Both the position numbers and the translations under genes were made by a program. Positions 1-64,000 of a stretch of 64,000 nucleotides of DNA are shown here, piece by piece. The notes beneath the pieces are model-generated. The model did no database searches. It saw nothing but the letters and a program-made list of their open reading frames with translations, and had not been told where the DNA came from. This stretch comes from Chloroflexota bacterium (GTDB lineage: Bacteria > Chloroflexota > Dormibacteria > Dormibacterales > Dormibacteraceae). The number at the start of each line of letters is the position of its first letter. The first letter of the stretch is position 1. The stretch is taken from positions 1 to 64,000 of the forward strand of contig VBEG01000020.1 of the NCBI GenBank assembly GCA_005882115.1, in the 5' to 3' direction.

Positions 1-153
1 GCGCTAGGCGTCCGCGAGGGCGAAGCCCTTGGGCTCAAGTGGGGTGAAATGGACCTCATCGCCGGCATGCTGCGAGTGCGCCGAGCTTCTCAGCGGATCC
101 CACACCAAGGCACTCGGCTCGACCCCGCAGTCGTCGTCGTGGTCGCCACCTAG
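1..153 (+). pseudogene. 3' remnant of a tyrosine recombinase/phage-type integrase (truncated by window edge on the 5' side)
   Basis: Frame 1 translates to ALGVREGEALGLKWGEMDLIAGMLRVRRASQRIPHQGTRLDPAVVVVVAT*, matching the integrase block 'G(L/V)R.GEALGL.W.D.DL..G.L.VRR..QRI'. The stop comes right after this block, where an intact integrase would continue through the R-H-R-Y catalytic region. Confidence 0.7.
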
Positions 154-2174
154 GTTCCGGTGACCACGTTGCCGCTGCGGTCTACGGCCACGCAGAGGCC
201 GCTGCTTGGACAGGAAACCCCTGACACGTAGTTGAAAGCGTCCACGCCTGCATTGGTTAGTGTCCAGGCCGTCGCCCCACCGGCGGGGTTGCTTGAGGTG
301 ACCACGTTGCCGCTCGCGTCCATGGCGACGCACACGCCGCTGCTGGGACAGGACAGTCGCGGCGTCACAAAATCACCGAGACCAGGCTGTACAGCCAGCA
401 TGCCGTGCACCTTGGTCACAGTCCAAACTGCCGCCTCCCCGGTGGGGTTGCCGGACGTGACCACGTTGCCGCTACCGTCCACGGCGACGCAGAGGTTACT
501 GCTGGGACATGACACGCCCGAAAGCGAGTTGGTGCCGTCCACGTGGGTCACCTTCCAGGCCGCCGCCCCCCCAGTGGGGTTGCTGGAGGTGACCACATTG
601 CCGCGGCCGTCCACGGCGACGCAGAGGCTGCTGCTGGGACAGGACACATCGGCTAATGAGTTGGAGGCGTCCACATGGATCACCTTCCATGCAGCCGCGC
701 CTCCGGTGGGGTTACTGGAGGTGACTACGTTGCCGCTCTGATCCACTGCGACGCAGAGACCGCTGTTGGGACACGACACGGCGTCGAGGGAGTTGGAGCC
801 GTCGACGCGGGTCACCTTCCAGGCCGCTGTCCCTCCGGTGGGGCTGCTAGATGTGACCACGCCGCCGAGTTCGTCCACGGCGGCGCAGAAGCCGCCGCTA
901 GGACATGACACGCCGTTCAGGAAGTAGTCGTCCACGTGGGTCAGTGTCCAGGCCGCCGCCCCTCCCGTGGGGTTGCCGGATACGACCACGTTGCCGCCGC
1001 GGTCCGCGGCGACGCAGAGGTTGCTGCTCGGACAGGACACTCCTGCCAGAGCAGTGGAGCCGTCGACATTGGTCACCGTCCAGGCCGCCGCCCCCCCGGT
1101 GGGGTTGCTGGAGGTCACCGCGTTAGCGTTGCCGTCGGTGTCCACGGCGACGCAGAGGGTGATGCTGGGGCAGGACACACCGGCCAGTAAGTTGGAGCCA
1201 TCCACGTTGGTCACCGTCCATGCCGCCGCCCCCCCAGTGGGCTTGCTGGAGGTGGCCACGTTACCGCTACCGTCCACTGCGACGCAGAAGACGCTGCTGG
1301 GACAGGACACGCCTGTCAGAGCATTGGAGCCATCCACGTTGGTCACCCTCCATGCCGTCGCCCCCCCGGTGGGGTTACTGGAGGTGACTACGTTGCCGTT
1401 CACGTCCACGGCGACGCAGAGGCTGCTGCTGGGACAGGATGGGCCGGACAGGGAGTTGAAGCCATCGACCTTGGTCACCTTCCATGCCGCCGCCCCCCCG
1501 GTGGGGTTGTTGGAGGTGACCACGTTGCCCACTTCGTCCACGGCGACGCAGAGGCCGCTGATGAGACAGGCCACGCCTGAAAGGGAGTTGGAGCTGTCCA
1601 CCTTGGTCACCTTCCATGCCGCCGCACCGCCGGTGGGGTTACTCGACGTGACCACGTTGCCCGCGAAGTCCACGGCGACGCAGAGGCTGCTGCTGGGACA
1701 GGACACGTCTCGCAGCGAGCCGGAGTCGACCTTGGTCACTGTCCAGGCCGCAGCCCCTCCGGTGGGATTGCTGGAGGTAACCACGTTGCCCGCGTTGTCC
1801 GCCACGGCGCAGAAGCTGCCGCTGGGGCAAGACACGCCGAACAGGGAGTTGGAGCCGTCTACCCTGGTCACCGTCCATGCGGCCACCCCACCGGTGGGGT
1901 TGCTGGAGGCGACCAGGTTGCCCGCGTTGTCCACAGCGAAGCAGAGGCCGCTGCTGGGACATGACACGTCTGACAGCGACGTGCCCCCAAACGACGGCTG
2001 ATGGTCGACGCGCACCGGTGCCGCCCACATCAACGGAGAGCCGGCGGTCGGGGTTGGTGTCATTGCGATCGGTGTCGGCGTTGCGCTCGGTTGGAAGGAG
2101 GACTGTGCCCTCGGCGCGGAGGAGCTGGTGCAAGCGGAGAGGATCAGCACGACACCGAGAATCAAGCCCCTCAT
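150..2174 (-). CDS. Lipoprotein with 14 tandem ~44-aa repeats (beta-propeller-like)
   Basis: Signal peptide MRGLILGVVLILSAC with lipobox LSAC. Repeats follow 'GVSCPSSxLCVAVDxxGNVVTSSNPTGGAAAWxVTxVDGSNSL'. Listed ORF starts at 2201; Met at 2174 fits the signal peptide better. Confidence 0.8.
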   Translation of the reverse strand: MRGLILGVVLILSACTSSSAPRAQSSFQPSATPTPIAMTPTPTAGSPLMWAAPVRVDHQPSFGGTSLSDVSCPSSGLCFAVDNAGNLVASSNPTGGVAAWTVTRVDGSNSLFGVSCPSGSFCAVADNAGNVVTSSNPTGGAAAWTVTKVDSGSLRDVSCPSSSLCVAVDFAGNVVTSSNPTGGAAAWKVTKVDSSNSLSGVACLISGLCVAVDEVGNVVTSNNPTGGAAAWKVTKVDGFNSLSGPSCPSSSLCVAVDVNGNVVTSSNPTGGATAWRVTNVDGSNALTGVSCPSSVFCVAVDGSGNVATSSKPTGGAAAWTVTNVDGSNLLAGVSCPSITLCVAVDTDGNANAVTSSNPTGGAAAWTVTNVDGSTALAGVSCPSSNLCVAADRGGNVVVSGNPTGGAAAWTLTHVDDYFLNGVSCPSGGFCAAVDELGGVVTSSSPTGGTAAWKVTRVDGSNSLDAVSCPNSGLCVAVDQSGNVVTSSNPTGGAAAWKVIHVDASNSLADVSCPSSSLCVAVDGRGNVVTSSNPTGGAAAWKVTHVDGTNSLSGVSCPSSNLCVAVDGSGNVVTSGNPTGEAAVWTVTKVHGMLAVQPGLGDFVTPRLSCPSSGVCVAMDASGNVVTSSNPAGGATAWTLTNAGVDAFNYVSGVSCPSSGLCVAVDRSGNVVTGT
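160..1990 (-). repeat. Tandem ~132-bp coding repeats (about 14 copies)
   Basis: Near-identical units such as 'gccgccgcccccccggtggggttgctggaggtgaccacgttgcc...tccacggcgacgcagaggctgctgctgggacaggacac' recur about every 132 bp. Confidence 0.85.
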
Positions 2175-2371
2175 GTAGGCCCTAACTCCGACCCGGACCA
2201 TTAGTTATGGCCTCCGTACGGGGAGTCCGTTCGGGAGGGGCCGCACCAGCTGACACCGACGTCAAGGCTGGGTGTTCGCTGACCACAAAACTGTTGTCAG
2301 AATTGTTGTCAGGCCGCCCGCCGACGGCGGTCGGCACCACCGAGGAGGCCCGAAGTGAACTCGAAAATGGG

Positions 2372-2445
2372 TGGGCCCGGGTGGCCTCGATCCACCGACC
2401 AGCCGATTATGAGTCGGCCGCTCTAACCAACTGAGCTACGGGCCC
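2372..2445 (-). tRNA. tRNA with CAU anticodon (elongator Met or Ile2-lysidine type)
   Basis: Reverse complement GGGCCCGTAGCTCAGTTGGTTAGAGCGGCCGACTCATAATCGGCTGGTCGGTGGATCGAGGCCACCCGGGCCCA. 7-bp acceptor GGGCCCG/CGGGCCC, anticodon stem GCCGA/TCGGC with loop CTCATAA, T-stem GGTGG/CCACC. 3' CCA not encoded (CCC). Confidence 0.9.
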
Positions 2446-2468
2446 CTCGCCGTGAGTCTATCGGCCCG

Positions 2469-3218
2469 CTATCCCCTGCCAATGAAAGGCATCTTCGTCG
2501 CCATCACTGTCACGAACTGAACGTTGGCATCGAGTGGAAGGCTGGCCATGAACACGACCGCCCGCGCCACGTGCTCGACGTCGATCCGGGGCTCGACCTC
2601 GATCGCCCCACTTGCCTGCGGCACGCCAACTTTCATCGGCTCGGTCAGGTCGGTCGCGGCGTTGCCGATGTCGATCTGTCCGCACGCAATGTCGTACGGC
2701 CGTCCGTCGAGCGATGTTGACTTGGTCAGCCCCGTCATCGCGTGCTTGGTCGCGGTGTAGGGCGCCGAGTTCGGGCGCGGTGCGTGCGCCGAGATCGAAC
2801 CGTTGTTGATGATCCGGCCGCCCCGAGGATCCTGGCTCTTCATCAACTTGAACGCTTGCTGCGTGCAGAGGAACGCGCCGGTCAGATTCGTCTCGACCAC
2901 CCGGTTCCATTGCTCGATGCTTAGGTCCTCCATCGGAATTGCCGGCGCGGTTGTGCCCGCGTTGTTGAAGAGGACGTCCAGGCGACCGAACTGGGCCTTG
3001 ACGCCGGCAAAGACGGACTGCACGGACGCGAGGTCGCCAACGTCGGCAGGAACCGCGATCAGGCGAAGGTTTTCTTGTCCCGCGAGCGACACCGACTCTT
3101 CCAGCCTGTCCAGCCGGCGACCGACGACGACGACGTCGTATCCCTCACGCGCCAGCGCGATCGCGGCGGCCCGCCCGATCCCACTCCCTCCGCCCGTGAC
3201 CACCGCCACCTTCGTCAT
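2469..3218 (-). CDS. SDR-family oxidoreductase
   Basis: [18 protein letters not shown] (TGxxxGIG), NNAG and YTATKHA motifs. Start trimmed to MTKVAVV. Confidence 0.85.
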
Positions 3219-3284
3219 GAGCCGATTATCGTGGGGAATACAGACTCGCCTGGGGCGGTACTCGGGAGCAGGGGTGAACACCAG

Positions 3285-3803
3285 ATGGTTGCGTTAGGGC
3301 TGTTGATTCTTCGGTTGGTCATCGGCCTCACCCTGGCGGCCCATGGCGCACAGAAGCTGTTCGGTTGGTGGGGCGGCCCCGGCATGGACGGCTGGGTCGG
3401 CGCGATGAACCGAATGCGCATCCGGCCCGCGGTCCCGTGGGCCTGGATGTCGGCCCTCGCGGAGCTGCTCGGGGGGATCGGCCTCGCGGTCGGGCTCCTG
3501 ACGCCTCTGCCCAGTCTCGCCATCGCGGGGTCGATGCTCGTGGCGATCGCGCTGGTCCACTGGCCCAAGGGTTTCTGGACCACCAAGGGCGGCTACGAGT
3601 TCAACCTCTCGATCCTCGCCGCGATCGCGGCGATCGCCCTCATCGGACCCGGCGCTTACTCCCTCGACTCCGCGCTTCGCATCCACCTGCCTGAGCCGGG
3701 GACCCTCATCGCAGGCACCGTCCTGCTCCTCATCGGGGTGGGTGTCGCGCTTGGAAACCGGGCACCGCAACCCTCCGCGGAGGCCAAGCCCCAGGTCACC
3801 TAG
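3285..3803 (+). CDS. DoxX-family membrane protein
   Basis: [33 protein letters not shown] is the classic DoxX N-terminus. Upstream part of the listed ORF (from 3075) is antisense to the SDR gene. Confidence 0.85.
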
Positions 3804-4198
3804 GCCGGGCCGATCACCTCGACCTCGTTTCCGTCCGGGTCGTCAACGTAAAACGTGCGCACGCCCTTCAGCACGGGGTGCACTCCGTGCCGGACCTCGA
3901 TGCCGGCTTCGATGAATCCGTTTTCCAGCTCGTCGTAGGACCGGCGGTCGACGCGGAACGCGAGGTGGTGCAGCACCCTCTTTTCCTTGTGCCGCGGGAA
4001 ATAGTCCGGGCCATGTGGGTGCGGGACCAGCACGATCATCTCCGGGATCCCGCCCGGCTTGGCCACCATCAAGAACTTGTTGGGCAGCTCCGGAGGTGAC
4101 ATCAGCTCCAGGCCAAACCGGTCCCGGTAGAACTCCAGTGCCGACTCCATATCGGCGACCCACAAGACGATCTCGGCCAGACCCTCGACTTTGCTCAT
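3800..4198 (-). CDS. VOC/glyoxalase-family protein
   Basis: MSKVEGLAEIVLWVADMESALEFYRDRFGLEL ... [17 protein letters not shown]. Start overlaps the upstream gene's stop (ATGA). Confidence 0.85.
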   Translation of the reverse strand: MSKVEGLAEIVLWVADMESALEFYRDRFGLELMSPPELPNKFLMVAKPGGIPEMIVLVPHPHGPDYFPRHKEKRVLHHLAFRVDRRSYDELENGFIEAGIEVRHGVHPVLKGVRTFYVDDPDGNEVEVIGPA

Positions 4199-5181
4199 GC
4201 GGCGATCGCCGAGGCCATCGCCTCGAGATTCACCTCGCGCACACGCGGAGGCACCGAGCATCCCGGCGCGAGCAGCAACCCGCGGCCCGCCGTCTCCTTG
4301 ACCGCGGCGCGGGCTTCGGCCGCGATCCTTGGCGGCGGTCCATAGACCAGCGTCTCGCGCTGGCTCAGCCCACCCATCACGGCGCGGCCCGCGACCTTCT
4401 GGCCCTCGGCCAGCGACGGGTTGCCCTGGTTGTGGACCGACCAGCTGACCACCTGCGCGGGCAGGTCCCGTGCCAGGCCGAAGTTGAGATTCGAGCCGCA
4501 TAAATGAAGGACGTTGAACCATGCGCTCCCGGGTAGAGCCTCGAGCACCGCCAGGTCGTATGGCAGCACCACGTCTCGATAGACCTCCTCCGGCATGACC
4601 TTGCGTCCCGCGTAACCCGAGATCGCGTAGAAGATGCCCGCCGCGCCGGCTTCGAGGGAACGCCGGCTGAAGTCCACGAGCGCCGCGGCGACCCTGTCGA
4701 GGGCGGGGCCGACGATCTCGGGGTGCTTGCGCAGCTCGCGGACAACACGTGCCTGCGACTTGCCGACGAGGTAGCCGCCGACTGTGATCGGGCTGAACAC
4801 CGTCTGGATCACCGGCACGTCGCGGCCCAACTCGCGCGCGACGGTGCCGATCGACTCGACCTGGTCATCGAGTGCTTTGCGGTCGACGAGCTGCACCGAT
4901 GACCACGACTCGAGGTCCGGCACCGCAGGCTTGATGAGGATTGGCGCGCGCAGGCGATGCCCCGCTGGGTGATAGACCGAGCCAAAGGCTTCGGCGAAGC
5001 AGCTCGCGCGCGGCTGAAACTTGACGAAGTCCCAACCAAATCGACGGGCGCGTTCGATGGTGACGGCGGCGAGGTCGCTCGCCGACCATTCCTGACGATA
5101 CGTGTGACCCCATGCGCCAACCGGGGGCCGGTCGGCGACGCCCATCGCCAACGCCGCTTGAACCCGCTTAAGGCCTGTCAC
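4195..5181 (-). CDS. Uroporphyrinogen decarboxylase (URO-D)-family protein
   Basis: VQAALAMGVADRPPVGAWGH, WDFVKFQPRASCFAEAFG and a C-terminal GLLLAPGCSVPP motif typical of URO-D/MtaA-like proteins. Confidence 0.75.
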   Translation of the reverse strand: MTGLKRVQAALAMGVADRPPVGAWGHTYRQEWSASDLAAVTIERARRFGWDFVKFQPRASCFAEAFGSVYHPAGHRLRAPILIKPAVPDLESWSSVQLVDRKALDDQVESIGTVARELGRDVPVIQTVFSPITVGGYLVGKSQARVVRELRKHPEIVGPALDRVAAALVDFSRRSLEAGAAGIFYAISGYAGRKVMPEEVYRDVVLPYDLAVLEALPGSAWFNVLHLCGSNLNFGLARDLPAQVVSWSVHNQGNPSLAEGQKVAGRAVMGGLSQRETLVYGPPPRIAAEARAAVKETAGRGLLLAPGCSVPPRVREVNLEAMASAIAA

Positions 5182-5208
5182 CAGTTCGAGTTTAAAGTGG
5201 ACTTGTCG

Positions 5209-5544
5209 ATGGACATTGCGAGCGAGGCGGCACGCCTCCGCGCCGCGGCTGAGGCCAAGCCGCTACGCCTTCCCATCAATCGCAAGGTCGATGAATCGCA
5301 CCGCGCGATCACACCGGAAGGTCTTTCGGTCTGGTACACGATCCAGGTCTCGCCGCACAGCCGGATCCAGGAGGTCGTCTTCGAGCGTGTTGACCATCTG
5401 CCGTCCGAGGAGGAGTGTCAGAAATGGCTCGACCTGCTTATCGTCGGCGCGCCGGCAATTGAGGCGCCGGGCTTTCCCGGAGCGATGACCCGGCGGTTCG
5501 AAGCTTTCGAACGCAACCCCGAGCTGGAGGCGCCGATCGCCTGA
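5209..5544 (+). CDS. Conserved hypothetical protein (111 aa)
   Basis: ORF MDIASEAARLRAAAEAKPLRLPINRKVDESHRAITPEGL; its stop overlaps the glcD-like start at 5544. Confidence 0.6.
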   Translation: MDIASEAARLRAAAEAKPLRLPINRKVDESHRAITPEGLSVWYTIQVSPHSRIQEVVFERVDHLPSEEECQKWLDLLIVGAPAIEAPGFPGAMTRRFEAFERNPELEAPIA

Positions 5545-6986
5545 TGGGGCTGCCCAACCAGGTCGCCGAAGAGCTGCGCCGCATCGTCGGCCGAGCAGCG
5601 GTCATCGATTCCGCCAACGACCTCCGCATCTTCGAGCGCGACGGCTCGATCGAGGGAGCGATGCCCGATGCGGTGGTGCTCGCATCGACCACCGAGCACG
5701 TCGCAGGTGTGATCAAGGTGGCCGCCAAGCACAAGATCCCGGTCGTGCCCCGCGGCGCGGGCACTGGGCTTTCCGGAGGCGCGGTGACCATCCGCGGCGG
5801 CATCGCGCTCCAGGTCACCCGCATGCGCCGAATCCTGAACATCGATCCCGTCGCGCAGACCGCGATCGTCGAGCCCGGCGTCGTCAACCAGGAGCTTTCC
5901 CTCGTCGCCGCGCAGCAGGGCCTTTTCTACGCCCCCGATCCTTCCAGCCAGAAGGCGTGCACCATCGGCGGCAACGCGGCCGAGAACTCAGGCGGCCCGC
6001 ACTGCCTCTACTACGGCGTCACCACCAACCACGTGCTCGGGATGGAGATCGTGCTCGCGGACGGCAGCGTGCACTGGGTCAGCGGCGACGCGCCGGATCG
6101 CGTCGGTCTCGATCTCTGCGGTGTGCTCGTCGGCTCAGAGGGCACGCTGTGCGCGATCACGAAGATCAAGGTCAGGCTGCTGCGGATCCCGCCTAGCATC
6201 GCGACCATGCTGGCTGCCTTCCCCAGCATCGAGACCGCAAGCCAGGCGGTTTCGGCGGTCATCGGGCACGGCATCGTGCCGGCGGCGCTCGAGATGATGG
6301 ACAACGTCACCGTCGGCGCCGTTGAGGCTCACTACCACGCGGGGTACCCGACGGACGCCGGCGCGGTGCTCCTCGTCGAGGTCGACGGGACTGCGGACAC
6401 GACACGGGAGCTGACCGCTGCGATCGGCAAGATCCTGACCGAGAACCACGGTTACGCGATGCGCGAGGCCCAGACGCCGGCCGAGCGCGAGCTTTTGTGG
6501 GCGGGCCGCAAGGGCGCGATCGGCGCGCTCGGCCGGATCAAGCCCAACTACTACCTGCACGACGGCGTGGTTCCCCGCTCGCGCCTGCCCCAGGTGCTGT
6601 CGGCGGTAGGCGAGATCGGCGAGCACTACAAGCTGCCTGTCGCGAACGTGTTCCACGCGGGCGATGGCAACCTACACCCCAACATACTTTTCGACATGCG
6701 CGACCGAGACGTCATGCAGCAGGTGGAATCCGCGGGCGAGGAGATGCTGCGCGCGGTTGTCGAAATGGGCGGCGCGCTTTCGGGTGAGCACGGCATCGGC
6801 CTCGAGAAGAGCGCCTTCATGCCATGGATCTACAGCGAGGACGACCTCGGTGCCATGCATCGCGTGAAGGATGTCTTCGACCCGAACGGAATCCTGAACC
6901 CGGGCAAGATTTTTCCCGACCCATCGCGCAAGGCCGTCCACCTCGCAGGGCGTACCGGGCTGGCCATCGAGGCCAAGTGGTGGTGA
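5544..6986 (+). CDS. glcD: FAD-linked oxidase, GlcD-like glycolate oxidase subunit
   Basis: VPRGAGTGLSGGAV FAD-binding PP-loop, C-terminal HGIGLEKSAFMPWIYSEDDLGAMHRVKDVFDPNGILNPGKIFP. Confidence 0.9.
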   Translation: MGLPNQVAEELRRIVGRAAVIDSANDLRIFERDGSIEGAMPDAVVLASTTEHVAGVIKVAAKHKIPVVPRGAGTGLSGGAVTIRGGIALQVTRMRRILNIDPVAQTAIVEPGVVNQELSLVAAQQGLFYAPDPSSQKACTIGGNAAENSGGPHCLYYGVTTNHVLGMEIVLADGSVHWVSGDAPDRVGLDLCGVLVGSEGTLCAITKIKVRLLRIPPSIATMLAAFPSIETASQAVSAVIGHGIVPAALEMMDNVTVGAVEAHYHAGYPTDAGAVLLVEVDGTADTTRELTAAIGKILTENHGYAMREAQTPAERELLWAGRKGAIGALGRIKPNYYLHDGVVPRSRLPQVLSAVGEIGEHYKLPVANVFHAGDGNLHPNILFDMRDRDVMQQVESAGEEMLRAVVEMGGALSGEHGIGLEKSAFMPWIYSEDDLGAMHRVKDVFDPNGILNPGKIFPDPSRKAVHLAGRTGLAIEAKWW

Positions 6987-8056
6987 GCACCGTCGCAGTC
7001 GAGAAGCCATCGACCGCAGACGAGCTCGCGCGCCGGCTGCACGACGCGGCGAGCCAGAAGCTGGCGGTTGTCCCGGTCGGCGGTGGCAGGGCGAGCGGAA
7101 TGGGCGGAGCCCCCGAACGTCTCGACGTCGAGCTACATACGACGCGGCTCGACCGCGTGATCGAGCACTCGCAGGCGGACATGGTCGTCAGCGTCGAGGC
7201 GGGCATCACGCTCGAGGCGCTGCAGCACGAGCTCGCCAAGTCCGCGCAGTTCCTGCCGCTCGACCCATTCAGCTCACCGGGCCACACCATTGGCGGCTTG
7301 CTCGCGACAGGCTGGACCGGGCCCCTGCGGTTGCGCTTCGGTTCACCGCGCGACTTTCTCATCGGCATCCGCGTCGCGCTGCCCGACGGCACGCTCGCCA
7401 GCGGAGGCGGCCGCGTGGTCAAGAACGTGAGTGGCTACGACATGATGAAGCTGCACTACGGTGCGCTCGGCTCGCTCGGCGTCATCGTCGCCGCGTCCTT
7501 CAAGGTTTTCCCGAAACCTCTCCGCGACGTCACGGTCAGCAGCGAGGGGGGTTGGGACGCCGCCGACCAGGCGCTGACGATGCCTGTCGCGCCCTCGGCC
7601 CTCGAGATCTTCTCCGACGGCCGGGTGCTGGCTCGTTATACCGGCAGCGGTGACGCGGTCGATCGCGTGGTCCGTGACCTTGGCTGGCCGGTCGAGGACC
7701 ACTCGATCTGGGAGCGGCACTCAGGGCGCGCGCCGGCGCGGTGGGCTCGCATCGCTGCGCCGCGGTCGGCACTTCGCGGACTGGTCGAGGGGCTTCCCAG
7801 GGGCGCGGGCTGGTGGGCCTCGCCAGGTATCGGAGTCGCGCACTGGGCGATCGCATCCGACACGCCTTCGGTGAAGGAGGTGCGTGCGAGGACCGAAACG
7901 GCCGGCGGAAGTCTCGTCATGATGGCCGCCCCTGATGATTTCATGCGCGACGTTGGCGCGTGGGGCACTCCGCCGCCGACCATCGACATCATGCGGCGCC
8001 TCAAGCACGCATTCGATCCGGACCACGTCTTGAATCCCGGCCGGTTTGTCGTTTGA
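6977..8056 (+). CDS. glcE: FAD-binding oxidase, GlcE-like glycolate oxidase subunit
   Basis: VVPVGGGRASGMGG, VSVEAGITLEAL, C-terminal MRRLKHAFDPDHVLNPGRFV. GTG start overlaps the glcD stop. Confidence 0.85.
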   Translation: MVVSTVAVEKPSTADELARRLHDAASQKLAVVPVGGGRASGMGGAPERLDVELHTTRLDRVIEHSQADMVVSVEAGITLEALQHELAKSAQFLPLDPFSSPGHTIGGLLATGWTGPLRLRFGSPRDFLIGIRVALPDGTLASGGGRVVKNVSGYDMMKLHYGALGSLGVIVAASFKVFPKPLRDVTVSSEGGWDAADQALTMPVAPSALEIFSDGRVLARYTGSGDAVDRVVRDLGWPVEDHSIWERHSGRAPARWARIAAPRSALRGLVEGLPRGAGWWASPGIGVAHWAIASDTPSVKEVRARTETAGGSLVMMAAPDDFMRDVGAWGTPPPTIDIMRRLKHAFDPDHVLNPGRFVV

Positions 8057-9240
8057 CGACTCCATTCGGCCGCCTGTCGGACGACGACCTCGCGACCTGC
8101 GTCCACTGCGGTTTGTGCCTCGACGCGTGTCCGACCTTTCGGGTCACCGGACTGGAGACCGAATCCCCGCGCGGCCGCATCTACCTGATGACGCAGTGGA
8201 AGCGCGGGACCATGGCTTTTGACGAGGAGCAGGTCGAGCACATCGACCTCTGCCTTGGCTGCAGAACGTGCGAGGGCGTGTGCCCGTCCGGCGTCCCTTA
8301 CGGCCGCATCATCGAAGCGGGCCGCGCCGACGTCGAAGACCTGCGGCGCGCGTCGCTCAAGCGGGGGACGAGCCGCCTCGCCCTGCGGCAGCTCGTCGGT
8401 CATCCGGGCCGCCTGCGCGCCGCGGGCGCGGCCACGCGCTTGGCCCAGAAGCTGGGCCTCACCTCGATCGCCCGCTCAGGCCGCATGCTGCCGCGCCTGC
8501 GAGAAGAGTTCCGCCGGCCCGCGGGAGACGTCGCGCCAGCGATCGGCGCCCAGAAGCATAGAGTCGCCTTCCTGGTCGGATGCGTGATGCCGATCCTCTA
8601 CCCGCAGTCGCACGACGCGGCGATCAGGCTGCTGCAGCTTGCGGGATGCGAGGTGTGGTTTCCTCCGGCGGAGCGGTGCTGCGGCGCCCTGTTCGCGCAC
8701 AACGGCGACCTCGCCGGTGCGAGCGCGTTGCGCAAGGCGAACATGAAGACGTATCGCGCCGGCGATTTCGAGGCGCTGGTCGTCGACTCGGCGGGTTGCG
8801 GCGCGCACCTCAAGGACTTCTACCCCGAGCTCAAAGGCCGGGTCAAAGACCTCACGGAGTGGCTGGCGGAGATCGGACTGCCTTCACCGGCTCGAGACAT
8901 GAAGCTCCGGGTCACATACCAGGACGCGTGTCACCTCGCCCACGCGCAGCGGATCAAGAAGCAGCCCCGGGACCTCATCCGCTCGATGCCCGGCGTCGAC
9001 TGGGTCGAGATGCGCCACGCCGACATATGCTGCGGCGCCGCCGGCCTCTACAGCACGCTCGAGCCCGATATGTCGAGCCGCATCCTGCAGGAGAAGCTCG
9101 ACGACCTCCTCGCGACGAACGCCGACGTCGTCGCCGTCGCGAACCCCGGGTGCCAGATGCAGCTGGAGTCTGGATTACGGGCGAGAGGCTCGAGGATGAA
9201 GGTCGAGCACGTCTCAGAGCTGCTGGCCCGCGCCTACTAG
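8053..9240 (+). CDS. glcF: Fe-S protein, GlcF-like glycolate oxidase subunit
   Basis: Two 4Fe-4S motifs (CVHCGLCLDACPTF, CLGCRTCEGVCPSG) plus CCG-type domains (SAGCGAHLKDF, CCGAAGLY). TTG start overlaps the glcE stop. Confidence 0.88.
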   Translation: MTTPFGRLSDDDLATCVHCGLCLDACPTFRVTGLETESPRGRIYLMTQWKRGTMAFDEEQVEHIDLCLGCRTCEGVCPSGVPYGRIIEAGRADVEDLRRASLKRGTSRLALRQLVGHPGRLRAAGAATRLAQKLGLTSIARSGRMLPRLREEFRRPAGDVAPAIGAQKHRVAFLVGCVMPILYPQSHDAAIRLLQLAGCEVWFPPAERCCGALFAHNGDLAGASALRKANMKTYRAGDFEALVVDSAGCGAHLKDFYPELKGRVKDLTEWLAEIGLPSPARDMKLRVTYQDACHLAHAQRIKKQPRDLIRSMPGVDWVEMRHADICCGAAGLYSTLEPDMSSRILQEKLDDLLATNADVVAVANPGCQMQLESGLRARGSRMKVEHVSELLARAY

Positions 9241-9247
9241 ATACAGG

Positions 9248-9277
9248 CGCCACCTCCCCATTCATGGGGAGGTGGCG
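9248..9277. terminator. 13-bp perfect dyad between convergent genes (bidirectional terminator-like)
   Basis: CGCCACCTCCCCA-TTCA-TGGGGAGGTGGCG; lies between glcF(+) and the PP2C gene(-). No clear U-tract. Confidence 0.5.
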
Positions 9278-9301
9278 GGCGAAGCCCCACGGAGGACCGG
9301 G

Positions 9302-10078
9302 TCAGATCTTGAGCTTCGGCAGCACGGCGGTCTTCGTCACGTCCACTTCGACGCGCGCGACCGCAAGCGTCACGTTGTCCGGCGCGCCGAGCTCACGGCA
9401 TCGCTCGATCACCCGCTCCGCTCCCCGGTCGAGGTTGCCGTCCTTGAGCAGCAGCCTCCCCATCTCCTCGACACTCACGCCGGCGGTCTCGACTCCATCG
9501 CTGCACAGCACCACCGCATCGCCCTCTTCGAGCTTCACTCTGTCTGTGAACGGCTGGATCTGCTCCCACACGCCGACCGCCCGCGTCAGCCGGTGCTTCA
9601 ACGGGTGGTTGGCCGCCTCCTCGGGCTTGATCACACCGAGCCTGACCTGTTCCGCCGGCCAGGAGTGGTCTTGCGAGATGAGCTTCGCGAACCCGTTACG
9701 GAAGAGGTAGGCGGGGCTGTCGCCGACATTGAGCAGCGCGCACTCGCCGGAGCGGATGGCGGCGATCACCATGGTGCTGCCCATCCCCGACCAGTCGGGA
9801 TTGTCCCGTGCGGCGTTGAAGACCGCGGTGTTGGCCTCCCTGCAGGCCTTCTTCAGGCGCTCGACCTCGGGCCCCTCCTGACCGTCCTCGGCGAGGATCG
9901 TGGTAACCGTCTTCACGGCGATCGAGCTCGCATGCTGGCCGGCGGCGTGTCCCCCCATGCCGTCGCACACGACGATGAGCGTGTCGAGCCCCGCCTTGTT
10001 GCGCCAGACCGTGACCGAGTCTTCGTTCTCTTCCCGTTCCAGGCCTGGGTCGGTGGCCCACGCGATACGTAACCGCAT
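9302..10078 (-). CDS. PP2C-family serine/threonine phosphatase
   Basis: NEDS, VCDGMGGHAAGQ, LLNVGDSPAYL, LCSDGVETAGV and DNVTLAVARV motifs. Confidence 0.9.
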   Translation of the reverse strand: MRLRIAWATDPGLEREENEDSVTVWRNKAGLDTLIVVCDGMGGHAAGQHASSIAVKTVTTILAEDGQEGPEVERLKKACREANTAVFNAARDNPDWSGMGSTMVIAAIRSGECALLNVGDSPAYLFRNGFAKLISQDHSWPAEQVRLGVIKPEEAANHPLKHRLTRAVGVWEQIQPFTDRVKLEEGDAVVLCSDGVETAGVSVEEMGRLLLKDGNLDRGAERVIERCRELGAPDNVTLAVARVEVDVTKTAVLPKLKI

Positions 10079-10105
10079 CGTGCTACCTAACGAACCGGAC
10101 CGGCA

Positions 10106-11656
10106 CTAGGCTCCGAGAAGGGCGAAGTGGATCGAGTTCTGGCCGATGGTCAGCCGGTCGCCGTGGCCCAGCTGCTTCTCCTGGATCGACTCGCCGTTCA
10201 CGAACGTGCCGTTCGTGCTGCCGAGATCGACGATCCAGAACTGCTCGTCGCGAAGCTCGAGTCTCGCGTGGTGCCCACTGGTCGCGGGGTCGCGCAGGAT
10301 CACGTCGTTGTCCGGCGAGCGCCCCATGCGTACCGCGTGGTCGCCGGTGCGGTGGGCGTGGCCGGCGTCCGGTCCCGTCTCGATCGTCAGCTCGCCCTGC
10401 GGCCCGGCGGCGACGCTGGAGGCCGGCTGTGGCCTGGCCGGCATCGCGATCGTCTCCGCCAGCGGTGGCGGCGCCGTCGGCGGCGGCTGCCAGGCAGGCA
10501 TCAAGGTGGTTGGTTCGCGTTCCGCCTCCGAGCCGCTCATGGGCGGCGGAGCGATCATGGTGGCCGCCACGTCGGCGCCGTCGGAAGCCGCGGGTGGGGG
10601 CTCTGGCTGAGCCTGAGCGCCCGCGGCGAGATCTTCGTCCGTCGACGGGGCAGCTGACGCGGACGCGGCAGGACCACCTGACCAGGCCGGGGGCGGAGGT
10701 GCGGTCCAGGGTGGCGGCGCAACGTCGACCGGCGGCCCCACCGCGTCTGGCGCCGATGCGGAAGGCGCGCTCCACGACGGTGCGGGCGGCGCGGCCGGTT
10801 CCTCGGTCTTGGGGATGTCCCAAGCCGCAGGCGACGCGGGCTCGCCCCAGGCCGTGTTGGCCGGTGGCTTGGAGGTCGACGTGCTCGCCGGCGGGTCCCA
10901 CGACGGCGCAACGGTCGCCGGCGGCGGGGGCGCGGCCGGGGCGGCGGCCCAGTCGGCGGTGCTCAGAGGCGGAGCCGCAGCCGGGGGCGGGGCTGACGCC
11001 GCGGAGGTCGCATCCCAGGAAGGGGCCGCGGGCGGATTCCATGACGGAGCGGTCGGTATGGGCGCCGGAGACTGCTCTGGCGCTGCGGCGGGAGCGCCCC
11101 AGGCGGGAGCCGGAACCGAGGCGGGCGGCGAAGCGGGTGCCGCGGGCGGCGACGCCGGAGCGGATGGAGGCGGCGCGGGGGGGGCACCCCAAGAAGGCGC
11201 GGGCGCCGACGGCGGCGGCGAGGCCACCCCGGGCGAACCCCATGTCGGCGCGCCGCCCGCAGCCGGGGCAGACGCGGGTGCGCCCCAGGTCGGAGCCGCG
11301 GCAGCCTGCGCCGGCGGAGCCGGAGGAGCTCCCGGCGGGGCGCCCCACGCCGGAGCAGGCGACGCAGACGGCGCACCCCAGTTCGGTGATGCCGAGGATG
11401 GTGACGCGACGGCGGGCGACGCGGGCGAGCCCCATCCCGACAAAGGGGGCGGCGCGACCATGGTGGGCGCGACCGCCGGCCGCGCAGGAACGGGCGGTGC
11501 CCATGTGGCGGCGACGCCGGCTGTCTGATTGGTGGGAGCCGCGGGGCGAACCGGCGGCGCCGACTTCTTCTTGCGCCGGCGGCGGGTCATCAGATAGAGC
11601 CCGCCTGTGATCAGGGCGGCCACCGCCAGGATGATTACTGCGTATTCAGTCGGCAT
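10106..11656 (-). CDS. N-terminal TM, long Pro/Ala-rich linker, C-terminal FHA domain
   Basis: C-terminus RMGRSPDNDVILRDPATSGHHARLELRDEQFWIVDLGSTNGTFVNGESI is an FHA core; TM-like MPTEYAVIILAVAALITGGLYLM. Confidence 0.88.
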   Translation of the reverse strand: MPTEYAVIILAVAALITGGLYLMTRRRRKKKSAPPVRPAAPTNQTAGVAATWAPPVPARPAVAPTMVAPPPLSGWGSPASPAVASPSSASPNWGAPSASPAPAWGAPPGAPPAPPAQAAAAPTWGAPASAPAAGGAPTWGSPGVASPPPSAPAPSWGAPPAPPPSAPASPPAAPASPPASVPAPAWGAPAAAPEQSPAPIPTAPSWNPPAAPSWDATSAASAPPPAAAPPLSTADWAAAPAAPPPPATVAPSWDPPASTSTSKPPANTAWGEPASPAAWDIPKTEEPAAPPAPSWSAPSASAPDAVGPPVDVAPPPWTAPPPPAWSGGPAASASAAPSTDEDLAAGAQAQPEPPPAASDGADVAATMIAPPPMSGSEAEREPTTLMPAWQPPPTAPPPLAETIAMPARPQPASSVAAGPQGELTIETGPDAGHAHRTGDHAVRMGRSPDNDVILRDPATSGHHARLELRDEQFWIVDLGSTNGTFVNGESIQEKQLGHGDRLTIGQNSIHFALLGA

Positions 11657-11749
11657 GCGGGTGGTGGGCCTCCCTTCTCGCCTATCGCGGCATTGGTATC
11701 AGCTTCGTAGAGCGTCGACTTGCGCAAGCCTGAAAGTATGCCATCGTGG

Positions 11750-14377
11750 TCACGCTTCTCCACGCGCGTTGGCGCCGTTCTCGATCACAAGCCGGCCCGA
11801 CGCTACCCCGGGCACGGTGACGTCCGCCTCTAGGGAGTGCGCACCCGAGCCGATGGGCTCGCCGGTGACCACGTGAAGTACGAGGCGACGGCCGAGCGGC
11901 ATGTCCAGGCGCTTGGGCAGGGGCGCGAGACCCGCGTTCGTCTCGATCTGCAGCTGGTGCCCGGTGACGAGCACGCCGTCCAAGCGCAACCCCGTCACCC
12001 CGACAAGGACGGCGGGTCGCGTGCGATTCTCGAGCGCGAAGCTGAGCCCGGATGTTTCCGGGCGCAGGCTGTGCAGGTCGGCTAGTCGCTCGGCGAGGTA
12101 GCGCGGAATCTCGGGACGCGGCGCGCTCGGCCTCGCGGCCGAAGCCACCAGGAACGGGAGCTCGGTCCGGTCGACATCGTTGCCGGAGATCACAAGCGAT
12201 GCCTCGAGCTTGTACTCGCCTTCGGCGGCAAGGGGAAGGCTCAGCGTGGTGGCGATGACGGCGGGCTCGAATGCTGTCGGGATCTCGACCTCGACCGTGC
12301 CCGAGTAAGACTTCTTCTGGACCACGTCGCGGACCCGATCCAGTCCTCGCGCACCGGCTGCCTTTTCGCGCGAGACCGACCAGCGGACCACACCTCGACC
12401 GGCAAGACCGGGATCGTCGTTGACGATGACCAGCCTCACGGCAAACGGAACCCGCGGGTGCTGCACGAACCCAAACGGGCGCGCGGGTTCGAACGCAAGC
12501 GGTTCGGCGATCAGACGCGTGGCGCGGAATGCCTCGGTGAGCGCCTCGAGCGCCACCTTGGGACGTCGAGTGCCGTCGAGGATTCCAAAACCAATCCCGG
12601 GAAACGGATCGACCAGGTGATAGACAAAGGCGCCCCAACACGATTCGAACTTCCGCGTCCGCAGATGCTCCGCCGTGTAGCGGATCAGCTTCGCCTGGTA
12701 TGCCTGCGAAGCGCGTGAGTAATCGTCGAGCGTCTGGTGTCCCGAGGGAAGCCCCACTCCGCGTTCGGCCCAGTTGACGGGCTGGAACCCGGCGTGACGC
12801 CACGCCGGTTCGTCATCCGCGACCGGCCATCGATCGCCAACTCCGGCCCAGGCCGATGAGTCCGTGCTCGGCAAGGACTGCGCTCCGAACGCGCTCACCA
12901 TCAGCGGCTCGACGCGGGCGATGTCGCGCCACGAGCCGTCTGACCATCCCAGCGTCAGATGAAGATCGACATCGCCCGAAGCCGCGATTGCGGGGCGGCT
13001 CGGATCGAGGCGCTCGAACGCCGCCTTCAGCTCCTGGTCGATCGAGTGGTTCTGGCGCACAGAGTGGACATCGCCGAGGTCGAAATTCGTGGCGAGCCAT
13101 GGCGGGTTGTCGTGCGCGATCCACACCGCGATCGAGGGATGGTTCTGCAGCATCGCGACCATCTCAGCTTGTTGCTGGCGCGCCGCGGTCTCGAAGAAGC
13201 GCGCCTCATCGCCTCGGGCGTGATAAACGTAGGTGCCGGTCAGCGGAAGGTCCTGCAGCACGAGCATGCCCGCTTCGTCAGCGAGGCGATAGAAGTCCCT
13301 CGGCAGAACGTTGGCCACGACGCGCAGCGCATCGACGTTCGCCTTTTTCGCCACCGCGATATCCGCCGCGAGAGTTTCGGCATTCAGCTCGTCGAGCCGG
13401 TAGGCCGGCGCGTAGCACGCGCCGCGCAAGAACATGGGACGGCCGTTGACGCGAAGACTCCAGCGACGCGGGCCGATATCGGCCGTGAGCGCTCGGAACG
13501 CGAAGGTTTCCTCGACACGCGAGGACTCGACGCCGTCGCCCGTGCGCGTGACGAGCTCGGCGCGGTACATCGGCTGCGCGCCGAAGCGCCACGGTTCCCA
13601 TTTCTTCGCGCCGGGGAGCGCAAGACGCATCGTCACTGTCTCCTCTGCTCCGCCGCCCAGGTGCACCTCACGTCTCAGCCGCAGCGGATCACGACCTGAC
13701 ACGGGCACGGCGAGCTCGACCTCGCCGTCCATCTGCCGGCCGTCGAGGTTGCGCAGCCGCGCGTCCACCTCGAGCCTTCCGTCGCCGCCCTCGAAGCTCG
13801 GCTTGACGCTCATCCAGTCGACCGCGATCGGCCCGACGTACTCGAGCTCGACTGGGCGCCACAGCCCGACCGGCACCTCGAGCCGGAAGCTGTCGGGTAG
13901 GCTCGAATAGGCCGACGCGGGATATGGCTTCAGGTCGCCGTCGTTGAACAGGCCCATGATGTGTCGCTTCTTCTCGGGTTCCGGCTCGACGGGCGACTCA
14001 CAGCAGATGACGAGCAGGTTCTCGGCCTTGAGATACGGCGTGAGGTCGAAGCCGAATGGAGCGAAATAGCCGTAGTGCGAGCCGAGCAGCCGACCGTTCA
14101 GCCACACGTTGGTGGCGAGAAACGCGCCGCCGATGCGCAACACGACGCGGCCGGCGTGATCCGGGCGCGGAAACTCGGTTCGATACCACACCGATTGCCT
14201 CCCCTCGTGCGCCGCCAGCTGGCGCGGGACCTCGATCGGCTTCCAGCCGCTGCCGATGCCGATCGTCAGGCGCTCGGCTTCGCCTTCGCCGAGCGGCATC
14301 CACACGGCCTCCCATCCGGTGAGCTCGCGGCGGCCGGCCGCGCGCTGCGCGAGCGGCATGAACAGGGAGTCGCTCAA
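11750..14377 (-). CDS. Glycoside hydrolase family 2-like protein (beta-mannosidase-like fold; catalytic Glu positions atypical)
   Basis: Sugar-binding domain (VLRIGGAFLATNVWLNGRLLGSHYGYFAPFGFDLT), TIM-barrel start RVNGRPMFLRGACYAP, FGAQSLPS block. Confidence 0.8.
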   Translation of the reverse strand: MSDSLFMPLAQRAAGRRELTGWEAVWMPLGEGEAERLTIGIGSGWKPIEVPRQLAAHEGRQSVWYRTEFPRPDHAGRVVLRIGGAFLATNVWLNGRLLGSHYGYFAPFGFDLTPYLKAENLLVICCESPVEPEPEKKRHIMGLFNDGDLKPYPASAYSSLPDSFRLEVPVGLWRPVELEYVGPIAVDWMSVKPSFEGGDGRLEVDARLRNLDGRQMDGEVELAVPVSGRDPLRLRREVHLGGGAEETVTMRLALPGAKKWEPWRFGAQPMYRAELVTRTGDGVESSRVEETFAFRALTADIGPRRWSLRVNGRPMFLRGACYAPAYRLDELNAETLAADIAVAKKANVDALRVVANVLPRDFYRLADEAGMLVLQDLPLTGTYVYHARGDEARFFETAARQQQAEMVAMLQNHPSIAVWIAHDNPPWLATNFDLGDVHSVRQNHSIDQELKAAFERLDPSRPAIAASGDVDLHLTLGWSDGSWRDIARVEPLMVSAFGAQSLPSTDSSAWAGVGDRWPVADDEPAWRHAGFQPVNWAERGVGLPSGHQTLDDYSRASQAYQAKLIRYTAEHLRTRKFESCWGAFVYHLVDPFPGIGFGILDGTRRPKVALEALTEAFRATRLIAEPLAFEPARPFGFVQHPRVPFAVRLVIVNDDPGLAGRGVVRWSVSREKAAGARGLDRVRDVVQKKSYSGTVEVEIPTAFEPAVIATTLSLPLAAEGEYKLEASLVISGNDVDRTELPFLVASAARPSAPRPEIPRYLAERLADLHSLRPETSGLSFALENRTRPAVLVGVTGLRLDGVLVTGHQLQIETNAGLAPLPKRLDMPLGRRLVLHVVTGEPIGSGAHSLEADVTVPGVASGRLVIENGANARGEA

Positions 14378-15276
14378 CGCGCGTACGGCCCGTCAGCCGT
14401 CGAACAGAACAGAACCGGTTGCCCGACATCAGTCATGAATGGCCCCATCTGCTTGCGATCGACGAGCGCGAGCACGCTGCCGCCGAAGCCCGCACCCATG
14501 ATGCGGGCGCCGTAGCAGCCTTCGGCCGACCACGCCCGTTCGACGAGCGAGTCCACCGTGGGCGTCGACACCTCGAAATCGTCGCGCAAGCTTGCATGCG
14601 ATTCCTTCAACAGCTCTCCCATACGCGGGAAGTCTCGGTCGTGGAGGGCGTCCACAAACTCGCGGACCCGCGCGATCTCCGAGTCGACATGGCGGCGCCT
14701 TTTCGGATGACCGGATTCGGCTTCGCGCCGGCGCTGGTTGTAGGGCGTCGCGGCCAGCGAGCGATGCTCGCCGGAGTCGATGACCGCGATCGCTACCTCG
14801 TCCGGGAATGGCACCACCTGGTACTCCAGCGTGGCGCAGTCGAGCAGCAGCACGCTACCCCGCCGTCCGAGCGCGGAGGCGAACTGATCCATCAGGCCGA
14901 CCTGCACGCCGGTCGCCTTCTGCTCGGCTCGCTGGCATGCGAGCGCCGCCACCTTGCCGTCGAGATCGGGCTGCAATCCGGCGGCGACGGCGACAAGGAG
15001 CGCCGCCGACGAGCTGATCCCAGCGTTTGGCGGGACCTGCGATTCGACGTGCACCGCCTGCGGTTTCGCGCCCAGTTCCGTGCCGACCGCCCGCACGAAC
15101 GCAAGGCCGCCGGAAACCTCGCTTTCGATCGACCATTCCGGCGCGTCACGTCCCGATACCTCGGTGAAGCGATCGACCGCGGCAGGCAGAACGATCCCGC
15201 CGAGATAGTCGACGTGCTCACCGATGAGGTTCACCCGGCCGGGCGCTCGCCCGTGCCACACATGATCAGAGGGCAC
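14374..15276 (-). CDS. galK: Galactokinase
   Basis: APGRVNLIGEHVDYLGGIVLPAAVDR, PPNAGISSSAALLVA, GVQVGLMDQFAS, GARIMGAGFGGSV. Confidence 0.9.
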   Translation of the reverse strand: MPSDHVWHGRAPGRVNLIGEHVDYLGGIVLPAAVDRFTEVSGRDAPEWSIESEVSGGLAFVRAVGTELGAKPQAVHVESQVPPNAGISSSAALLVAVAAGLQPDLDGKVAALACQRAEQKATGVQVGLMDQFASALGRRGSVLLLDCATLEYQVVPFPDEVAIAVIDSGEHRSLAATPYNQRRREAESGHPKRRRHVDSEIARVREFVDALHDRDFPRMGELLKESHASLRDDFEVSTPTVDSLVERAWSAEGCYGARIMGAGFGGSVLALVDRKQMGPFMTDVGQPVLFCSTADGPYAR

Positions 15277-16174
15277 GAAGCTCCGCGGCCGTGTCCTCCG
15301 CCCTGGCGTCGAGGATGAAAGCCCCGGCCCCGAGCTCCGACCCCGCGAGGTACTTCAGCTTGTCGCGGGTGCGGTTGGGCGGATAAAACTCGACGTGGAA
15401 GTGATGGTGGCGGCCGGCGCGGCCGGGCGGCTTTTGATGCATGGCCATCACGTAGGGAAGGGGCTTGTCGAAGAGCCGGTCGTATTTCTGGAGCAGGCCC
15501 TGGAGGCTGCGCGCGAGCGAAACGTCGTCCGCCTCATCGAGGTCGGCCAATCCGCCACGATGCTCGAGCGGCGCCAGGTGGACCTCATAAGGCCAGCGCG
15601 CAAAGGGGGGGACGAAGGCGATCCAGCGGTCGTCGCGCAGCACGGTCCGCGCTCCGTCTTCCTCTCCGTTGATGACGTCGCAGTAAAGGCACCGCCCGGT
15701 CTGGCGCATGTGTCGCGCCTCGGCGGCGAGTTCGCGAACGAGCACCGGCGGGACGAACGGATACGCGTAGATCTGGCCGTGCGGATGGCTCAGCGTGACC
15801 CCGATTTCCTCGCCGCGATTTTCGAAGACGTAGACGTAGCGCACGTTCGGCAGGCGGCCCAGCTCGTGGGTGCGATCACGCCACACCTCGATGAGGTCAC
15901 GGATGTGATCGACCGACTGTTGTCCTAGGGACGAGTCATGGTCTGGCGTGTAACAGACGACCTCGGCGCGGCCCTGGTCGCCCGAGTAGGACGGAAAGCG
16001 GTTTTCGAAAACCACGATGTGGTAGTCCGGCTCGGGGATCTCGGTCTCGGGCATCCCGGGTCGGGTCGGACAGAGCGGGCAGTGCTCGGCCGTGGGGTGG
16101 TATGTGCGGTCCTGCCGCCATGGCGCCACAGTGACCCACTCTTCGAGCAGGGGGTTCCAGCGGAGCTCACTCAC
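15266..16174 (-). CDS. galT: Galactose-1-phosphate uridylyltransferase
   Basis: ENRGEEIGVTLSHPHGQIYAYPFVPP (HPHGQ), CLYCDVI, FHVEFYPP. Confidence 0.9.
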   Translation of the reverse strand: MSELRWNPLLEEWVTVAPWRQDRTYHPTAEHCPLCPTRPGMPETEIPEPDYHIVVFENRFPSYSGDQGRAEVVCYTPDHDSSLGQQSVDHIRDLIEVWRDRTHELGRLPNVRYVYVFENRGEEIGVTLSHPHGQIYAYPFVPPVLVRELAAEARHMRQTGRCLYCDVINGEEDGARTVLRDDRWIAFVPPFARWPYEVHLAPLEHRGGLADLDEADDVSLARSLQGLLQKYDRLFDKPLPYVMAMHQKPPGRAGRHHHFHVEFYPPNRTRDKLKYLAGSELGAGAFILDARAEDTAAELRAL

Positions 16175-16238
16175 GCTTTCACCTTTTCGAAATAGATGAG
16201 GTAGCGGCCGTCAGCCTTCTTCACCACGCGAGAGTTGA

Positions 16239-16277
16239 GCCTCCCCACTCGCTGGGGAGGCCGCGGCGCAGCCGCGG
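16239..16277. repeat. Double-hairpin intergenic element
   Basis: GCCTCCCCA-CTCGC-TGGGGAGGC followed by CCGCGGC-GCA-GCCGCGG. Confidence 0.5.
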
Positions 16278-16297
16278 GTGGGGGCATTCGGATGCGC

Positions 16298-16744
16298 TCA
16301 GCCTTCGAGGGCACGCTTCACCGCTTCCTCTGGTGAGTGGACGAGGTCCAATCCCTTGACGTCCCACGTGCCGAGCGCGAAAACGGGCCGTCCCAACCTG
16401 CGGGCGAGCGCGATCTCGCTGAGCGTCCCCCAACCCTGGCCGATGGCGATGACGCTGTCGGCGGCGGTGACGATCACTGCGTTGCGCGCCTGACCCAATC
16501 CCGTCGCGATAGCGATCGTGACATGGGCGTTGACTTCGGCGCGGTCGGAGTCGGGCAGGATGCCGACGACGGTTCCGCCTTCGATTGCAGCTCCTTCGCT
16601 CGCGGCGCCCATCACTCCGCCGAAGCCGCCGTTGATCACGACCGCGCCCTCGCGCGCAAGAAGCCTGCCCACCTCGCGCGCCGCGTCGAGCTGCGAGGGC
16701 GTCGCTTCGGACGCTCCGCACACGGCAACGTATCGGCGAGGCAT
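16298..16744 (-). CDS. TIGR00725/SLOG (LOG-like, 'lysine decarboxylase'-like) family protein
   Basis: VAVCGASEATPSQ, VINGGFGGVMGAASEGA, GWGTLSEIALA. Confidence 0.8.
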   Translation of the reverse strand: MPRRYVAVCGASEATPSQLDAAREVGRLLAREGAVVINGGFGGVMGAASEGAAIEGGTVVGILPDSDRAEVNAHVTIAIATGLGQARNAVIVTAADSVIAIGQGWGTLSEIALARRLGRPVFALGTWDVKGLDLVHSPEEAVKRALEG

Positions 16745-16769
16745 CGAGGCAAGAGTTTATTCGGTAGAC

Positions 16770-16985
16770 TTTGCGGCGAAGTTCAACGCCCGTGGGGCAA
16801 GGAGGTGAGGCGAAGCTTGGATATACCGAGTCGTGGTGCCAGCCGCCTCGTTTGCCAGCTGGGAGCTCGGGAGGACGTAAGCCCCTAGGCTTCTGATCCC
16901 GCACCGACTCCTGGAGTCGGAGGCGGTAGCACCGCGAACGTAGACACGTGAGGGCCGGGCCGTCGCCCGGCCCTCAGCTTTTTCT
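16770..16985 (+). ncRNA. Putative structured small RNA of unassigned family ending in an intrinsic terminator
   Basis: Long-range helices CGTGGTGC(16832-16839)/GCACCGCG(16929-16936) and CCGCCTC(16843-16849)/GAGGCGG(16920-16926), local hairpin CCGACTC-CTG-GAGTCGG, then terminator. No convincing coding frame. Ends approximate. Confidence 0.5.
16950..16983 (+). terminator. Strong rho-independent terminator
   Basis: GAGGGCCGGGC-CGTC-GCCCGGCCCTC followed by AGCTTTTT. Confidence 0.85.
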
Positions 16986-16996
16986 CGCGACTAGCA

Positions 16997-17464
16997 TTGG
17001 CGATCGTGGTCAACGACTTCTCGCGGCAGCTGAACGAGATCCCGGAAGGATGGGTTCAGGCGATGGGCATGACCATCACGCACGCCACCAAAGACGAGGT
17101 GCGCGCCGAGCTCACCGTCGGGCGGCAGCACCTACAGGGTTACGGGATTGTCCACGGCGGCGTGCACTGCGGAATCATCGAGACGCTCTCCTCCATGGGC
17201 GCCTACCTCTTCGCGCGCGAGCGGGGGCAACATGTGGTCGGCCTGGAGAACAACACGAGCTTCATTCGGGCTGTGCGAGCCGGCGCTCGGTTGCGAGCGG
17301 TCGCGACGCCGATCACACGAGGCCGGCAAACCCAGGTCTGGCAAGCGCAGGTGATCGACGAAAGCGACCGCATCGTCGCGACCGGACGAGTGCGGCTGCT
17401 CTGCCTTGAGTCAGATCAGTCGCTGGCCGGGGAGCAGGTGAAGGGCGCCCTCAGCGACCGGTGA
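16997..17464 (+). CDS. PaaI-family hotdog thioesterase
   Basis: YGIVHGGVHCGIIETLSSMGAY, NTSFIRAVRAGARLRAVATPI; TTG start. Confidence 0.85.
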   Translation: MAIVVNDFSRQLNEIPEGWVQAMGMTITHATKDEVRAELTVGRQHLQGYGIVHGGVHCGIIETLSSMGAYLFARERGQHVVGLENNTSFIRAVRAGARLRAVATPITRGRQTQVWQAQVIDESDRIVATGRVRLLCLESDQSLAGEQVKGALSDR

Positions 17465-18935
17465 CGTAGCCGAAGATGATCTCGTCGATCAGCCGCTCGA
17501 CCGGCGCCAGGTCGTCGGTAAAGACCTGGCCGTGATACGGCGAAACACGTAGCCGGCCATCGTTGATCACGCTGCGCGCCACGTCTTGGGCCAGCGGCTC
17601 GGAGATCAGGCCGAGGTTGTGCTGCACGTCTTCGATGGTCGTCGGCTCCATCGTCCCGTACACGAGCGTGTTGCTGAATGCCGGCACGTCGACGAGGAAC
17701 ACGTTCGGATACACCGCGGCCATCGTGCTCGCCAGCGCGTCGACGAGTCGGTAATCGCTTGCCGTCCTTCCCGCGTTTACGACCGCCACGCCACCTGGAG
17801 TGAGGTGGTCGCGGACCTCGCTGAAGAACTCGCGCGTCGTGAGGTGGAATGGGATGTAGGGCTGGCGGTAGGCATCCATCACGATGACGTCGTACTTCGC
17901 GGCTTGGGTGTCCAGCCAGTAGCGCGCGTCTGCAACGACCGGATGCACGTTCGGCTCATCGAGGTGAAAGTAGCGATGGGCAACGGCCAGGATGTCGGGA
18001 TCGATCTCCACGCCTGTGATCTGCACGCCGTTGCCGAAGGCCGCCGTGTACTGACGCGCCGCGGTGCCGCCGGCCAGGCCGAGGATCGCAACGCTCTTGG
18101 GAGTGATCTCTGATTGTTCAGCGGGTCGGAATGAATCGGCGACGAGCATGTAGTCCCATGGCCCGCCGGTGAGCAGGCTCTGGGTGTCGTAGATCGAATG
18201 GACCGCCTCCCCCTCGTTGAGGATCAGCTCCGTCTTGGTGCCATCGCGCACGACCTGGATGTATCCGTACGCGGATTCCTTCTCGTACATCAGCTGCCCG
18301 ACCTGCGGCGGTTTGATGCCCGAGGGCAGAAAGATCCACGCCAGGATTACAGCGACGGCGAATGATGCGTAGATGCGGCGGCGCGGCCACCGCCACAGCC
18401 CCGCGACCGACACAGCGACGAGGACGAGGCCGAATCCCTCGAGGGTTGGCCGCGTGCCGTACGTCGGGATGAACCAGAACACCGGAAGAAACGTGCCCAG
18501 GATGCTTCCGGCGGTGGACAGCGCGTACACGCGGCCCGCGGTGTTGCCCCCCGTCTCCACGTCGCGCAGCAAGAGCCGGATCGCGAATGGGCTCACGCAT
18601 CCGAGCAGGATCACGGGCGCTGCAAACAGCACGACGACCGCGAGCAGCGTGCCCGCGACCAGGCCGACGCTGAGCTCCTTGAAGCCCTGTTGGGAGATCA
18701 GGAGGATCGGATAGCTGACCAGCGGGATGATGCCGATCCAGAGTCCCGCCCACGCCGTGATCTGGTAGAGGACCTCCTCGCGCGGATGCCTGTCGGCGAG
18801 CCGTCCGCCGATCACGTAGCCGGCAGACAGGTAGACGAGGATGAGCCCGATCAGGACGCCCCACACGTAGAGGCTCGTGCCGAAGTAGGGCGCCAGCAGA
18901 CGCGAGGCCCCGAACTCCACGCCGAGGGATGCCAT
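17451..18935 (-). CDS. Membrane-fused spermidine synthase-like protein
   Basis: Multi-TM N-terminal half plus VAILGLAGGTAARQYTAAFGNGVQITGVEIDPDIL and YDVIVMDAYRQPYIPFHLTTREFF. The frame stays open upstream of 18935, so the start is uncertain. Confidence 0.8.
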   Translation of the reverse strand: MASLGVEFGASRLLAPYFGTSLYVWGVLIGLILVYLSAGYVIGGRLADRHPREEVLYQITAWAGLWIGIIPLVSYPILLISQQGFKELSVGLVAGTLLAVVVLFAAPVILLGCVSPFAIRLLLRDVETGGNTAGRVYALSTAGSILGTFLPVFWFIPTYGTRPTLEGFGLVLVAVSVAGLWRWPRRRIYASFAVAVILAWIFLPSGIKPPQVGQLMYEKESAYGYIQVVRDGTKTELILNEGEAVHSIYDTQSLLTGGPWDYMLVADSFRPAEQSEITPKSVAILGLAGGTAARQYTAAFGNGVQITGVEIDPDILAVAHRYFHLDEPNVHPVVADARYWLDTQAAKYDVIVMDAYRQPYIPFHLTTREFFSEVRDHLTPGGVAVVNAGRTASDYRLVDALASTMAAVYPNVFLVDVPAFSNTLVYGTMEPTTIEDVQHNLGLISEPLAQDVARSVINDGRLRVSPYHGQVFTDDLAPVERLIDEIIFGYVTGR

Positions 18936-18985
18936 GCCGGAGATGAAGACGAGCGGCAGCAGCAGCCGCCTGCTGGAGGCGGCGT

Positions 18986-19864
18986 TCAGATTGGTTGCTC
19001 GGCGGCCCAGTTGCGCGTGGGCTCGTCCATCGGCACGGGCAGCTGGACCCGGACCTCGGCGTACATGTCGCCGGGCGGTCCGCCTTTCGGGTCCGGCATG
19101 CCAAGACCTCGCAGACGGATCTTCGTCGCGTTCTGCGTCTCGGGCGGAACCTTGAACTTGACCTGCCCACCCTTGAGCGTCGGCGCAGCGACCTCGCCCC
19201 CGCGGAGCGCGACGTGCAGCGGCACGGGCACCGCGACCCGCACGTCCTTGCCCTCACGCGTGAAAATCGGGTCAGGCGCGAGCTGCACCGTGGCCCGGAG
19301 ACCCGGCACTCGCAGCACCGTCCCTTCCTTGACGCCGGCCGGCACCTTCACCTCGACACGCCTCCCTCCCGGGAGCTCGACCGTCCGCGAGGTTCCGCTG
19401 TACACCTCCGCCAGGCTGACGGTGATGGGCGCTTCGACGTCGATCGGCTGCTGGCGCGCCCGGCCCCGGGCGTTGCCGAAGATCGAGCCGAAGATGTCGC
19501 CGAATCCCGCCCCTTCGCCGAAGAGGTCTTCAATATCGTCGGGGCTGACCGTTCGGTATTCGACCCGCTGGCCGCCGGCGTTGGGCCGGAATCCGCCGCC
19601 GCGCACAGCGCCCGGGTTGACGCCGGCGGCCTGCGCCGAGGCCCAGTTCTCGCCGAACTCGTCGTACAGCTTCCGCTTCTTCGTGTCCGAGAGCACCTCA
19701 TGGGCTTCCGACAGCTCCTTGAAGCGTGTCTCCGCCTGCTTGTCGCCGGCGTTCAGATCGGGGTGGTGCTGGCGTGCGAGCTTGCGGAAGGCGGAGGAGA
19801 TCTCCTTCTGCGTCGCCGACCGCGACACACCCAGCACCTCGTAATAGTCCTTGGTCTTAGGCAC
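18986..19864 (-). CDS. DnaJ/CbpA-like co-chaperone (no zinc-finger domain)
   Basis: J domain KDYYEVLGVSRSATQKEISSAFRKLARQHHPDLN (HPD), C-terminal peptide-binding region VEVKVPAGVKEGTVLRVPG. Confidence 0.9.
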   Translation of the reverse strand: MPKTKDYYEVLGVSRSATQKEISSAFRKLARQHHPDLNAGDKQAETRFKELSEAHEVLSDTKKRKLYDEFGENWASAQAAGVNPGAVRGGGFRPNAGGQRVEYRTVSPDDIEDLFGEGAGFGDIFGSIFGNARGRARQQPIDVEAPITVSLAEVYSGTSRTVELPGGRRVEVKVPAGVKEGTVLRVPGLRATVQLAPDPIFTREGKDVRVAVPVPLHVALRGGEVAAPTLKGGQVKFKVPPETQNATKIRLRGLGMPDPKGGPPGDMYAEVRVQLPVPMDEPTRNWAAEQPI

Positions 19865-20828
19865 CTCTACTTGTTACCCGCTTGTGGTGCTCGACGAATC
19901 CCGGGCGGCGGACGTAGCCCAGCTTCTCGTTGATGTGGAGCATGGCGGCGTTCGTGGCGTCGTTGTCGGTGCCCACGATCGGGACACCGAGGTCCACTGC
20001 CTGGCTGAGGCTCTGCAGCTTGACCGCCCGGGCGAATCCGCGCCCTCGATACTCGGGGTGGGATGCCGTGTAGCCCGTCCAGACAAGGCCGCGCACAGGC
20101 GGAAACCTGAGGTAGGACATGGCCACCGCACGGTCGTTGTCGAGCGCGATCCAGGTTCGGTCGGGACGCCGGTCGGGACCACGCATTCGACGCTCGAAAT
20201 CTTCGAGCGACTCCGTGAGGATCGGCATCGTCGACGGGATGTCCTGACGGGTGATCGAGTCGAGCTCGTAGAGCCTTTTCACCTTGTCTTCCGCGTCCCA
20301 GTCGGCCAGTGTCGTCAGCCGGATCCCGGCCGCTTCAGCCTGAGCGCGAGTGCCGGTCGCCTCGGCGCGCAGGCGCGCGCCATGCGTTTTGAGGTCGAGC
20401 TCCCACACCTTCTCCGCGCCCTCACGCTTGTAACCCAGCGCGGCGAGAGAGTCGAGCATGACGGGCTCGTCCTCGCCGCAATACGCGAGGAGGAGGCCAG
20501 GTTCCTCTGCCATCGCCCGATCCCCGATCCAGGACCACATCTCCGTCACCAGCTCCTGCTCGTGTTGCGATTGGTCCAGCCACACCTCGACCTCGCAGTG
20601 GCGCTCGGGAAGTTTTGCCCAAGGTCCGTGAATCCACCCAAGGAACGCAATCGGCTCGCCGCCGCGGTCGGCCAGAAAGCGAGCTGATTCGTACCCCGAG
20701 CGGACGCGTTCCCAGCGGTACCGCGTCAGCACCGGATCCTGGGGCAGCGACGGGTAGGCGCGCGTCATCACATCCGAGGCGAGCGCCGCGTCGTCGAGCG
20801 TTGCGGGGCGGTAGGTGACGGCTGACAC
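19857..20828 (-). CDS. GNAT-family N-acetyltransferase (probably two GNAT domains)
   Basis: VSAVTYRPATLDDAALASDVMTRAYP ... GYTASHPEYRGRGFARAVKLQSL. Confidence 0.8.
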   Translation of the reverse strand: MSAVTYRPATLDDAALASDVMTRAYPSLPQDPVLTRYRWERVRSGYESARFLADRGGEPIAFLGWIHGPWAKLPERHCEVEVWLDQSQHEQELVTEMWSWIGDRAMAEEPGLLLAYCGEDEPVMLDSLAALGYKREGAEKVWELDLKTHGARLRAEATGTRAQAEAAGIRLTTLADWDAEDKVKRLYELDSITRQDIPSTMPILTESLEDFERRMRGPDRRPDRTWIALDNDRAVAMSYLRFPPVRGLVWTGYTASHPEYRGRGFARAVKLQSLSQAVDLGVPIVGTDNDATNAAMLHINEKLGYVRRPGFVEHHKRVTSRGA

Positions 20829-20839
20829 CGAGAAAGACT

Positions 20840-21463
20840 CTATAGCCCGATGATGCGCGGCAGGATTCCGTGCTCGTCGATCTCGAGGATGCCGACCGAG
20901 GGCGATTCGTACCGGCGCATGTGGCGCGCGACCTGGAGCCAGCACCACTCAAACCATCCCGGATGCTGAGCGAGCCGGCGTGTCGCGGTGGTCGGGTTCC
21001 ACTGGTGCACTCCGCCGGGATTGAACAGGAGCATGCCATCCACTTTCCGCACGTACGCACGGTGGGTGTGCCCGAAGACGATCACGTCGGCGTGCTGGAA
21101 ACGCAGTTTCAGACTGGCTGGCAGACCGCGATGAGGCTTGAAGAAACCCAAGCTGACCGTCCACCAAAAGGTTTGTGACTCTTCGACCCAGCGGGGTCGC
21201 TGACCGTGCACCAGGACGATGCGCTTGCCCGCGACCGTCAGCTCCCGCGCGGAAGGGAGTGATTTGAGGTTCGTGTCGTGATCGCCGCGGACGGCCTCGA
21301 CCGGGGCGATGCTCGCGAGCGCGTCGAGGGTTGGGGTCGAGGTGATATCGCCCGCGTGGAGGATCAGGTCGACGCCCTGCAGGGCGGTGAACACGCGCTC
21401 GGGAAGGCGATCGAGGAACTCCGGACAGTGCGTGTCAGCGATAACTCCGATCCTGGTGGTCAC
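20840..21463 (-). CDS. Metallophosphoesterase, YfcE/MJ0936-like
   Basis: RIGVIADTHCPEFLDRLP, DLILHAGDITS, VRGDHD, VFGHTHRAYV. Confidence 0.88.
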   Translation of the reverse strand: MTTRIGVIADTHCPEFLDRLPERVFTALQGVDLILHAGDITSTPTLDALASIAPVEAVRGDHDTNLKSLPSARELTVAGKRIVLVHGQRPRWVEESQTFWWTVSLGFFKPHRGLPASLKLRFQHADVIVFGHTHRAYVRKVDGMLLFNPGGVHQWNPTTATRRLAQHPGWFEWCWLQVARHMRRYESPSVGILEIDEHGILPRIIGL

Positions 21464-21506
21464 TCTGGGCTAGCTTATCCTGAGTTCAAAACTTACTGTT
21501 TAAATG

Positions 21507-21535
21507 TTGAACTTGACAAATTGGAAAGGTATGAT
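21507..21535 (+). promoter_or_regulatory. Sigma70-type promoter for the DUF4097-like gene
   Basis: TTGAAC (21507-21512), 17-nt spacer, TATGAT (21530-21535), ATG at 21550. Confidence 0.6.
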
Positions 21536-21549
21536 TTCTAATTAGCGCC

Positions 21550-22305
21550 ATGAAAGACCTGCAACGCGAAATCTTGATCCAGGTCGCCGCCGGCACGATC
21601 TCCGCCGAGGAAGGGGCCGCCCGCCTGGAAGCCCTCGAAAGCCCGGCCCCGGCCTCCATAGCGACCGACTCGCCCGCAAGCGAGGCTGTCAGGCACGTCA
21701 AGGTGGTCTCCCGCTTCGGCAACACCGAGATCGTCGGCGACCCAAGCGTGACTTCGGCCGTCGCGGACGGCCCCCACCGCGCGCGCCAGGACGGCGACAC
21801 GCTTGTCATCGAGCAGTCGCCCGTCAACGAAGACACCTCTTTCGAGTTCAGCCGGCCCCAGGCTCGCGTGGTCGTGAACGGCTTTGAGTTCGGACGCAGG
21901 CTGGCCATCCGCATGAACCCGTCCCTGCCGCTGACGACGAACGTCCAGGCAGGCAACCTGAGGATGCAGGGTCTCAACGGCCCAATCGTGGCCGAGGTTC
22001 AGGCAGGCAACTGCAAGGTCGGCGAATTTCGAGGCCCGATCAACCTGTCCGTGATGGCGGGAAACATCGACGCGTACGGACGCATCGACTCGGGCAAGAG
22101 TTCGATCCGATGCGAGATGGGACAGGTCAAGGTGAGCCTGGCAAGGGATTCGAGTGTGCGCATCAACGCGCGTACGACGATGGGCAAGGTAGCGATCGAG
22201 GGCGACGGCATCAAGAGGGACAGCCGCGATGTCACCGTCGGCACGGGAGCCGGCACCCTCGACCTCGAATGCACGATGGGCAACATCAAGGTGAGCGTCC
22301 CCTGA
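21550..22305 (+). CDS. SHOCT-like N-terminus plus DUF4097-like beta-repeat protein
   Basis: MKDLQREILIQVAAGTISAEEGAARLEALE, then repetitive beta-rich QAGNLRMQGLNGPIVAEVQAGNCKVGEFRGPINLSVMAGNI. Confidence 0.7.
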   Translation: MKDLQREILIQVAAGTISAEEGAARLEALESPAPASIATDSPASEAVRHVKVVSRFGNTEIVGDPSVTSAVADGPHRARQDGDTLVIEQSPVNEDTSFEFSRPQARVVVNGFEFGRRLAIRMNPSLPLTTNVQAGNLRMQGLNGPIVAEVQAGNCKVGEFRGPINLSVMAGNIDAYGRIDSGKSSIRCEMGQVKVSLARDSSVRINARTTMGKVAIEGDGIKRDSRDVTVGTGAGTLDLECTMGNIKVSVP

Positions 22306-22685
22306 TGGCGCGAACCCAGGCGCGGCGCCCACCTTCGAACTGCCCGGTGTGCAATCACCGGCTGGCGCTGACCAGGCTGAGCTGCCCAGCATGCGAAACG
22401 GAGCTGTCGGGCGCATTCGCGCAGTGCGAGTTCTGCGTCCTGACCGACGAGGACCGCGAGGTGCTTCGAGTCTTCTTGGCATCGCGCGGAAACATGAAGG
22501 ACCTCGAGCGGCACCTGGGTGTGAGCTATCCGACCGCGCGAGCGCGCTTCGACGGGCTTCTCGCCAAGCTCGGCATCGAGAGGACCGCCGCTCCCGCGCC
22601 CTCGCGGGTCGAGCTGATGGAGCAGGTAGCTAGAAGAGAGATCGACATCGACGAGGCGCTGCGGCGCCTGAACACCAACGGCTGA
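22305..22685 (+). CDS. DUF2089-family protein (Zn-ribbon plus HTH-like)
   Basis: CPVCNHRLALTRLSCPACETELSGAFAQCEFCVLTDEDREVLRVFLASRGNMKDLERHLGVSYPTARARFDGLLAKLGI. ATG overlaps the preceding stop. Confidence 0.85.
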   Translation: MARTQARRPPSNCPVCNHRLALTRLSCPACETELSGAFAQCEFCVLTDEDREVLRVFLASRGNMKDLERHLGVSYPTARARFDGLLAKLGIERTAAPAPSRVELMEQVARREIDIDEALRRLNTNG

Positions 22686-22736
22686 GGAGGCAAGCGCGAT
22701 GATCCCGATGGAATCGGGTAGTCACAGGTCGGCGAC

Positions 22737-24008
22737 GTGAGCCAAGCGCAAATCGTTGACGAGGCAATTCCCTCTGCGGTCGCCCCCGCACCGCGCCCGC
22801 GTCCCTGGACCGTCCTCTCATCCAGCCCATTTCGCAAGCTCTGGATCGCGACGACTCTGTCGCTGTTCGGCGATTTTTTCAGCTACATCGCGCTCGCGTG
22901 GCTCGTCCTTCAGCTGACAGGCTCCAGCCTCGCCCTCGGCACGGTTCTCGTCGTGCAGGCGCTTCCGAGAGCGGTGCTCATGGTGGTCGGAGGCGCGCTG
23001 GCCGACCGCCTCTCGTCGCGCTTGACGATGCTCGGATCGATGGGCCTGCGCGCCACATTCGTCGCGCCGCTGGCGGTCCTTGTGCTTACGGGCCGCGTCC
23101 AGATGTGGGAGGTCTACGGGATCGCTGTCGTGTTCGGGGTCGTGGATGCGTTCTTCATGCCTGCTCGAAACTCGATCCTGCCCCGGGTTGTCGCCGATCG
23201 CGAGCTCGAGCCGGGAAACGCAGTGTTGAACGTGACGGCGCAAGCCTCCGTCATCCTCGGCCCGGTGCTCGGCGGCGTCATCGTGGCCGTGCTCGGGATC
23301 GGCTGGGCATTTGCCGGCGACGCGGCATGTTTCGTAATCGGCTTTCTGTTCATCCTGTGGCTGCCGGCGGCCGCACGCACTGCAACTGGCCAGGCACACC
23401 CCGACGGCGGACTCGGCGGACAGATCGCGGCAGGCTTCCGCTACGCCTGGGCCGACGTCGGCATCCGGGTGACCTTGATCGTCATCGCAGTCGTCGACTT
23501 CGCCGCCAACGGCGCTTTGGGCGTGGGTCTTCCGACGCTCGCGCATGGGCGATTCGGCACGGGCGCTGCCGGCCTCGGAATCCTGTTCGGCGCCTGGGGA
23601 GTGGGCGCAACCGCCGGCGCCCTCGGCTCCGGCTTGGTGCCACCGCCGCAGCGTTTTGGATGGTTGATGGTGCTCCTGTGCCTGTGGCTCGGAGTCGGAA
23701 CTGGAGTGGTCGGTCTGTTGCCTTCACTTGGGCCTGCGGCACTCGCGATGGGCCTTTGCGGCGTCGCGACCGGCGTCGTCAACACCTACGGGGTCAGCTG
23801 GCTGCAGCGCCGAACCGACCCCGCCATGCAAGGACGCGTGATGTCCATCGTGATGCTGGCCTCGATGGGATTGACGCCGGTGGCTTACGCGGCTTCGGGC
23901 ACGATCGCGGAAGTCAACCCAACCTTGCTGTTTCTGATCGCCGGAGGCCTGATGCTTCTATGCGCTGTCGGGACGGCCTCGAACCGAACAGTCCGAGCGC
24001 TGCGCTAG
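22737..24008 (+). CDS. MFS transporter (enterobactin exporter-like/MFS_3)
   Basis: 12-TM-like protein, FRKLWIATTLSLFGDFFSYIALAWLVLQLTGSSLALGTVL; GTG start. Confidence 0.85.
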   Translation: MSQAQIVDEAIPSAVAPAPRPRPWTVLSSSPFRKLWIATTLSLFGDFFSYIALAWLVLQLTGSSLALGTVLVVQALPRAVLMVVGGALADRLSSRLTMLGSMGLRATFVAPLAVLVLTGRVQMWEVYGIAVVFGVVDAFFMPARNSILPRVVADRELEPGNAVLNVTAQASVILGPVLGGVIVAVLGIGWAFAGDAACFVIGFLFILWLPAAARTATGQAHPDGGLGGQIAAGFRYAWADVGIRVTLIVIAVVDFAANGALGVGLPTLAHGRFGTGAAGLGILFGAWGVGATAGALGSGLVPPPQRFGWLMVLLCLWLGVGTGVVGLLPSLGPAALAMGLCGVATGVVNTYGVSWLQRRTDPAMQGRVMSIVMLASMGLTPVAYAASGTIAEVNPTLLFLIAGGLMLLCAVGTASNRTVRALR

Positions 24009-24014
24009 AGGACC

Positions 24015-25724
24015 CTATTTGATGCCGGCGGCGGCAAGGCCCGCCGCGTGCGCCGCGGCCGCGTCCTGGCCCGCGTCGAGCACCTGCACGGCCGCCATCG
24101 CGAACGCGTGCGCTCGATGCTGGTCGAGGTTCAGGTCGATGTTCGCGAGGGAGAACCAGGCGCAGTAGGTCTGGCGGGTGTAGGACACGTTTTCCGGCGG
24201 ACGGCTCATCGCGGCCGTCGCCCACTGAACCGCCGTGGTCACATCCTTGCCGGTCGACAGGGCCTTGAACGCACCCTGAGCCGCCGCGTGGCACGCGCTC
24301 GCTGGAGCTCCTCCCCGCTTTGCCCAGGCGAACCACTCTGCGTACGAGCGATCCTCCGCCGTCGGCCCGCTTTCGACCTTGCCGTGAGGCCCTGATTTCC
24401 TGGGTTGTTCGACGACCTGCCAGGACGACTGGGCACCGCCCGGCTGCGCCGGCTGGGCCGGTTTGGCCGGCGCGGGCGGTAGCTTCGCGACCGGTAGCTG
24501 GCCACCTGCGACCGGCGGTGCAGGAGCAGGCGCGGGCTGCGGCGCCGGCGCCGGCTGGGCGGCCGGTTGCGAGGTGGTGTGCGGAACCTGCTCCTTGGGC
24601 GAGAACCAGGTCGGCGTACCGGGTTCAGCGGCCAGGGGCACCCGCGGCGCCCAGGCCGGCACGTTGATTGCCGAGGGCGACTTGGCCTGAGGCTGGCCGG
24701 GTCCAGCGGGCTCGGCCGGTGCCTTCGGCGCCCACGCCGGACGCGAAGGCGGTCCAGGCTGCGGAGGCGCGACGGGTTGGCCTGGCGCGGGGGCCACAAT
24801 CGGGGTCGGCGGCGCCGGTGGCGCGGGAGTCTTGGTGGGCGCCGGCATGGGTTCGGCTCGCGGAGGGACCGGCGACAAGGTGGGAGGTGTGGTTTCTGCG
24901 CGCGGCTTGACGGCTGGAGCCGCGGGCACGGTGGGCGCCTGCGCGGCGGCCGCCGGCGGAGTCGCGTCGAACGAGTCAGGCCAGCTCGGGATCGCCTGGG
25001 CGGGGATGTCGGGCTCGTCGAGCTCGGAGGGTGGCGGCCAGGCCGGCATCGCGTGCTCGGTTGGCGGCTCTGGCGGCCAGATGTCTGTCTCGACCGGCGG
25101 CGCCGGCGCGGAACCGGACGCCGGCGGCCAGGTGGACTTCAGAGCATCCGCCGCCACCGCTTTCGGGGGCTCGGTGATGAGCGCCACGGTCACCTCGGCT
25201 TCGACCCCCGGCGGTTCGGCGGCCTCGGCTTCGACTGCCGGCGGTTCGGCGGCCTCGGCTTCGACTGCCGGCGGTTCGGTGGCCTCGGCTTCGACTGCCG
25301 GCGGTTCGGTGCCCTCGGCTTCGACTTCCGGCGGTTCGGTGACCATAGGCTCGTCCGCCTGTAGTTGGGCCTCGGGCGGCTCTGTTTCCTCTACACCGGC
25401 CGCGTCCGCCCCAGGAGGTTCGCTGGTGACCGCTTCGGGGATCGACTCACCGGGATCGGTCGGCACGGTCTGAGCCCATTCGGGCGGCTTATCGGCGCCG
25501 TCGCCGTTGGTCGAGGCTTCAGTCTTCGACCAGTCCGGATCGCCTTTCTCCGCGGGGACGGCATCCGCCGGCTCGGTCGGATCGGCGGCCGGACCTGCGG
25601 GCCTCGTCTGCGCCCAGACGGGTCTGGTTTCGCTGGTCGGGACGGCGCGAACGGGCTCCTCGGTCGTCTCCGAGGAGTCGGTGGGCGGAGTTGAATCGCC
25701 AGACTCGGCGGGCTCGGTCTCCAA
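24015..25724 (-). CDS. Pro/Ala/Glu-rich low-complexity protein with a small C-terminal domain
   Basis: [19 protein letters not shown] repeats; C-terminal ~110 aa [28 protein letters not shown]... of normal complexity. Confidence 0.7.
25200..25345. repeat. 30-bp tandem repeats, about 4.8 copies
   Basis: Unit tcgactgccggcggttcggyggcctcggct repeated in tandem with few mismatches. Confidence 0.85.
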
Positions 25725-25767
25725 ATCGCAGTCAGTCTAACTTCGGGATCTTGAGTTGTATCTGAGT

Positions 25768-25790
25768 AGAGCGGCGCGACGCGCCGCTCT
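25768..25790. terminator. 10-bp perfect dyad downstream of the E1-alpha gene (terminator-like, no U-tract)
   Basis: AGAGCGGCGC-GAC-GCGCCGCTCT. Confidence 0.45.
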
Positions 25791-25798
25791 AGCTCGGT

Positions 25799-26785
25799 CT
25801 AGGCAAAGACGTTTTTCAGCGCGTCCTCGGGTCGGGGATCGGGCTGCTGCTCAGCCCAGTCGGCCGCGTCCGACGCCTCCTTGTCGAGCGCCGCCTGGAC
25901 CTCCGCGGCGCTTTCCGCCGTGATCCACCCGCGCTCCACCAGCCACGCCTCAAAACGCGTGATCGGGTCGTGGCTGGCGGCCTCGCCGATCTCCTCTTTG
26001 GTCCGGTACTTGAGGTGGTTGTCCTCGGAGGTATGGGCGTTGATGCGCCAGATCTTGGCGTCAATCAGAGTCGGGCCTTCCCCGCCCCTCGCGCGGGCCA
26101 CCGCGTCGCGGGCGGCCTGGTAGGACGCGGGCACGTCCGTGCCGTCGATCGTCACGCCTCGGATCCCGTAGCCGGCCGCCCTGTCGGCGACGTTCGGGTT
26201 CGCCATCTGAAGGCGGATCGGGACCGAGATCGCGTAGCTGTTGTTCTCGCAGAGGAATACGACCGCCAACTTGTGCACCGCCGCGAAGTTGACACCCTCG
26301 TGGAACTCGCCCTGGCTCGTCGCGCCGTCGCCGAAGGTGCAAAGGGTCACCGTGTTCTCGCCCTTGAGCTTGGCGGCGTAGGCGATCCCCGCCGCCTTCG
26401 GGATCCAGCTCGCAACGACCTGAGACACCGGTGCGATGTGCAGCTTGTGATAGCTGTAGCAGCCGCCGGGGATGTTGCGGCCGGCAGACAGCGGATCGCC
26501 CGCCTTCGCGAAGACGGCCAGCATCCACTCCTTCATCGTCAGTCCGCGCACGATCGCGTTCGCGAGCCCGCGGTAATGAGGAACGAGCCAATCCTCGGAC
26601 GTCAACGCCGCCGTGGAGGCGACCTGGATGCCTTCATGTCCCCGACTCGAGCCGACGAACGGCGCGCGCCCTTGCTTCACCAGGATGTGCATGCGGTCGT
26701 CGAGCGCCTTGGCCATGCACATCCAGCGATGCAGGTTCAGGTACTCCTCACGCGTCGCGACGTCCGCACGGGTGGTCGTCGCCAT
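25799..26785 (-). CDS. TPP-dependent 2-oxoacid dehydrogenase E1 component, alpha subunit
   Basis: TFGDGATSQGEFHEGVNFAAVHKLAVVFLCENNSYAIS (TPP motif GDGxxxxG...NN). Start MATTTRADVATREEYLN; listed ORF extends upstream artefactually. Confidence 0.88.
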   Translation of the reverse strand: MATTTRADVATREEYLNLHRWMCMAKALDDRMHILVKQGRAPFVGSSRGHEGIQVASTAALTSEDWLVPHYRGLANAIVRGLTMKEWMLAVFAKAGDPLSAGRNIPGGCYSYHKLHIAPVSQVVASWIPKAAGIAYAAKLKGENTVTLCTFGDGATSQGEFHEGVNFAAVHKLAVVFLCENNSYAISVPIRLQMANPNVADRAAGYGIRGVTIDGTDVPASYQAARDAVARARGGEGPTLIDAKIWRINAHTSEDNHLKYRTKEEIGEAASHDPITRFEAWLVERGWITAESAAEVQAALDKEASDAADWAEQQPDPRPEDALKNVFA

Positions 26786-28161
26786 CAGGCTGTGAGCGCC
26801 TTCGCGATGTCGACCACTTCGTCCGCGGACAATCCCATGCGGTTCAGGTGATCGTAGTACCGGCGGTGGAAATCCGAGAAGTCGCTGCGCTCCGCTCGCT
26901 CCTCGCGGATGCGCTTCACCTCCGCGAGCACCTTCGCGACCAGCTCGGGCTCGGGGGCGATGCCCGCGTGGCGCAGCGCGTGCTCGATGACCAGGGCGCC
27001 AGAGTGCTTGCCGTACACGTATGTGATCTCCGCGCCGAGGTCGGCTGGAGAGATGAACTGGTAGATCGCCGGGTGGATGAGCATGCCCGCGGTGTGGATC
27101 CCTGACTCGTGGCTGAAGACGTCGAGTCCGATTCCCGGCTCGGTCGGCTGGACGGGGATCCCGCTCATCCGCTCCAGGCTTCGTGCCAGCGCGCGCAGCT
27201 TGTCGTACTTGAAGCCCGGGATCTCGATACCGAACAGGTAGCGCAGCTGCATGAGGACTTGATGCATCGGTGCGTTGCCGGTTCGCTCTCCGATGCCGTT
27301 GACGCTCGTGGTGAAAACCTCCGCGCCTGAACCCAGCGCCATCACCGTGTTCCACGCGCCGAGACCGAGGTCGTTGTGAAAGTGCACGACGAGCGGCGCG
27401 TCCGGCGCAGCCGCCTTGATCGTCGGTATGTACTCCCGCACCGCGAACGGTGAGTAGCAGCCCACTGTGTCAGGCGTCGACGGTCGCGTGCCGCCTGCCT
27501 TGAGGCCTTCGCGATGGATCTCGGCGATGTAGTCGACGTCGGCTCGGCTCCCATCCTCGCCGCCGAACTCGATCGATGTGGCGCCCTGCTCGCGCGCGTA
27601 CTTGATCGCCTCGCACATCATCCGCAGGTTGGCCTCGCGGTAGTAGGAGACGGGGAGCTCGAGCCACTCGGACTCGGGGATGCCATCGCGGTGGAGCAGC
27701 GTCTTGCCGAGCTTGTACTTGACGTGCAGGTCGGAGGCCGACGTGAAGATGAAGTACGTCACGTCGTCGCGCTTGTGGCCAAGCTTGTCTATCACGCGCA
27801 TGGTCGCGTCGATGTCGCCCTTGGTGGAGCGCATCATGCAGACGACCTCGAGGTCCTCTCTGAGCTCGCCGCGCCTGCGGCCCTCGAGCACCAGCCTCAG
27901 CGTCTCCCTCTCCCCTTCCGACACCGATGGAAAGCCGACGTCCATCACGTGCACGCCGATGTCGGAGAGCATCCGGGCCAGCTCGTACTTGTCCTTGGGC
28001 GTGATCGCGACGCCGGGCATCTGCTCGCCATCGCGCAGCGTGTCGTCGTAGATGCGGATCTTTTCCTCCGGGGGAAATTTCAGGTCGTGGGCGAAACGTT
28101 TGGGGTCGCGCGCCAGCTCTTCGAGCGGCTCTTGAAGCTCGACCGGCTTTATGTCATCCAC
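26785..28161 (-). CDS. 2-isopropylmalate synthase/homocitrate synthase-family protein
   Basis: IRIYDDTLRDGEQMPGVAIT, HFHNDLGLGAWNTVMAL, VNGIGERTGNAPM, YGKHSGALVIEHALR. Confidence 0.85.
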   Translation of the reverse strand: MDDIKPVELQEPLEELARDPKRFAHDLKFPPEEKIRIYDDTLRDGEQMPGVAITPKDKYELARMLSDIGVHVMDVGFPSVSEGERETLRLVLEGRRRGELREDLEVVCMMRSTKGDIDATMRVIDKLGHKRDDVTYFIFTSASDLHVKYKLGKTLLHRDGIPESEWLELPVSYYREANLRMMCEAIKYAREQGATSIEFGGEDGSRADVDYIAEIHREGLKAGGTRPSTPDTVGCYSPFAVREYIPTIKAAAPDAPLVVHFHNDLGLGAWNTVMALGSGAEVFTTSVNGIGERTGNAPMHQVLMQLRYLFGIEIPGFKYDKLRALARSLERMSGIPVQPTEPGIGLDVFSHESGIHTAGMLIHPAIYQFISPADLGAEITYVYGKHSGALVIEHALRHAGIAPEPELVAKVLAEVKRIREERAERSDFSDFHRRYYDHLNRMGLSADEVVDIAKALTA

Positions 28162-28696
28162 GCGAGGGGGTCATCTTCCGCCGCTCTTCGAGCTGCTTGC
28201 GCACCCACGGCACGAGCCCGCCCATGCGCAGCAGCTCGTTCATGAACTGGGGAAAGGCCTCGCAGCGATACTCGTCGCCCTTGGTGAAGTTGCGGATGAT
28301 GCCTTCTTCGAGGTCGACCTCCAGCTCGTCGCCCTCCTCGACCCCTTCCGCCGCCGGCGGCGACTGCAGGATGGGGTAGCCCATGTTGATCGCGTTGCGA
28401 AAGAAGATGCGCGCGAAGGAGTCGGCGACCACCAGCGAGATGCCCGCGCCGCGGATCGCGACTGGCGCGATCTCCCGCGACGACCCGCAGCCGAAGTTGG
28501 ATCCGCCGACCAGGATGTCGCCTTGCGTGACGCCGGTCGCCCACGTGTCGCGCCCGGGCACGCCTTCCATCGCGTGCTTGCCGAGCTCTTTCTCGTCCAG
28601 TGAGTAGATCGCGTACTTGGCCGGGATGATCTGGTCGGTGTCGACGTTGTCTCCAAACTTCCACGCCTTGCCACGGATGACCTTCGGGAGCGTCAT
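28154..28696 (-). CDS. leuD: 3-isopropylmalate dehydratase small subunit-like
   Basis: FGDNVDTDQIIPAKYAIYSLD, GGSNFGCGSSREIAPVAIRGAGI. Taken from the MTLPKVIRGKAWKF start. Confidence 0.87.
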   Translation of the reverse strand: MTLPKVIRGKAWKFGDNVDTDQIIPAKYAIYSLDEKELGKHAMEGVPGRDTWATGVTQGDILVGGSNFGCGSSREIAPVAIRGAGISLVVADSFARIFFRNAINMGYPILQSPPAAEGVEEGDELEVDLEEGIIRNFTKGDEYRCEAFPQFMNELLRMGGLVPWVRKQLEERRKMTPSRG

Positions 28697-29988
28697 CGAA
28701 TCCCCGCCGGCATGTGGTCTAGCACCTCGCTTGGGTGCGTGATCACGCCGGTAACCGCGCTCGCCGCGGCAACCGCTGGATTGGAGAGATAGACCTGCGC
28801 CTTGGGGTGGCCCATGCGGCCGGGGAAGTTGCGGTTGGTGGTGCTCAAGCAAATCTCGCCCTCGCCGAGCACGCCCATGTGACCGCCGAGGCAAGCGCCG
28901 CACGTCGCGGTCGTCCAGGCCGCGCCTGCCGCGAGGAACGTGCGGATCAAGCCTTCCTTCTCGGCCTGGATCGCGACCTGGTGTGAGGACGGCGTGATGA
29001 TCAGGCGCACTCCCGGCGCCACCTTGTGGTTTTCCAGCACGGCGGCTGCGCGGCGCAAGTCCGTGATACGCGAGTTGGTGCACGAGCCGATGAACACCTG
29101 GTCGAGTCTGGTGCCTGCGACCTCGGACAGCGGCGCGTAGTTGTCCGGCGACATGGGCTTGGCGACACCGAGCTCGACCTTCTCGACGTCGAACTCGAAC
29201 ACCTTCTCGTACTCCGCGTCGCGGTCGGAGGTCACCGGCGTGTACGGTCGTTTCGCGCGGCCGTCGAGGTACTCCTTGGTCACCTCGTCGAACTCCATGA
29301 TCCCGTTCTTCGCGCCGGCCTCGATTGCCATGTTGGTCATCGTCAGCCGAGCCTCCATGTCGATGTGCTTCAGCGCCTCGCCGGTGTGCTCCATCGCCTT
29401 GGACCGCGCGCCGTCGACGCCGATCTGGCCGATGACGTAGAGAATCAGGTCCTTCGCCTCGACCCACTCCTTCAGGCGGTTGTGATAGACGAACTTCAGT
29501 GTCTCTGGGACACGGAACCACAGCTCGCCCAACGCAAGCACGCAAGCAAGGTCGGTGGAACCGATCCCCGTCGCGAAATTGTTGAGCGCCCCGTAGGTGC
29601 AGGAGTGCGAGTCGGCCCCGACGACCAGCTCGCCCGGCAGCACGAGCCCGTTCTCAGGCAGCACGGTGTGGCAGATGCCGCCCTGGCCGACCTCGAAGTA
29701 CCACTTGATCCCCATGTCGTGCGAGAACTCGCGCGTCAGGCGGCCGAGCGTCGCGCTCGCGGCGTCCTTGGCCGGCTGAAAGTGGTCCTGTGTCACCGCG
29801 ACGCGATCGGGATCCCAAATCTTCTCCGCGCCCATCTGCTCGCGCATGATCTTTCCGGCGGGCGGGATGGTCAGATCGTGGCCCATCGCGAAATCGACCT
29901 GGGCCAGGACCAGGTCGCCGGGCCGCACGCTCTCGCGCCCGGCACCACGAGCCAGGATCTTCTCGGTCATCGTCATCGCCACGGTCAT
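28693..29988 (-). CDS. leuC: 3-isopropylmalate dehydratase large subunit-like (archaeal-type LeuC/aconitase family)
   Basis: VVGADSHSCTYGALNNFATGIGSTD, IGSCTNSRITDLR, CGACLGGHMGVLGEGEICLSTTNRNFPGRMG. Confidence 0.9.
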   Translation of the reverse strand: MTVAMTMTEKILARGAGRESVRPGDLVLAQVDFAMGHDLTIPPAGKIMREQMGAEKIWDPDRVAVTQDHFQPAKDAASATLGRLTREFSHDMGIKWYFEVGQGGICHTVLPENGLVLPGELVVGADSHSCTYGALNNFATGIGSTDLACVLALGELWFRVPETLKFVYHNRLKEWVEAKDLILYVIGQIGVDGARSKAMEHTGEALKHIDMEARLTMTNMAIEAGAKNGIMEFDEVTKEYLDGRAKRPYTPVTSDRDAEYEKVFEFDVEKVELGVAKPMSPDNYAPLSEVAGTRLDQVFIGSCTNSRITDLRRAAAVLENHKVAPGVRLIITPSSHQVAIQAEKEGLIRTFLAAGAAWTTATCGACLGGHMGVLGEGEICLSTTNRNFPGRMGHPKAQVYLSNPAVAAASAVTGVITHPSEVLDHMPAGIR

Positions 29989-31020
29989 CTAGTCCTTGAG
30001 CCTCTTCGCCACCGCGTCGCCGACTTCATGGGTCGACAGACTTCCGCCGAGATCGCGCGTGCATTCGCCTGCGCGGATGGCCGACTCGACCGCACCCTCG
30101 ATTGCGTTTGCCATTTCCGTGTGACCCAGGTGTCTAACCATCATAGATGCGCTCAGAATCGCCCCGATCGGGTTGACGACGCCACGGCCGGCGATGTCCG
30201 GCGCGGTCCCATGCACGGGCTCGAACAGGCCCCGTTTCGTCTCGGGGTTGATATTGCCGGAGGGTGCGATGCCCATCCCGCCGATCAGCTCCGCGGTCAG
30301 GTCGGACAGGATGTCGCCGAAGAGGTTGCCGGTGACGATGACGTCGAACTGCGTCGGGTCGCGTACCAGCTGCATCGCGGCCGCATCCACATAGAGGTGA
30401 CGGGTCTTGATGTCGGGACGCTTTTTGGCGATGGCCTTCCACTGCTGCTGCCAGAGCGCGCCGGCGTGCGTCATAGCGTTGGACTTGTCGACCATCACGA
30501 CCTCGCGCTGGGCGGCGCCGAATGCGTACTCGATGATCCGGGTCACCCCCAAGTATGTGTTGAGGTCTTCCTGGATCGCGACCTCGTCCTCGGTCCCCTT
30601 TTTGAAGCGACCACCCATGCCGACATAAAGGCCTTCAGTGTTCTCGCGGACGATCAAGAGGTCGATCTTGCGACGGTCCTCGCGGCGCAGCGGCGACAGC
30701 CTGTCGTGGTAGAGCTTGGCCGGCCGGAGGTTGACGTACAGGTCGAGCTCGAAGCGCAGGCGCAGCAGCACGCCGGCGAGGTAGGCGGCGTCGTTGAGGC
30801 GCGGGTCGCCCACGGCGCCGAAGAGGATGGAATCGGCCTTCTCGAGGTCGGCCCAGATCTGTGCAGGGATCGGCTCCCCGGTGCGCATGTACTGGTCGGC
30901 GTTGACCTCGTACTCCTGGAAATCGAAGCCGGCGCCGGCCGCGCGAAGGACCTTGATCGCCTCGGGGACGACCTCCTTGCCCGCACCGTCGCAGGGCAAG
31001 ACGGCGATGTGGCTAGGCAG
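29989..31020 (-). CDS. Isocitrate/isopropylmalate dehydrogenase-family protein (leuB-like)
   Basis: LIVRENTEGLY, VDAAAMQLVRDPTQFDVIVTGNLFGDILSDLTAELIGGMGIAPSGNI, FEPVHGTAPDIAGRGVVNP. Probable CTG start at 31020. Confidence 0.85.
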   Translation of the reverse strand: MPSHIAVLPCDGAGKEVVPEAIKVLRAAGAGFDFQEYEVNADQYMRTGEPIPAQIWADLEKADSILFGAVGDPRLNDAAYLAGVLLRLRFELDLYVNLRPAKLYHDRLSPLRREDRRKIDLLIVRENTEGLYVGMGGRFKKGTEDEVAIQEDLNTYLGVTRIIEYAFGAAQREVVMVDKSNAMTHAGALWQQQWKAIAKKRPDIKTRHLYVDAAAMQLVRDPTQFDVIVTGNLFGDILSDLTAELIGGMGIAPSGNINPETKRGLFEPVHGTAPDIAGRGVVNPIGAILSASMMVRHLGHTEMANAIEGAVESAIRAGECTRDLGGSLSTHEVGDAVAKRLKD

Positions 31021-32527
31021 GGGTCGCTTCCTTCTCGCGCAGCTTGTAGCGCTGGATCTTGCCGGTCACGGTCTTGGGCAGGTCGGGCACGAACTCGATC
31101 AAGTGCGGGTACTGGAAGCGCTGGAGGCGCGACTTGCAGTGCTCCTGCAGCTCGGCGACAAGCGCGTCGCCGGTGACCGCGTCCTTCTTGGCGATGACGA
31201 ATGCCTTGATCCTCGTGAAGCCGTCTACCGACATGCCGACGACCGCGCTCTCGGCCACAGCCGGGTGCTCCAGCAGCGCAGACTCGATCTCGATCGGCGA
31301 GACCCACAGGCCGCTGACCTTGATCATGTCGTCGGAGCGGCCTTCGTACCAGTAGAAGCCGTCGCCGTCGACCCGGTAGCGGTCGCCCGTGAAGAACCAG
31401 TCGCCGAGGATCGAATGTTTCGACTTCTCGTGCTGCGCCCAGTAGAGGGCGAGCGCGCTGTCACCTTTCACGTACAGGTCGCCGGCCTCGCCTTGCGCGA
31501 CGGGTTGTCCCTCGACGTCGAGGATCTTCAGCTCGTATCCAGGGACCGGCTTGCCGCTCGAGCCTGGCCTCACGTCGTCGAGTCGGTTCGAGCAGTAGAT
31601 GTGCAGCATCTCGGTCGACCCGACGCCGTCGAGGATCGTAAGCCCGAAGGCGTCCTTCCAACGCCGCCAGACTTCGGCGGGCAGCGCCTCCGCGGCGGCC
31701 ACGCAATGCCTGATCGAGCCGAGGTTGCGGCTCTTCGCGCCTTCGAAGTTGAGGATCGCGTTGTAAAGAGTCGGCGCGGAAAAGAACAGGGTCGGTTTTC
31801 TCTTTTCGATCGTGTCCAGCACGGTCGCGGGCGTGTGCCGACCGGCGTGGAGGACGGTCGACGCGCCGACCCAGTAGGGAAAGGTGAGGTTGTTGCCGAA
31901 GCCGTAGGCGTGGAAGAGGCCCGTTGTCGAGAAGGTGGTGTCCTTGTCGGTGATGCCGAGCACCTGCTCGGCGTAGGTGACGCACGTGTAGGGGATGTCG
32001 TGCTGGAGGTGGACGACTGCTTTCGGCTTGCCGGTCGAGCCCGAGCTGTAGAGCCAGAAGGCCATATCGTCGCGGCGCGTGGGCGCGGCGACGATCTCCT
32101 GGTCCGGGACGACCTTGTCGGAGCGCAGGAGTTGGGGTTTTATCGGCGCCCTTGCCGCCGCGGGTGCGAGCTTTTCCTCCGTGTTGCCGTCGACGACGAT
32201 GACGCGTGCCAGGGAGTCCTCGATGTAGTGGTCGTAGTCCTCGCTTCGTTGGAGGAGCGGGTTCACGGGCACGGGGAGGGCGCCGATCCGGATCGCGCCG
32301 AGGAAGGCGGCGACCCAGCCGGGTGAGTCGTAACCCGCGATCAGGACGCGCTCCTCGCGCCTGACGCCGAGGTCGAGGAGGCTTCGGGCGGCGCCGTTGG
32401 TGAGGTTGAAGAGGTCGGAGTAGGAGAGGTCCGCGGTGGCGGTGTGGATGGCGATCTTGGCGGAGCGCTGGGGGAGGTTGCGCTCGATCAGGTCGGCGCC
32501 CACGTTGTAGCGGTCCGGCAGATCCAC
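31013..32527 (-). CDS. Benzoate-CoA ligase-like AMP-binding enzyme
   Basis: WLYSSGSTGKPKAVVH AMP-binding motif, GVGSTEMLHIYCSN, GDWFFTGDRYRVDGDGFYWYEGRSDDMIKVSGLWVSP, C-terminal KTVTGKIQRYKLRE. GTG start at VDLPDRYNV. Confidence 0.87.
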   Translation of the reverse strand: MDLPDRYNVGADLIERNLPQRSAKIAIHTATADLSYSDLFNLTNGAARSLLDLGVRREERVLIAGYDSPGWVAAFLGAIRIGALPVPVNPLLQRSEDYDHYIEDSLARVIVVDGNTEEKLAPAAARAPIKPQLLRSDKVVPDQEIVAAPTRRDDMAFWLYSSGSTGKPKAVVHLQHDIPYTCVTYAEQVLGITDKDTTFSTTGLFHAYGFGNNLTFPYWVGASTVLHAGRHTPATVLDTIEKRKPTLFFSAPTLYNAILNFEGAKSRNLGSIRHCVAAAEALPAEVWRRWKDAFGLTILDGVGSTEMLHIYCSNRLDDVRPGSSGKPVPGYELKILDVEGQPVAQGEAGDLYVKGDSALALYWAQHEKSKHSILGDWFFTGDRYRVDGDGFYWYEGRSDDMIKVSGLWVSPIEIESALLEHPAVAESAVVGMSVDGFTRIKAFVIAKKDAVTGDALVAELQEHCKSRLQRFQYPHLIEFVPDLPKTVTGKIQRYKLREKEATPA

Positions 32528-32636
32528 CGTAAGGAAATCTTGGCACTTCCAGGAGGGGGACGGTGAAGAGGGTGACGGAGTGACGCTGGGCGCCCTAAAG
32601 CGTTGCCCGGCTGAATATAAATTTACCGCAAAATGC

Positions 32637-32665
32637 TTGCTTAATCGAACATTGTTTTGTAGTCT
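32637..32665 (+). promoter_or_regulatory. Sigma70-type promoter of the DUF222-HNH gene (leaderless geometry)
   Basis: TTGCTT (32637-32642), 17-nt spacer, TAGTCT (32660-32665), ATG at 32672. Confidence 0.5.
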
Positions 32666-32671
32666 GATTGC

Positions 32672-33766
32672 ATGCTCGAGATGATTGAGGACATCGATCC
32701 CGGCGCACTCCTGGTTGCAATGCGCCATACCATCGATCGGCTCGAGCTCCAGTTCGCGCAAGTTGCCGCCGAGTTTCATCAGACGGATCAATGGGACCGC
32801 GATGGCTTCAACACCTCGGGCGACTGGATGCGCATCAACTGCAACATGACCTCGCGGAACGTTTGGAATGCCCTCGTGGTGGGAGAGCAAGTCCGGCATC
32901 TGCCGCTGAGCCTCGAAGCAATCCAGTCGGGCGATATCGGCTTCGCCCACCTGGCGATCATGGCCAACACGGCCGACAAGCTGGACGGATTCGACGAGGC
33001 CAAGCTCTTGCCGCTGGCCAAAGAGCACTCGGCAGGCAAGTTCTATCGCGAGTGTCTGCACTACCGGCATTCGGCCGATGCCAAGGGTTACGGCGAAGAG
33101 CAGGAGCGCCTCGTCGAAGAACGCAGTCTGCGAATGAACACCGCGGAGGACGGCTGCCTTCTCATCACCGGGGTGCTCGATCCCGTGGGTGGGGCTGCCG
33201 TTCGTTCTGCGCTGGAGCCGCTGGCGCGCCCTTCGGGTGGGCACGACGACCGCACCCGCGAGCAGAGATTGGCTGACGCCCTGGTCGAGCTGGCCAGTGG
33301 TGGCAAGCCGGCCGAGCTCCATGTGACGGCAACGGTCGAAACCTTGAAGGGGCTAGCTGGAGCACCTGCCGGCGAGATGGAGTTCGCTATGCCGTTGTCC
33401 TCGGCCACAGTGCAGCGCCTTTCCTGCGACTGCAGCGTGATGCGCGTCATCCTCGACGGCAAGTCGTTGGTGATCGACGTCGGTCGATCCAAGCGGTTGG
33501 TCGACGGAGCTCTGCGCAAAGTGCTCGCGGTACGCGACAAGCACTGTCAGTGGCCAGGATGCGATCGGCCGGCCTCATGGTGCGACGGACATCATCTGGT
33601 GCACTGGATCGATGGCGGGGACACGAATCTCGAGAACTGCGTGCTCCTCTGCAAGCGGCATCACCGGATGGTCCATGAGGGCCGCTGGAAGTTGATCAAG
33701 GTCGACAGTCAGATCGTCACGATCGCGCCGATGGTCACCTTCGGATTGCCAAGAGGGCCAGACTAA
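32672..33766 (+). CDS. DUF222/13E12-type HNH endonuclease-domain protein
   Basis: DUF222-like N-terminus; C-terminal HCQWPGCDRPASWCDGHHLVHWIDGGDTNLENCVLLCKRHHRMVHEG. Confidence 0.9.
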   Translation: MLEMIEDIDPGALLVAMRHTIDRLELQFAQVAAEFHQTDQWDRDGFNTSGDWMRINCNMTSRNVWNALVVGEQVRHLPLSLEAIQSGDIGFAHLAIMANTADKLDGFDEAKLLPLAKEHSAGKFYRECLHYRHSADAKGYGEEQERLVEERSLRMNTAEDGCLLITGVLDPVGGAAVRSALEPLARPSGGHDDRTREQRLADALVELASGGKPAELHVTATVETLKGLAGAPAGEMEFAMPLSSATVQRLSCDCSVMRVILDGKSLVIDVGRSKRLVDGALRKVLAVRDKHCQWPGCDRPASWCDGHHLVHWIDGGDTNLENCVLLCKRHHRMVHEGRWKLIKVDSQIVTIAPMVTFGLPRGPD

Positions 33767-33772
33767 GAATCC

Positions 33773-34276
33773 GTGACGGTGGAGCGTCGATCGCGTCGGT
33801 TCTCGTCTGCAAGGCTCGGGCGCGTGGCGCGCAAGCTGATGAACGCCTCTCCTCTGTGCTCATTGGCGACGGTGTCGGCGCGCGGCCGCGCGCACATCAA
33901 CCACATGTACTTCGCGTGGGACGACGCCTTCAACGTCTATTGGATCTCTGACCGGGACTCGCTCCACTCGCGCAACCTCGTCAAGAACAGCTCCGCGGCG
34001 ATCACGATCTACGCCTCGAAGCAGGTCTGGGGTAAGCCCGACCGCGGCATCCAGCTCTTTGGCACCGCCGGCGTCGCGAAGGGCGGGGAAGCAGCGCGCG
34101 AATACGGGCGGCGGTTCCGCGACTTCGACGCCTCAGAAAACGATTTGCCGTACTACCGGTTCCGGCCCCGCTTGGTGAAGCTCTTCGACGAGCGCTCCCT
34201 GGCGCCCGGCACGCTGGTCACGGCCCGTGTCACGAGCGACGGGCTGGTGTGGTCCAAGACCGAGGTCTGGGCCTAG
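33773..34276 (+). CDS. Pyridoxamine 5'-phosphate oxidase-family (FMN-binding split barrel) protein
   Basis: LCSLATVSARGRAHINHMYFAWDDAFNVYWISDRDSLHSRNL. Confidence 0.75.
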   Translation: MTVERRSRRFSSARLGRVARKLMNASPLCSLATVSARGRAHINHMYFAWDDAFNVYWISDRDSLHSRNLVKNSSAAITIYASKQVWGKPDRGIQLFGTAGVAKGGEAAREYGRRFRDFDASENDLPYYRFRPRLVKLFDERSLAPGTLVTARVTSDGLVWSKTEVWA

Positions 34277-34836
34277 GAGTCGCGCCGGCGGTAGCGAGAA
34301 GCGACGACACCGCCGTCGAAACGCCGCTCGTCAACGAGCTCGAGGTCGACCCGAACGCCGTCGGGCAGCCACCGGTTGCCGCCGCCCACGATGACCGGGA
34401 CCATCAGCTGCCGATACTCATCGACCAGACCTGAGCGGATCGCCTCGGCCGCCAGGTGAGGTCCGCCGATGCTGATGTCTCGCGCGCTGGTCGCCTTGAG
34501 TTTGCGAATGGCTTGCGGATCGAAGCTGCGTTCGATGCGGGTCCTCGCGCTGGCGACGGCTTGCAGCGTCGACGAGTACACGACCTTGTCCGCCGCCTGC
34601 CAGATCTCTGCGTACTCACGGACGAATGCCGGTTGGTCGGGCGCGTCCATGGCGGTCTCCCAGAAGACCATCGTCTCGTACATGCGGCGCCCGTAGAGAT
34701 ATGTGCCGATCGGGCGCTCCTGCGCATTGACGAAGCGGTGGACCTCTTCGTCGGGTGCCGCCCAGTCGAAGTTGCCGCGCGAATCGGAGACGTAACCGTC
34801 AACCGACGTGATCGCCGAGTAGATGAGCGTGGCCAA
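34273..34836 (-). CDS. Dihydrofolate reductase-family (RibD C-terminal-like) protein
   Basis: IYSAITSVDGYVSDSRGNFDW, YLYGRRMYETMVFWE, ISIGGPHLAAEAIRSGLVDEYRQLMVPVIVGGGNRWLP. TTG start assumed. Confidence 0.82.
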   Translation of the reverse strand: MATLIYSAITSVDGYVSDSRGNFDWAAPDEEVHRFVNAQERPIGTYLYGRRMYETMVFWETAMDAPDQPAFVREYAEIWQAADKVVYSSTLQAVASARTRIERSFDPQAIRKLKATSARDISIGGPHLAAEAIRSGLVDEYRQLMVPVIVGGGNRWLPDGVRVDLELVDERRFDGGVVASRYRRRDS

Positions 34837-34847
34837 TCCGCGCGCGT

Positions 34848-36425
34848 CTACTGCCGGACGACTGCCGCGGCGCCTTTCCTCAAGACGTACTTCTGGATCT
34901 TTCCCGTCGCGGTCTTCGGCAGCTCCTGCACGAATGTCACCCCGTGTGGTGCCTTGAAATGGGCGAGCCGCTCGCGAGTGAAGGCGATCAGCTCGGCCTC
35001 GGTCGCCGTCGCACCAGGCTTTAGCACCACATACGCGAAAGGCGCCTCTCCCCACTTCTCATGTGGCAGCCCGACGATCGCCGCCTCCTGTACGGCGGGG
35101 TGGCGCAGCAGGACACCTTCGACCTCGAGGCTCGAGATGTTCTCTCCACCGCTGATGATCACGTCCTTGATCCGATCTCGAATTTCGACGTAACCGTCCG
35201 GGTGGAGAACGGCCGCGTCGCCAGTGTGGAACCAGCCGTCGCCCATCACCTTCTTGGTCGCCTCGGGATCTTTGTAGTAGCCGTGCATGATCACGTTGCC
35301 GCGCGCGACGATCTCGCCGAGGGTCTGAGCGTCGGCCGGCACGTCCTTGCCGGCTTCGTCCACGACGCGCAGCTCGCCGGAAGTGATCAGCTCCACCCCG
35401 GTACGCGCCTTGATGATCCCCCGCTCGGTGGCGCCAAGCATCTTGTGCTCCGGCCGAGGCTCGCAGATCGTGATAAAGGGAGCGGTCTCGGTGAGTCCGT
35501 AAACCTGCGTCACCTCCCAACCGAGATCGCCTTCCATCCGCTCGATCGTCGCCGCGGCTGGTGCCGCCCCCGCGGTGATGACATGCACGCCTTTAGGCAC
35601 GTCACCTCGCACGTCGGCGGGAGCACTGGCGAGGGCGATCAGGATGGTCGGCGCGGCGCAGAGCCAGCCGACCTGCTCCTTGCGGATCAGGTCGAACACC
35701 CGCGACGGCTCGACCTTAGGCAGGCACACGTGCGTGCCTCCGACGGCGGTGATGATCCACACGAACGTCCAGCCATTGGCATGGAACATCGGCAGCGTCC
35801 ACAGGTATCGGTCGCCGACCGTGATGTGGAAATGCACGAGCGTGCCGACGGCGTTCGCCCAGGCGTTGCGATGCGTGATCATCACTCCCTTCGGCTTGGC
35901 GGTCGTGCCGCTCGTGTAGTTGATGGTGAGGAGATCGGTTTCGGCGATCTCCGGTCGCGCGAATTCGGGTTTCGATGCCGCCACGCTGGGTTCGTACTCG
36001 GTCCATCCCTTGCGGCCGCCGGTGCTGCCCAGGCTCACGAAGTGTTCGACACCGCCTAGCTGGTCGCGAACTCCGTCGATGGCCTCGAGGTAGTCCGAAT
36101 GGACGCACAGGACTTTGGCGCCGGAATGCGCGGTGATGTAGACGAAGTCGTCCGCGGTGAGGCGGTAGTTGATGGGGACCAGCACCGCACCGATTTGCGG
36201 CACGGCATAGAAGGATTCGAGCTGCTCGTGCACGTTCGGCGCGATGTAGGCGACGCGGTCACCCTTCCCAACCCCCATCGCCTGCAGCGCGGACGACCAG
36301 CGGTCGCAGCGGTCGAAGAACTGCTCGTAAGTGAGGCGGAGGTCGCCGTCGACCACGCCTTCGCGATCGCCGTAAAGCTTTCGCGTCCTCCTCGCGAACT
36401 CCAGAGGTGTGAGCGGCGTTTCCAT
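34848..36425 (-). CDS. Acyl-CoA synthetase (AMP-binding, long/medium-chain type)
   Basis: INYTSGTTAKPKGVMITHRN, YGLTETAPFITIC, GWFHTGDAAVLHPDGYVEIRDRIKDVIISGGENISSLEVE. Confidence 0.9.
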   Translation of the reverse strand: METPLTPLEFARRTRKLYGDREGVVDGDLRLTYEQFFDRCDRWSSALQAMGVGKGDRVAYIAPNVHEQLESFYAVPQIGAVLVPINYRLTADDFVYITAHSGAKVLCVHSDYLEAIDGVRDQLGGVEHFVSLGSTGGRKGWTEYEPSVAASKPEFARPEIAETDLLTINYTSGTTAKPKGVMITHRNAWANAVGTLVHFHITVGDRYLWTLPMFHANGWTFVWIITAVGGTHVCLPKVEPSRVFDLIRKEQVGWLCAAPTILIALASAPADVRGDVPKGVHVITAGAAPAAATIERMEGDLGWEVTQVYGLTETAPFITICEPRPEHKMLGATERGIIKARTGVELITSGELRVVDEAGKDVPADAQTLGEIVARGNVIMHGYYKDPEATKKVMGDGWFHTGDAAVLHPDGYVEIRDRIKDVIISGGENISSLEVEGVLLRHPAVQEAAIVGLPHEKWGEAPFAYVVLKPGATATEAELIAFTRERLAHFKAPHGVTFVQELPKTATGKIQKYVLRKGAAAVVRQ

Positions 36426-36434
36426 CTGCCCTCC

Positions 36435-36764
36435 TTATGAATTCAGCATGAGCGCAAAGTCGGCCGCCTTGATGCCGCCGACGAACGCGCGGTGCGCCTG
36501 CGGCTCCAGCTCCACGGAGCGCTCGTACACGAACGCATACACGTTGTCGATGTTCCAGTCACCGTAACCCTGGATGCGCAGCCCATAGCGCAGTCCCTCG
36601 TCGCGCTGGCCGCGCTGGAACAGGTCGATGGCGCGCGCGTAGATCGCTTTCAGGATCTCCAGCTGCATCGAAAGCTCGGCGATCGTCCTGGCGTCGCCTT
36701 CCTGCTCGACCAGCTGCTCGACCTGGGCTTCGAGGTCGGCGATCTCCTTCTGGTAGTCGTCCAC
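36435..36764 (-). CDS. Hypothetical protein with N-terminal coiled coil (109 aa)
   Basis: ORF MDDYQKEIADLEAQVEQLVEQEGDARTIAEL on the operon strand; no recognised family. Confidence 0.55.
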   Translation of the reverse strand: MDDYQKEIADLEAQVEQLVEQEGDARTIAELSMQLEILKAIYARAIDLFQRGQRDEGLRYGLRIQGYGDWNIDNVYAFVYERSVELEPQAHRAFVGGIKAADFALMLNS

Positions 36765-36785
36765 CCCATCAAGGAGTGTAAAACC

Positions 36786-38819
36786 CTAATGAATCAAGTA
36801 GTTCGTGGAGACCGCCGCAGCGATGAGGATCGCGATGATGTTGACGACCTTGATCATGGGGTTGATCGCGGGTCCGGCGGTGTCTTTGTTGGGGTCGCCG
36901 ACGGTGTCGCCGGTGACGGCCGCCTTGTGCGCCTCCGACCCCTTGCCGCCGAGGTGACCTTCCTCGATGTACTTCTTCGCGTTGTCCCACGCTGCCCCGC
37001 CGCTCGTCATCTGAATCGCCAGGAAGAGGCCCGTCACGATCGCGCCGAGCAGCATCCCACCTAGCGCGCGCGGGCCGAGGACAAAGCCCACGGCGAGGGG
37101 CGCGACGACCGGGATCACGCCCGGGACGATCATCTCGCGTTGTGCGGCAGCGGTCACGATGCGGACCGCGGTGCCGTATTCGGGACGGCCGGTCCCCTCG
37201 AGGATGCCCTTGATGTCACGGAACTGGCGCCGCACCTCCTGCACCACAAGGCCCCCGGCGCGGCCGACCGCGAGCATGGCGAGCGACCCGAACAGGAACG
37301 GCAGGATGCCGCCCAGGAAGAGACCTGCGATGACGAGCGGGTCCGAGAGCTCGAACTTCGTGGGGTGCCCGGCCCTCGCCAGCTCCTGGGTGTAGGAAGC
37401 GAAGAGGACGAGGGCGGCCAGGCCGGCCGAGCCGATCGCGTAGCCCTTGGTCACGGCCTTGGTTGTGTTGCCGACCGCGTCGAGCGGGTCGGTCACCGCG
37501 CGGACCTCGCTCGGCAGCTTGGCCATCTCCGCGATGCCTCCGGCGTTGTCGGTGATCGGGCCGTAGGAGTCGATGGCGACGATGATCCCGGTCATGGAAA
37601 GCATCGCGGTGGCAGCAATCGCGATCCCATACAGACCGCCGAGCGCGTAGCTGATGAGGATGCCGGTCGCGATCACGATCACCGGCAGCGCGGTCGACAT
37701 CATGCCGATGGCCTGTCCCGCGATGATGTTCGTCGCGTGGCCCGTGACTGACGCCTTCGCGATGAGATGCACCGGCCAGTAGGCCGTCTCGGTGAAGAAC
37801 TCGGTGATCGCGACGATCAGGACCGTGACCAGCACTCCTATCAGAGCCGCGAAGAAGAGATTGTCCGGATTGCTGACCCCTCCGCCTGGCTTCAGATAGC
37901 CGTTCGACGTCATATAGCTCGTGACGAAGTAGAAGCCGACGATCGCGATGGCGACCGCGACCAGAAGCCCCGCGTAAAGGGCGCCCATGATCCATCGCGG
38001 GTTGAAGATGCGGACGAAGAACGAGCCGACGATCGAGCCGACGACGCTGACCGCCCCGAGCAGCAGCGGGTAGATCACCCATCCCTCCTGATCCTTGAAG
38101 AGCAGGGATCCGAGGAGGATCGCGGCGATCATGGTCACCGCGTAGGTCTCAAACAGATCGGCCGCCATGCCCGCACAGTCGCCGACGTTGTCGCCGACGT
38201 TGTCCGCGATGACCGCAGGGTTGCGCGGGTCGTCCTCCGGGATTCCGGCTTCGACCTTGCCCACAAGGTCCGCACCGACGTCGGCTGCCTTGGTGTAGAT
38301 GCCGCCGCCCAACCGGGCGAACACCGACACCAGACTCGCGCCGAACGCGAGGCCGACCAGCACGTCAGGGTCCTTGAATACGAGATACGCCGCGGAGACT
38401 CCGAGCAGGCCGAGACCGACCACCATGAAGCCGGTGACCGCGCCACCACGGAACGCGACCTGCAGCGCCTTGTTCAGTCCGCCGCGCGCGGCCTCGGCGG
38501 TGCGCACGTTGGCACGCACGGCGATGTTCATGCCGACGTAGCCGGCGAGCGCTGACAGGACGGCCCCCACGATGTAGAGCGCGGCCGTTGTCCAGTTGAC
38601 GAAGAATCCGATCACGATCGCGATGATCACGCCGATGATCGCGATCACGGTGTACTGCCGGTTCAGGTAGGCGGCGGCCCCCTCCTGGATGGCGGCCGCG
38701 ATCTCGCGCATCCGGTCATTGCCGGTCGGCAGGCGCAGGACGAGAAGGATCAGGACGACCGCAAAGGCCACAGCGGCCAAACCGCCGGCCACGCCGAACC
38801 AGGCTGTATTGGGATCCAC
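36786..38819 (-). CDS. hppA: Membrane-bound H+-translocating pyrophosphatase
   Basis: [54 protein letters not shown] and [27 protein letters not shown]. Confidence 0.95.
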
Positions 38820-38879
38820 TAACCCTCCCTCGAGATAGCCGTTACCGACCGGAGCGATAGGTTAAAGGAACCAGAAACC

Positions 38880-39152
38880 TCACCACGCGAGGTCGAACGG
38901 CTTCAGGCCGCCCGTGCCATGCGACCACTGCGCGTCGACCCGGTCGACGCGGGCCCCCCGCGGTCCCTCTTCCACGGCACGCTGGAGCTGCTCGAGGGCA
39001 TCGCGCTCTCCCTCCGCGACCAGCTCGACGCTCCCGTCATCGTTGTTGCGCACCCAGCCGGGCAGCCCCAGCTGCCGCGCCTTGCGCTGGACGTAGTAAC
39101 GAAACCCGACGCCCTGGACGTCGCCGCGAACGACGGCATGCAAGCGCTCCAC
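38880..39152 (-). CDS. acyP: Acylphosphatase
   Basis: [48 protein letters not shown] (GDVQGVGFR ... N(N/L)xDGxVE). Confidence 0.9.
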
Positions 39153-39174
39153 CTCTCTTCTATATGCTCGTCCG

Positions 39175-39936
39175 ATGCCGACGTCCAGCATCGTGGCGAT
39201 CGGGGACGAGCTGGTCGGCGGCTTCACCCTCGACACGAATTCCCACTGGATGGCGGAGCGACTCCGCCTGCTCGGCTACCCGGTGAAAAGGGTCACGCAG
39301 ATCCGCGACAAGCCTCCGGAGATCATCGACCAGGTGCATCGCGAGCTGGACGACCAGGAGATCACCGACGTGTTCCTGAGCGGAGGACTCGGGCCCACCC
39401 CGGACGACCGCACGTTCGCCGCGCTGGCGCAGGCGCTGGGCAAGGAGCTGGTCATCTGGGAGGACACCCGGGCGCGCATCGAGCGGCGCGTGCAGCGCAT
39501 GCACGCGATGGGTCTGCTCGAGTCGCCTGAGGTGACGGAAGGCAATCTCCGCATGGCGCGCATCCCCGCCGACCCGGCGCACGTCTTCAGGAATCGACGC
39601 GGCATGGCGCCGGGCACCGTCTACGAGGCGAATGGCAAAAGGATCTTCGTGTTGCCGGGCGTACCGCTGGAGATGAAAGGCATCTTCACCGAAGAGCTCG
39701 AGCCGCAGTTTCTCGCCGCCGGATCCGCCGCCACCGTGCGCGAGCTCCGTTTCACGTTCGCGGTGGAGGCGCGTTTCTACCCGCTGATGCGGGAGCTCGA
39801 GGGCACCTTCCCTGACGTGTCCGTCGGCTCCTATCCGAACTTCGAGACGAAAGAGCTCGTGATCCGCGTGCTGGGGAGCGACCCCAAGCGCGTGGATGAG
39901 GCGCTCGATGTGATCAGGAAGCGGGCCCCCGTCTAG
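39175..39936 (+). CDS. CinA N-terminal/molybdopterin-binding-like domain protein
   Basis: [54 protein letters not shown]. Confidence 0.85.
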
Positions 39937-41246
39937 CGAAATTCCCGTTCGTCTTCGACGGACGGGTGAACCTCCAGCTTTCGCATCAACAGAGAGCGTT
40001 CCGCCGGGTTCTCGGTCAGCTCCAGCGCACGCAGTCGAGACTCTCGAGCCGCGGATCTCTCGCCCAGCTCGTCGAGCAGCTCGGCTCGCGTGGCGTGGAA
40101 AAGGTGATAACCGCTTAGCGTGATCGCAAGGTCGTTGACCTCGCCGAGCGCGACCTGTGGGCCGCTCATCCGGGCGAGCGCGACCGCGCGGTTGAGCCTG
40201 ATCACCGGGGTGTCCGTGATCCGAAGCAGCGTGTCGTAAAGGGCCACGATCTGGGCCCAGTTCGTCTCCTGCCAGGAGCGCGCCTCGGAATGCACCGCGG
40301 CGATCGCCGCCTGCAGCTGGTACGGGCCCGGAGACGACAGCGCCGCCGCCCGATCCAGCACCTCGACCGCCTGGGCAATCGCCGCCGCGTCCCACAGCGC
40401 GCGGTCCTGCTCCGGAAGCAGCACGATCTCGCCGTTCGTGTCGAAGCGCGCGCTCGAGCGCGCGAGGTGCAGCCTCATCAGCACGATCAGCCCGAGCACT
40501 TCGGCCTGCTCGGGTAGCAGGCGCGCGACCAGGCTGGTGAGCCACATCGCGTCTTCCGCGAGGTCGCGGCGCGACGCCACCTGCGGCCCTCGACTCAGGT
40601 AGCCCTCGTTGAACATCAGGTAGAGAACCGCGAGCACGGCGTCGATCCGAGGCACCAGCTCGGCGCCCTGCGGCACCCGGTATGGAATATTCGCCTCGAC
40701 GATCTTGCGTTTGGCACGCACGATGCGCTGCGCCATGGTCGGCTCCGAGACCAGAAACGCGGCCGCGATCTCCTGCGTGGTGAAGCCCGCGACCGCACGC
40801 AGAGTGAGCGCGACCTGCGCCTCCTGGGCCAGGGCCGGGTGGCAGCACGTGAAAATCAGACGAAGGCGGTCGTCGGCCTCGGGCACATCAGGTGGCGCCA
40901 TGGACCGTTCCAGGAGCGCGACCTTCTCCGCGTATCGCTGGTCGCGGCGCAACAGGTCGATGGCGCGGCGGCGAGCCGCCGTCATCAGCCATGCGCCGGG
41001 GTTGTCCGGGATGCCCTGGGCCGGCCATTTCTCGAGCGCGGCCACAAGGCTGTCCTGGACGACCTCCTCCGCGATGTCGAAGTTGCCGATGAGACGCACC
41101 ATCGCGCCAGTGAGCTTGGCGGCCTCTTCGCGGAAAACTGCCGTGAGCGCCGCATCGGTGACGTTCCTTGTCTCGGTCAGGCCCTCATCGTTCCACAGCC
41201 GGCCAGACCTCGACAGGGCCGGCGCGCCATGCCTTGGCCATCTCAA
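39933..41246 (-). CDS. ECF-type RNA polymerase sigma factor with long C-terminal extension (ECF42/DUF6596 type)
   Basis: FREEAAKLTGAMVRLIGNFDIAEEVVQDSLVAALEKWPAQGIPDNPGAWLMTAARRRAIDLLRRDQR; extension YLMFNEGYLSRG...LNRAVALARMSGPQVALGEV. Start uncertain. Confidence 0.88.
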   Translation of the reverse strand: MRWPRHGAPALSRSGRLWNDEGLTETRNVTDAALTAVFREEAAKLTGAMVRLIGNFDIAEEVVQDSLVAALEKWPAQGIPDNPGAWLMTAARRRAIDLLRRDQRYAEKVALLERSMAPPDVPEADDRLRLIFTCCHPALAQEAQVALTLRAVAGFTTQEIAAAFLVSEPTMAQRIVRAKRKIVEANIPYRVPQGAELVPRIDAVLAVLYLMFNEGYLSRGPQVASRRDLAEDAMWLTSLVARLLPEQAEVLGLIVLMRLHLARSSARFDTNGEIVLLPEQDRALWDAAAIAQAVEVLDRAAALSSPGPYQLQAAIAAVHSEARSWQETNWAQIVALYDTLLRITDTPVIRLNRAVALARMSGPQVALGEVNDLAITLSGYHLFHATRAELLDELGERSAARESRLRALELTENPAERSLLMRKLEVHPSVEDEREFR

Positions 41247-41532
41247 GCGCCTCGTCGAGATCCTTCACCTGCACGATGGCGAATCCGCCGATGATCTCTT
41301 TCGACTCGATGAACGGGCCGTCGGTGACGATGGCCTTGCCGTTCTGAAAACGAACCGTGGTCGCGGTCTGCGGTCCCTTCAGCTGTTCGCCGCCGACGAT
41401 CTTGCCGGCGCGGCTGTATTCCTCAAACCATTGCTCCGCCAGCTTCATGCCGGCCGCCATCTCCTCCGGCGACATGTTGTCGAAACGCTCCTGGTCGTCC
41501 ATGGTCCCCACGAACAGCAGTACGTATTTCAT
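41185..41532 (-). CDS. YCII-related (DGPF) protein
   Basis: MKYVLLFVGTMDD ... TDGPFIESKEIIGGFAIVQVKDLDEALEMAKAW. Confidence 0.88.
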   Translation of the reverse strand: MKYVLLFVGTMDDQERFDNMSPEEMAAGMKLAEQWFEEYSRAGKIVGGEQLKGPQTATTVRFQNGKAIVTDGPFIESKEIIGGFAIVQVKDLDEALEMAKAWRAGPVEVWPAVER

Positions 41533-41582
41533 GTCTAACCTCCTCTATGCATGACGAACGGGAGGACCGGGAATCGACAGCT

Positions 41583-42383
41583 TCAAGATCCGGTGAACTC
41601 CGGCTCCTGTTTGCTGAGGAACGACATGATCCCGATCGCGGCGTCGGTGCTCAGGGCGGCGCGGGCGAAGTTCTGCGATTCGACCTCCAAGGCCTCGTCG
41701 AGGGGAAGGCCGTCGCCCCGGCGGACGGAGTCCTTGATCATGGCGATCGCAAACGTGGCGGCCTTGGCCAGGTTGCCGGCGAGCTCGTCGACCGCAGCCG
41801 GAAACTCCTCCGGCGCGACGGCGCGGTCGACCCAGCCGACGGCCTCGGCCTCCTTGGCCGAAAGCCGCGACGACTCGATCAGATAGCGCGTCGCGCGGGC
41901 TTTGCCGATGAGCCTGGGCAGCCTTTGTGTCCCACCGGCGCCGGGGATGATCCCCAGCGAAGCCTCCGTCTGGCCGATGCGGGACCGCCCGTCCTCGATC
42001 ATGATCCGGAAGTCGCAGCACAAGGTGAGCTCGCTGCCGCCGCCGAGAGCGTGGCCGTTGATGGCCGCGATGACCGGCTTGGGGCACCGCTCGATGGCGT
42101 TGAAGTGGTGGTTCATTCGCCGCATGAAAAGCGCGATCTGGTCGGCCGCATCGGGTGCGTCGCGGTCGATGCCCATCATGGATGTCAGGTCGGCGCCGAC
42201 GCTGAAGTACTTCTCGTAGTCCGACGCGAGCACGATCACCCGGACGGACTGATCCGCGCCCAGCTCTCCGAAGGCAGCCGCGAGGTCCAGCATCAGGTCC
42301 TCCGCGATCGCGTTGTTGCCCTTGCGGTGCATTACGACTCGCGCGACGGGCCCCTTGCGCCGGAGGTCGACCAGGTCGCCCAC
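41583..42383 (-). CDS. Enoyl-CoA hydratase/isomerase-family protein
   Basis: CPKPVIAAINGHALGGGSELTLCCDFRIMIEDGRSRIGQTEASLGIIPGAGGTQRLPRLIG. GTG start at VGDLVDLRRKG. Confidence 0.9.
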   Translation of the reverse strand: MGDLVDLRRKGPVARVVMHRKGNNAIAEDLMLDLAAAFGELGADQSVRVIVLASDYEKYFSVGADLTSMMGIDRDAPDAADQIALFMRRMNHHFNAIERCPKPVIAAINGHALGGGSELTLCCDFRIMIEDGRSRIGQTEASLGIIPGAGGTQRLPRLIGKARATRYLIESSRLSAKEAEAVGWVDRAVAPEEFPAAVDELAGNLAKAATFAIAMIKDSVRRGDGLPLDEALEVESQNFARAALSTDAAIGIMSFLSKQEPEFTGS

Positions 42384-42385
42384 CG

Positions 42386-43228
42386 CTACGCCGTGAAGAG
42401 AGGGATGCCGCCGGCGACCTCGATCACCGCGCCGGTGATGTAGCCCGCCTCCTCGGTGCAGAGGAAGGCGATCGTGTTCGCGATGTCCTCGGGCTGCCCG
42501 AAGCGCTTGAAGACGGTGCGCGACTTGAACCGCTCGTACATCGGGTTGTTCGCGGCGGCGGCTTTGCCCGCCTCGGACTCGATGATGCCCGGTGCGATCG
42601 CGTTGGCGGTGATGTTGTGGCGGCCGCCTTCGAGCGCGGCGGTCTTGGCCAGACCAATGAGGCCGGCCTTGGTCGAGGAGTAGCTGGCCTGGCCGAAGCC
42701 GCCGAGCGTGCCGGCGACCGAGGACATGAATATCAGCCGGCCCCACTTGTTCTCGGCCATGTACGGCCAGACCTCTTTGGTGCAGTTGAATGCGCCGGTC
42801 AGGTTGACCCTCACGTCGCGGTCCCAGAGCTCGTAGGACTGGTTGGGGATCTGTGCCGCGTGATCGAGCGTGGCCGCGTTGTTGATCAGGATGTCGATCT
42901 TGCCGAACTCGTCTTTGACTTTCTTGAAGACGTCCTTGACCTGGTCGCGGTTGGTGACGTCCATCTTGATCGCGAGAGAGCGGCGGCCCATCTTGCGAAT
43001 CTCCTCAGCGGTCGCGTTCGAGTGCACCCAACCCTGAGACACCGCCACCTGCGCGAGCATGCTGCCTTGCGATTCCGCGGTCTGCTGCAGGTTGGGATCG
43101 TCCTCGACCAGGACGTCGGTGATGACGACGTCGGCGCCCAGACCCGCGAGGGTCAGCGCATCCTGACGGCCTAGCCCGCGCGAGGCGCCGGTGACCACAG
43201 CGACTCTTCCGGAAAGATCGAACATCAC
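42386..43228 (-). CDS. SDR oxidoreductase, FabG/3-hydroxyacyl-CoA dehydrogenase-like
   Basis: VAVVTGASRGLGRQ, DILINNAATLDH, SYSSTKAGLIGLAKTAALEGG. Confidence 0.88.
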   Translation of the reverse strand: MMFDLSGRVAVVTGASRGLGRQDALTLAGLGADVVITDVLVEDDPNLQQTAESQGSMLAQVAVSQGWVHSNATAEEIRKMGRRSLAIKMDVTNRDQVKDVFKKVKDEFGKIDILINNAATLDHAAQIPNQSYELWDRDVRVNLTGAFNCTKEVWPYMAENKWGRLIFMSSVAGTLGGFGQASYSSTKAGLIGLAKTAALEGGRHNITANAIAPGIIESEAGKAAAANNPMYERFKSRTVFKRFGQPEDIANTIAFLCTEEAGYITGAVIEVAGGIPLFTA

Positions 43229-44428
43229 CTACCCCCTCAATTTGATGGTCCCGCGCTGGCCGGAGATGGCGCGCGAGATGACCAGCCTCTGGATCTCCGC
43301 GGTGCCCTCCCAGATCTGGTAGATCTTCGCGTCGCGGAACCACTTCTCGACCGGGTATTCCTTGATGTAGCCGTATCCGCCCAGGACCTGGATGGCGTCT
43401 GTCGTCACCTCCATCGCAACGTCAGCCGCAAAGCATTTCGCCATCGAACCCTCAGCGCGTTCGAACGGCACGTCCTGGGTGGCCATCCAGCCGGCGCGCC
43501 AGATCAAGAGCCGCGCGGCGTCGATCTTCATCGCCATATCGGCGAGCTTGAACCCGACGGCCTCGTGCTGCCACAGGGGTTTGCCGAACTGCTTGCGCTC
43601 CTGCGCGTACTCGAGCGCGAACTCATATGCCGCGCGTGCGATCCCCAACGCCCCGGCGGCCACCCCGGGACGGGTCGCCTCCAGCGTCATGAGCGCGGCC
43701 AGCGCGCCGGGGCCGGCGTTGTCGGCGTCCGGCTCGCCGCCCAGACGGTGGTCGAGCGGAACCTCGCAGTCCTCGAGGATCACCTGCGCCGTGTGGCTCG
43801 CGCGCACGCCGAGCTTCCTTTCCTTGCGGCCCATCCGCAGGCCCTGCGTGTCCTTGGGCACGAGAAACGAAGCGATGCCCGCAGGGCCTTTCGAGGGGTC
43901 GGTGTTGGCGTAGATCACGTGGTAGTCGGCGATCCCGCCGTTGGTGCAGAACTGCTTGGTGCCGTTGAGGATGTACGCATCCTTGACCCGAGTCGCACGC
44001 GTTTTCATGGCGAGCGCGTCGGATCCTGAGTCCGGTTCAGTGAGGCCGAGACCGCCGAGGACGAGACGGTCGGGATGGGTGAACTCCGGCAGCCATCGTT
44101 TCTTCTGCTCTTGGGTTCCGCTCGAGCGAATGCCGGCGATCGCGAGCGCCATCGACTGTATGCACACCGCGATCCCCGCGCAGCCCCAGCTCAGCTCTTC
44201 GTTGAGGATCAGCTCGGTCAGGAAGTCGAGGCCCTGGCCGCCGTACTCCTCGGGGATGAACGCGGCAGGGCTCAGGCCGAGGCGGTGCGCCTTTTTGACG
44301 ACCTCGTACGGAAATTCCTCGGTCTCGTCGAAATGCGCCGCGACCGGGCGGATCTCTTTCTCGGCGAACCGGTGCGCAAGCTTGCGGATCTCCTCCTGCT
44401 CGGGCGTGAGCGAGAAGTCCAGTGTCAA
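43229..44428 (-). CDS. Acyl-CoA dehydrogenase
   Basis: GGLGLTEPDSGSDALAMKTRA, YAQERKQFGKPLWQHEAVGFKLADMA, QVLGGYGYIKEYPVEKWFRDAKIYQIWEGTAEIQRLVIS. Confidence 0.93.
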   Translation of the reverse strand: MTLDFSLTPEQEEIRKLAHRFAEKEIRPVAAHFDETEEFPYEVVKKAHRLGLSPAAFIPEEYGGQGLDFLTELILNEELSWGCAGIAVCIQSMALAIAGIRSSGTQEQKKRWLPEFTHPDRLVLGGLGLTEPDSGSDALAMKTRATRVKDAYILNGTKQFCTNGGIADYHVIYANTDPSKGPAGIASFLVPKDTQGLRMGRKERKLGVRASHTAQVILEDCEVPLDHRLGGEPDADNAGPGALAALMTLEATRPGVAAGALGIARAAYEFALEYAQERKQFGKPLWQHEAVGFKLADMAMKIDAARLLIWRAGWMATQDVPFERAEGSMAKCFAADVAMEVTTDAIQVLGGYGYIKEYPVEKWFRDAKIYQIWEGTAEIQRLVISRAISGQRGTIKLRG

Positions 44429-44442
44429 CCCCCACCCCCCGT

Positions 44443-44463
44443 CCCTCTCCCAGAAGGAGAGGG
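44443..44463. repeat. Short dyad CCCTCTCC-CAGAA-GGAGAGGG inside an operon
   Basis: 8-bp perfect stem between the MaoC-like stop and the acyl-CoA dehydrogenase start. Confidence 0.45.
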
Positions 44464-44473
44464 CGCCACTGCC

Positions 44474-44833
44474 TCATCCATGCGTTCCATACTCCGCCAC
44501 CGACTTGGTGAGCACCGCCTCGCCGTGCTGGTTAAAGGCCTTCACCTCGAGCTTGCCTTCGCCCACTTGTTCCGCGCTGAAAGTGACGGTGTCGCCCGGC
44601 ACGACCATGCCCGCGAATCGCACGGCGAGCCGTCGCAGGCGGTGAGGCCCCCCGGCAGCCTCACCGGCCACCGTGGCGGCGATGCCCATCTGGAGCATGC
44701 CGTGCGCGATCAGGCTTGGAAGTCCAACCGAGCGCGCGAACTCGTCGTCCAGGTGGATCGGATTCATGTCGCCGGACGCCTCCGCGTAGGCGGCGATCTG
44801 CTCCCGGGTGAAGGTGACCTTTCGTTCGGTCAC
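44474..44833 (-). CDS. MaoC-like dehydratase
   Basis: FTREQIAAYAEASGDMNPIHLDDEFARSVGLPSLIAHGMLQMG. GTG start. Confidence 0.88.
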   Translation of the reverse strand: MTERKVTFTREQIAAYAEASGDMNPIHLDDEFARSVGLPSLIAHGMLQMGIAATVAGEAAGGPHRLRRLAVRFAGMVVPGDTVTFSAEQVGEGKLEVKAFNQHGEAVLTKSVAEYGTHG

Positions 44834-45216
44834 AAACGAATCACGAACAATGCGCGCGAACGGCAAACCGGCGAGCCTTGCTCGTCGCTCGTATCGGTTT
44901 CGAACGAGACTAATCGCATGCCGCGCCGGCTGGTGTCCGATGCCACACGTGCTTGCGAGGTCACGGTCTCGCCAACGCGCGGCTGACGCCACCACTGGAA
45001 TTCCTGCTCGGCGTGGAGCAGCCGCGCGAAATCGACCGCCGCTTCGTCGTCGCCGAACAGCTGCGGTGCCGTCACGCCCAACGAGTAGACCGCCGCGAAT
45101 GTCGGCGGCACACCGTCGGAGGGGTCGGCGCCGATGGCGCGCGCAAAATCCGCGACGCGCTTGGATTCGATCTCGAATCTAACCGCCGGGTAGGTGCGCC
45201 CGGCGACCGCTGCCAT
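44830..45216 (-). CDS. FAS1-like/MaoC N-terminal dehydratase-domain protein
   Basis: RFEIESKRVADFARAIGADP...PPTFAAVYSLG...LLHAEQEFQWWRQPRVGETVTSQARVAS; overlaps the MaoC gene. Confidence 0.8.
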   Translation of the reverse strand: MAAVAGRTYPAVRFEIESKRVADFARAIGADPSDGVPPTFAAVYSLGVTAPQLFGDDEAAVDFARLLHAEQEFQWWRQPRVGETVTSQARVASDTSRRGMRLVSFETDTSDEQGSPVCRSRALFVIRL

Positions 45217-45228
45217 GACGCGAAAAGA

Positions 45229-47607
45229 CTAGGGTCTTGTCGGTCTCAGACGCGCGAGCACGCGGCGCAGCAGCATCGGGCGCAGGTTCGACCACGCGTC
45301 CATCACCGACGAACGGCTCGTCGCCGCGACCTCGGGCGGAGCGTACGCCGCGACGATGAAGCCGTCGGCCAGCGCAGACATCGGTTCGGCGGTTTCGGGA
45401 AACGTCCTCCGAATCCGGCGGCCGAGCTCCAGGGGAGTCTCGCCCGGCCGGCGTTCGGCGCCGGCCAGCCTCGCGAGCACGAGCGTGCGTTTCCAGACGG
45501 CCATCACGCTGCGCGGCCGCAAGTACCTCGAGATGACGACGAGCAGCAGGAGCAGCATGGCGATGAAGCCGCCGAGGATCTTGGTCGCGGTCGACGCGTC
45601 GAGGACCGAGGAAACCCTGATGCCGGCGATCGACGGGCCGCTCGCGGGGTCGTTGCGCTCGCCGCGGACGCTCCCTGGAGTCGAGCCACCGCCCACAGGC
45701 AGCGTGACACCGCCTGTCGGGTCCTGGCAGTTGTTGTCGCGCAGACACGTCGCCTGCGGCCCCGCGCCGCGCGAAATCGGCGTGTACACGCTGAGGTTGT
45801 CGGCGGTCGGCTCGAACGGGATCCAGCCGTACTTGGGGAAGTAAACCTCGACCCACGTGTGCGCGTCCTCCCCGCGAACCACGTACTGGTTGGTCTGCGC
45901 ATCGAACGTCCCCGGCCCGAAGCCGTTGACGAGCCGCGCCGGGATGCCCAGCGAGCGCAGCATATCGCCCATCGCGGTGGCGAAGAACTCGCAGTAGCCC
46001 TTCTTCGACTGGAAGAGGAAATACTCCATGGGATCGACGCCGTCAGGAGTCTTGGCATCGAGTGAGTAGGTGAAGTTGCTCGGATTGCGGAGATAGGCCT
46101 CGATCGCCGCCGCCTTGTCATACGGCGTGGTGGCTCCGGCGTTGGTCACGATCTTCACCGCGAGGTTGTGGATCTCCTGCTCGACGAACTGCGTCCGGTA
46201 GCCCCTTTGCGGTAGGAACGTGTATGGCTGCAGCCATTCCGGATAGGCGGTGCCGGCCGCTTGGAGGTCGCTCGCGGTCGCCGTCGAGTACTCCACCGTG
46301 GCTATGTAGTTGCCGGACGATGTCGTCGGTTGCACGCTGCCCAGCCGGTCGATCGTGTTCACGGTGACGGAGTTGGCGTCCGACAGCTGGATCTGAGTGC
46401 TCACGGTCAGCCGATCGACCTTGTACGCCAGCCCCGGATAGAACAGCACGTCCTGGCTGCCTATGGGCGGACGCAGCATCCTGATGGTGACTTTGCCAAG
46501 CGCCAGCTTTTCGTAGTCCTCGGCGTACTGATACAGGTCGTTCTTGGCCACGAGCTGACGCAGCTCGATGCGATTCGGCTGCGTGTAGCGCCACTCACCG
46601 CCGGAGGTGATCGACACGTTCACGCCCCGGAAGTACTTCGGCCCGCTGTAGTCGGCGATCGTATACGTGAAGACGACATCACGCGTCCTCTGCAGCGATC
46701 CGTTCAGCCTCACGTCTGTCGTGAAGCCGGTGACCCCGGTTGACTTTCCGTTGCTGAAGAATCCCGGGTGGCTGAGCTGCTGCTGCAGCTGCGCCCAGCT
46801 GGTGAAGATGCCCGACTCGACGTCGAGCGTGCGGTCGGCGGTGGATAGCGGCGGCAGCATGATGCCGAGCACGATCAGTGCGGCCATCGCGACCAGCCCG
46901 CTCTCCCAGAAGTCCCACCGCGCGTCGCCGGTCAGCTTCACGTTGGCGCGCTGCGCGTTGGCGATCGAGGCCGTGTAGTTGGTCCATAGGAGAAGTGCCA
47001 GTGTCAGGACGAGCATGGCGAGCGTGTAGCCGTTCTGGTCTTGTGGCACGTTCAGCACGTTCGTCGCAAACGCTGCCGCGCCCGGGATGAGGCCCAGCAT
47101 CGGCTTGCGCCACCGCAGCACGCACCAGCTGAGCCATGCGCCGGTGATCCACATCAACAGGCAGATCAGAAGGAGGTAGAACGACGGGTCGGACGCGACT
47201 GCGCCTGTCGTGATCCGATCCCACCACGAGCTGACGAGCTGCGGGCCGATCACGTCCGCCGGGTGCCGGGCGTGGATCTGAGGCCATGCTCCAGCGAACG
47301 CCGCGACCGGCGCGAGCACGAGCCCGACCCCAAGGGATAGCGGCTCGCGCACCGACAGCACAGCGAGCACTCCCAAGACAACCGCGCCGGCCAACGCCAC
47401 CCACACGATCACGTCGATGCCGTCCACCCAACGCACGGTGGACGTCGAGCGCGCGACAGTGAAGGTCAGCAGGAGGACGAGCACCGCGGACCAGAAACGC
47501 CCGCCACCTACGGCGTCGTGGATTCGCTCCCAGATCAGCGCCTGTGGGCTGTCATCGAATGCCGCCTCGGGGCTTACGAGACGGCCGCTAGGCGATACGT
47601 ATCGCAT
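45229..47607 (-). CDS. TgpA-like multi-TM protein with transglutaminase domain
   Basis: KKGYCEFFATAMGDMLRSLGIPARLVNGFGPG...VVRGEDAHTWVEVYFPKYGWIPFEPT (Cys-His-Asp triad context) plus N-terminal TM helices. Confidence 0.9.
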   Translation of the reverse strand: MRYVSPSGRLVSPEAAFDDSPQALIWERIHDAVGGGRFWSAVLVLLLTFTVARSTSTVRWVDGIDVIVWVALAGAVVLGVLAVLSVREPLSLGVGLVLAPVAAFAGAWPQIHARHPADVIGPQLVSSWWDRITTGAVASDPSFYLLLICLLMWITGAWLSWCVLRWRKPMLGLIPGAAAFATNVLNVPQDQNGYTLAMLVLTLALLLWTNYTASIANAQRANVKLTGDARWDFWESGLVAMAALIVLGIMLPPLSTADRTLDVESGIFTSWAQLQQQLSHPGFFSNGKSTGVTGFTTDVRLNGSLQRTRDVVFTYTIADYSGPKYFRGVNVSITSGGEWRYTQPNRIELRQLVAKNDLYQYAEDYEKLALGKVTIRMLRPPIGSQDVLFYPGLAYKVDRLTVSTQIQLSDANSVTVNTIDRLGSVQPTTSSGNYIATVEYSTATASDLQAAGTAYPEWLQPYTFLPQRGYRTQFVEQEIHNLAVKIVTNAGATTPYDKAAAIEAYLRNPSNFTYSLDAKTPDGVDPMEYFLFQSKKGYCEFFATAMGDMLRSLGIPARLVNGFGPGTFDAQTNQYVVRGEDAHTWVEVYFPKYGWIPFEPTADNLSVYTPISRGAGPQATCLRDNNCQDPTGGVTLPVGGGSTPGSVRGERNDPASGPSIAGIRVSSVLDASTATKILGGFIAMLLLLLVVISRYLRPRSVMAVWKRTLVLARLAGAERRPGETPLELGRRIRRTFPETAEPMSALADGFIVAAYAPPEVAATSRSSVMDAWSNLRPMLLRRVLARLRPTRP

Positions 47608-48778
47608 CCTTCGTCCTCACCAGGCGCGCGAAGTCGTCGCCGCGCCGCACCACGTAGAGGTCGACGTCCTGGCCCAGGTCGAAGCTCGGATTCTGGTCCG
47701 GCCCACCGAAGCTCGCGGCGTCGATGTAGAAAACGATCAGGCTGGAGCGCCGGCCGCGCACCGCCTGCAGCAGGTGGACCCACGCGGGGTCGGCGCTGGG
47801 GGTGATCACCGCGATCGCACGGCGCGGCAGGCGGCGGATGCGGTCCCACGCGAGAGTGTCGGTCAGAGGCGTGCGGCCGTCGGCTTGGCAGACGGCCAGG
47901 TAGTCGAGGATGAGCCGGTCCTGCCGCACCGCGCGGTGCGGCTCGAGCACCGTGCCGCGGGAATCGTTGCCGATGAGACCGATCTGGCGGCCACGGCTGT
48001 GCACCTGGGCGGCCATCGAGGCGGCAAGGCTTACGGCGTACTCGACCGTCGACTCTTCGCCCTCGCCGAAATGGACACTCCGGTCCAGGTCGAGCAGGAT
48101 CCACAGGTCCGTGGTCAGGGGCTGCTCGAAGGTCTTCGACATTAGGCGCTGGTGCTTTGCCGACAACCCCCAGTGGATGCGCCCGAAGCTGTCGCCGGTG
48201 TTGTAGTCGCGCACACCGCCTGTCTCTGGCGGATAGTCCGCCCAGGCGCCGAACGCCTGGGAGGCGCCGACCTGCTGGGAGCTTGGCGTCAACAGGTCGG
48301 GGACGGGCCGCACGCGCGGATAGACGAGGATCGACGTCCGCTGCGTGAGCTTCAGCTCGCGGTCGAAGAGGCCGAACGGTTCGCGGACGCGGAGCGATGT
48401 CGGGCCCAGCGCCATCCATCCGCGCCTGCGGTAGATACCACGAGATTTCCACCGCACCATGTCCTTGCCGAGCGAGATCACGCGGCCGGGCTGGTAGTCG
48501 GGGATCTGGCTCAGGTCACGGACCTCTACCCACGGCGCGGGGATCCATCCGTCGCGATGCACCTCGAAAGACTCCTCGTATGTGTCGCCGACGGTCGGCG
48601 TGCCGGGGTCGACTTTGCGGGCGACTGTCACACCGCGGATCGCCAACCGCGGCCACGCCCACGCGATCACGAAGAGGAGGCACAAGGCGTACGCGAACGC
48701 GTACGCGGGACGGATCGCGGTCAGATACGTGAAGAACAGGAGCAGTCCCAGGGCACCGGCGAGAGCAACCTTGCTCAT
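47588..48778 (-). CDS. DUF58-domain protein
   Basis: DYNTGDSFGRIHWGLSAKHQRLMSKTFEQPLTTDLWILLDLD. Confidence 0.9.
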   Translation of the reverse strand: MSKVALAGALGLLLFFTYLTAIRPAYAFAYALCLLFVIAWAWPRLAIRGVTVARKVDPGTPTVGDTYEESFEVHRDGWIPAPWVEVRDLSQIPDYQPGRVISLGKDMVRWKSRGIYRRRGWMALGPTSLRVREPFGLFDRELKLTQRTSILVYPRVRPVPDLLTPSSQQVGASQAFGAWADYPPETGGVRDYNTGDSFGRIHWGLSAKHQRLMSKTFEQPLTTDLWILLDLDRSVHFGEGEESTVEYAVSLAASMAAQVHSRGRQIGLIGNDSRGTVLEPHRAVRQDRLILDYLAVCQADGRTPLTDTLAWDRIRRLPRRAIAVITPSADPAWVHLLQAVRGRRSSLIVFYIDAASFGGPDQNPSFDLGQDVDLYVVRRGDDFARLVRTKDAIRIA

Positions 48779-48796
48779 GGCTGACCGGCTGAGCGG

Positions 48797-49795
48797 CTAC
48801 CCGTCGTAGGCCATCTGGGGCACGTGCTCGCGCTCGAGCAGGCCCGCGACCAGCTTGCCCGCGCTCTGGCCCTGCATCTCAGCGTTAGGCCGCAGGATGA
48901 TGCGGTGCGCGAGCACCGACTCGGCCAGCGCCTTGATGTCGTCTGGCAGCACGTAACCCCGACCCTGGACAGCGGCCAACGCCTGACTCGCGTGGTAGAG
49001 GTGTAGGGTCCCGCGGGTGCTGGCGCCCAGCGCTACCTCGGGATTGCCACGTGTCCGGCCCACCAGCCGGGCTATGTACTCGCGCAGCTCCGGCTTGACG
49101 AAGACCTCTCGGACCGCGCTCTGCGCGGCCTTCAGCTCGTTGGGCGACACGACCGGCTGGAGCTCCTCCATCGGTGAGTCGATCTTGTGCTGGTTGAGCA
49201 GGTTGGCCTCCTCTTTCTCGGTGAGGTAACCGAGCCTGACCTTCATCAAGAAACGGTCGAGCTGAGCCTCGGGTAATGGGAACGTGCCCGAGTATTCGAC
49301 CGGGTTCTGGGTGGCCATGACCATGAAGGGCTTGGGCAAGACGTGCGTCTCGCCGTCGATCGTCACCTGCCGCTCTTCCATCGCTTCGAGAAGCGCGGCC
49401 TGGGTTTTCGGGCTGGCCCGGTTGATCTCGTCCGCGAGCAGGATCTGCGCGAACACCGGGCCCGGCCGGAACTCGAACTCGTTGGTCTTCTGGTTGTACG
49501 CCCGGACGCCGGTGACGTCGGAGGGCAGCAGGTCGGGGGTGAACTGGATGCGCCGGAACGTGCAGTCGAGCGAGCGGGCGAGTGACTTGGCCAGCATCGT
49601 CTTGCCGACGCCCGGCACGTCTTCGATGAGGAGGTGCCCCTCGCACAGGAGGGTGACGAGGCAAAGCCGGATCTCGTCTTCTTTGTTGACGATCGCTCGA
49701 CTGACATTCGCCATGAACGCATCGGCGACTCGACCGACGGATTCCGGAGCCCCCATTCCTCTCGGGATTATAGGTGGGCCGTCTTGGAGCCCCAT
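48797..49795 (-). CDS. MoxR-family AAA+ ATPase
   Basis: [114 protein letters not shown]. Confidence 0.95.
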
Positions 49796-49854
49796 CAGAG
49801 TTGAATACGGCTGGCGGGTACGTTTGGTTCCGGGCGAGGCGCCTCATCTCAATT

Positions 49855-49962
49855 TCATTTGCTTTGGGCGTCGTCCCATCCCCACACGATGGTCTCAGTG
49901 AAGCCCGGGCCATCAAACTGGAAGGCCCAGCAGAGCGTCGCTCGCGGGATCGCGAACATCAC
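49855..49962 (-). other. Unexplained short ORF/possible relic between MoxR and hydrolase genes
   Basis: GTG start reads (V)MFAIPRATLCWAFQFDGPGFTETIVWGWDDAQSK*; the frame stays open upstream to ~50036 (ENDKEGRFWIQDPSRLKPLNQQLI). Confidence 0.25.
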
Positions 49963-50113
49963 GATCAGCTGTTGGTTGAGGGGCTTCAGGCGCGAGGGGT
50001 CCTGGATCCAGAATCGGCCCTCCTTGTCGTTTTCTCAGTCGTGAGCGTTGGCGCCTTGGCTCAGCTACTTGCCTATACACGTCGCCAGCAAGCCGATTTG
50101 TGACAGAGGAGCG

Positions 50114-51049
50114 CTAGGAGACTTCTTCCTCTTCCACCAGCCGCAGATGGCTGCTCACGTCAAGGCCCAGGTGCCGCGCGAAAAAGCCGGCGACCCGCTC
50201 CACGTACAGCGGCCGGTCGGCGAAGTACGCGCCGGTGTGCGGCGCACCCTGGACGATCCAGATCTCGCGCGGCCCGCGGTACGCGTCGTAGAGCCGGCGA
50301 CTGTGGTTCACCTTCGTCATGGAATCCGCGCCGCCGTGGATGAAGAACAGCGGTCGCGGCTCGAGCGCGCTGAGCACGTCCATCGGCCTGCACGCGGAAA
50401 GCCAGCAGCGCGTGCGCAACCAGAACATGAACCCGGCGAGCCAGACGAACGGCGTCCCCGGCAGCTTGCTCGCGCTGCGCACGTTCTCGACCAGCAGTGC
50501 GCGCAAGTCGCTGAACGGGCTGTCGAGCACCAGCGCCTGGACGCCGGGCTCGCCGGCCGCGCCAAGCAGGGACACCACCGCCCCCATCGAATAGCCGAGG
50601 AGTCCGATCCGCGCATTCGGGACGCGTTTGCGGGCGAAGGCGATTGCCGCCTGCAGCTCCAGCACCTCCTTGATGCCGAACGTGATCGGCGCGCGGTCGC
50701 TTCCCGGCATGCCGCGATACGAGTACAGAACGACATTGAATCCCTTGCGCCACAACGCGACCCCGATTCCGAGCGCGCCTTGGCGCTGGCCCTTGTGCCC
50801 GCCGGAGATGATCACCGTCTGGGGCGAGCCGGGCTGGCGGAAATGCCACGCCCCGAAATTGAGGCCATCGGCCGTTACGAGCTCGACCTCTTCGTAGTCG
50901 GCCTGGAACTCAAACGGCGTGAATGTGAAGTCGTCGAGCCAGATCGGTTTCGGAGGCACGAACGCGCGCCGGTAGACCTGATACGAAAGCGCGACATAGA
51001 GGAACAGGACGGCGACGACGACAAGGCCGGCGTAGATCAGAGGGGCCAC
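50114..51049 (-). CDS. Alpha/beta hydrolase with N-terminal TM
   Basis: RIGLLGYSMGAVVSLLGAAGEP (GxSxG), DSPFSDLRALL, FIHGGADSMTKVNHSRRLY. Confidence 0.88.
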   Translation of the reverse strand: MAPLIYAGLVVVAVLFLYVALSYQVYRRAFVPPKPIWLDDFTFTPFEFQADYEEVELVTADGLNFGAWHFRQPGSPQTVIISGGHKGQRQGALGIGVALWRKGFNVVLYSYRGMPGSDRAPITFGIKEVLELQAAIAFARKRVPNARIGLLGYSMGAVVSLLGAAGEPGVQALVLDSPFSDLRALLVENVRSASKLPGTPFVWLAGFMFWLRTRCWLSACRPMDVLSALEPRPLFFIHGGADSMTKVNHSRRLYDAYRGPREIWIVQGAPHTGAYFADRPLYVERVAGFFARHLGLDVSSHLRLVEEEEVS

Positions 51050-51139
51050 TTGAGTGTGAGCTTAATTAGAACGCTTCCGGCCCGGCGTTTCGCCGGTTGG
51101 GCCGGGACCGGACTGAGCCTCTTGCGCGTTGAGCGCTTC

Positions 51140-52174
51140 TTAGCCGAAGACCTGGCTGAGCTCGTACAGCTCCTTCGGCACGCGCCGGGTTTCCTTGATC
51201 ACCTCGGTCAGGGGTACTACCTCGACATCGCCGTTGCGGCGGATGGGGATGACGCCGCTCTTGCCTTTGACGATCAGCTCAACGGCGGCGACCCCCAGGC
51301 GCGTTGCCCAGATCCGGTCGACGGGCGAGGGCGAACCGCCCCGCTGAAGGTGGCCGAGCACGGTCACGCGGGTCTCGAAGCCTGTCTCGCGCTCGACCGA
51401 GCTCGCGAGCAGATCGCCGACGCCGCGCTTGGCCAGCCTGACGTGGCCGAACGCATCCTTCTCCGCCTCGCCGCCGGCCTCGCGCTCGAGCTCGGGGATG
51501 CGCGCGCCCTCGGCGACCACGATGATGCTGAAGAGCTTGCCTTCGCCACGCCTCCGGTATAGGTGCGCGACGACGTCCGAAAGCGTGGACTCGAACTCCG
51601 GGATGATGATCAGGTCGGCGCCGCCCGCGACGCCGCCCACCAGCGCGACCCACCCCGTGTCTCGACCCATCACCTCGACCACCATCACCCGGTGATGCGC
51701 CGACGCGGTCGTGTGCAGGCGGTCGAGGGCCTCGGTGACGACGCCGACCGCGGTGTCGAACCCGATGCAGAACTCGGTGACAGCAAGATCGTTGTCGATC
51801 GTCTTCGGCACGCCAACGGTTGGAAACCCGGCCTCGTGAAGCTTCGCCGCGACGCTCAGCGTGTCGTCGCCGCCGATCGGCACCAACGCGTCGACGCCGT
51901 GGTGACGGAGAGTCTTGATGACGCGCGCGATCCCGTCTTTCTCCTTGGCGGGGTTGGTTCGCGACGTGCCGAGGATGGTGCCGCCGGTGGGCAGGATGCC
52001 GCGCACGTCCGATGGTGTCAGCTCGCCGATGAGGCCCTCTTCGAGGCAGCCGGCCCAGCCGTTCTTGACGCCACTCACCGGGTGGCCGAGCTGGAACGCG
52101 CGCCGCGCCACCGCGCGGATCGCCGCGTTCAGGCCGGGCGCGTCTCCACCGCCGGTCAGGACTCCGATGCGCAC
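51140..52174 (-). CDS. pfkA: 6-phosphofructokinase with PPi-type signature residues
   Basis: MRIGVLTGGGDAPGLNAAIRAV, PIGGDDTLSVA, GVPKTIDNDLAVTEFCIGFDTAV, EVMGRDTGWVAL, LGHLQRGGSPSPVDR. Confidence 0.92.
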   Translation of the reverse strand: MRIGVLTGGGDAPGLNAAIRAVARRAFQLGHPVSGVKNGWAGCLEEGLIGELTPSDVRGILPTGGTILGTSRTNPAKEKDGIARVIKTLRHHGVDALVPIGGDDTLSVAAKLHEAGFPTVGVPKTIDNDLAVTEFCIGFDTAVGVVTEALDRLHTTASAHHRVMVVEVMGRDTGWVALVGGVAGGADLIIIPEFESTLSDVVAHLYRRRGEGKLFSIIVVAEGARIPELEREAGGEAEKDAFGHVRLAKRGVGDLLASSVERETGFETRVTVLGHLQRGGSPSPVDRIWATRLGVAAVELIVKGKSGVIPIRRNGDVEVVPLTEVIKETRRVPKELYELSQVFG

Positions 52175-52184
52175 TGGAGACAGA

Positions 52185-52844
52185 TTAAGGCCGGTCGATT
52201 CTTCGCAGGAGCTGCTGGAGGGTGACGTCGGCCAGGGACGTCAGCGTCACGTCGGCGTGCGAGAGGTCGAGCCGCGCGGTGATCGAGTTGGGAATTGCGA
52301 CGCAGCGCATGCCCGCACGCTTGGCCGCAGTGATTCCGTGCGGGGAGTCTTCGATGGCGATCGCCTCGCTTGCGCCGACGCCAAGGCACTCGAGGACCGC
52401 GATGTAGAGGTCCGGCTCGGGCTTGGCATGCGCGACGTCGTCCCGGCACCGCAGGCACTCGAAGCGGTCGAGGATGCCGAGGCGCGCGAGGTGTCCCCTC
52501 ACCCAGTCGCCCGTGGAGCTCGAGGCGACGCCAAGCTTCAGGCCGAGCTCCCGCGCCGCGTCCAGGTACTGGAGCACGCCGGGCAACACCGCGTTGGCGA
52601 GGATCATCTCGGTTCTGCGTCCGACCCGGCGATCGAGCACCTCCTGCGGGAGGGGCTTGCCCAGGCGCTCCTCCAGATGATGCTGGGGATGGAAGCCGGC
52701 CGTCGTCGAGCCGACGATCTGCACCCAGCGCTCGAACGGCAGGTCCTCGCCGTGGGCCTGGTAGACCTCGAGCCACGAGCGGTAGATCGGCTCCTCGGTG
52801 TCGAGGATGAGCCCGTCGAAGTCGAACACGATGGCTCGAATCAC
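52185..52844 (-). CDS. HAD-superfamily hydrolase (beta-phosphoglucomutase-like)
   Basis: IRAIVFDFDGLILDTEEPIYRSW, VASSSTGDWVRGHLARLGI, KPEPDLYIAVLECLGV, IAIEDSPHGITAAKRAGM. Confidence 0.9.
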   Translation of the reverse strand: MIRAIVFDFDGLILDTEEPIYRSWLEVYQAHGEDLPFERWVQIVGSTTAGFHPQHHLEERLGKPLPQEVLDRRVGRRTEMILANAVLPGVLQYLDAARELGLKLGVASSSTGDWVRGHLARLGILDRFECLRCRDDVAHAKPEPDLYIAVLECLGVGASEAIAIEDSPHGITAAKRAGMRCVAIPNSITARLDLSHADVTLTSLADVTLQQLLRRIDRP

Positions 52845-52891
52845 GCTCCGAAAGCTTAGGATCGCCGACATCGTGAGCCCGGACGTTTCGC

Positions 52892-54577
52892 ATGCCTGAG
52901 ACGAAGGCGAAGTCTCGCCAGCCCGTCGTGGAGCAGCCCACATCGATCGGCTGGGCGAGCGCGATGCTGTCGGGGCTGGCCCTCGTCACCGTCGCCCTGA
53001 TGCTCGTGGTCCTGTTCGGCTTTCTCGACGCTCTGCACTACCGCTCGATCGCCGACTTCTTCACCCCCGACCCAGCGGCGGCGGGCGGAACGCTGGCCCT
53101 GGTGGGAGGCGCGGAGGGCGTGACTCTGAGCATCGTCCTCCTTGGCGTGATGTTCGGGATCCAGACCTCTTCGTCGCGCTACTCGCCGCGCATCATCGGC
53201 ATCTTCACGCGCAATCCGCTCAACGCGTTGGTTCTGAGCTTTGCGCTGGCGTCGATCCTCTACACCTTCCTCGTCCGCTCCGAGGTCAAGGTCAACTATG
53301 TGCCGCTGGCGAGCGTCGCCGTCGCCGAACTGCTCGCCCTCGTCAACTTCGCGCTCTTATTTCCCTACGTGCTCTACACCTTCGAGGTCATGCGCGCGGA
53401 GACGTTGGTGTCGGGCATCATGCGTCGCGGTCGCAAGGAGTTGCGCGCCGCCACCCGCAAGCGCCGCGTGCTGCAGCGCCGGCGCGCGCTGCTGACTTGC
53501 ATGGAGCAGGTCACCGACATCGCGTTCGGATCGATCCAGCTGGGCGACATGCCTGTGTGCCAGCACAGCATCGAGGTCCTGGGCGATTTCCTGGCGAGGG
53601 AATACCTGCCGGTGAAAAAGAACATGGACCCCGAGTGGTTCAAGGTCGGGCACGCGGAGCTCCCGGGAGCTTCGGACCAGATCGTCGCCGAGGTCAATCG
53701 CGCCGGCACCTGGTTCGCATACACGATCATGTCGAGCTTTGTCGACATGGTCGGTCTGACGCCGGTCCATCGCAAGGAAGCCGTCTACACGATCGCCGTC
53801 GCGACTCGCAAGGTGGGACTCGCCGCGATCGAGGTGGGCGACTCCGAGCTCGCCGAGTTGTGCGTCCGCTTCTTCAACACCTACCTGCGCGCGGCGATCA
53901 ACCGCTCTGCGCCGACGTTTGCGTCGGGGATCATGAACGAGTACCGTCGCTTCGCCATCGGCGCGCTCGAATGGCGCCGCGACCTATCTGTCGAGTCCGC
54001 CGCACATCTGCTGCGCTACGGCCGGCACTTCGACGAAGCCGGCATGCCCGCGATCTTCGGCGCCGCGGCGGAGGACGTCGCCGACCTCGCGATCGAGGCG
54101 CACGTGCGCGACCCGCAGGTGTCGTTCCGGCTCGCCCAGCTGCTTGTCCGCAACCTGCTCGACCTGATCCCCAACGCACGGCCGATCGGGCTCAACGGAT
54201 TGTTCAAAGGCGTCGCCAAGCTGACTTGCTGGTCGATGGCTTCCGAGGAAAAGGACATCACGCACGTGCTGGTCGAGGGCATCGCGGCGGCGCCGCCGGA
54301 CTTCGTGGACGCCGCGCTTAGCCGCATGGAGTCGATGCAGAGCGGGCTCTTCTGGGAGGTCAACGAGCGCGTGATCTCGTTCGACTGGGTGGAGCAGCCG
54401 CTTCGCGACCAAATTCCGCGCCTGCGTGCGGCGCTGCGACGAGCGAAGACCGGCGGCAACGGCGCGGTGATCGGGGCGCTCGAGGATGCCCCTACGATCG
54501 CGCAGGACCTGGTGCAGCCGGAACCTTCGAACGCGGCCCTGCCTACTCCGGCGCCTGCTTCCGAACCGGCGTGTTGA
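52892..54577 (+). CDS. DUF2254-like membrane protein
   Basis: Several N-terminal TM segments, VTLSIVLLGVMFGIQTSSSRYSPRIIGIFTRNPLNALVLSFALASILYTFLV, long soluble C-terminus. Confidence 0.7.
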   Translation: MPETKAKSRQPVVEQPTSIGWASAMLSGLALVTVALMLVVLFGFLDALHYRSIADFFTPDPAAAGGTLALVGGAEGVTLSIVLLGVMFGIQTSSSRYSPRIIGIFTRNPLNALVLSFALASILYTFLVRSEVKVNYVPLASVAVAELLALVNFALLFPYVLYTFEVMRAETLVSGIMRRGRKELRAATRKRRVLQRRRALLTCMEQVTDIAFGSIQLGDMPVCQHSIEVLGDFLAREYLPVKKNMDPEWFKVGHAELPGASDQIVAEVNRAGTWFAYTIMSSFVDMVGLTPVHRKEAVYTIAVATRKVGLAAIEVGDSELAELCVRFFNTYLRAAINRSAPTFASGIMNEYRRFAIGALEWRRDLSVESAAHLLRYGRHFDEAGMPAIFGAAAEDVADLAIEAHVRDPQVSFRLAQLLVRNLLDLIPNARPIGLNGLFKGVAKLTCWSMASEEKDITHVLVEGIAAAPPDFVDAALSRMESMQSGLFWEVNERVISFDWVEQPLRDQIPRLRAALRRAKTGGNGAVIGALEDAPTIAQDLVQPEPSNAALPTPAPASEPAC

Positions 54578-54941
54578 TCATCGCGGTGGAGGCCGTCGCG
54601 AAGTAGTCGAGCAGCGCCTTGCTCACGGCGGGCGCGAGGTCAAGCGATTCCACCGCCGCGGTCATGTGTCCGAGCCAGGCGTCGCGCTCGGACCGGCCGA
54701 TCGCGAACGGCTGGTGGCGCATGCGCAGTCTCGGATGTCCGCGCTGCTCGCTGTAGGTCGACGGCCCGCCCCAGTACTGGATCAGGAACAGGGTCAGCCG
54801 CTCGGTCGCGCCCGACAGATCTTCGTCCGGATAGACACGCCGCAAGACGGGATCACCGGCGACCCGCGCGTAGAAGCGCTCGACGAGAGTCCTGAAGGCC
54901 GGCTCGCCGCCCGCCAGCTCGTACAGGCTCTTGTGGAGCAC
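54543..54941 (-). CDS. Truncated hemoglobin (group II-like)
   Basis: LYELAGGEPAFRTLVERFYARVAGDPVLRRVYPDEDLSGATERLTLFLIQYWGGPSTYSEQRGHPRLRMRHQPFAIGRSERDAWLGHM. GTG start. Confidence 0.9.
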   Translation of the reverse strand: MLHKSLYELAGGEPAFRTLVERFYARVAGDPVLRRVYPDEDLSGATERLTLFLIQYWGGPSTYSEQRGHPRLRMRHQPFAIGRSERDAWLGHMTAAVESLDLAPAVSKALLDYFATASTAMINTPVRKQAPE

Positions 54942-54943
54942 GC

Positions 54944-56155
54944 CTACACCTGCTCGGGCGACGTGCGGAGCGCCTCTTGTTGTGCGGAGTAGCGCTCGAC
55001 CTCGTCCTCGCGCGGAAGGAACCACGCGATGCCGATCGTGATGATCACCAGGACCGCGTGCGTCATGAGGGATTTCTGAAGGCCGATCGCGTCGGCGATC
55101 GCACCGTTGATCGGCACGCCGACCGCGCCGGTGACGAAGCCGAGGCCCATCACCAACCCCGACGCGAGCCCGGCACGCGACGCCATCAGCTGCTGCGCCA
55201 TCAACAGCATCAGGGGAGCAGTCGACGCCGCCAGGAAGCCGATCAGGATGGCGGTCGCGAACGCCCAGGGGCCTGGAAACACGGTATAGAGCAAGATCGC
55301 GGGCACGGAGAGGACAAGCGTTGCAAGGATCACGGTCCTGCGGCCGTAGCGGTCGGCGAGCGACCCGCAGCCGACCGTTCCGACCGCACTTGCGAGCACG
55401 AGGGTGGTCGCCAGTGGCCCGTAAAACGCCGGACCGTAGCCCAGTTGCTCGTACCAGGTCGGCGTGAACGCCTGGAAGACGTTGACGGTCCAGCTGCGCG
55501 ACATCATCACCCCGATCACGACGGCCAGCGCGAAGACCGGTACCGGCGTCGTCATCCCCGCGTGGCGGACCGCCGCCGTCACGGCGCCCGCCCGTCCGCG
55601 CATTCGCCAGAGCAGGTAGCCGCCGGTCACCAGGCCCGGCAGCACCAGGAAGCCGGTGCCGTGGACGCCGTAAGCGCCGAACAGCAGGATGCCGATGAGG
55701 GGGCCAGCCGCCACGCCGACGGTGCCCGCGGTGACGTAGACGGACATGCCGAGGCTGCGGCGCCACGTCGGCAACAGCCCCCTCACGTCGAGCGCGCCAA
55801 GGGGATGGAAGGCGCCCGACCCCAGCCCGGACGCAAGCGCGAGGGTGAGCAGCAGCGGGAAGCTGTCAACGAACCCGACCACCGAGAATGTGACCGCCGT
55901 CCAGGCGAGGGCAAGCCCTGTCAAGCGGGTACCGAAGCGGTCCGCGAGCAGCCCGAACAGCGGTTGGGAGATGGCCGCCGTGCCACCGTAGGCGAGGCTG
56001 ACGAGGCCGACTGTCGCCAGGCTGAGGTGAAACCGGCCGATGAGCAGCGGGTAGAGCACGGGGATCACGCCGACGTAGCTGTCAACCGTTAAGTGGCCGA
56101 GCATCAGCGTAAGCAGCTTCCCGTTGCGAAGAAATTCGCCCATCACATTTATCAT
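54944..56155 (-). CDS. MFS transporter
   Basis: Multi-TM, SQPLFGLLADRFGTRLTGLALAW, GCGSLADRYGRRTVILATL. Confidence 0.88.
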   Translation of the reverse strand: MINVMGEFLRNGKLLTLMLGHLTVDSYVGVIPVLYPLLIGRFHLSLATVGLVSLAYGGTAAISQPLFGLLADRFGTRLTGLALAWTAVTFSVVGFVDSFPLLLTLALASGLGSGAFHPLGALDVRGLLPTWRRSLGMSVYVTAGTVGVAAGPLIGILLFGAYGVHGTGFLVLPGLVTGGYLLWRMRGRAGAVTAAVRHAGMTTPVPVFALAVVIGVMMSRSWTVNVFQAFTPTWYEQLGYGPAFYGPLATTLVLASAVGTVGCGSLADRYGRRTVILATLVLSVPAILLYTVFPGPWAFATAILIGFLAASTAPLMLLMAQQLMASRAGLASGLVMGLGFVTGAVGVPINGAIADAIGLQKSLMTHAVLVIITIGIAWFLPREDEVERYSAQQEALRTSPEQV

Positions 56156-56212
56156 CGCGGCGGCGGGCGAGCTCTGGGCGCGTGCCCTGGGAGTCGGGAC
56201 GAGGCTTCCTCT

Positions 56213-56851
56213 CTAGATTTCGATCATCCGCGACGGGACGACGTTGATCACGCGCGCCGCCTTGATCCGCCGCTCGGGTATCTGGCGCCCGTAAGGATGG
56301 ATATGGCCGTGGACCGCGAGCAAAGGTTGGAAGTTGCGAATCAAGCGCGCGAAGGCGACGAAGCCCACATGCGCCGAGTCGACAGCGTCAGCAAGCCCGA
56401 ATGGCGGCGCGTGGGTCACGAGGATGTCAAGCTTGCGCCCGTTGCGCACGCGACCCAGCCGCGTCCTGAACTCGAGCTTGAGCGCGCGCCATCGCATCTG
56501 AGCTTGGGAGTACTGGTTGGGGCCCGCTTTGTAGCGAATGCTTCCTCCAAGCCCCGCGATTCGCAGTCCATTGGCCTGGACGATCCGGCCGTCGATGTTC
56601 ACGCATCCCTGCGGACCTGGTGCGGGCGGCAGCTCCGTGCGCAGCGGCATCCAGCTCATGTCGGGCGGCTCCAGACTCGGGTCGTGGTTTCCCGGGACAT
56701 ACAGCAGCGGCACGTCAAGCCGGCTGACCAGGTATTCGAGGTAGTCGGATGGCAGGTCTCCACATGAGAGGACGAGATCTGGATTCAGCCTCGGAAGTAC
56801 GTCGCCATAGAGCGATTCGTCGACCTCGTCGGCGACGGCGAGGATGCGCGT
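56213..56851 (-). CDS. Metallophosphoesterase (non-canonical start, probably ACG)
   Basis: TRILAVADEVDESLYGDVLPRLNPDLVLSCGDLPSDYLEYLVSRLDVPLLYVPGNHDP...VTHAPPFG...VHGHIHPYG. Listed ORF begins only at the later Met (56713) and would lose the first metal-binding motifs. Confidence 0.75.
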   Translation of the reverse strand, partial: TRILAVADEVDESLYGDVLPRLNPDLVLSCGDLPSDYLEYLVSRLDVPLLYVPGNHDPSLEPPDMSWMPLRTELPPAPGPQGCVNIDGRIVQANGLRIAGLGGSIRYKAGPNQYSQAQMRWRALKLEFRTRLGRVRNGRKLDILVTHAPPFGLADAVDSAHVGFVAFARLIRNFQPLLAVHGHIHPYGRQIPERRIKAARVINVVPSRMIEI

Positions 56852-56872
56852 CTCGAGCGTGGTGAACGGGCG

Positions 56873-57265
56873 CTAGACGCGCTTGAAGCGGAGCGCGGTC
56901 CAGTGCTGGTCGATGGCGACGAAGGCCACCGCCTTGTACCCGGTCTGTGAGGTGATCTCTCCGAGCACGTCGCGCTGCACCCACCATGGCGTCGCCGGGA
57001 GGTCGGTGGCCCCTTTTGTCTTGCCGCCCTTGGGATAGGTGATCCACAGGAGGCCGCCCGGCTTCGCGGCGTGGATGGCGGCCGGACCCAGGCGGCGAAG
57101 CTCGTCGACGTCCTTCACGAAGAGAAGCACCGCGTCAAACGCCTCATTCGGATCCAGCTCGGTCTTGATGTCCGCGGGCCCAGGGCGCAGCTGCGTCACG
57201 TAACCGTCGGGCGCGTTGAGTACCAAGACGTGATGCTCGGGTGCGAACCGCAGCTTCTTGGCCAT
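56873..57265 (-). CDS. DUF3052-like protein
   Basis: MAKKLRFAPEHHVLVLNAPDGYVTQL...AFDAVLLFVKDVDELRRLGPAAIHAAKPGGLLWITYPKGGK. Confidence 0.7.
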   Translation of the reverse strand: MAKKLRFAPEHHVLVLNAPDGYVTQLRPGPADIKTELDPNEAFDAVLLFVKDVDELRRLGPAAIHAAKPGGLLWITYPKGGKTKGATDLPATPWWVQRDVLGEITSQTGYKAVAFVAIDQHWTALRFKRV

Positions 57266-57367
57266 CGGACTCAGGCCAAGCTTGTCGGGTCCGATCGTCG
57301 GCAGTGACCGCTGAGAGTCCAGATGTCCCACGGCGCACACATTAAAAGGAAAGGGCGCGGCTTGCGC

Positions 57368-58465
57368 CTAACGCGCACGAAGGATGTCGATCGCCTGCCG
57401 CCCCGCCGCCATCCACTCAGGATCGGCGAGCCACGTCTCCACGCCCCATAGCAGGACGACGTCGAGCGGTTCCTGGCGATAGTCACGCGCGCTGGCTATG
57501 AGGTCCGCGGGCTTGAACGTGTGAGTCGTGCCCCACGGCTGCGCCTGCATCTCGGTGAGCCACATCTCCTTGCCCTCGGCGTGGGCGCGGTCGGCCCAGA
57601 AAGCCATCGACTGCTGCTTCCACTGCGAGCGGAGAGCGATGGTCGTGAAGCTCCGCCATGGGATGTACGGCCCATCGAGGTAGATGTCGAGCCCAAATGC
57701 GTCCCCGGCCGCCAGGGCCTCGTTCGGATGGCCGCTCGGTCCGCCGACCAGGAACAAGAGCTGAGGCGTGTAAGCCTGCACGATGTCGAGCGTCGAGTTC
57801 AAAGCGTTGAACGATGTGATCACGACCCTGCGGTCGGGATCGAGCCTGTGCACCTCGGCAACCTCCCAGGCCAACTGGCTGTCAGAGATCACGTCGTACC
57901 CGGTGTACGCGTTGACAACTTTGTCGAGTGGCTCGTTCTCGACCTGCCATGAGTAAAGGAGTGGCGAGGACCGATACCGTGTGATGCTCGCATCGAAATA
58001 AGTGCGATAGGCGGTGGCGGACTGCACCGCGCCTATGTTCGGCTGCTCGCGCGGACCGGCCCATGTCGGCTGATGAAGCTCGGGAAAAAGGAAGTTGCGC
58101 GCGCCAACGGTGAGCACGACCCGCACCTGGTCGGGCGATGCCTGGTTGTGCTCGACGATCACGTCGAGCAGCTCATCGACGGAGGCGAAGTCCAGCTTGT
58201 CCGGAGTCGGTTGGACCAGCTCCCAATAGACCGGCAGACGGACCACGTCCGGGTGGGTCGCGTCTAGAAGCTCAGCCAGGTCTGAGCGGGGATCCCTTTG
58301 AGCCTGCTCTGAGGCAAGCGGGCTGAAGCTGAAGCCCGCCAGCGGGGGCGCGGGTTTCTGGGGCCAGATCTCGCTGCCCAGGGCAAGGGCGACGACCATC
58401 AGCACGATCAACCCCTTCATCGCAAGACCAACGCGCCGGGGAGCGCCTGCACGGGTTTTCGGCAA
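57368..58465 (-). CDS. Secreted/membrane-anchored glycoside hydrolase-like (TIM-barrel, clan A-like) protein
   Basis: HPDVVRLPVYWELVQPTPDKLDFASVDELL, YSWQVENEPLDKV (NEP), EMWLTEMQAQPWG; N-terminal hydrophobic segment. Confidence 0.75.
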   Translation of the reverse strand: MPKTRAGAPRRVGLAMKGLIVLMVVALALGSEIWPQKPAPPLAGFSFSPLASEQAQRDPRSDLAELLDATHPDVVRLPVYWELVQPTPDKLDFASVDELLDVIVEHNQASPDQVRVVLTVGARNFLFPELHQPTWAGPREQPNIGAVQSATAYRTYFDASITRYRSSPLLYSWQVENEPLDKVVNAYTGYDVISDSQLAWEVAEVHRLDPDRRVVITSFNALNSTLDIVQAYTPQLLFLVGGPSGHPNEALAAGDAFGLDIYLDGPYIPWRSFTTIALRSQWKQQSMAFWADRAHAEGKEMWLTEMQAQPWGTTHTFKPADLIASARDYRQEPLDVVLLWGVETWLADPEWMAAGRQAIDILRAR

Positions 58466-58504
58466 TCCTCAAACGTTGCTTGGGGTGGAGCGTCGGAATC
58501 TCGT

Positions 58505-59422
58505 ATGCATCGTGCGTGGATCGTTGTCCTGGGTTTTGTCCTCGCTGGTCTCGGAGGGCTGGGCGCATACTTCCTGCCTGTCTTCCAGGCCGCCGCGACA
58601 TCGACCGCGATCTCGGGCCCGCTTCCCAACCTGAACCCGACGCAGCCGTTCACCGTCCTGCTCCTGGGGTCGGACGACGACTCCAAGTTCGTTCCCGGCC
58701 GTCTGAACACTCAATCCATGATCCTCCTGCGAGTCGATCCGAGCACGAAGCAGGCCACCATGCTGTCGATCCCACGCGACCTGTGGGTGCAAATCCCGAA
58801 CGAGGGCTGGGGCAAGATCAGCTGGGGTTACCAGAACGGCGGCGCGAGCGGCGCCGTCGCAGCCGTCGAGAGCAACTTCAAGGTCCACGTCGACGACTAC
58901 GTGTGGATCGGACTCAACGGCCTGGTCAAGTTGATCGACACGCTCGGCGGCGTGAACCTTCAAGTCACAAATCCCGTCCTAGACGACTACTACCCGGCGG
59001 ACCTGAACAGCGCGGAGGACCCATACGGGTACTACCGCGTCGCGGTGCTCCCGGGGGCGACGCACATGGACGGCGTCCAAGCGCTCCAGTACGTCCGGTC
59101 GCGTCACGGCGATGTGCGCGGTGATTTCGCCCGCTCCGAACGCCAGCAGCAGCTTCTGCTCGCCCTGAAGGCTGGAGCTTCGCACGTAAACGTGACCGAC
59201 CTGCCGCAGCTGGCGAATGCGTTCAACGGTGAGCTCAAGACGAGCATCGGACTCGATCGGCTTCGCGCCCTCATGTCTATCGCAAACGATTTCAACGGCC
59301 CCAACGTCCATCGTGTCCTCCTCGTCCCTCCGTACACCTCAGAGGGATTCGCGGGCGGCCAGAGCGTCGTCTTTCCGGACTGGGGCCGCATCCTGCCGCT
59401 CGTCCATCAGAGCTTTCCGTGA
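58505..59422 (+). CDS. LytR-CpsA-Psr (LCP)-family protein
   Basis: LLLGSDDDSKFVPGRLNTQSMILLRVDPSTKQATMLSIPRDLWVQIP, GVQALQYVRSRHGDVRGDFARSERQQQLL. Confidence 0.92.
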   Translation: MHRAWIVVLGFVLAGLGGLGAYFLPVFQAAATSTAISGPLPNLNPTQPFTVLLLGSDDDSKFVPGRLNTQSMILLRVDPSTKQATMLSIPRDLWVQIPNEGWGKISWGYQNGGASGAVAAVESNFKVHVDDYVWIGLNGLVKLIDTLGGVNLQVTNPVLDDYYPADLNSAEDPYGYYRVAVLPGATHMDGVQALQYVRSRHGDVRGDFARSERQQQLLLALKAGASHVNVTDLPQLANAFNGELKTSIGLDRLRALMSIANDFNGPNVHRVLLVPPYTSEGFAGGQSVVFPDWGRILPLVHQSFP

Positions 59423-60432
59423 CGCGCCGGCTCATCGGCGTTGGTCTGCTGATCGCGATGCTGGCCTTCGGACTGGGCGTCTATCACGCGGCCGGTTACC
59501 TGCGTGGCCAGCGCAATGTGGTGCACCGTCCGACCGAGGTCTCGGCGCCGTCGCTGCCCGGCACGATCTATTTGGTCCAGAACGGAGCGATCTATCGGTT
59601 CCAGCACGGCAACTTCACGCAGATCACGTCGGCGAGCGGCTGGATGCAGCCGAGCCCCGCCCCCAACAACCAGCTCGTGGCAGTCCGTCGCCAGGGCAAC
59701 TATTCCGACCTCTATCTCCTCTCGACGGCGACGGGGAAAACGGTCGGGCAGCTGACTGACGACTCGTCGACGCGCGCGGTCGAAAACAACCACTGGGTCT
59801 TCTATCCCCGCCTCAGCCGAGACGGCCAGACGGTGTTCTACGCCTACGACCAGAAGGACGGGTTCGGCAGCTACCGCGTCGACCTCGCCATCTTCGCGAC
59901 CCCGCTCGACCCGAGCGGGCGGGCGACGGTCTGGACTCGGCCCAACGAATACACGGGTGGCGACGTGGATCCCGTTCCGCTCGGTGACGGTGGGCTGATC
60001 TACACGAAGTACTCCAACGATGACTCGTTCCAGGTCCACTCCCAGATCTGGATCCAGCGGCGGGCCGGCAGTCCGGGGGTGGCGCTCACCCCCGTCAGGC
60101 TCGGCTGCCACGAGCCTGCCGTCTCACCTGACGAAAAGCTTGTGGCGATGGTCTGCAACCATGGCTCCAACCAGACGGCGAACCTCGAGATGGCGGCCCT
60201 CGACCTGCAATCGCTCACGCTGGGCTCTGCAGCCACGCTCGTCAGCGGGCAGCTCGTCGCGTCGCCGGCCTTCTCCCCCGACGGCAAGACGATCGCCTTC
60301 CTCGCGCCAACCACCTCCGGCGGCCGTTTCCAGCTCTGGACCGTCGGGTCATCGGGCCCCGCGTCGGTGCGGGCGATCACGAGCGACCTCGGTTTTGACT
60401 CCGACTCCGCGCCGAGCTGGGTCGCCGGGTAG
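59419..60432 (+). CDS. TolB/PD40-like beta-propeller protein with N-terminal TM
   Basis: FYPRLSRDGQTVFYAYDQ, CHEPAVSPDEKLVAMVCNH, ASPAFSPDGKTIAFLAP repeats. Confidence 0.82.
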   Translation: MTRRLIGVGLLIAMLAFGLGVYHAAGYLRGQRNVVHRPTEVSAPSLPGTIYLVQNGAIYRFQHGNFTQITSASGWMQPSPAPNNQLVAVRRQGNYSDLYLLSTATGKTVGQLTDDSSTRAVENNHWVFYPRLSRDGQTVFYAYDQKDGFGSYRVDLAIFATPLDPSGRATVWTRPNEYTGGDVDPVPLGDGGLIYTKYSNDDSFQVHSQIWIQRRAGSPGVALTPVRLGCHEPAVSPDEKLVAMVCNHGSNQTANLEMAALDLQSLTLGSAATLVSGQLVASPAFSPDGKTIAFLAPTTSGGRFQLWTVGSSGPASVRAITSDLGFDSDSAPSWVAG

Positions 60433-60460
60433 CGCAACGGTGGAATTCAAGAACCGTCCA

Positions 60461-60697
60461 ATGGTGGTAGTAGCCGAATGGCTCGATGCGCGTTTTGGAA
60501 GTAGGAGAGGGATGGTGAGATTCAGAACCAAGTCCGACGCGCCCGACCTTCACAGCCAGCTCGAGTCGATACTCGACCAGGTGTGGCGGTCGGAATCCGA
60601 CTGGCGGCTGTGGGATCGCCTGGACGCCGCGGTAACGCTAGAGACGCTGCGCGAGAAGCGCCTGAAGCGCCGCGACCAGCTCGACAAGGCGGCCTGA
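60461..60697 (+). CDS. Small hypothetical protein
   Basis: MVVVAEWLDARFGSRRGMVRFRTKSDAPDLHSQLESILDQVWRSESDWRLWDRLDAAVTLETLREKRLKRRDQLDKAA. Confidence 0.55.
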   Translation: MVVVAEWLDARFGSRRGMVRFRTKSDAPDLHSQLESILDQVWRSESDWRLWDRLDAAVTLETLREKRLKRRDQLDKAA

Positions 60698-60724
60698 GCC
60701 GGTGGGGCTCACCAACCCGCGCCG

Positions 60725-61639
60725 ATGAGTCGGCAGCCTCCTCGCCAGCAGCGTGGCGAGGAGAACGGCCGTTGCGCCTTTGTCCTGTCCGGAGGCGGAA
60801 GCTTGGGCGCCGTCCAGGTCGGGATGCTCCGGGCCCTTTTCGAAAACGACTGCTGCCCTGACCTCCTGATCGGTACATCGGTCGGCGCCGTCAACGCGGC
60901 TTGGGTGGCGGCTCGGCCCGACTGCGACGGCATGGCTGAGCTGGCCGAAATCTGGATGAGTCTCCGCCGGGGGAACGTGTTCCCGCTAAGCCCTGTGACC
61001 AGCGCCCGCGGACTGCTCGGCCAGGCCAACCACTTCATCGCCAACGACAGCTTGCGCAGGCTCCTGGAGAAACACATCCCGTACGAGCGCCTCGAGGAGG
61101 CAGCGATTCCCGTTCACGTGGTGGCGACCGAGCTGAAGAGCGGCCGCGCCGCGATCCTCACCTCGGGGCCCGCGGTCCCCGCCCTCCTGGCCAGTTGCGC
61201 GATCCCCGGCGTATTTCCGCCCGTGACCATCAACCGCCGCGAGTACGTGGACGGCGGGGTCGCGAACCATACACCGGTCACCGTCGCGATCGAGCTTGGC
61301 GCGACCAAGATCTTCGTCCTTCCCGTCGGTTATCCGTGGTTGAACAAAGAGCCGACCAACGCGCTCGGCATGGCGCTCCACGCGCTGGCGCGCATCGTCG
61401 AGCAGAAGCTGGACGCCGAGGTCGAGGCCAACCGAGGGTCGGCAGACATCCATGTCCTGCCTGCGCTCGACATCGCGGACGTCTCGCCCGCAGACTTCAG
61501 CCACACCAACGAGCTGATCGACTGGGGCTACAAGGCGGCACGACGCTACGTCAGTGGCGCCGCCAACGGACGCAGCGTGATGCCGGAGCGGGCCAAGCGA
61601 TCGCTGCGCCTCGACCCCTCCGCCGTGCGGGCAGCCTAA
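60725..61639 (+). CDS. Patatin-like phospholipase
   Basis: CAFVLSGGGSLGAVQVGMLRALFENDCCPDLLIGTSVGAVNAAW (GxSxG, oxyanion GGG), YVDGGVANHTPV (DGG). Confidence 0.93.
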   Translation: MSRQPPRQQRGEENGRCAFVLSGGGSLGAVQVGMLRALFENDCCPDLLIGTSVGAVNAAWVAARPDCDGMAELAEIWMSLRRGNVFPLSPVTSARGLLGQANHFIANDSLRRLLEKHIPYERLEEAAIPVHVVATELKSGRAAILTSGPAVPALLASCAIPGVFPPVTINRREYVDGGVANHTPVTVAIELGATKIFVLPVGYPWLNKEPTNALGMALHALARIVEQKLDAEVEANRGSADIHVLPALDIADVSPADFSHTNELIDWGYKAARRYVSGAANGRSVMPERAKRSLRLDPSAVRAA

Positions 61640-61646
61640 GCCGGCG

Positions 61647-61949
61647 TTAGAGGGCCGACTTCACCCGCGAGCGCAGCTCGCTCGGGAGCGAGCGCAGCTC
61701 GCCCGGAAGGTCGCGGACGTAATCCGGGATCGCGTCCTGGATCTGCTGGATCAGGTCGCGCCTCTGCCGGCGCCTGTAGATCATCCAGCCGAGCACCCCC
61801 AGCCCGACCATAGCGGCCACCACGCCCGCCACGATCACGACGGGCGGGACCCTGCGCTCCTCTATCTCGTCGATCTCGCCTTTTGACAGCTCGATGGTCC
61901 GCCGTCCCTTGTCGATGGTGTCGTTCATCTCTCCAGCTCCGGTTCGCAT
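61647..61949 (-). CDS. Small single-TM protein
   Basis: RRVPPVVIVAGVVAAMVGLGVLGWMIYRRRQRRD TM segment with basic flank. Confidence 0.65.
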   Translation of the reverse strand: MRTGAGEMNDTIDKGRRTIELSKGEIDEIEERRVPPVVIVAGVVAAMVGLGVLGWMIYRRRQRRDLIQQIQDAIPDYVRDLPGELRSLPSELRSRVKSAL

Positions 61950-62096
61950 GCCGACCTCCTCATTCAGGAAAACAGCTCTCCCTCCGCATTGTGAACGAAC
62001 TCAGGGCCGGTACCGGCTATCCGGAGGGCGTTTTCTAGTTGAGGCGCTCGAGCCGCAAGGTTCGGGCGCTTCAGACCTCGTGATGGAGGCATAACT

Positions 62097-62276
62097 GTGA
62101 AGTGTGAGATTTGCGGCCAGGATTTCGCCAACTCGGAGGAGATCAAGGCGCACATGGAGCGCGACCACACTCTCGACGAGACAGGCGACGAGGAGCTCGA
62201 GAAGCCCGACATGATGCGCGAGGAAGAGGGTGCGGATGCGCAGCGCGCACCGGAAGTTCCGGGCAAGGACAACTAG
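62097..62276 (+). CDS. 59-aa C2H2 zinc-finger protein (absent from supplied ORF list)
   Basis: GTG start: VKCEICGQDFANSEEIKAHMERDHTLDETGDEELEKPDMMREEEGADAQRAPEVPGKDN*; C-x2-C-x12-H-x4-H. Confidence 0.7.
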   Translation: MKCEICGQDFANSEEIKAHMERDHTLDETGDEELEKPDMMREEEGADAQRAPEVPGKDN

Positions 62277-62307
62277 CTAGCTCCCGAATCAACCACTCGG
62301 CTTCAGG

Positions 62308-62332
62308 GCCGGCGGCGCGAGGCGCCGCCGGC
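62308..62332. terminator. 11-bp perfect dyad between convergent genes
   Basis: GCCGGCGGCGC-GAG-GCGCCGCCGGC between the zinc-finger gene(+) and the ferritin-like gene(-). Confidence 0.55.
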
Positions 62333-62342
62333 TCTTGCATGT

Positions 62343-63266
62343 CTAGGGGGCGACAGCCTCCTCGGCCTGCGGGGTCCGGCGGGTGGTGAGCTCCCCGACC
62401 GAGGAGTGTTTGGGCGGCTTGACCGCCCACTCCTCGTTGTCGATCATCCGCCAGGCCCACTTCGGATTGTGCCGGACTCGCTCGCGAGCGGCGTCAAGCG
62501 CTCTCGACATCAGCTTGATACCGGACAGGCCCGGCAGCTTGCCGATCCTGGAGTCCAGGTCGAGCAGGTCCTCCTCGCCCTGCTCGTCGTCGAACAGGTA
62601 CATGGCGAGGGCATCGACCTCCTCCTGCTTCTTAACGCCCTGGCCCACCGGGACCCAGACGCGGTCGAGCATCCAGCGGTCGATCTTCTGCGCGCGTGCA
62701 TTGCCGCTGAGCCACTCCTTGGCCGAGTTGAAGTAGAAGGCGTAGTGCTTGCGCTCGTCCTTGATGATGCGGCTCAGGAGGTCTTTCAGGACCGGGTGCC
62801 CTGACTTGCGGATCAGCGCTCCGTATCCCGTGAGCGTCGAAAGCTCGTTGATGGCCCCGATGGTCAGGTAGACCGCCGAGAAGTCTTTGAGCAGCCACGA
62901 GCCGGCCATCGTCGACATGAGGCTGACGCTGTTCTGGAAGCCCAGGTTCGCGCGCACGTTGGCGATCCGCTCCTGGGTGTCGAACTCGATGCCGTAGAGG
63001 TTCAGCAGCCGGCCGATGTTCTCGCCGTGCCAAAGCTCCTCGTAGTTCCAGCACGCGAGAAACGCCGTGAGGATCGGGTCCATGCACGCCCGGGTGACCA
63101 GGAGGTGCGAAAGGTAAAGAGGGACGTGGTTTTCGATGTCCATCATGTAGTGAAGGCAGAAAAGGTCGCCTTTGGACAGGGGATGCGCGGCGACCTCTTC
63201 CCACGCGATTCCCGTGATGTCGACTTTTTTCGACTCTTCTTTGTAGCGCTCGATGCTGAAGCTCAT
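62343..63266 (-). CDS. Ferritin-like/acyl-ACP desaturase-like di-iron protein
   Basis: Paired iron-ligand motifs NYEELWHGENIG and IIKDERKHYAFYF with further conserved E/H. Confidence 0.7.
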   Translation of the reverse strand: MSFSIERYKEESKKVDITGIAWEEVAAHPLSKGDLFCLHYMMDIENHVPLYLSHLLVTRACMDPILTAFLACWNYEELWHGENIGRLLNLYGIEFDTQERIANVRANLGFQNSVSLMSTMAGSWLLKDFSAVYLTIGAINELSTLTGYGALIRKSGHPVLKDLLSRIIKDERKHYAFYFNSAKEWLSGNARAQKIDRWMLDRVWVPVGQGVKKQEEVDALAMYLFDDEQGEEDLLDLDSRIGKLPGLSGIKLMSRALDAARERVRHNPKWAWRMIDNEEWAVKPPKHSSVGELTTRRTPQAEEAVAP

Positions 63267-63417
63267 GTCAACCTCTACGGAAACTCAGACGCGGTGGATC
63301 AAGAGGACTCGGCCAACTCCCAGCGACCTCACACGGCACCCTGAGCGACCGCCGTCAGTCTAGGCCTCGACGCTCTTCGAAGGCGATCCCAAAAGCAGGC
63401 ACAAGGAGACAAAGAAA

Positions 63418-63666
63418 GTGAACGGAATTCGCAAGTCAGTCGCCGCGGCGGCAATCGCGGGCTCGATGCTGGTAGGAGGTATCGCCGGCGCGGTCGTCTA
63501 TGGAGCCACGGTGATCACCGCGGCCGCCGCGTCGCCGTCGCCAAGCCCGTCGACGGGCACTTCCTCGGGCAAGTTCGTGCCCAACGAAGACCCTGCCCAC
63601 GAGGCAACTGAAAGCGCGGCGCGGGAGGCCCAGGAGAACGCCGGCCAGGTACCTACCGTTCCGTAA
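63418..63666 (+). CDS. Small exported protein
   Basis: Signal-like N-terminus [29 protein letters not shown] followed by a Ser/Pro/Thr-rich tail. Confidence 0.55.
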   Translation: MNGIRKSVAAAAIAGSMLVGGIAGAVVYGATVITAAAASPSPSPSTGTSSGKFVPNEDPAHEATESAAREAQENAGQVPTVP

Positions 63667-63678
63667 CGCGACGTAACG

Positions 63679-64000
63679 TCAGGGAAGGAGCTGCCTCGCC
63701 ACGAACCAGACGTTGGCGGGGCGCTCCGCCAGGCGGCGCAGGTACCACGCGTACCACGCGTCGCCATACGCGATCAGGTCGCGAACGGCAAATCCTTCGC
63801 GGGCGAGACGCTCCTGCTCGTCGGTCCTGATCCCGTAGAGCATCGCGACCTCGACTTCCGAGCGAACCATCTCGAGCGCCTGGGCAAAGCGCCAGGCCCT
63901 GGCGATGAGCTCGACGTCATGGGTCGCGAGGACCAGTCGGAGCTTGCGGCGCTTGACCTCGGGCAGCATGTACGCGCACAGGGCCAGGTAGTTCGCGTCG
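63679..64000 (-). CDS. Proline dehydrogenase-like C-terminus (truncated at window edge)
   Basis: RLVLATHDVELIARAWRF, EVAMLYGIRTDEQERLAREGFAVRDLIAYGDAWYAWYLRRLAERPANVWF; frame stays open to the window edge. Confidence 0.82.
   Translation of the reverse strand, partial: DANYLALCAYMLPEVKRRKLRLVLATHDVELIARAWRFAQALEMVRSEVEVAMLYGIRTDEQERLAREGFAVRDLIAYGDAWYAWYLRRLAERPANVWFVARQLLP

Follow-up and report, generated by a model that had tools for sequence, protein, structure and literature searches.

A new conserved RNA gene of the Dormibacteraceae with competing pairings and an embedded micro-ORF

SgrS/SgrT and RNAIII are examples of dual-function small RNAs: autonomous transcripts of a few hundred nucleotides which carry a terminator, a Shine–Dalgarno (SD) sequence and a short internal ORF embedded in RNA structure. 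The Dormibacteraceae RNA described here has the same layout, a likeness of organisation with no evident kinship in sequence or fold. Comparative RNA searches have yielded uORF and sORF candidates whose start and stop codons are conserved and which are accompanied by an SD sequence and nearby stems including a terminator (PMC11109978). The uORF candidates precede a consistent downstream gene, whereas the Dormibacteraceae RNA ends at its own terminator and has no constant neighbour, and is thus closer to an sORF, though a much more highly structured one. With 6S RNA (RF00013) it shares its length and a long imperfect hairpin; it differs in having no Rfam match and in the occurrence of separate 6S candidates in the family.

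The window (the whole stretch of DNA analysed, 64,000 nt) contains the RNA gene on the plus strand at 16777–16985, counted from the inferred transcription start to the end of the T-tract. It lies between a minus-strand gene of the SLOG/TIGR00725 type (16298–16744; Pfam LDcluster4) and a plus-strand gene for a PaaI-like thioesterase (4HBT domain). A −10 promoter element, TAGACT (16765–16770, plus strand), would place the start of transcription at about 16777. TAnnnT is present at the same spacing upstream of the SD sequence in nearly all relatives, in many of them in the extended form TGGTACACT; a scan of the locus for a −35/−10 consensus pair found none. The clear exception for the −10 element is locus L020, where the stretch with the promoter and the 5′ hairpin is absent, perhaps through a deletion or an assembly edit. 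In L020, the start of the neighbouring gene abuts the SD sequence and the contig title carries ‘e:285’.

At the other end of the gene, the scan located the intrinsic terminator that the preliminary description had placed there: a 12-bp stem followed by a T-tract (16949–16985, hairpin 16949–16976, plus strand). In nearly all relatives the RNA likewise ends in a GC-rich hairpin, mostly with a T-tract. As judged from sequence, the RNA therefore has a promoter and a terminator of its own, as expected for the dual-function sRNA class. The fold of the segment was more stable than that of shuffles (z = −3.0; 1 of 200 shuffles equally stable), and the minus-strand fold of the segment scored similarly to that of the plus strand. 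Three pairs are mostly G-U throughout the family (alignment columns 53/170, 54/169 and 80/147). As these would turn into A-C on the minus strand, they identify the plus strand as the functional one.

In a BLAST search of 61 genomes the RNA appeared as a conserved block in 36 of 37 genomes of its family, which are uncultured soil bacteria, and was essentially absent from the rest of the class. With a covariance model derived from 36 sequences, one strong match each was obtained in 41 of 42 family genomes, covering all 14 of 14 genera, with E-values of about 1e-22 or better. The contigs bearing the RNA include those of Candidatus Dormiibacter inghamiae and Candidatus Dormiibacter spiritus (Candidatus Dormibacteraceae at NCBI), which indicates that the family is the Dormibacteraceae. 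The sole family genome without the RNA, G010, is an assembly of 78% completeness; the neighbouring PaaI gene is absent as well, and the locus is therefore probably missing from the assembly. Two genomes (G036 and G029) have the RNA in two pieces at contig ends. As far as seen, the RNA is single-copy: further model matches in the source genome were weak (E > 1), and a weak additional match in G022 (E = 0.04) looks like chance. Outside the Dormibacteraceae the model gave no credible match, only matches with E > 0.005. Weak matches in four genomes of another family look by eye like coding sequence of coiled-coil type, and pattern matches outside the Dormibacterota were chance-like, lacking both the RNA context and the ORF.

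The preliminary description had proposed a structured RNA with competing helices outside the known families, and this holds: both helix sets are conserved, and the Rfam search which it suggested returned no family at either a gathering or a permissive threshold. Rfam 15 gave nothing at the RNA locus at the gathering threshold, and only chance matches at E ≤ 10. CcsR1 (RF02791) matched weakly via CACCUCC, but its score was 17.4 bits (cut-off 65.3) and the match lay on the minus strand. The earlier failure to match the segment to tmRNA, SRP RNA or RNase P RNA is borne out, each of these being found elsewhere in the source genome above cut-off. A T-box-like appearance of GGCGGUAGCACCGCG was also set aside; the second half of this sequence is a covarying P2 strand, Rfam has no T-box match here and no aminoacyl-tRNA synthetase gene follows. 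On this comparative evidence we regard it as nearly certain that a conserved, autonomous, structured RNA gene exists at the locus. With about 200 bases and no entry in existing catalogues, it is a new RNA gene.

The core of the RNA is a long rod of helices P2–P6. Both long-range helices of the preliminary description, CGUGGUGC/GCACCGCG within 16831–16839/16929–16937 and CCGCCUC/GAGGCGG at 16843–16849/16920–16926, are present and covary across 36 sequences. The former is P2 (plus strand; 5′ strand UCGUGGUGC, 3′ strand GCACCGCGA; 99.1% of cells paired), the latter P3. In P4, CUGGGAG (16859–16865) pairs with CUCCUGG (16908–16914), with three two-sided pairs and 97.2% of cells paired. A small 5′ hairpin, GCCC/GGGC (16787–16798), stands just before the SD sequence, with 95.1% of cells paired and one two-sided pair. 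The covariation check proposed earlier, made over the 36 sequences, bears the structure out: nine pairs are changed on both sides compared with 5.2 in shuffles (reached by 1 of 500), and 28 cells compared with 10.1 (reached by 0 of 500). Pairing within the rod amounts to 95% and falls to about 40–50% when the partner is slid. The P2 pair at columns 56/167 takes the states UA, AU and GU. On a tree made from flanking proteins only, its history requires four changes; these include two or more independent UA/AU swaps, one at a deep split and one in L018.

A second set of pairings is conserved as well, with 95.3% of cells paired. It consists of GGC(A)AA/UUUGCC and GAGGCGG/CCGCCUC on the 5′ side and CCGGCUC/GAGUCGG on the 3′ side. 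The 5′ strand of P3, CCGCCUC, is thereby a switch strand with two partners, the 3′ strand of P3 or GAGGCG at 16807–16812 (plus strand), which overlaps the 3′ end of the SD sequence; the preliminary description had overlooked this latter pairing. GGCAA (16796–16800) with UUGCC (16852–16856) forms an alternative helix and is almost invariant (99.5% of cells paired). The competing 3′ hairpin CCGACUC/GAGUCGG (16904–16920, plus strand) has 95.6% of cells paired and only one-sided changes. The two doubly changed pairs of the second set (columns 28/65, GC to AU, and 29/64, CG to UA) are both found in L036 and L037, two sister genomes that have CCAUCUC in place of CCGCCUC and matching changes in the 5′ as well as the 3′ partner. 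The 5′ alternative is thus compensated in one lineage alone, and many of its pairs are invariant. Since CCGCCUC can be bound by only one of its two partners at a time, the two pairing sets are mutually exclusive.

Predicted folding of prefixes from 15 relatives is consistent with an exchange of partners during transcription. In short transcripts the middle strand is paired to the 5′ side in nearly all cases; once the 3′ half is present, many relatives shift to the 3′ partner, some of them almost fully to the rod. At full length the predicted folds of the 15 relatives split between the rod and the 5′ pairing, and by prediction the two states would be near-equal in energy. We consider that the RNA quite probably switches between the two folds.

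The statement that the segment contains no convincing ORF appears doubtful, as a perfect SD sequence is followed by a conserved UUG micro-ORF whose stop is kept in all 41 copies. The SD sequence AAGGAGGTGA (16799–16808, plus strand) has 10 nt complementary to the family 16S tail. This tail, GGCTGGATCACCTCCTT, is present in five family genomes; the exact pattern was not found in the source assembly, and the tail sequence is therefore taken from the five relatives. The SD sequence AAGGAGGUGA is the sole match in the window, where 0.06 would be expected. Its columns are invariant in alignment A1, the rows of which were located by the pattern GGAGGTGAG; 1 of the 38 first loci, the contig-end fragment L038, failed this pattern. 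The micro-ORF (16817–16888, plus strand; (M)DIPSRGASRLVCQLGAREDVSP) opens with UUG at 16817–16819 and ends with UAG at 16886–16888. All complete copies have such a UUG-opened frame of 22–24 codons, with the stop 12–13 codons past a CTC codon. Searched against Pfam and NCBIfam, the peptide gave no family above cut-off. In most copies 11–12 nt separate GGAGG from UUG, which exceeds the usual distance, and UUG itself is a weak start codon. On balance, the sequence evidence favours translation of the micro-ORF.

The start and stop codons of this frame lie in strands which are complementary to each other. The competing helix GAAGCUUGG/CCUAGGCUUC of the preliminary description, formed by the start-codon strand (16812–16820) and the stop-codon strand CUAGGCUUC (16885–16893; both plus strand), is a conserved and partly covarying complementarity. 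In the duplex test the mean energy was −9.4 kcal/mol compared with −4.5 kcal/mol for letter-shuffled partners, and family-wide the own partners beat swapped ones (0 of 5000 swaps). Inside subclades the own partners had no advantage over swapped ones, so kinship may contribute to the result. The two strands are strongly complementary in inner-clade sequences; in the outer clade the complementarity shrinks to about UUGGA/UCUAG. From its geometry, the helix would fit the rod only as a pseudoknot.

These features together may be explained by a self-gated micro-mRNA or dual-function sRNA, autonomous and specific for the Dormibacteraceae, a reading that we put forward tentatively, at close to even chances. 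During transcription the 5′ half would fold first, with CCGCCUC and UUUGCC pairing to the flanks of the SD sequence and so masking it. Emergence of the 3′ half would let CCGCCUC move to the 3′ GAGGCGG and turn the RNA into the long rod P2–P6, in which the start codon might be pinned to the stop-codon region as a pseudoknot. Ribosomes could then load on the SD sequence only in a window of time, or under a condition, between both states, and translation of the 22–24 codons would open the rod. What the RNA delivers would be either its short peptide or the rod, exerting an effect in trans; no gene is positioned in cis consistently enough to be a target. More speculatively, and with a clearly lower probability, the RNA could represent a bistable RNA class of a new kind: one strand would either hide the ribosome binding site or close the rod, the start and stop codons of the micro-ORF would pair with each other, and translation would set the state of a trans-acting RNA.

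The foremost alternative, which we consider possible but rather unlikely, is a purely structural RNA acting in trans, whose reading frame would be an accident of structural constraint. The SD-like AAGGAGGUGA would then bind the 16S tail or serve the 5′ helix only, and start and stop would be kept by their mutual pairing. Indeed, the strands that hold the two triplets are complementary in nearly every relative, so the conservation of UUG and UAG may be structural. Wobble positions are invariant in the paired middle of the ORF (L-V-C), and amino-acid conservation in the ungapped ORF block was not significant against column-shuffled alignments (p = 0.08). The behaviour of the frame, however, speaks for coding. 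Frame 0 ends uniformly, in contrast to frames 1 and 2, whose ends are scattered; on the tree the stop codon underwent five stop-to-stop changes and was never lost, and frame-internal indels are multiples of three apart from one 7-nt insertion. In the clade with this insertion the in-frame stop is not the best-pairing copy, yet it varies only among TAG, TAA and TGA. The insertion, found in L005, L007, L009–L013, L016 and L020, lies in the loop between GAGG and CCUC arms; it creates CTTCTAG and CCTCTAG, two UAG-like motifs of which one is the in-frame stop and the other occupies the position that pairs with the start region.

A role in cis appears improbable. As a riboswitch, which the preliminary description had considered, or as a peptide attenuator, the RNA would be a leader governing read-through into the PaaI thioesterase gene, with its terminator as a possible expression platform. 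The PaaI gene does lie downstream of the RNA in most family genomes, but it has a −10-like hexamer of its own just before the start, TAGCAT (16992–16997, plus strand), with an inferred promoter role, and no SD sequence. Most inner-clade loci likewise have TA(G/C)GAT or TAGCAT 6–9 nt before the PaaI start without an SD sequence, which suggests a leaderless PaaI mRNA with its own promoter. The start codon is probably GTG at 17006, since a TTG start at 16997 would overlap the hexamer. Further, the PaaI gene is not directly next to the RNA in G021 and G034 and is on another contig in G025, so that no constant downstream gene shares the transcript as it would with a riboswitch or uORF leader. Tandem terminator-like hairpins (GGCCCGGC..GCCGGGCCCTCAGCATTTAG) intervene between RNA and PaaI in L010 and L011, and inspection of the conserved core revealed no stretch able to pair with the terminator arm. 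The hexamer of PaaI and the unlinked relatives indicate that the RNA probably stands alone and is not a leader. Both flanking genes look leaderless, each with a −10-like hexamer directly before its start codon (16744–16765 and 16992–17008).

A divergent 6S RNA sequestering RNA polymerase, the ‘6S-like’ option of the preliminary description, would agree in length, rod shape and presence of one copy per genome, but is highly improbable, as RF00013 had no match at E ≤ 10 at the RNA locus, the rod begins only about 50 nt from the 5′ end, which is not part of a closing stem, and 6S candidates scoring below the cut-off lie elsewhere in the genome in seven Dormibacteraceae and in 29 of 110 genomes of the class. 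In those seven family genomes the RNA is thus not the only 6S-like locus; the source genome itself has no 6S candidate at E ≤ 10. The 6S candidates, among them L141 (G032:C35:66530-66643) and L142, are spread over three families of the class, with scores of up to 46.3 bits (cut-off 46.4). It may be that a Dormibacteria subgroup of 6S RNA escapes the Rfam model.

The Dormibacterota are known almost exclusively via metagenomes. The gene brings one more RNA family to this little-studied phylum, and its putative switch would be accessible in vitro without culture of the host. That a nearly universal RNA of the whole family shows strong covariation and alternative folds and contains a micro-ORF suggests that it meets some need of the Dormibacteraceae.
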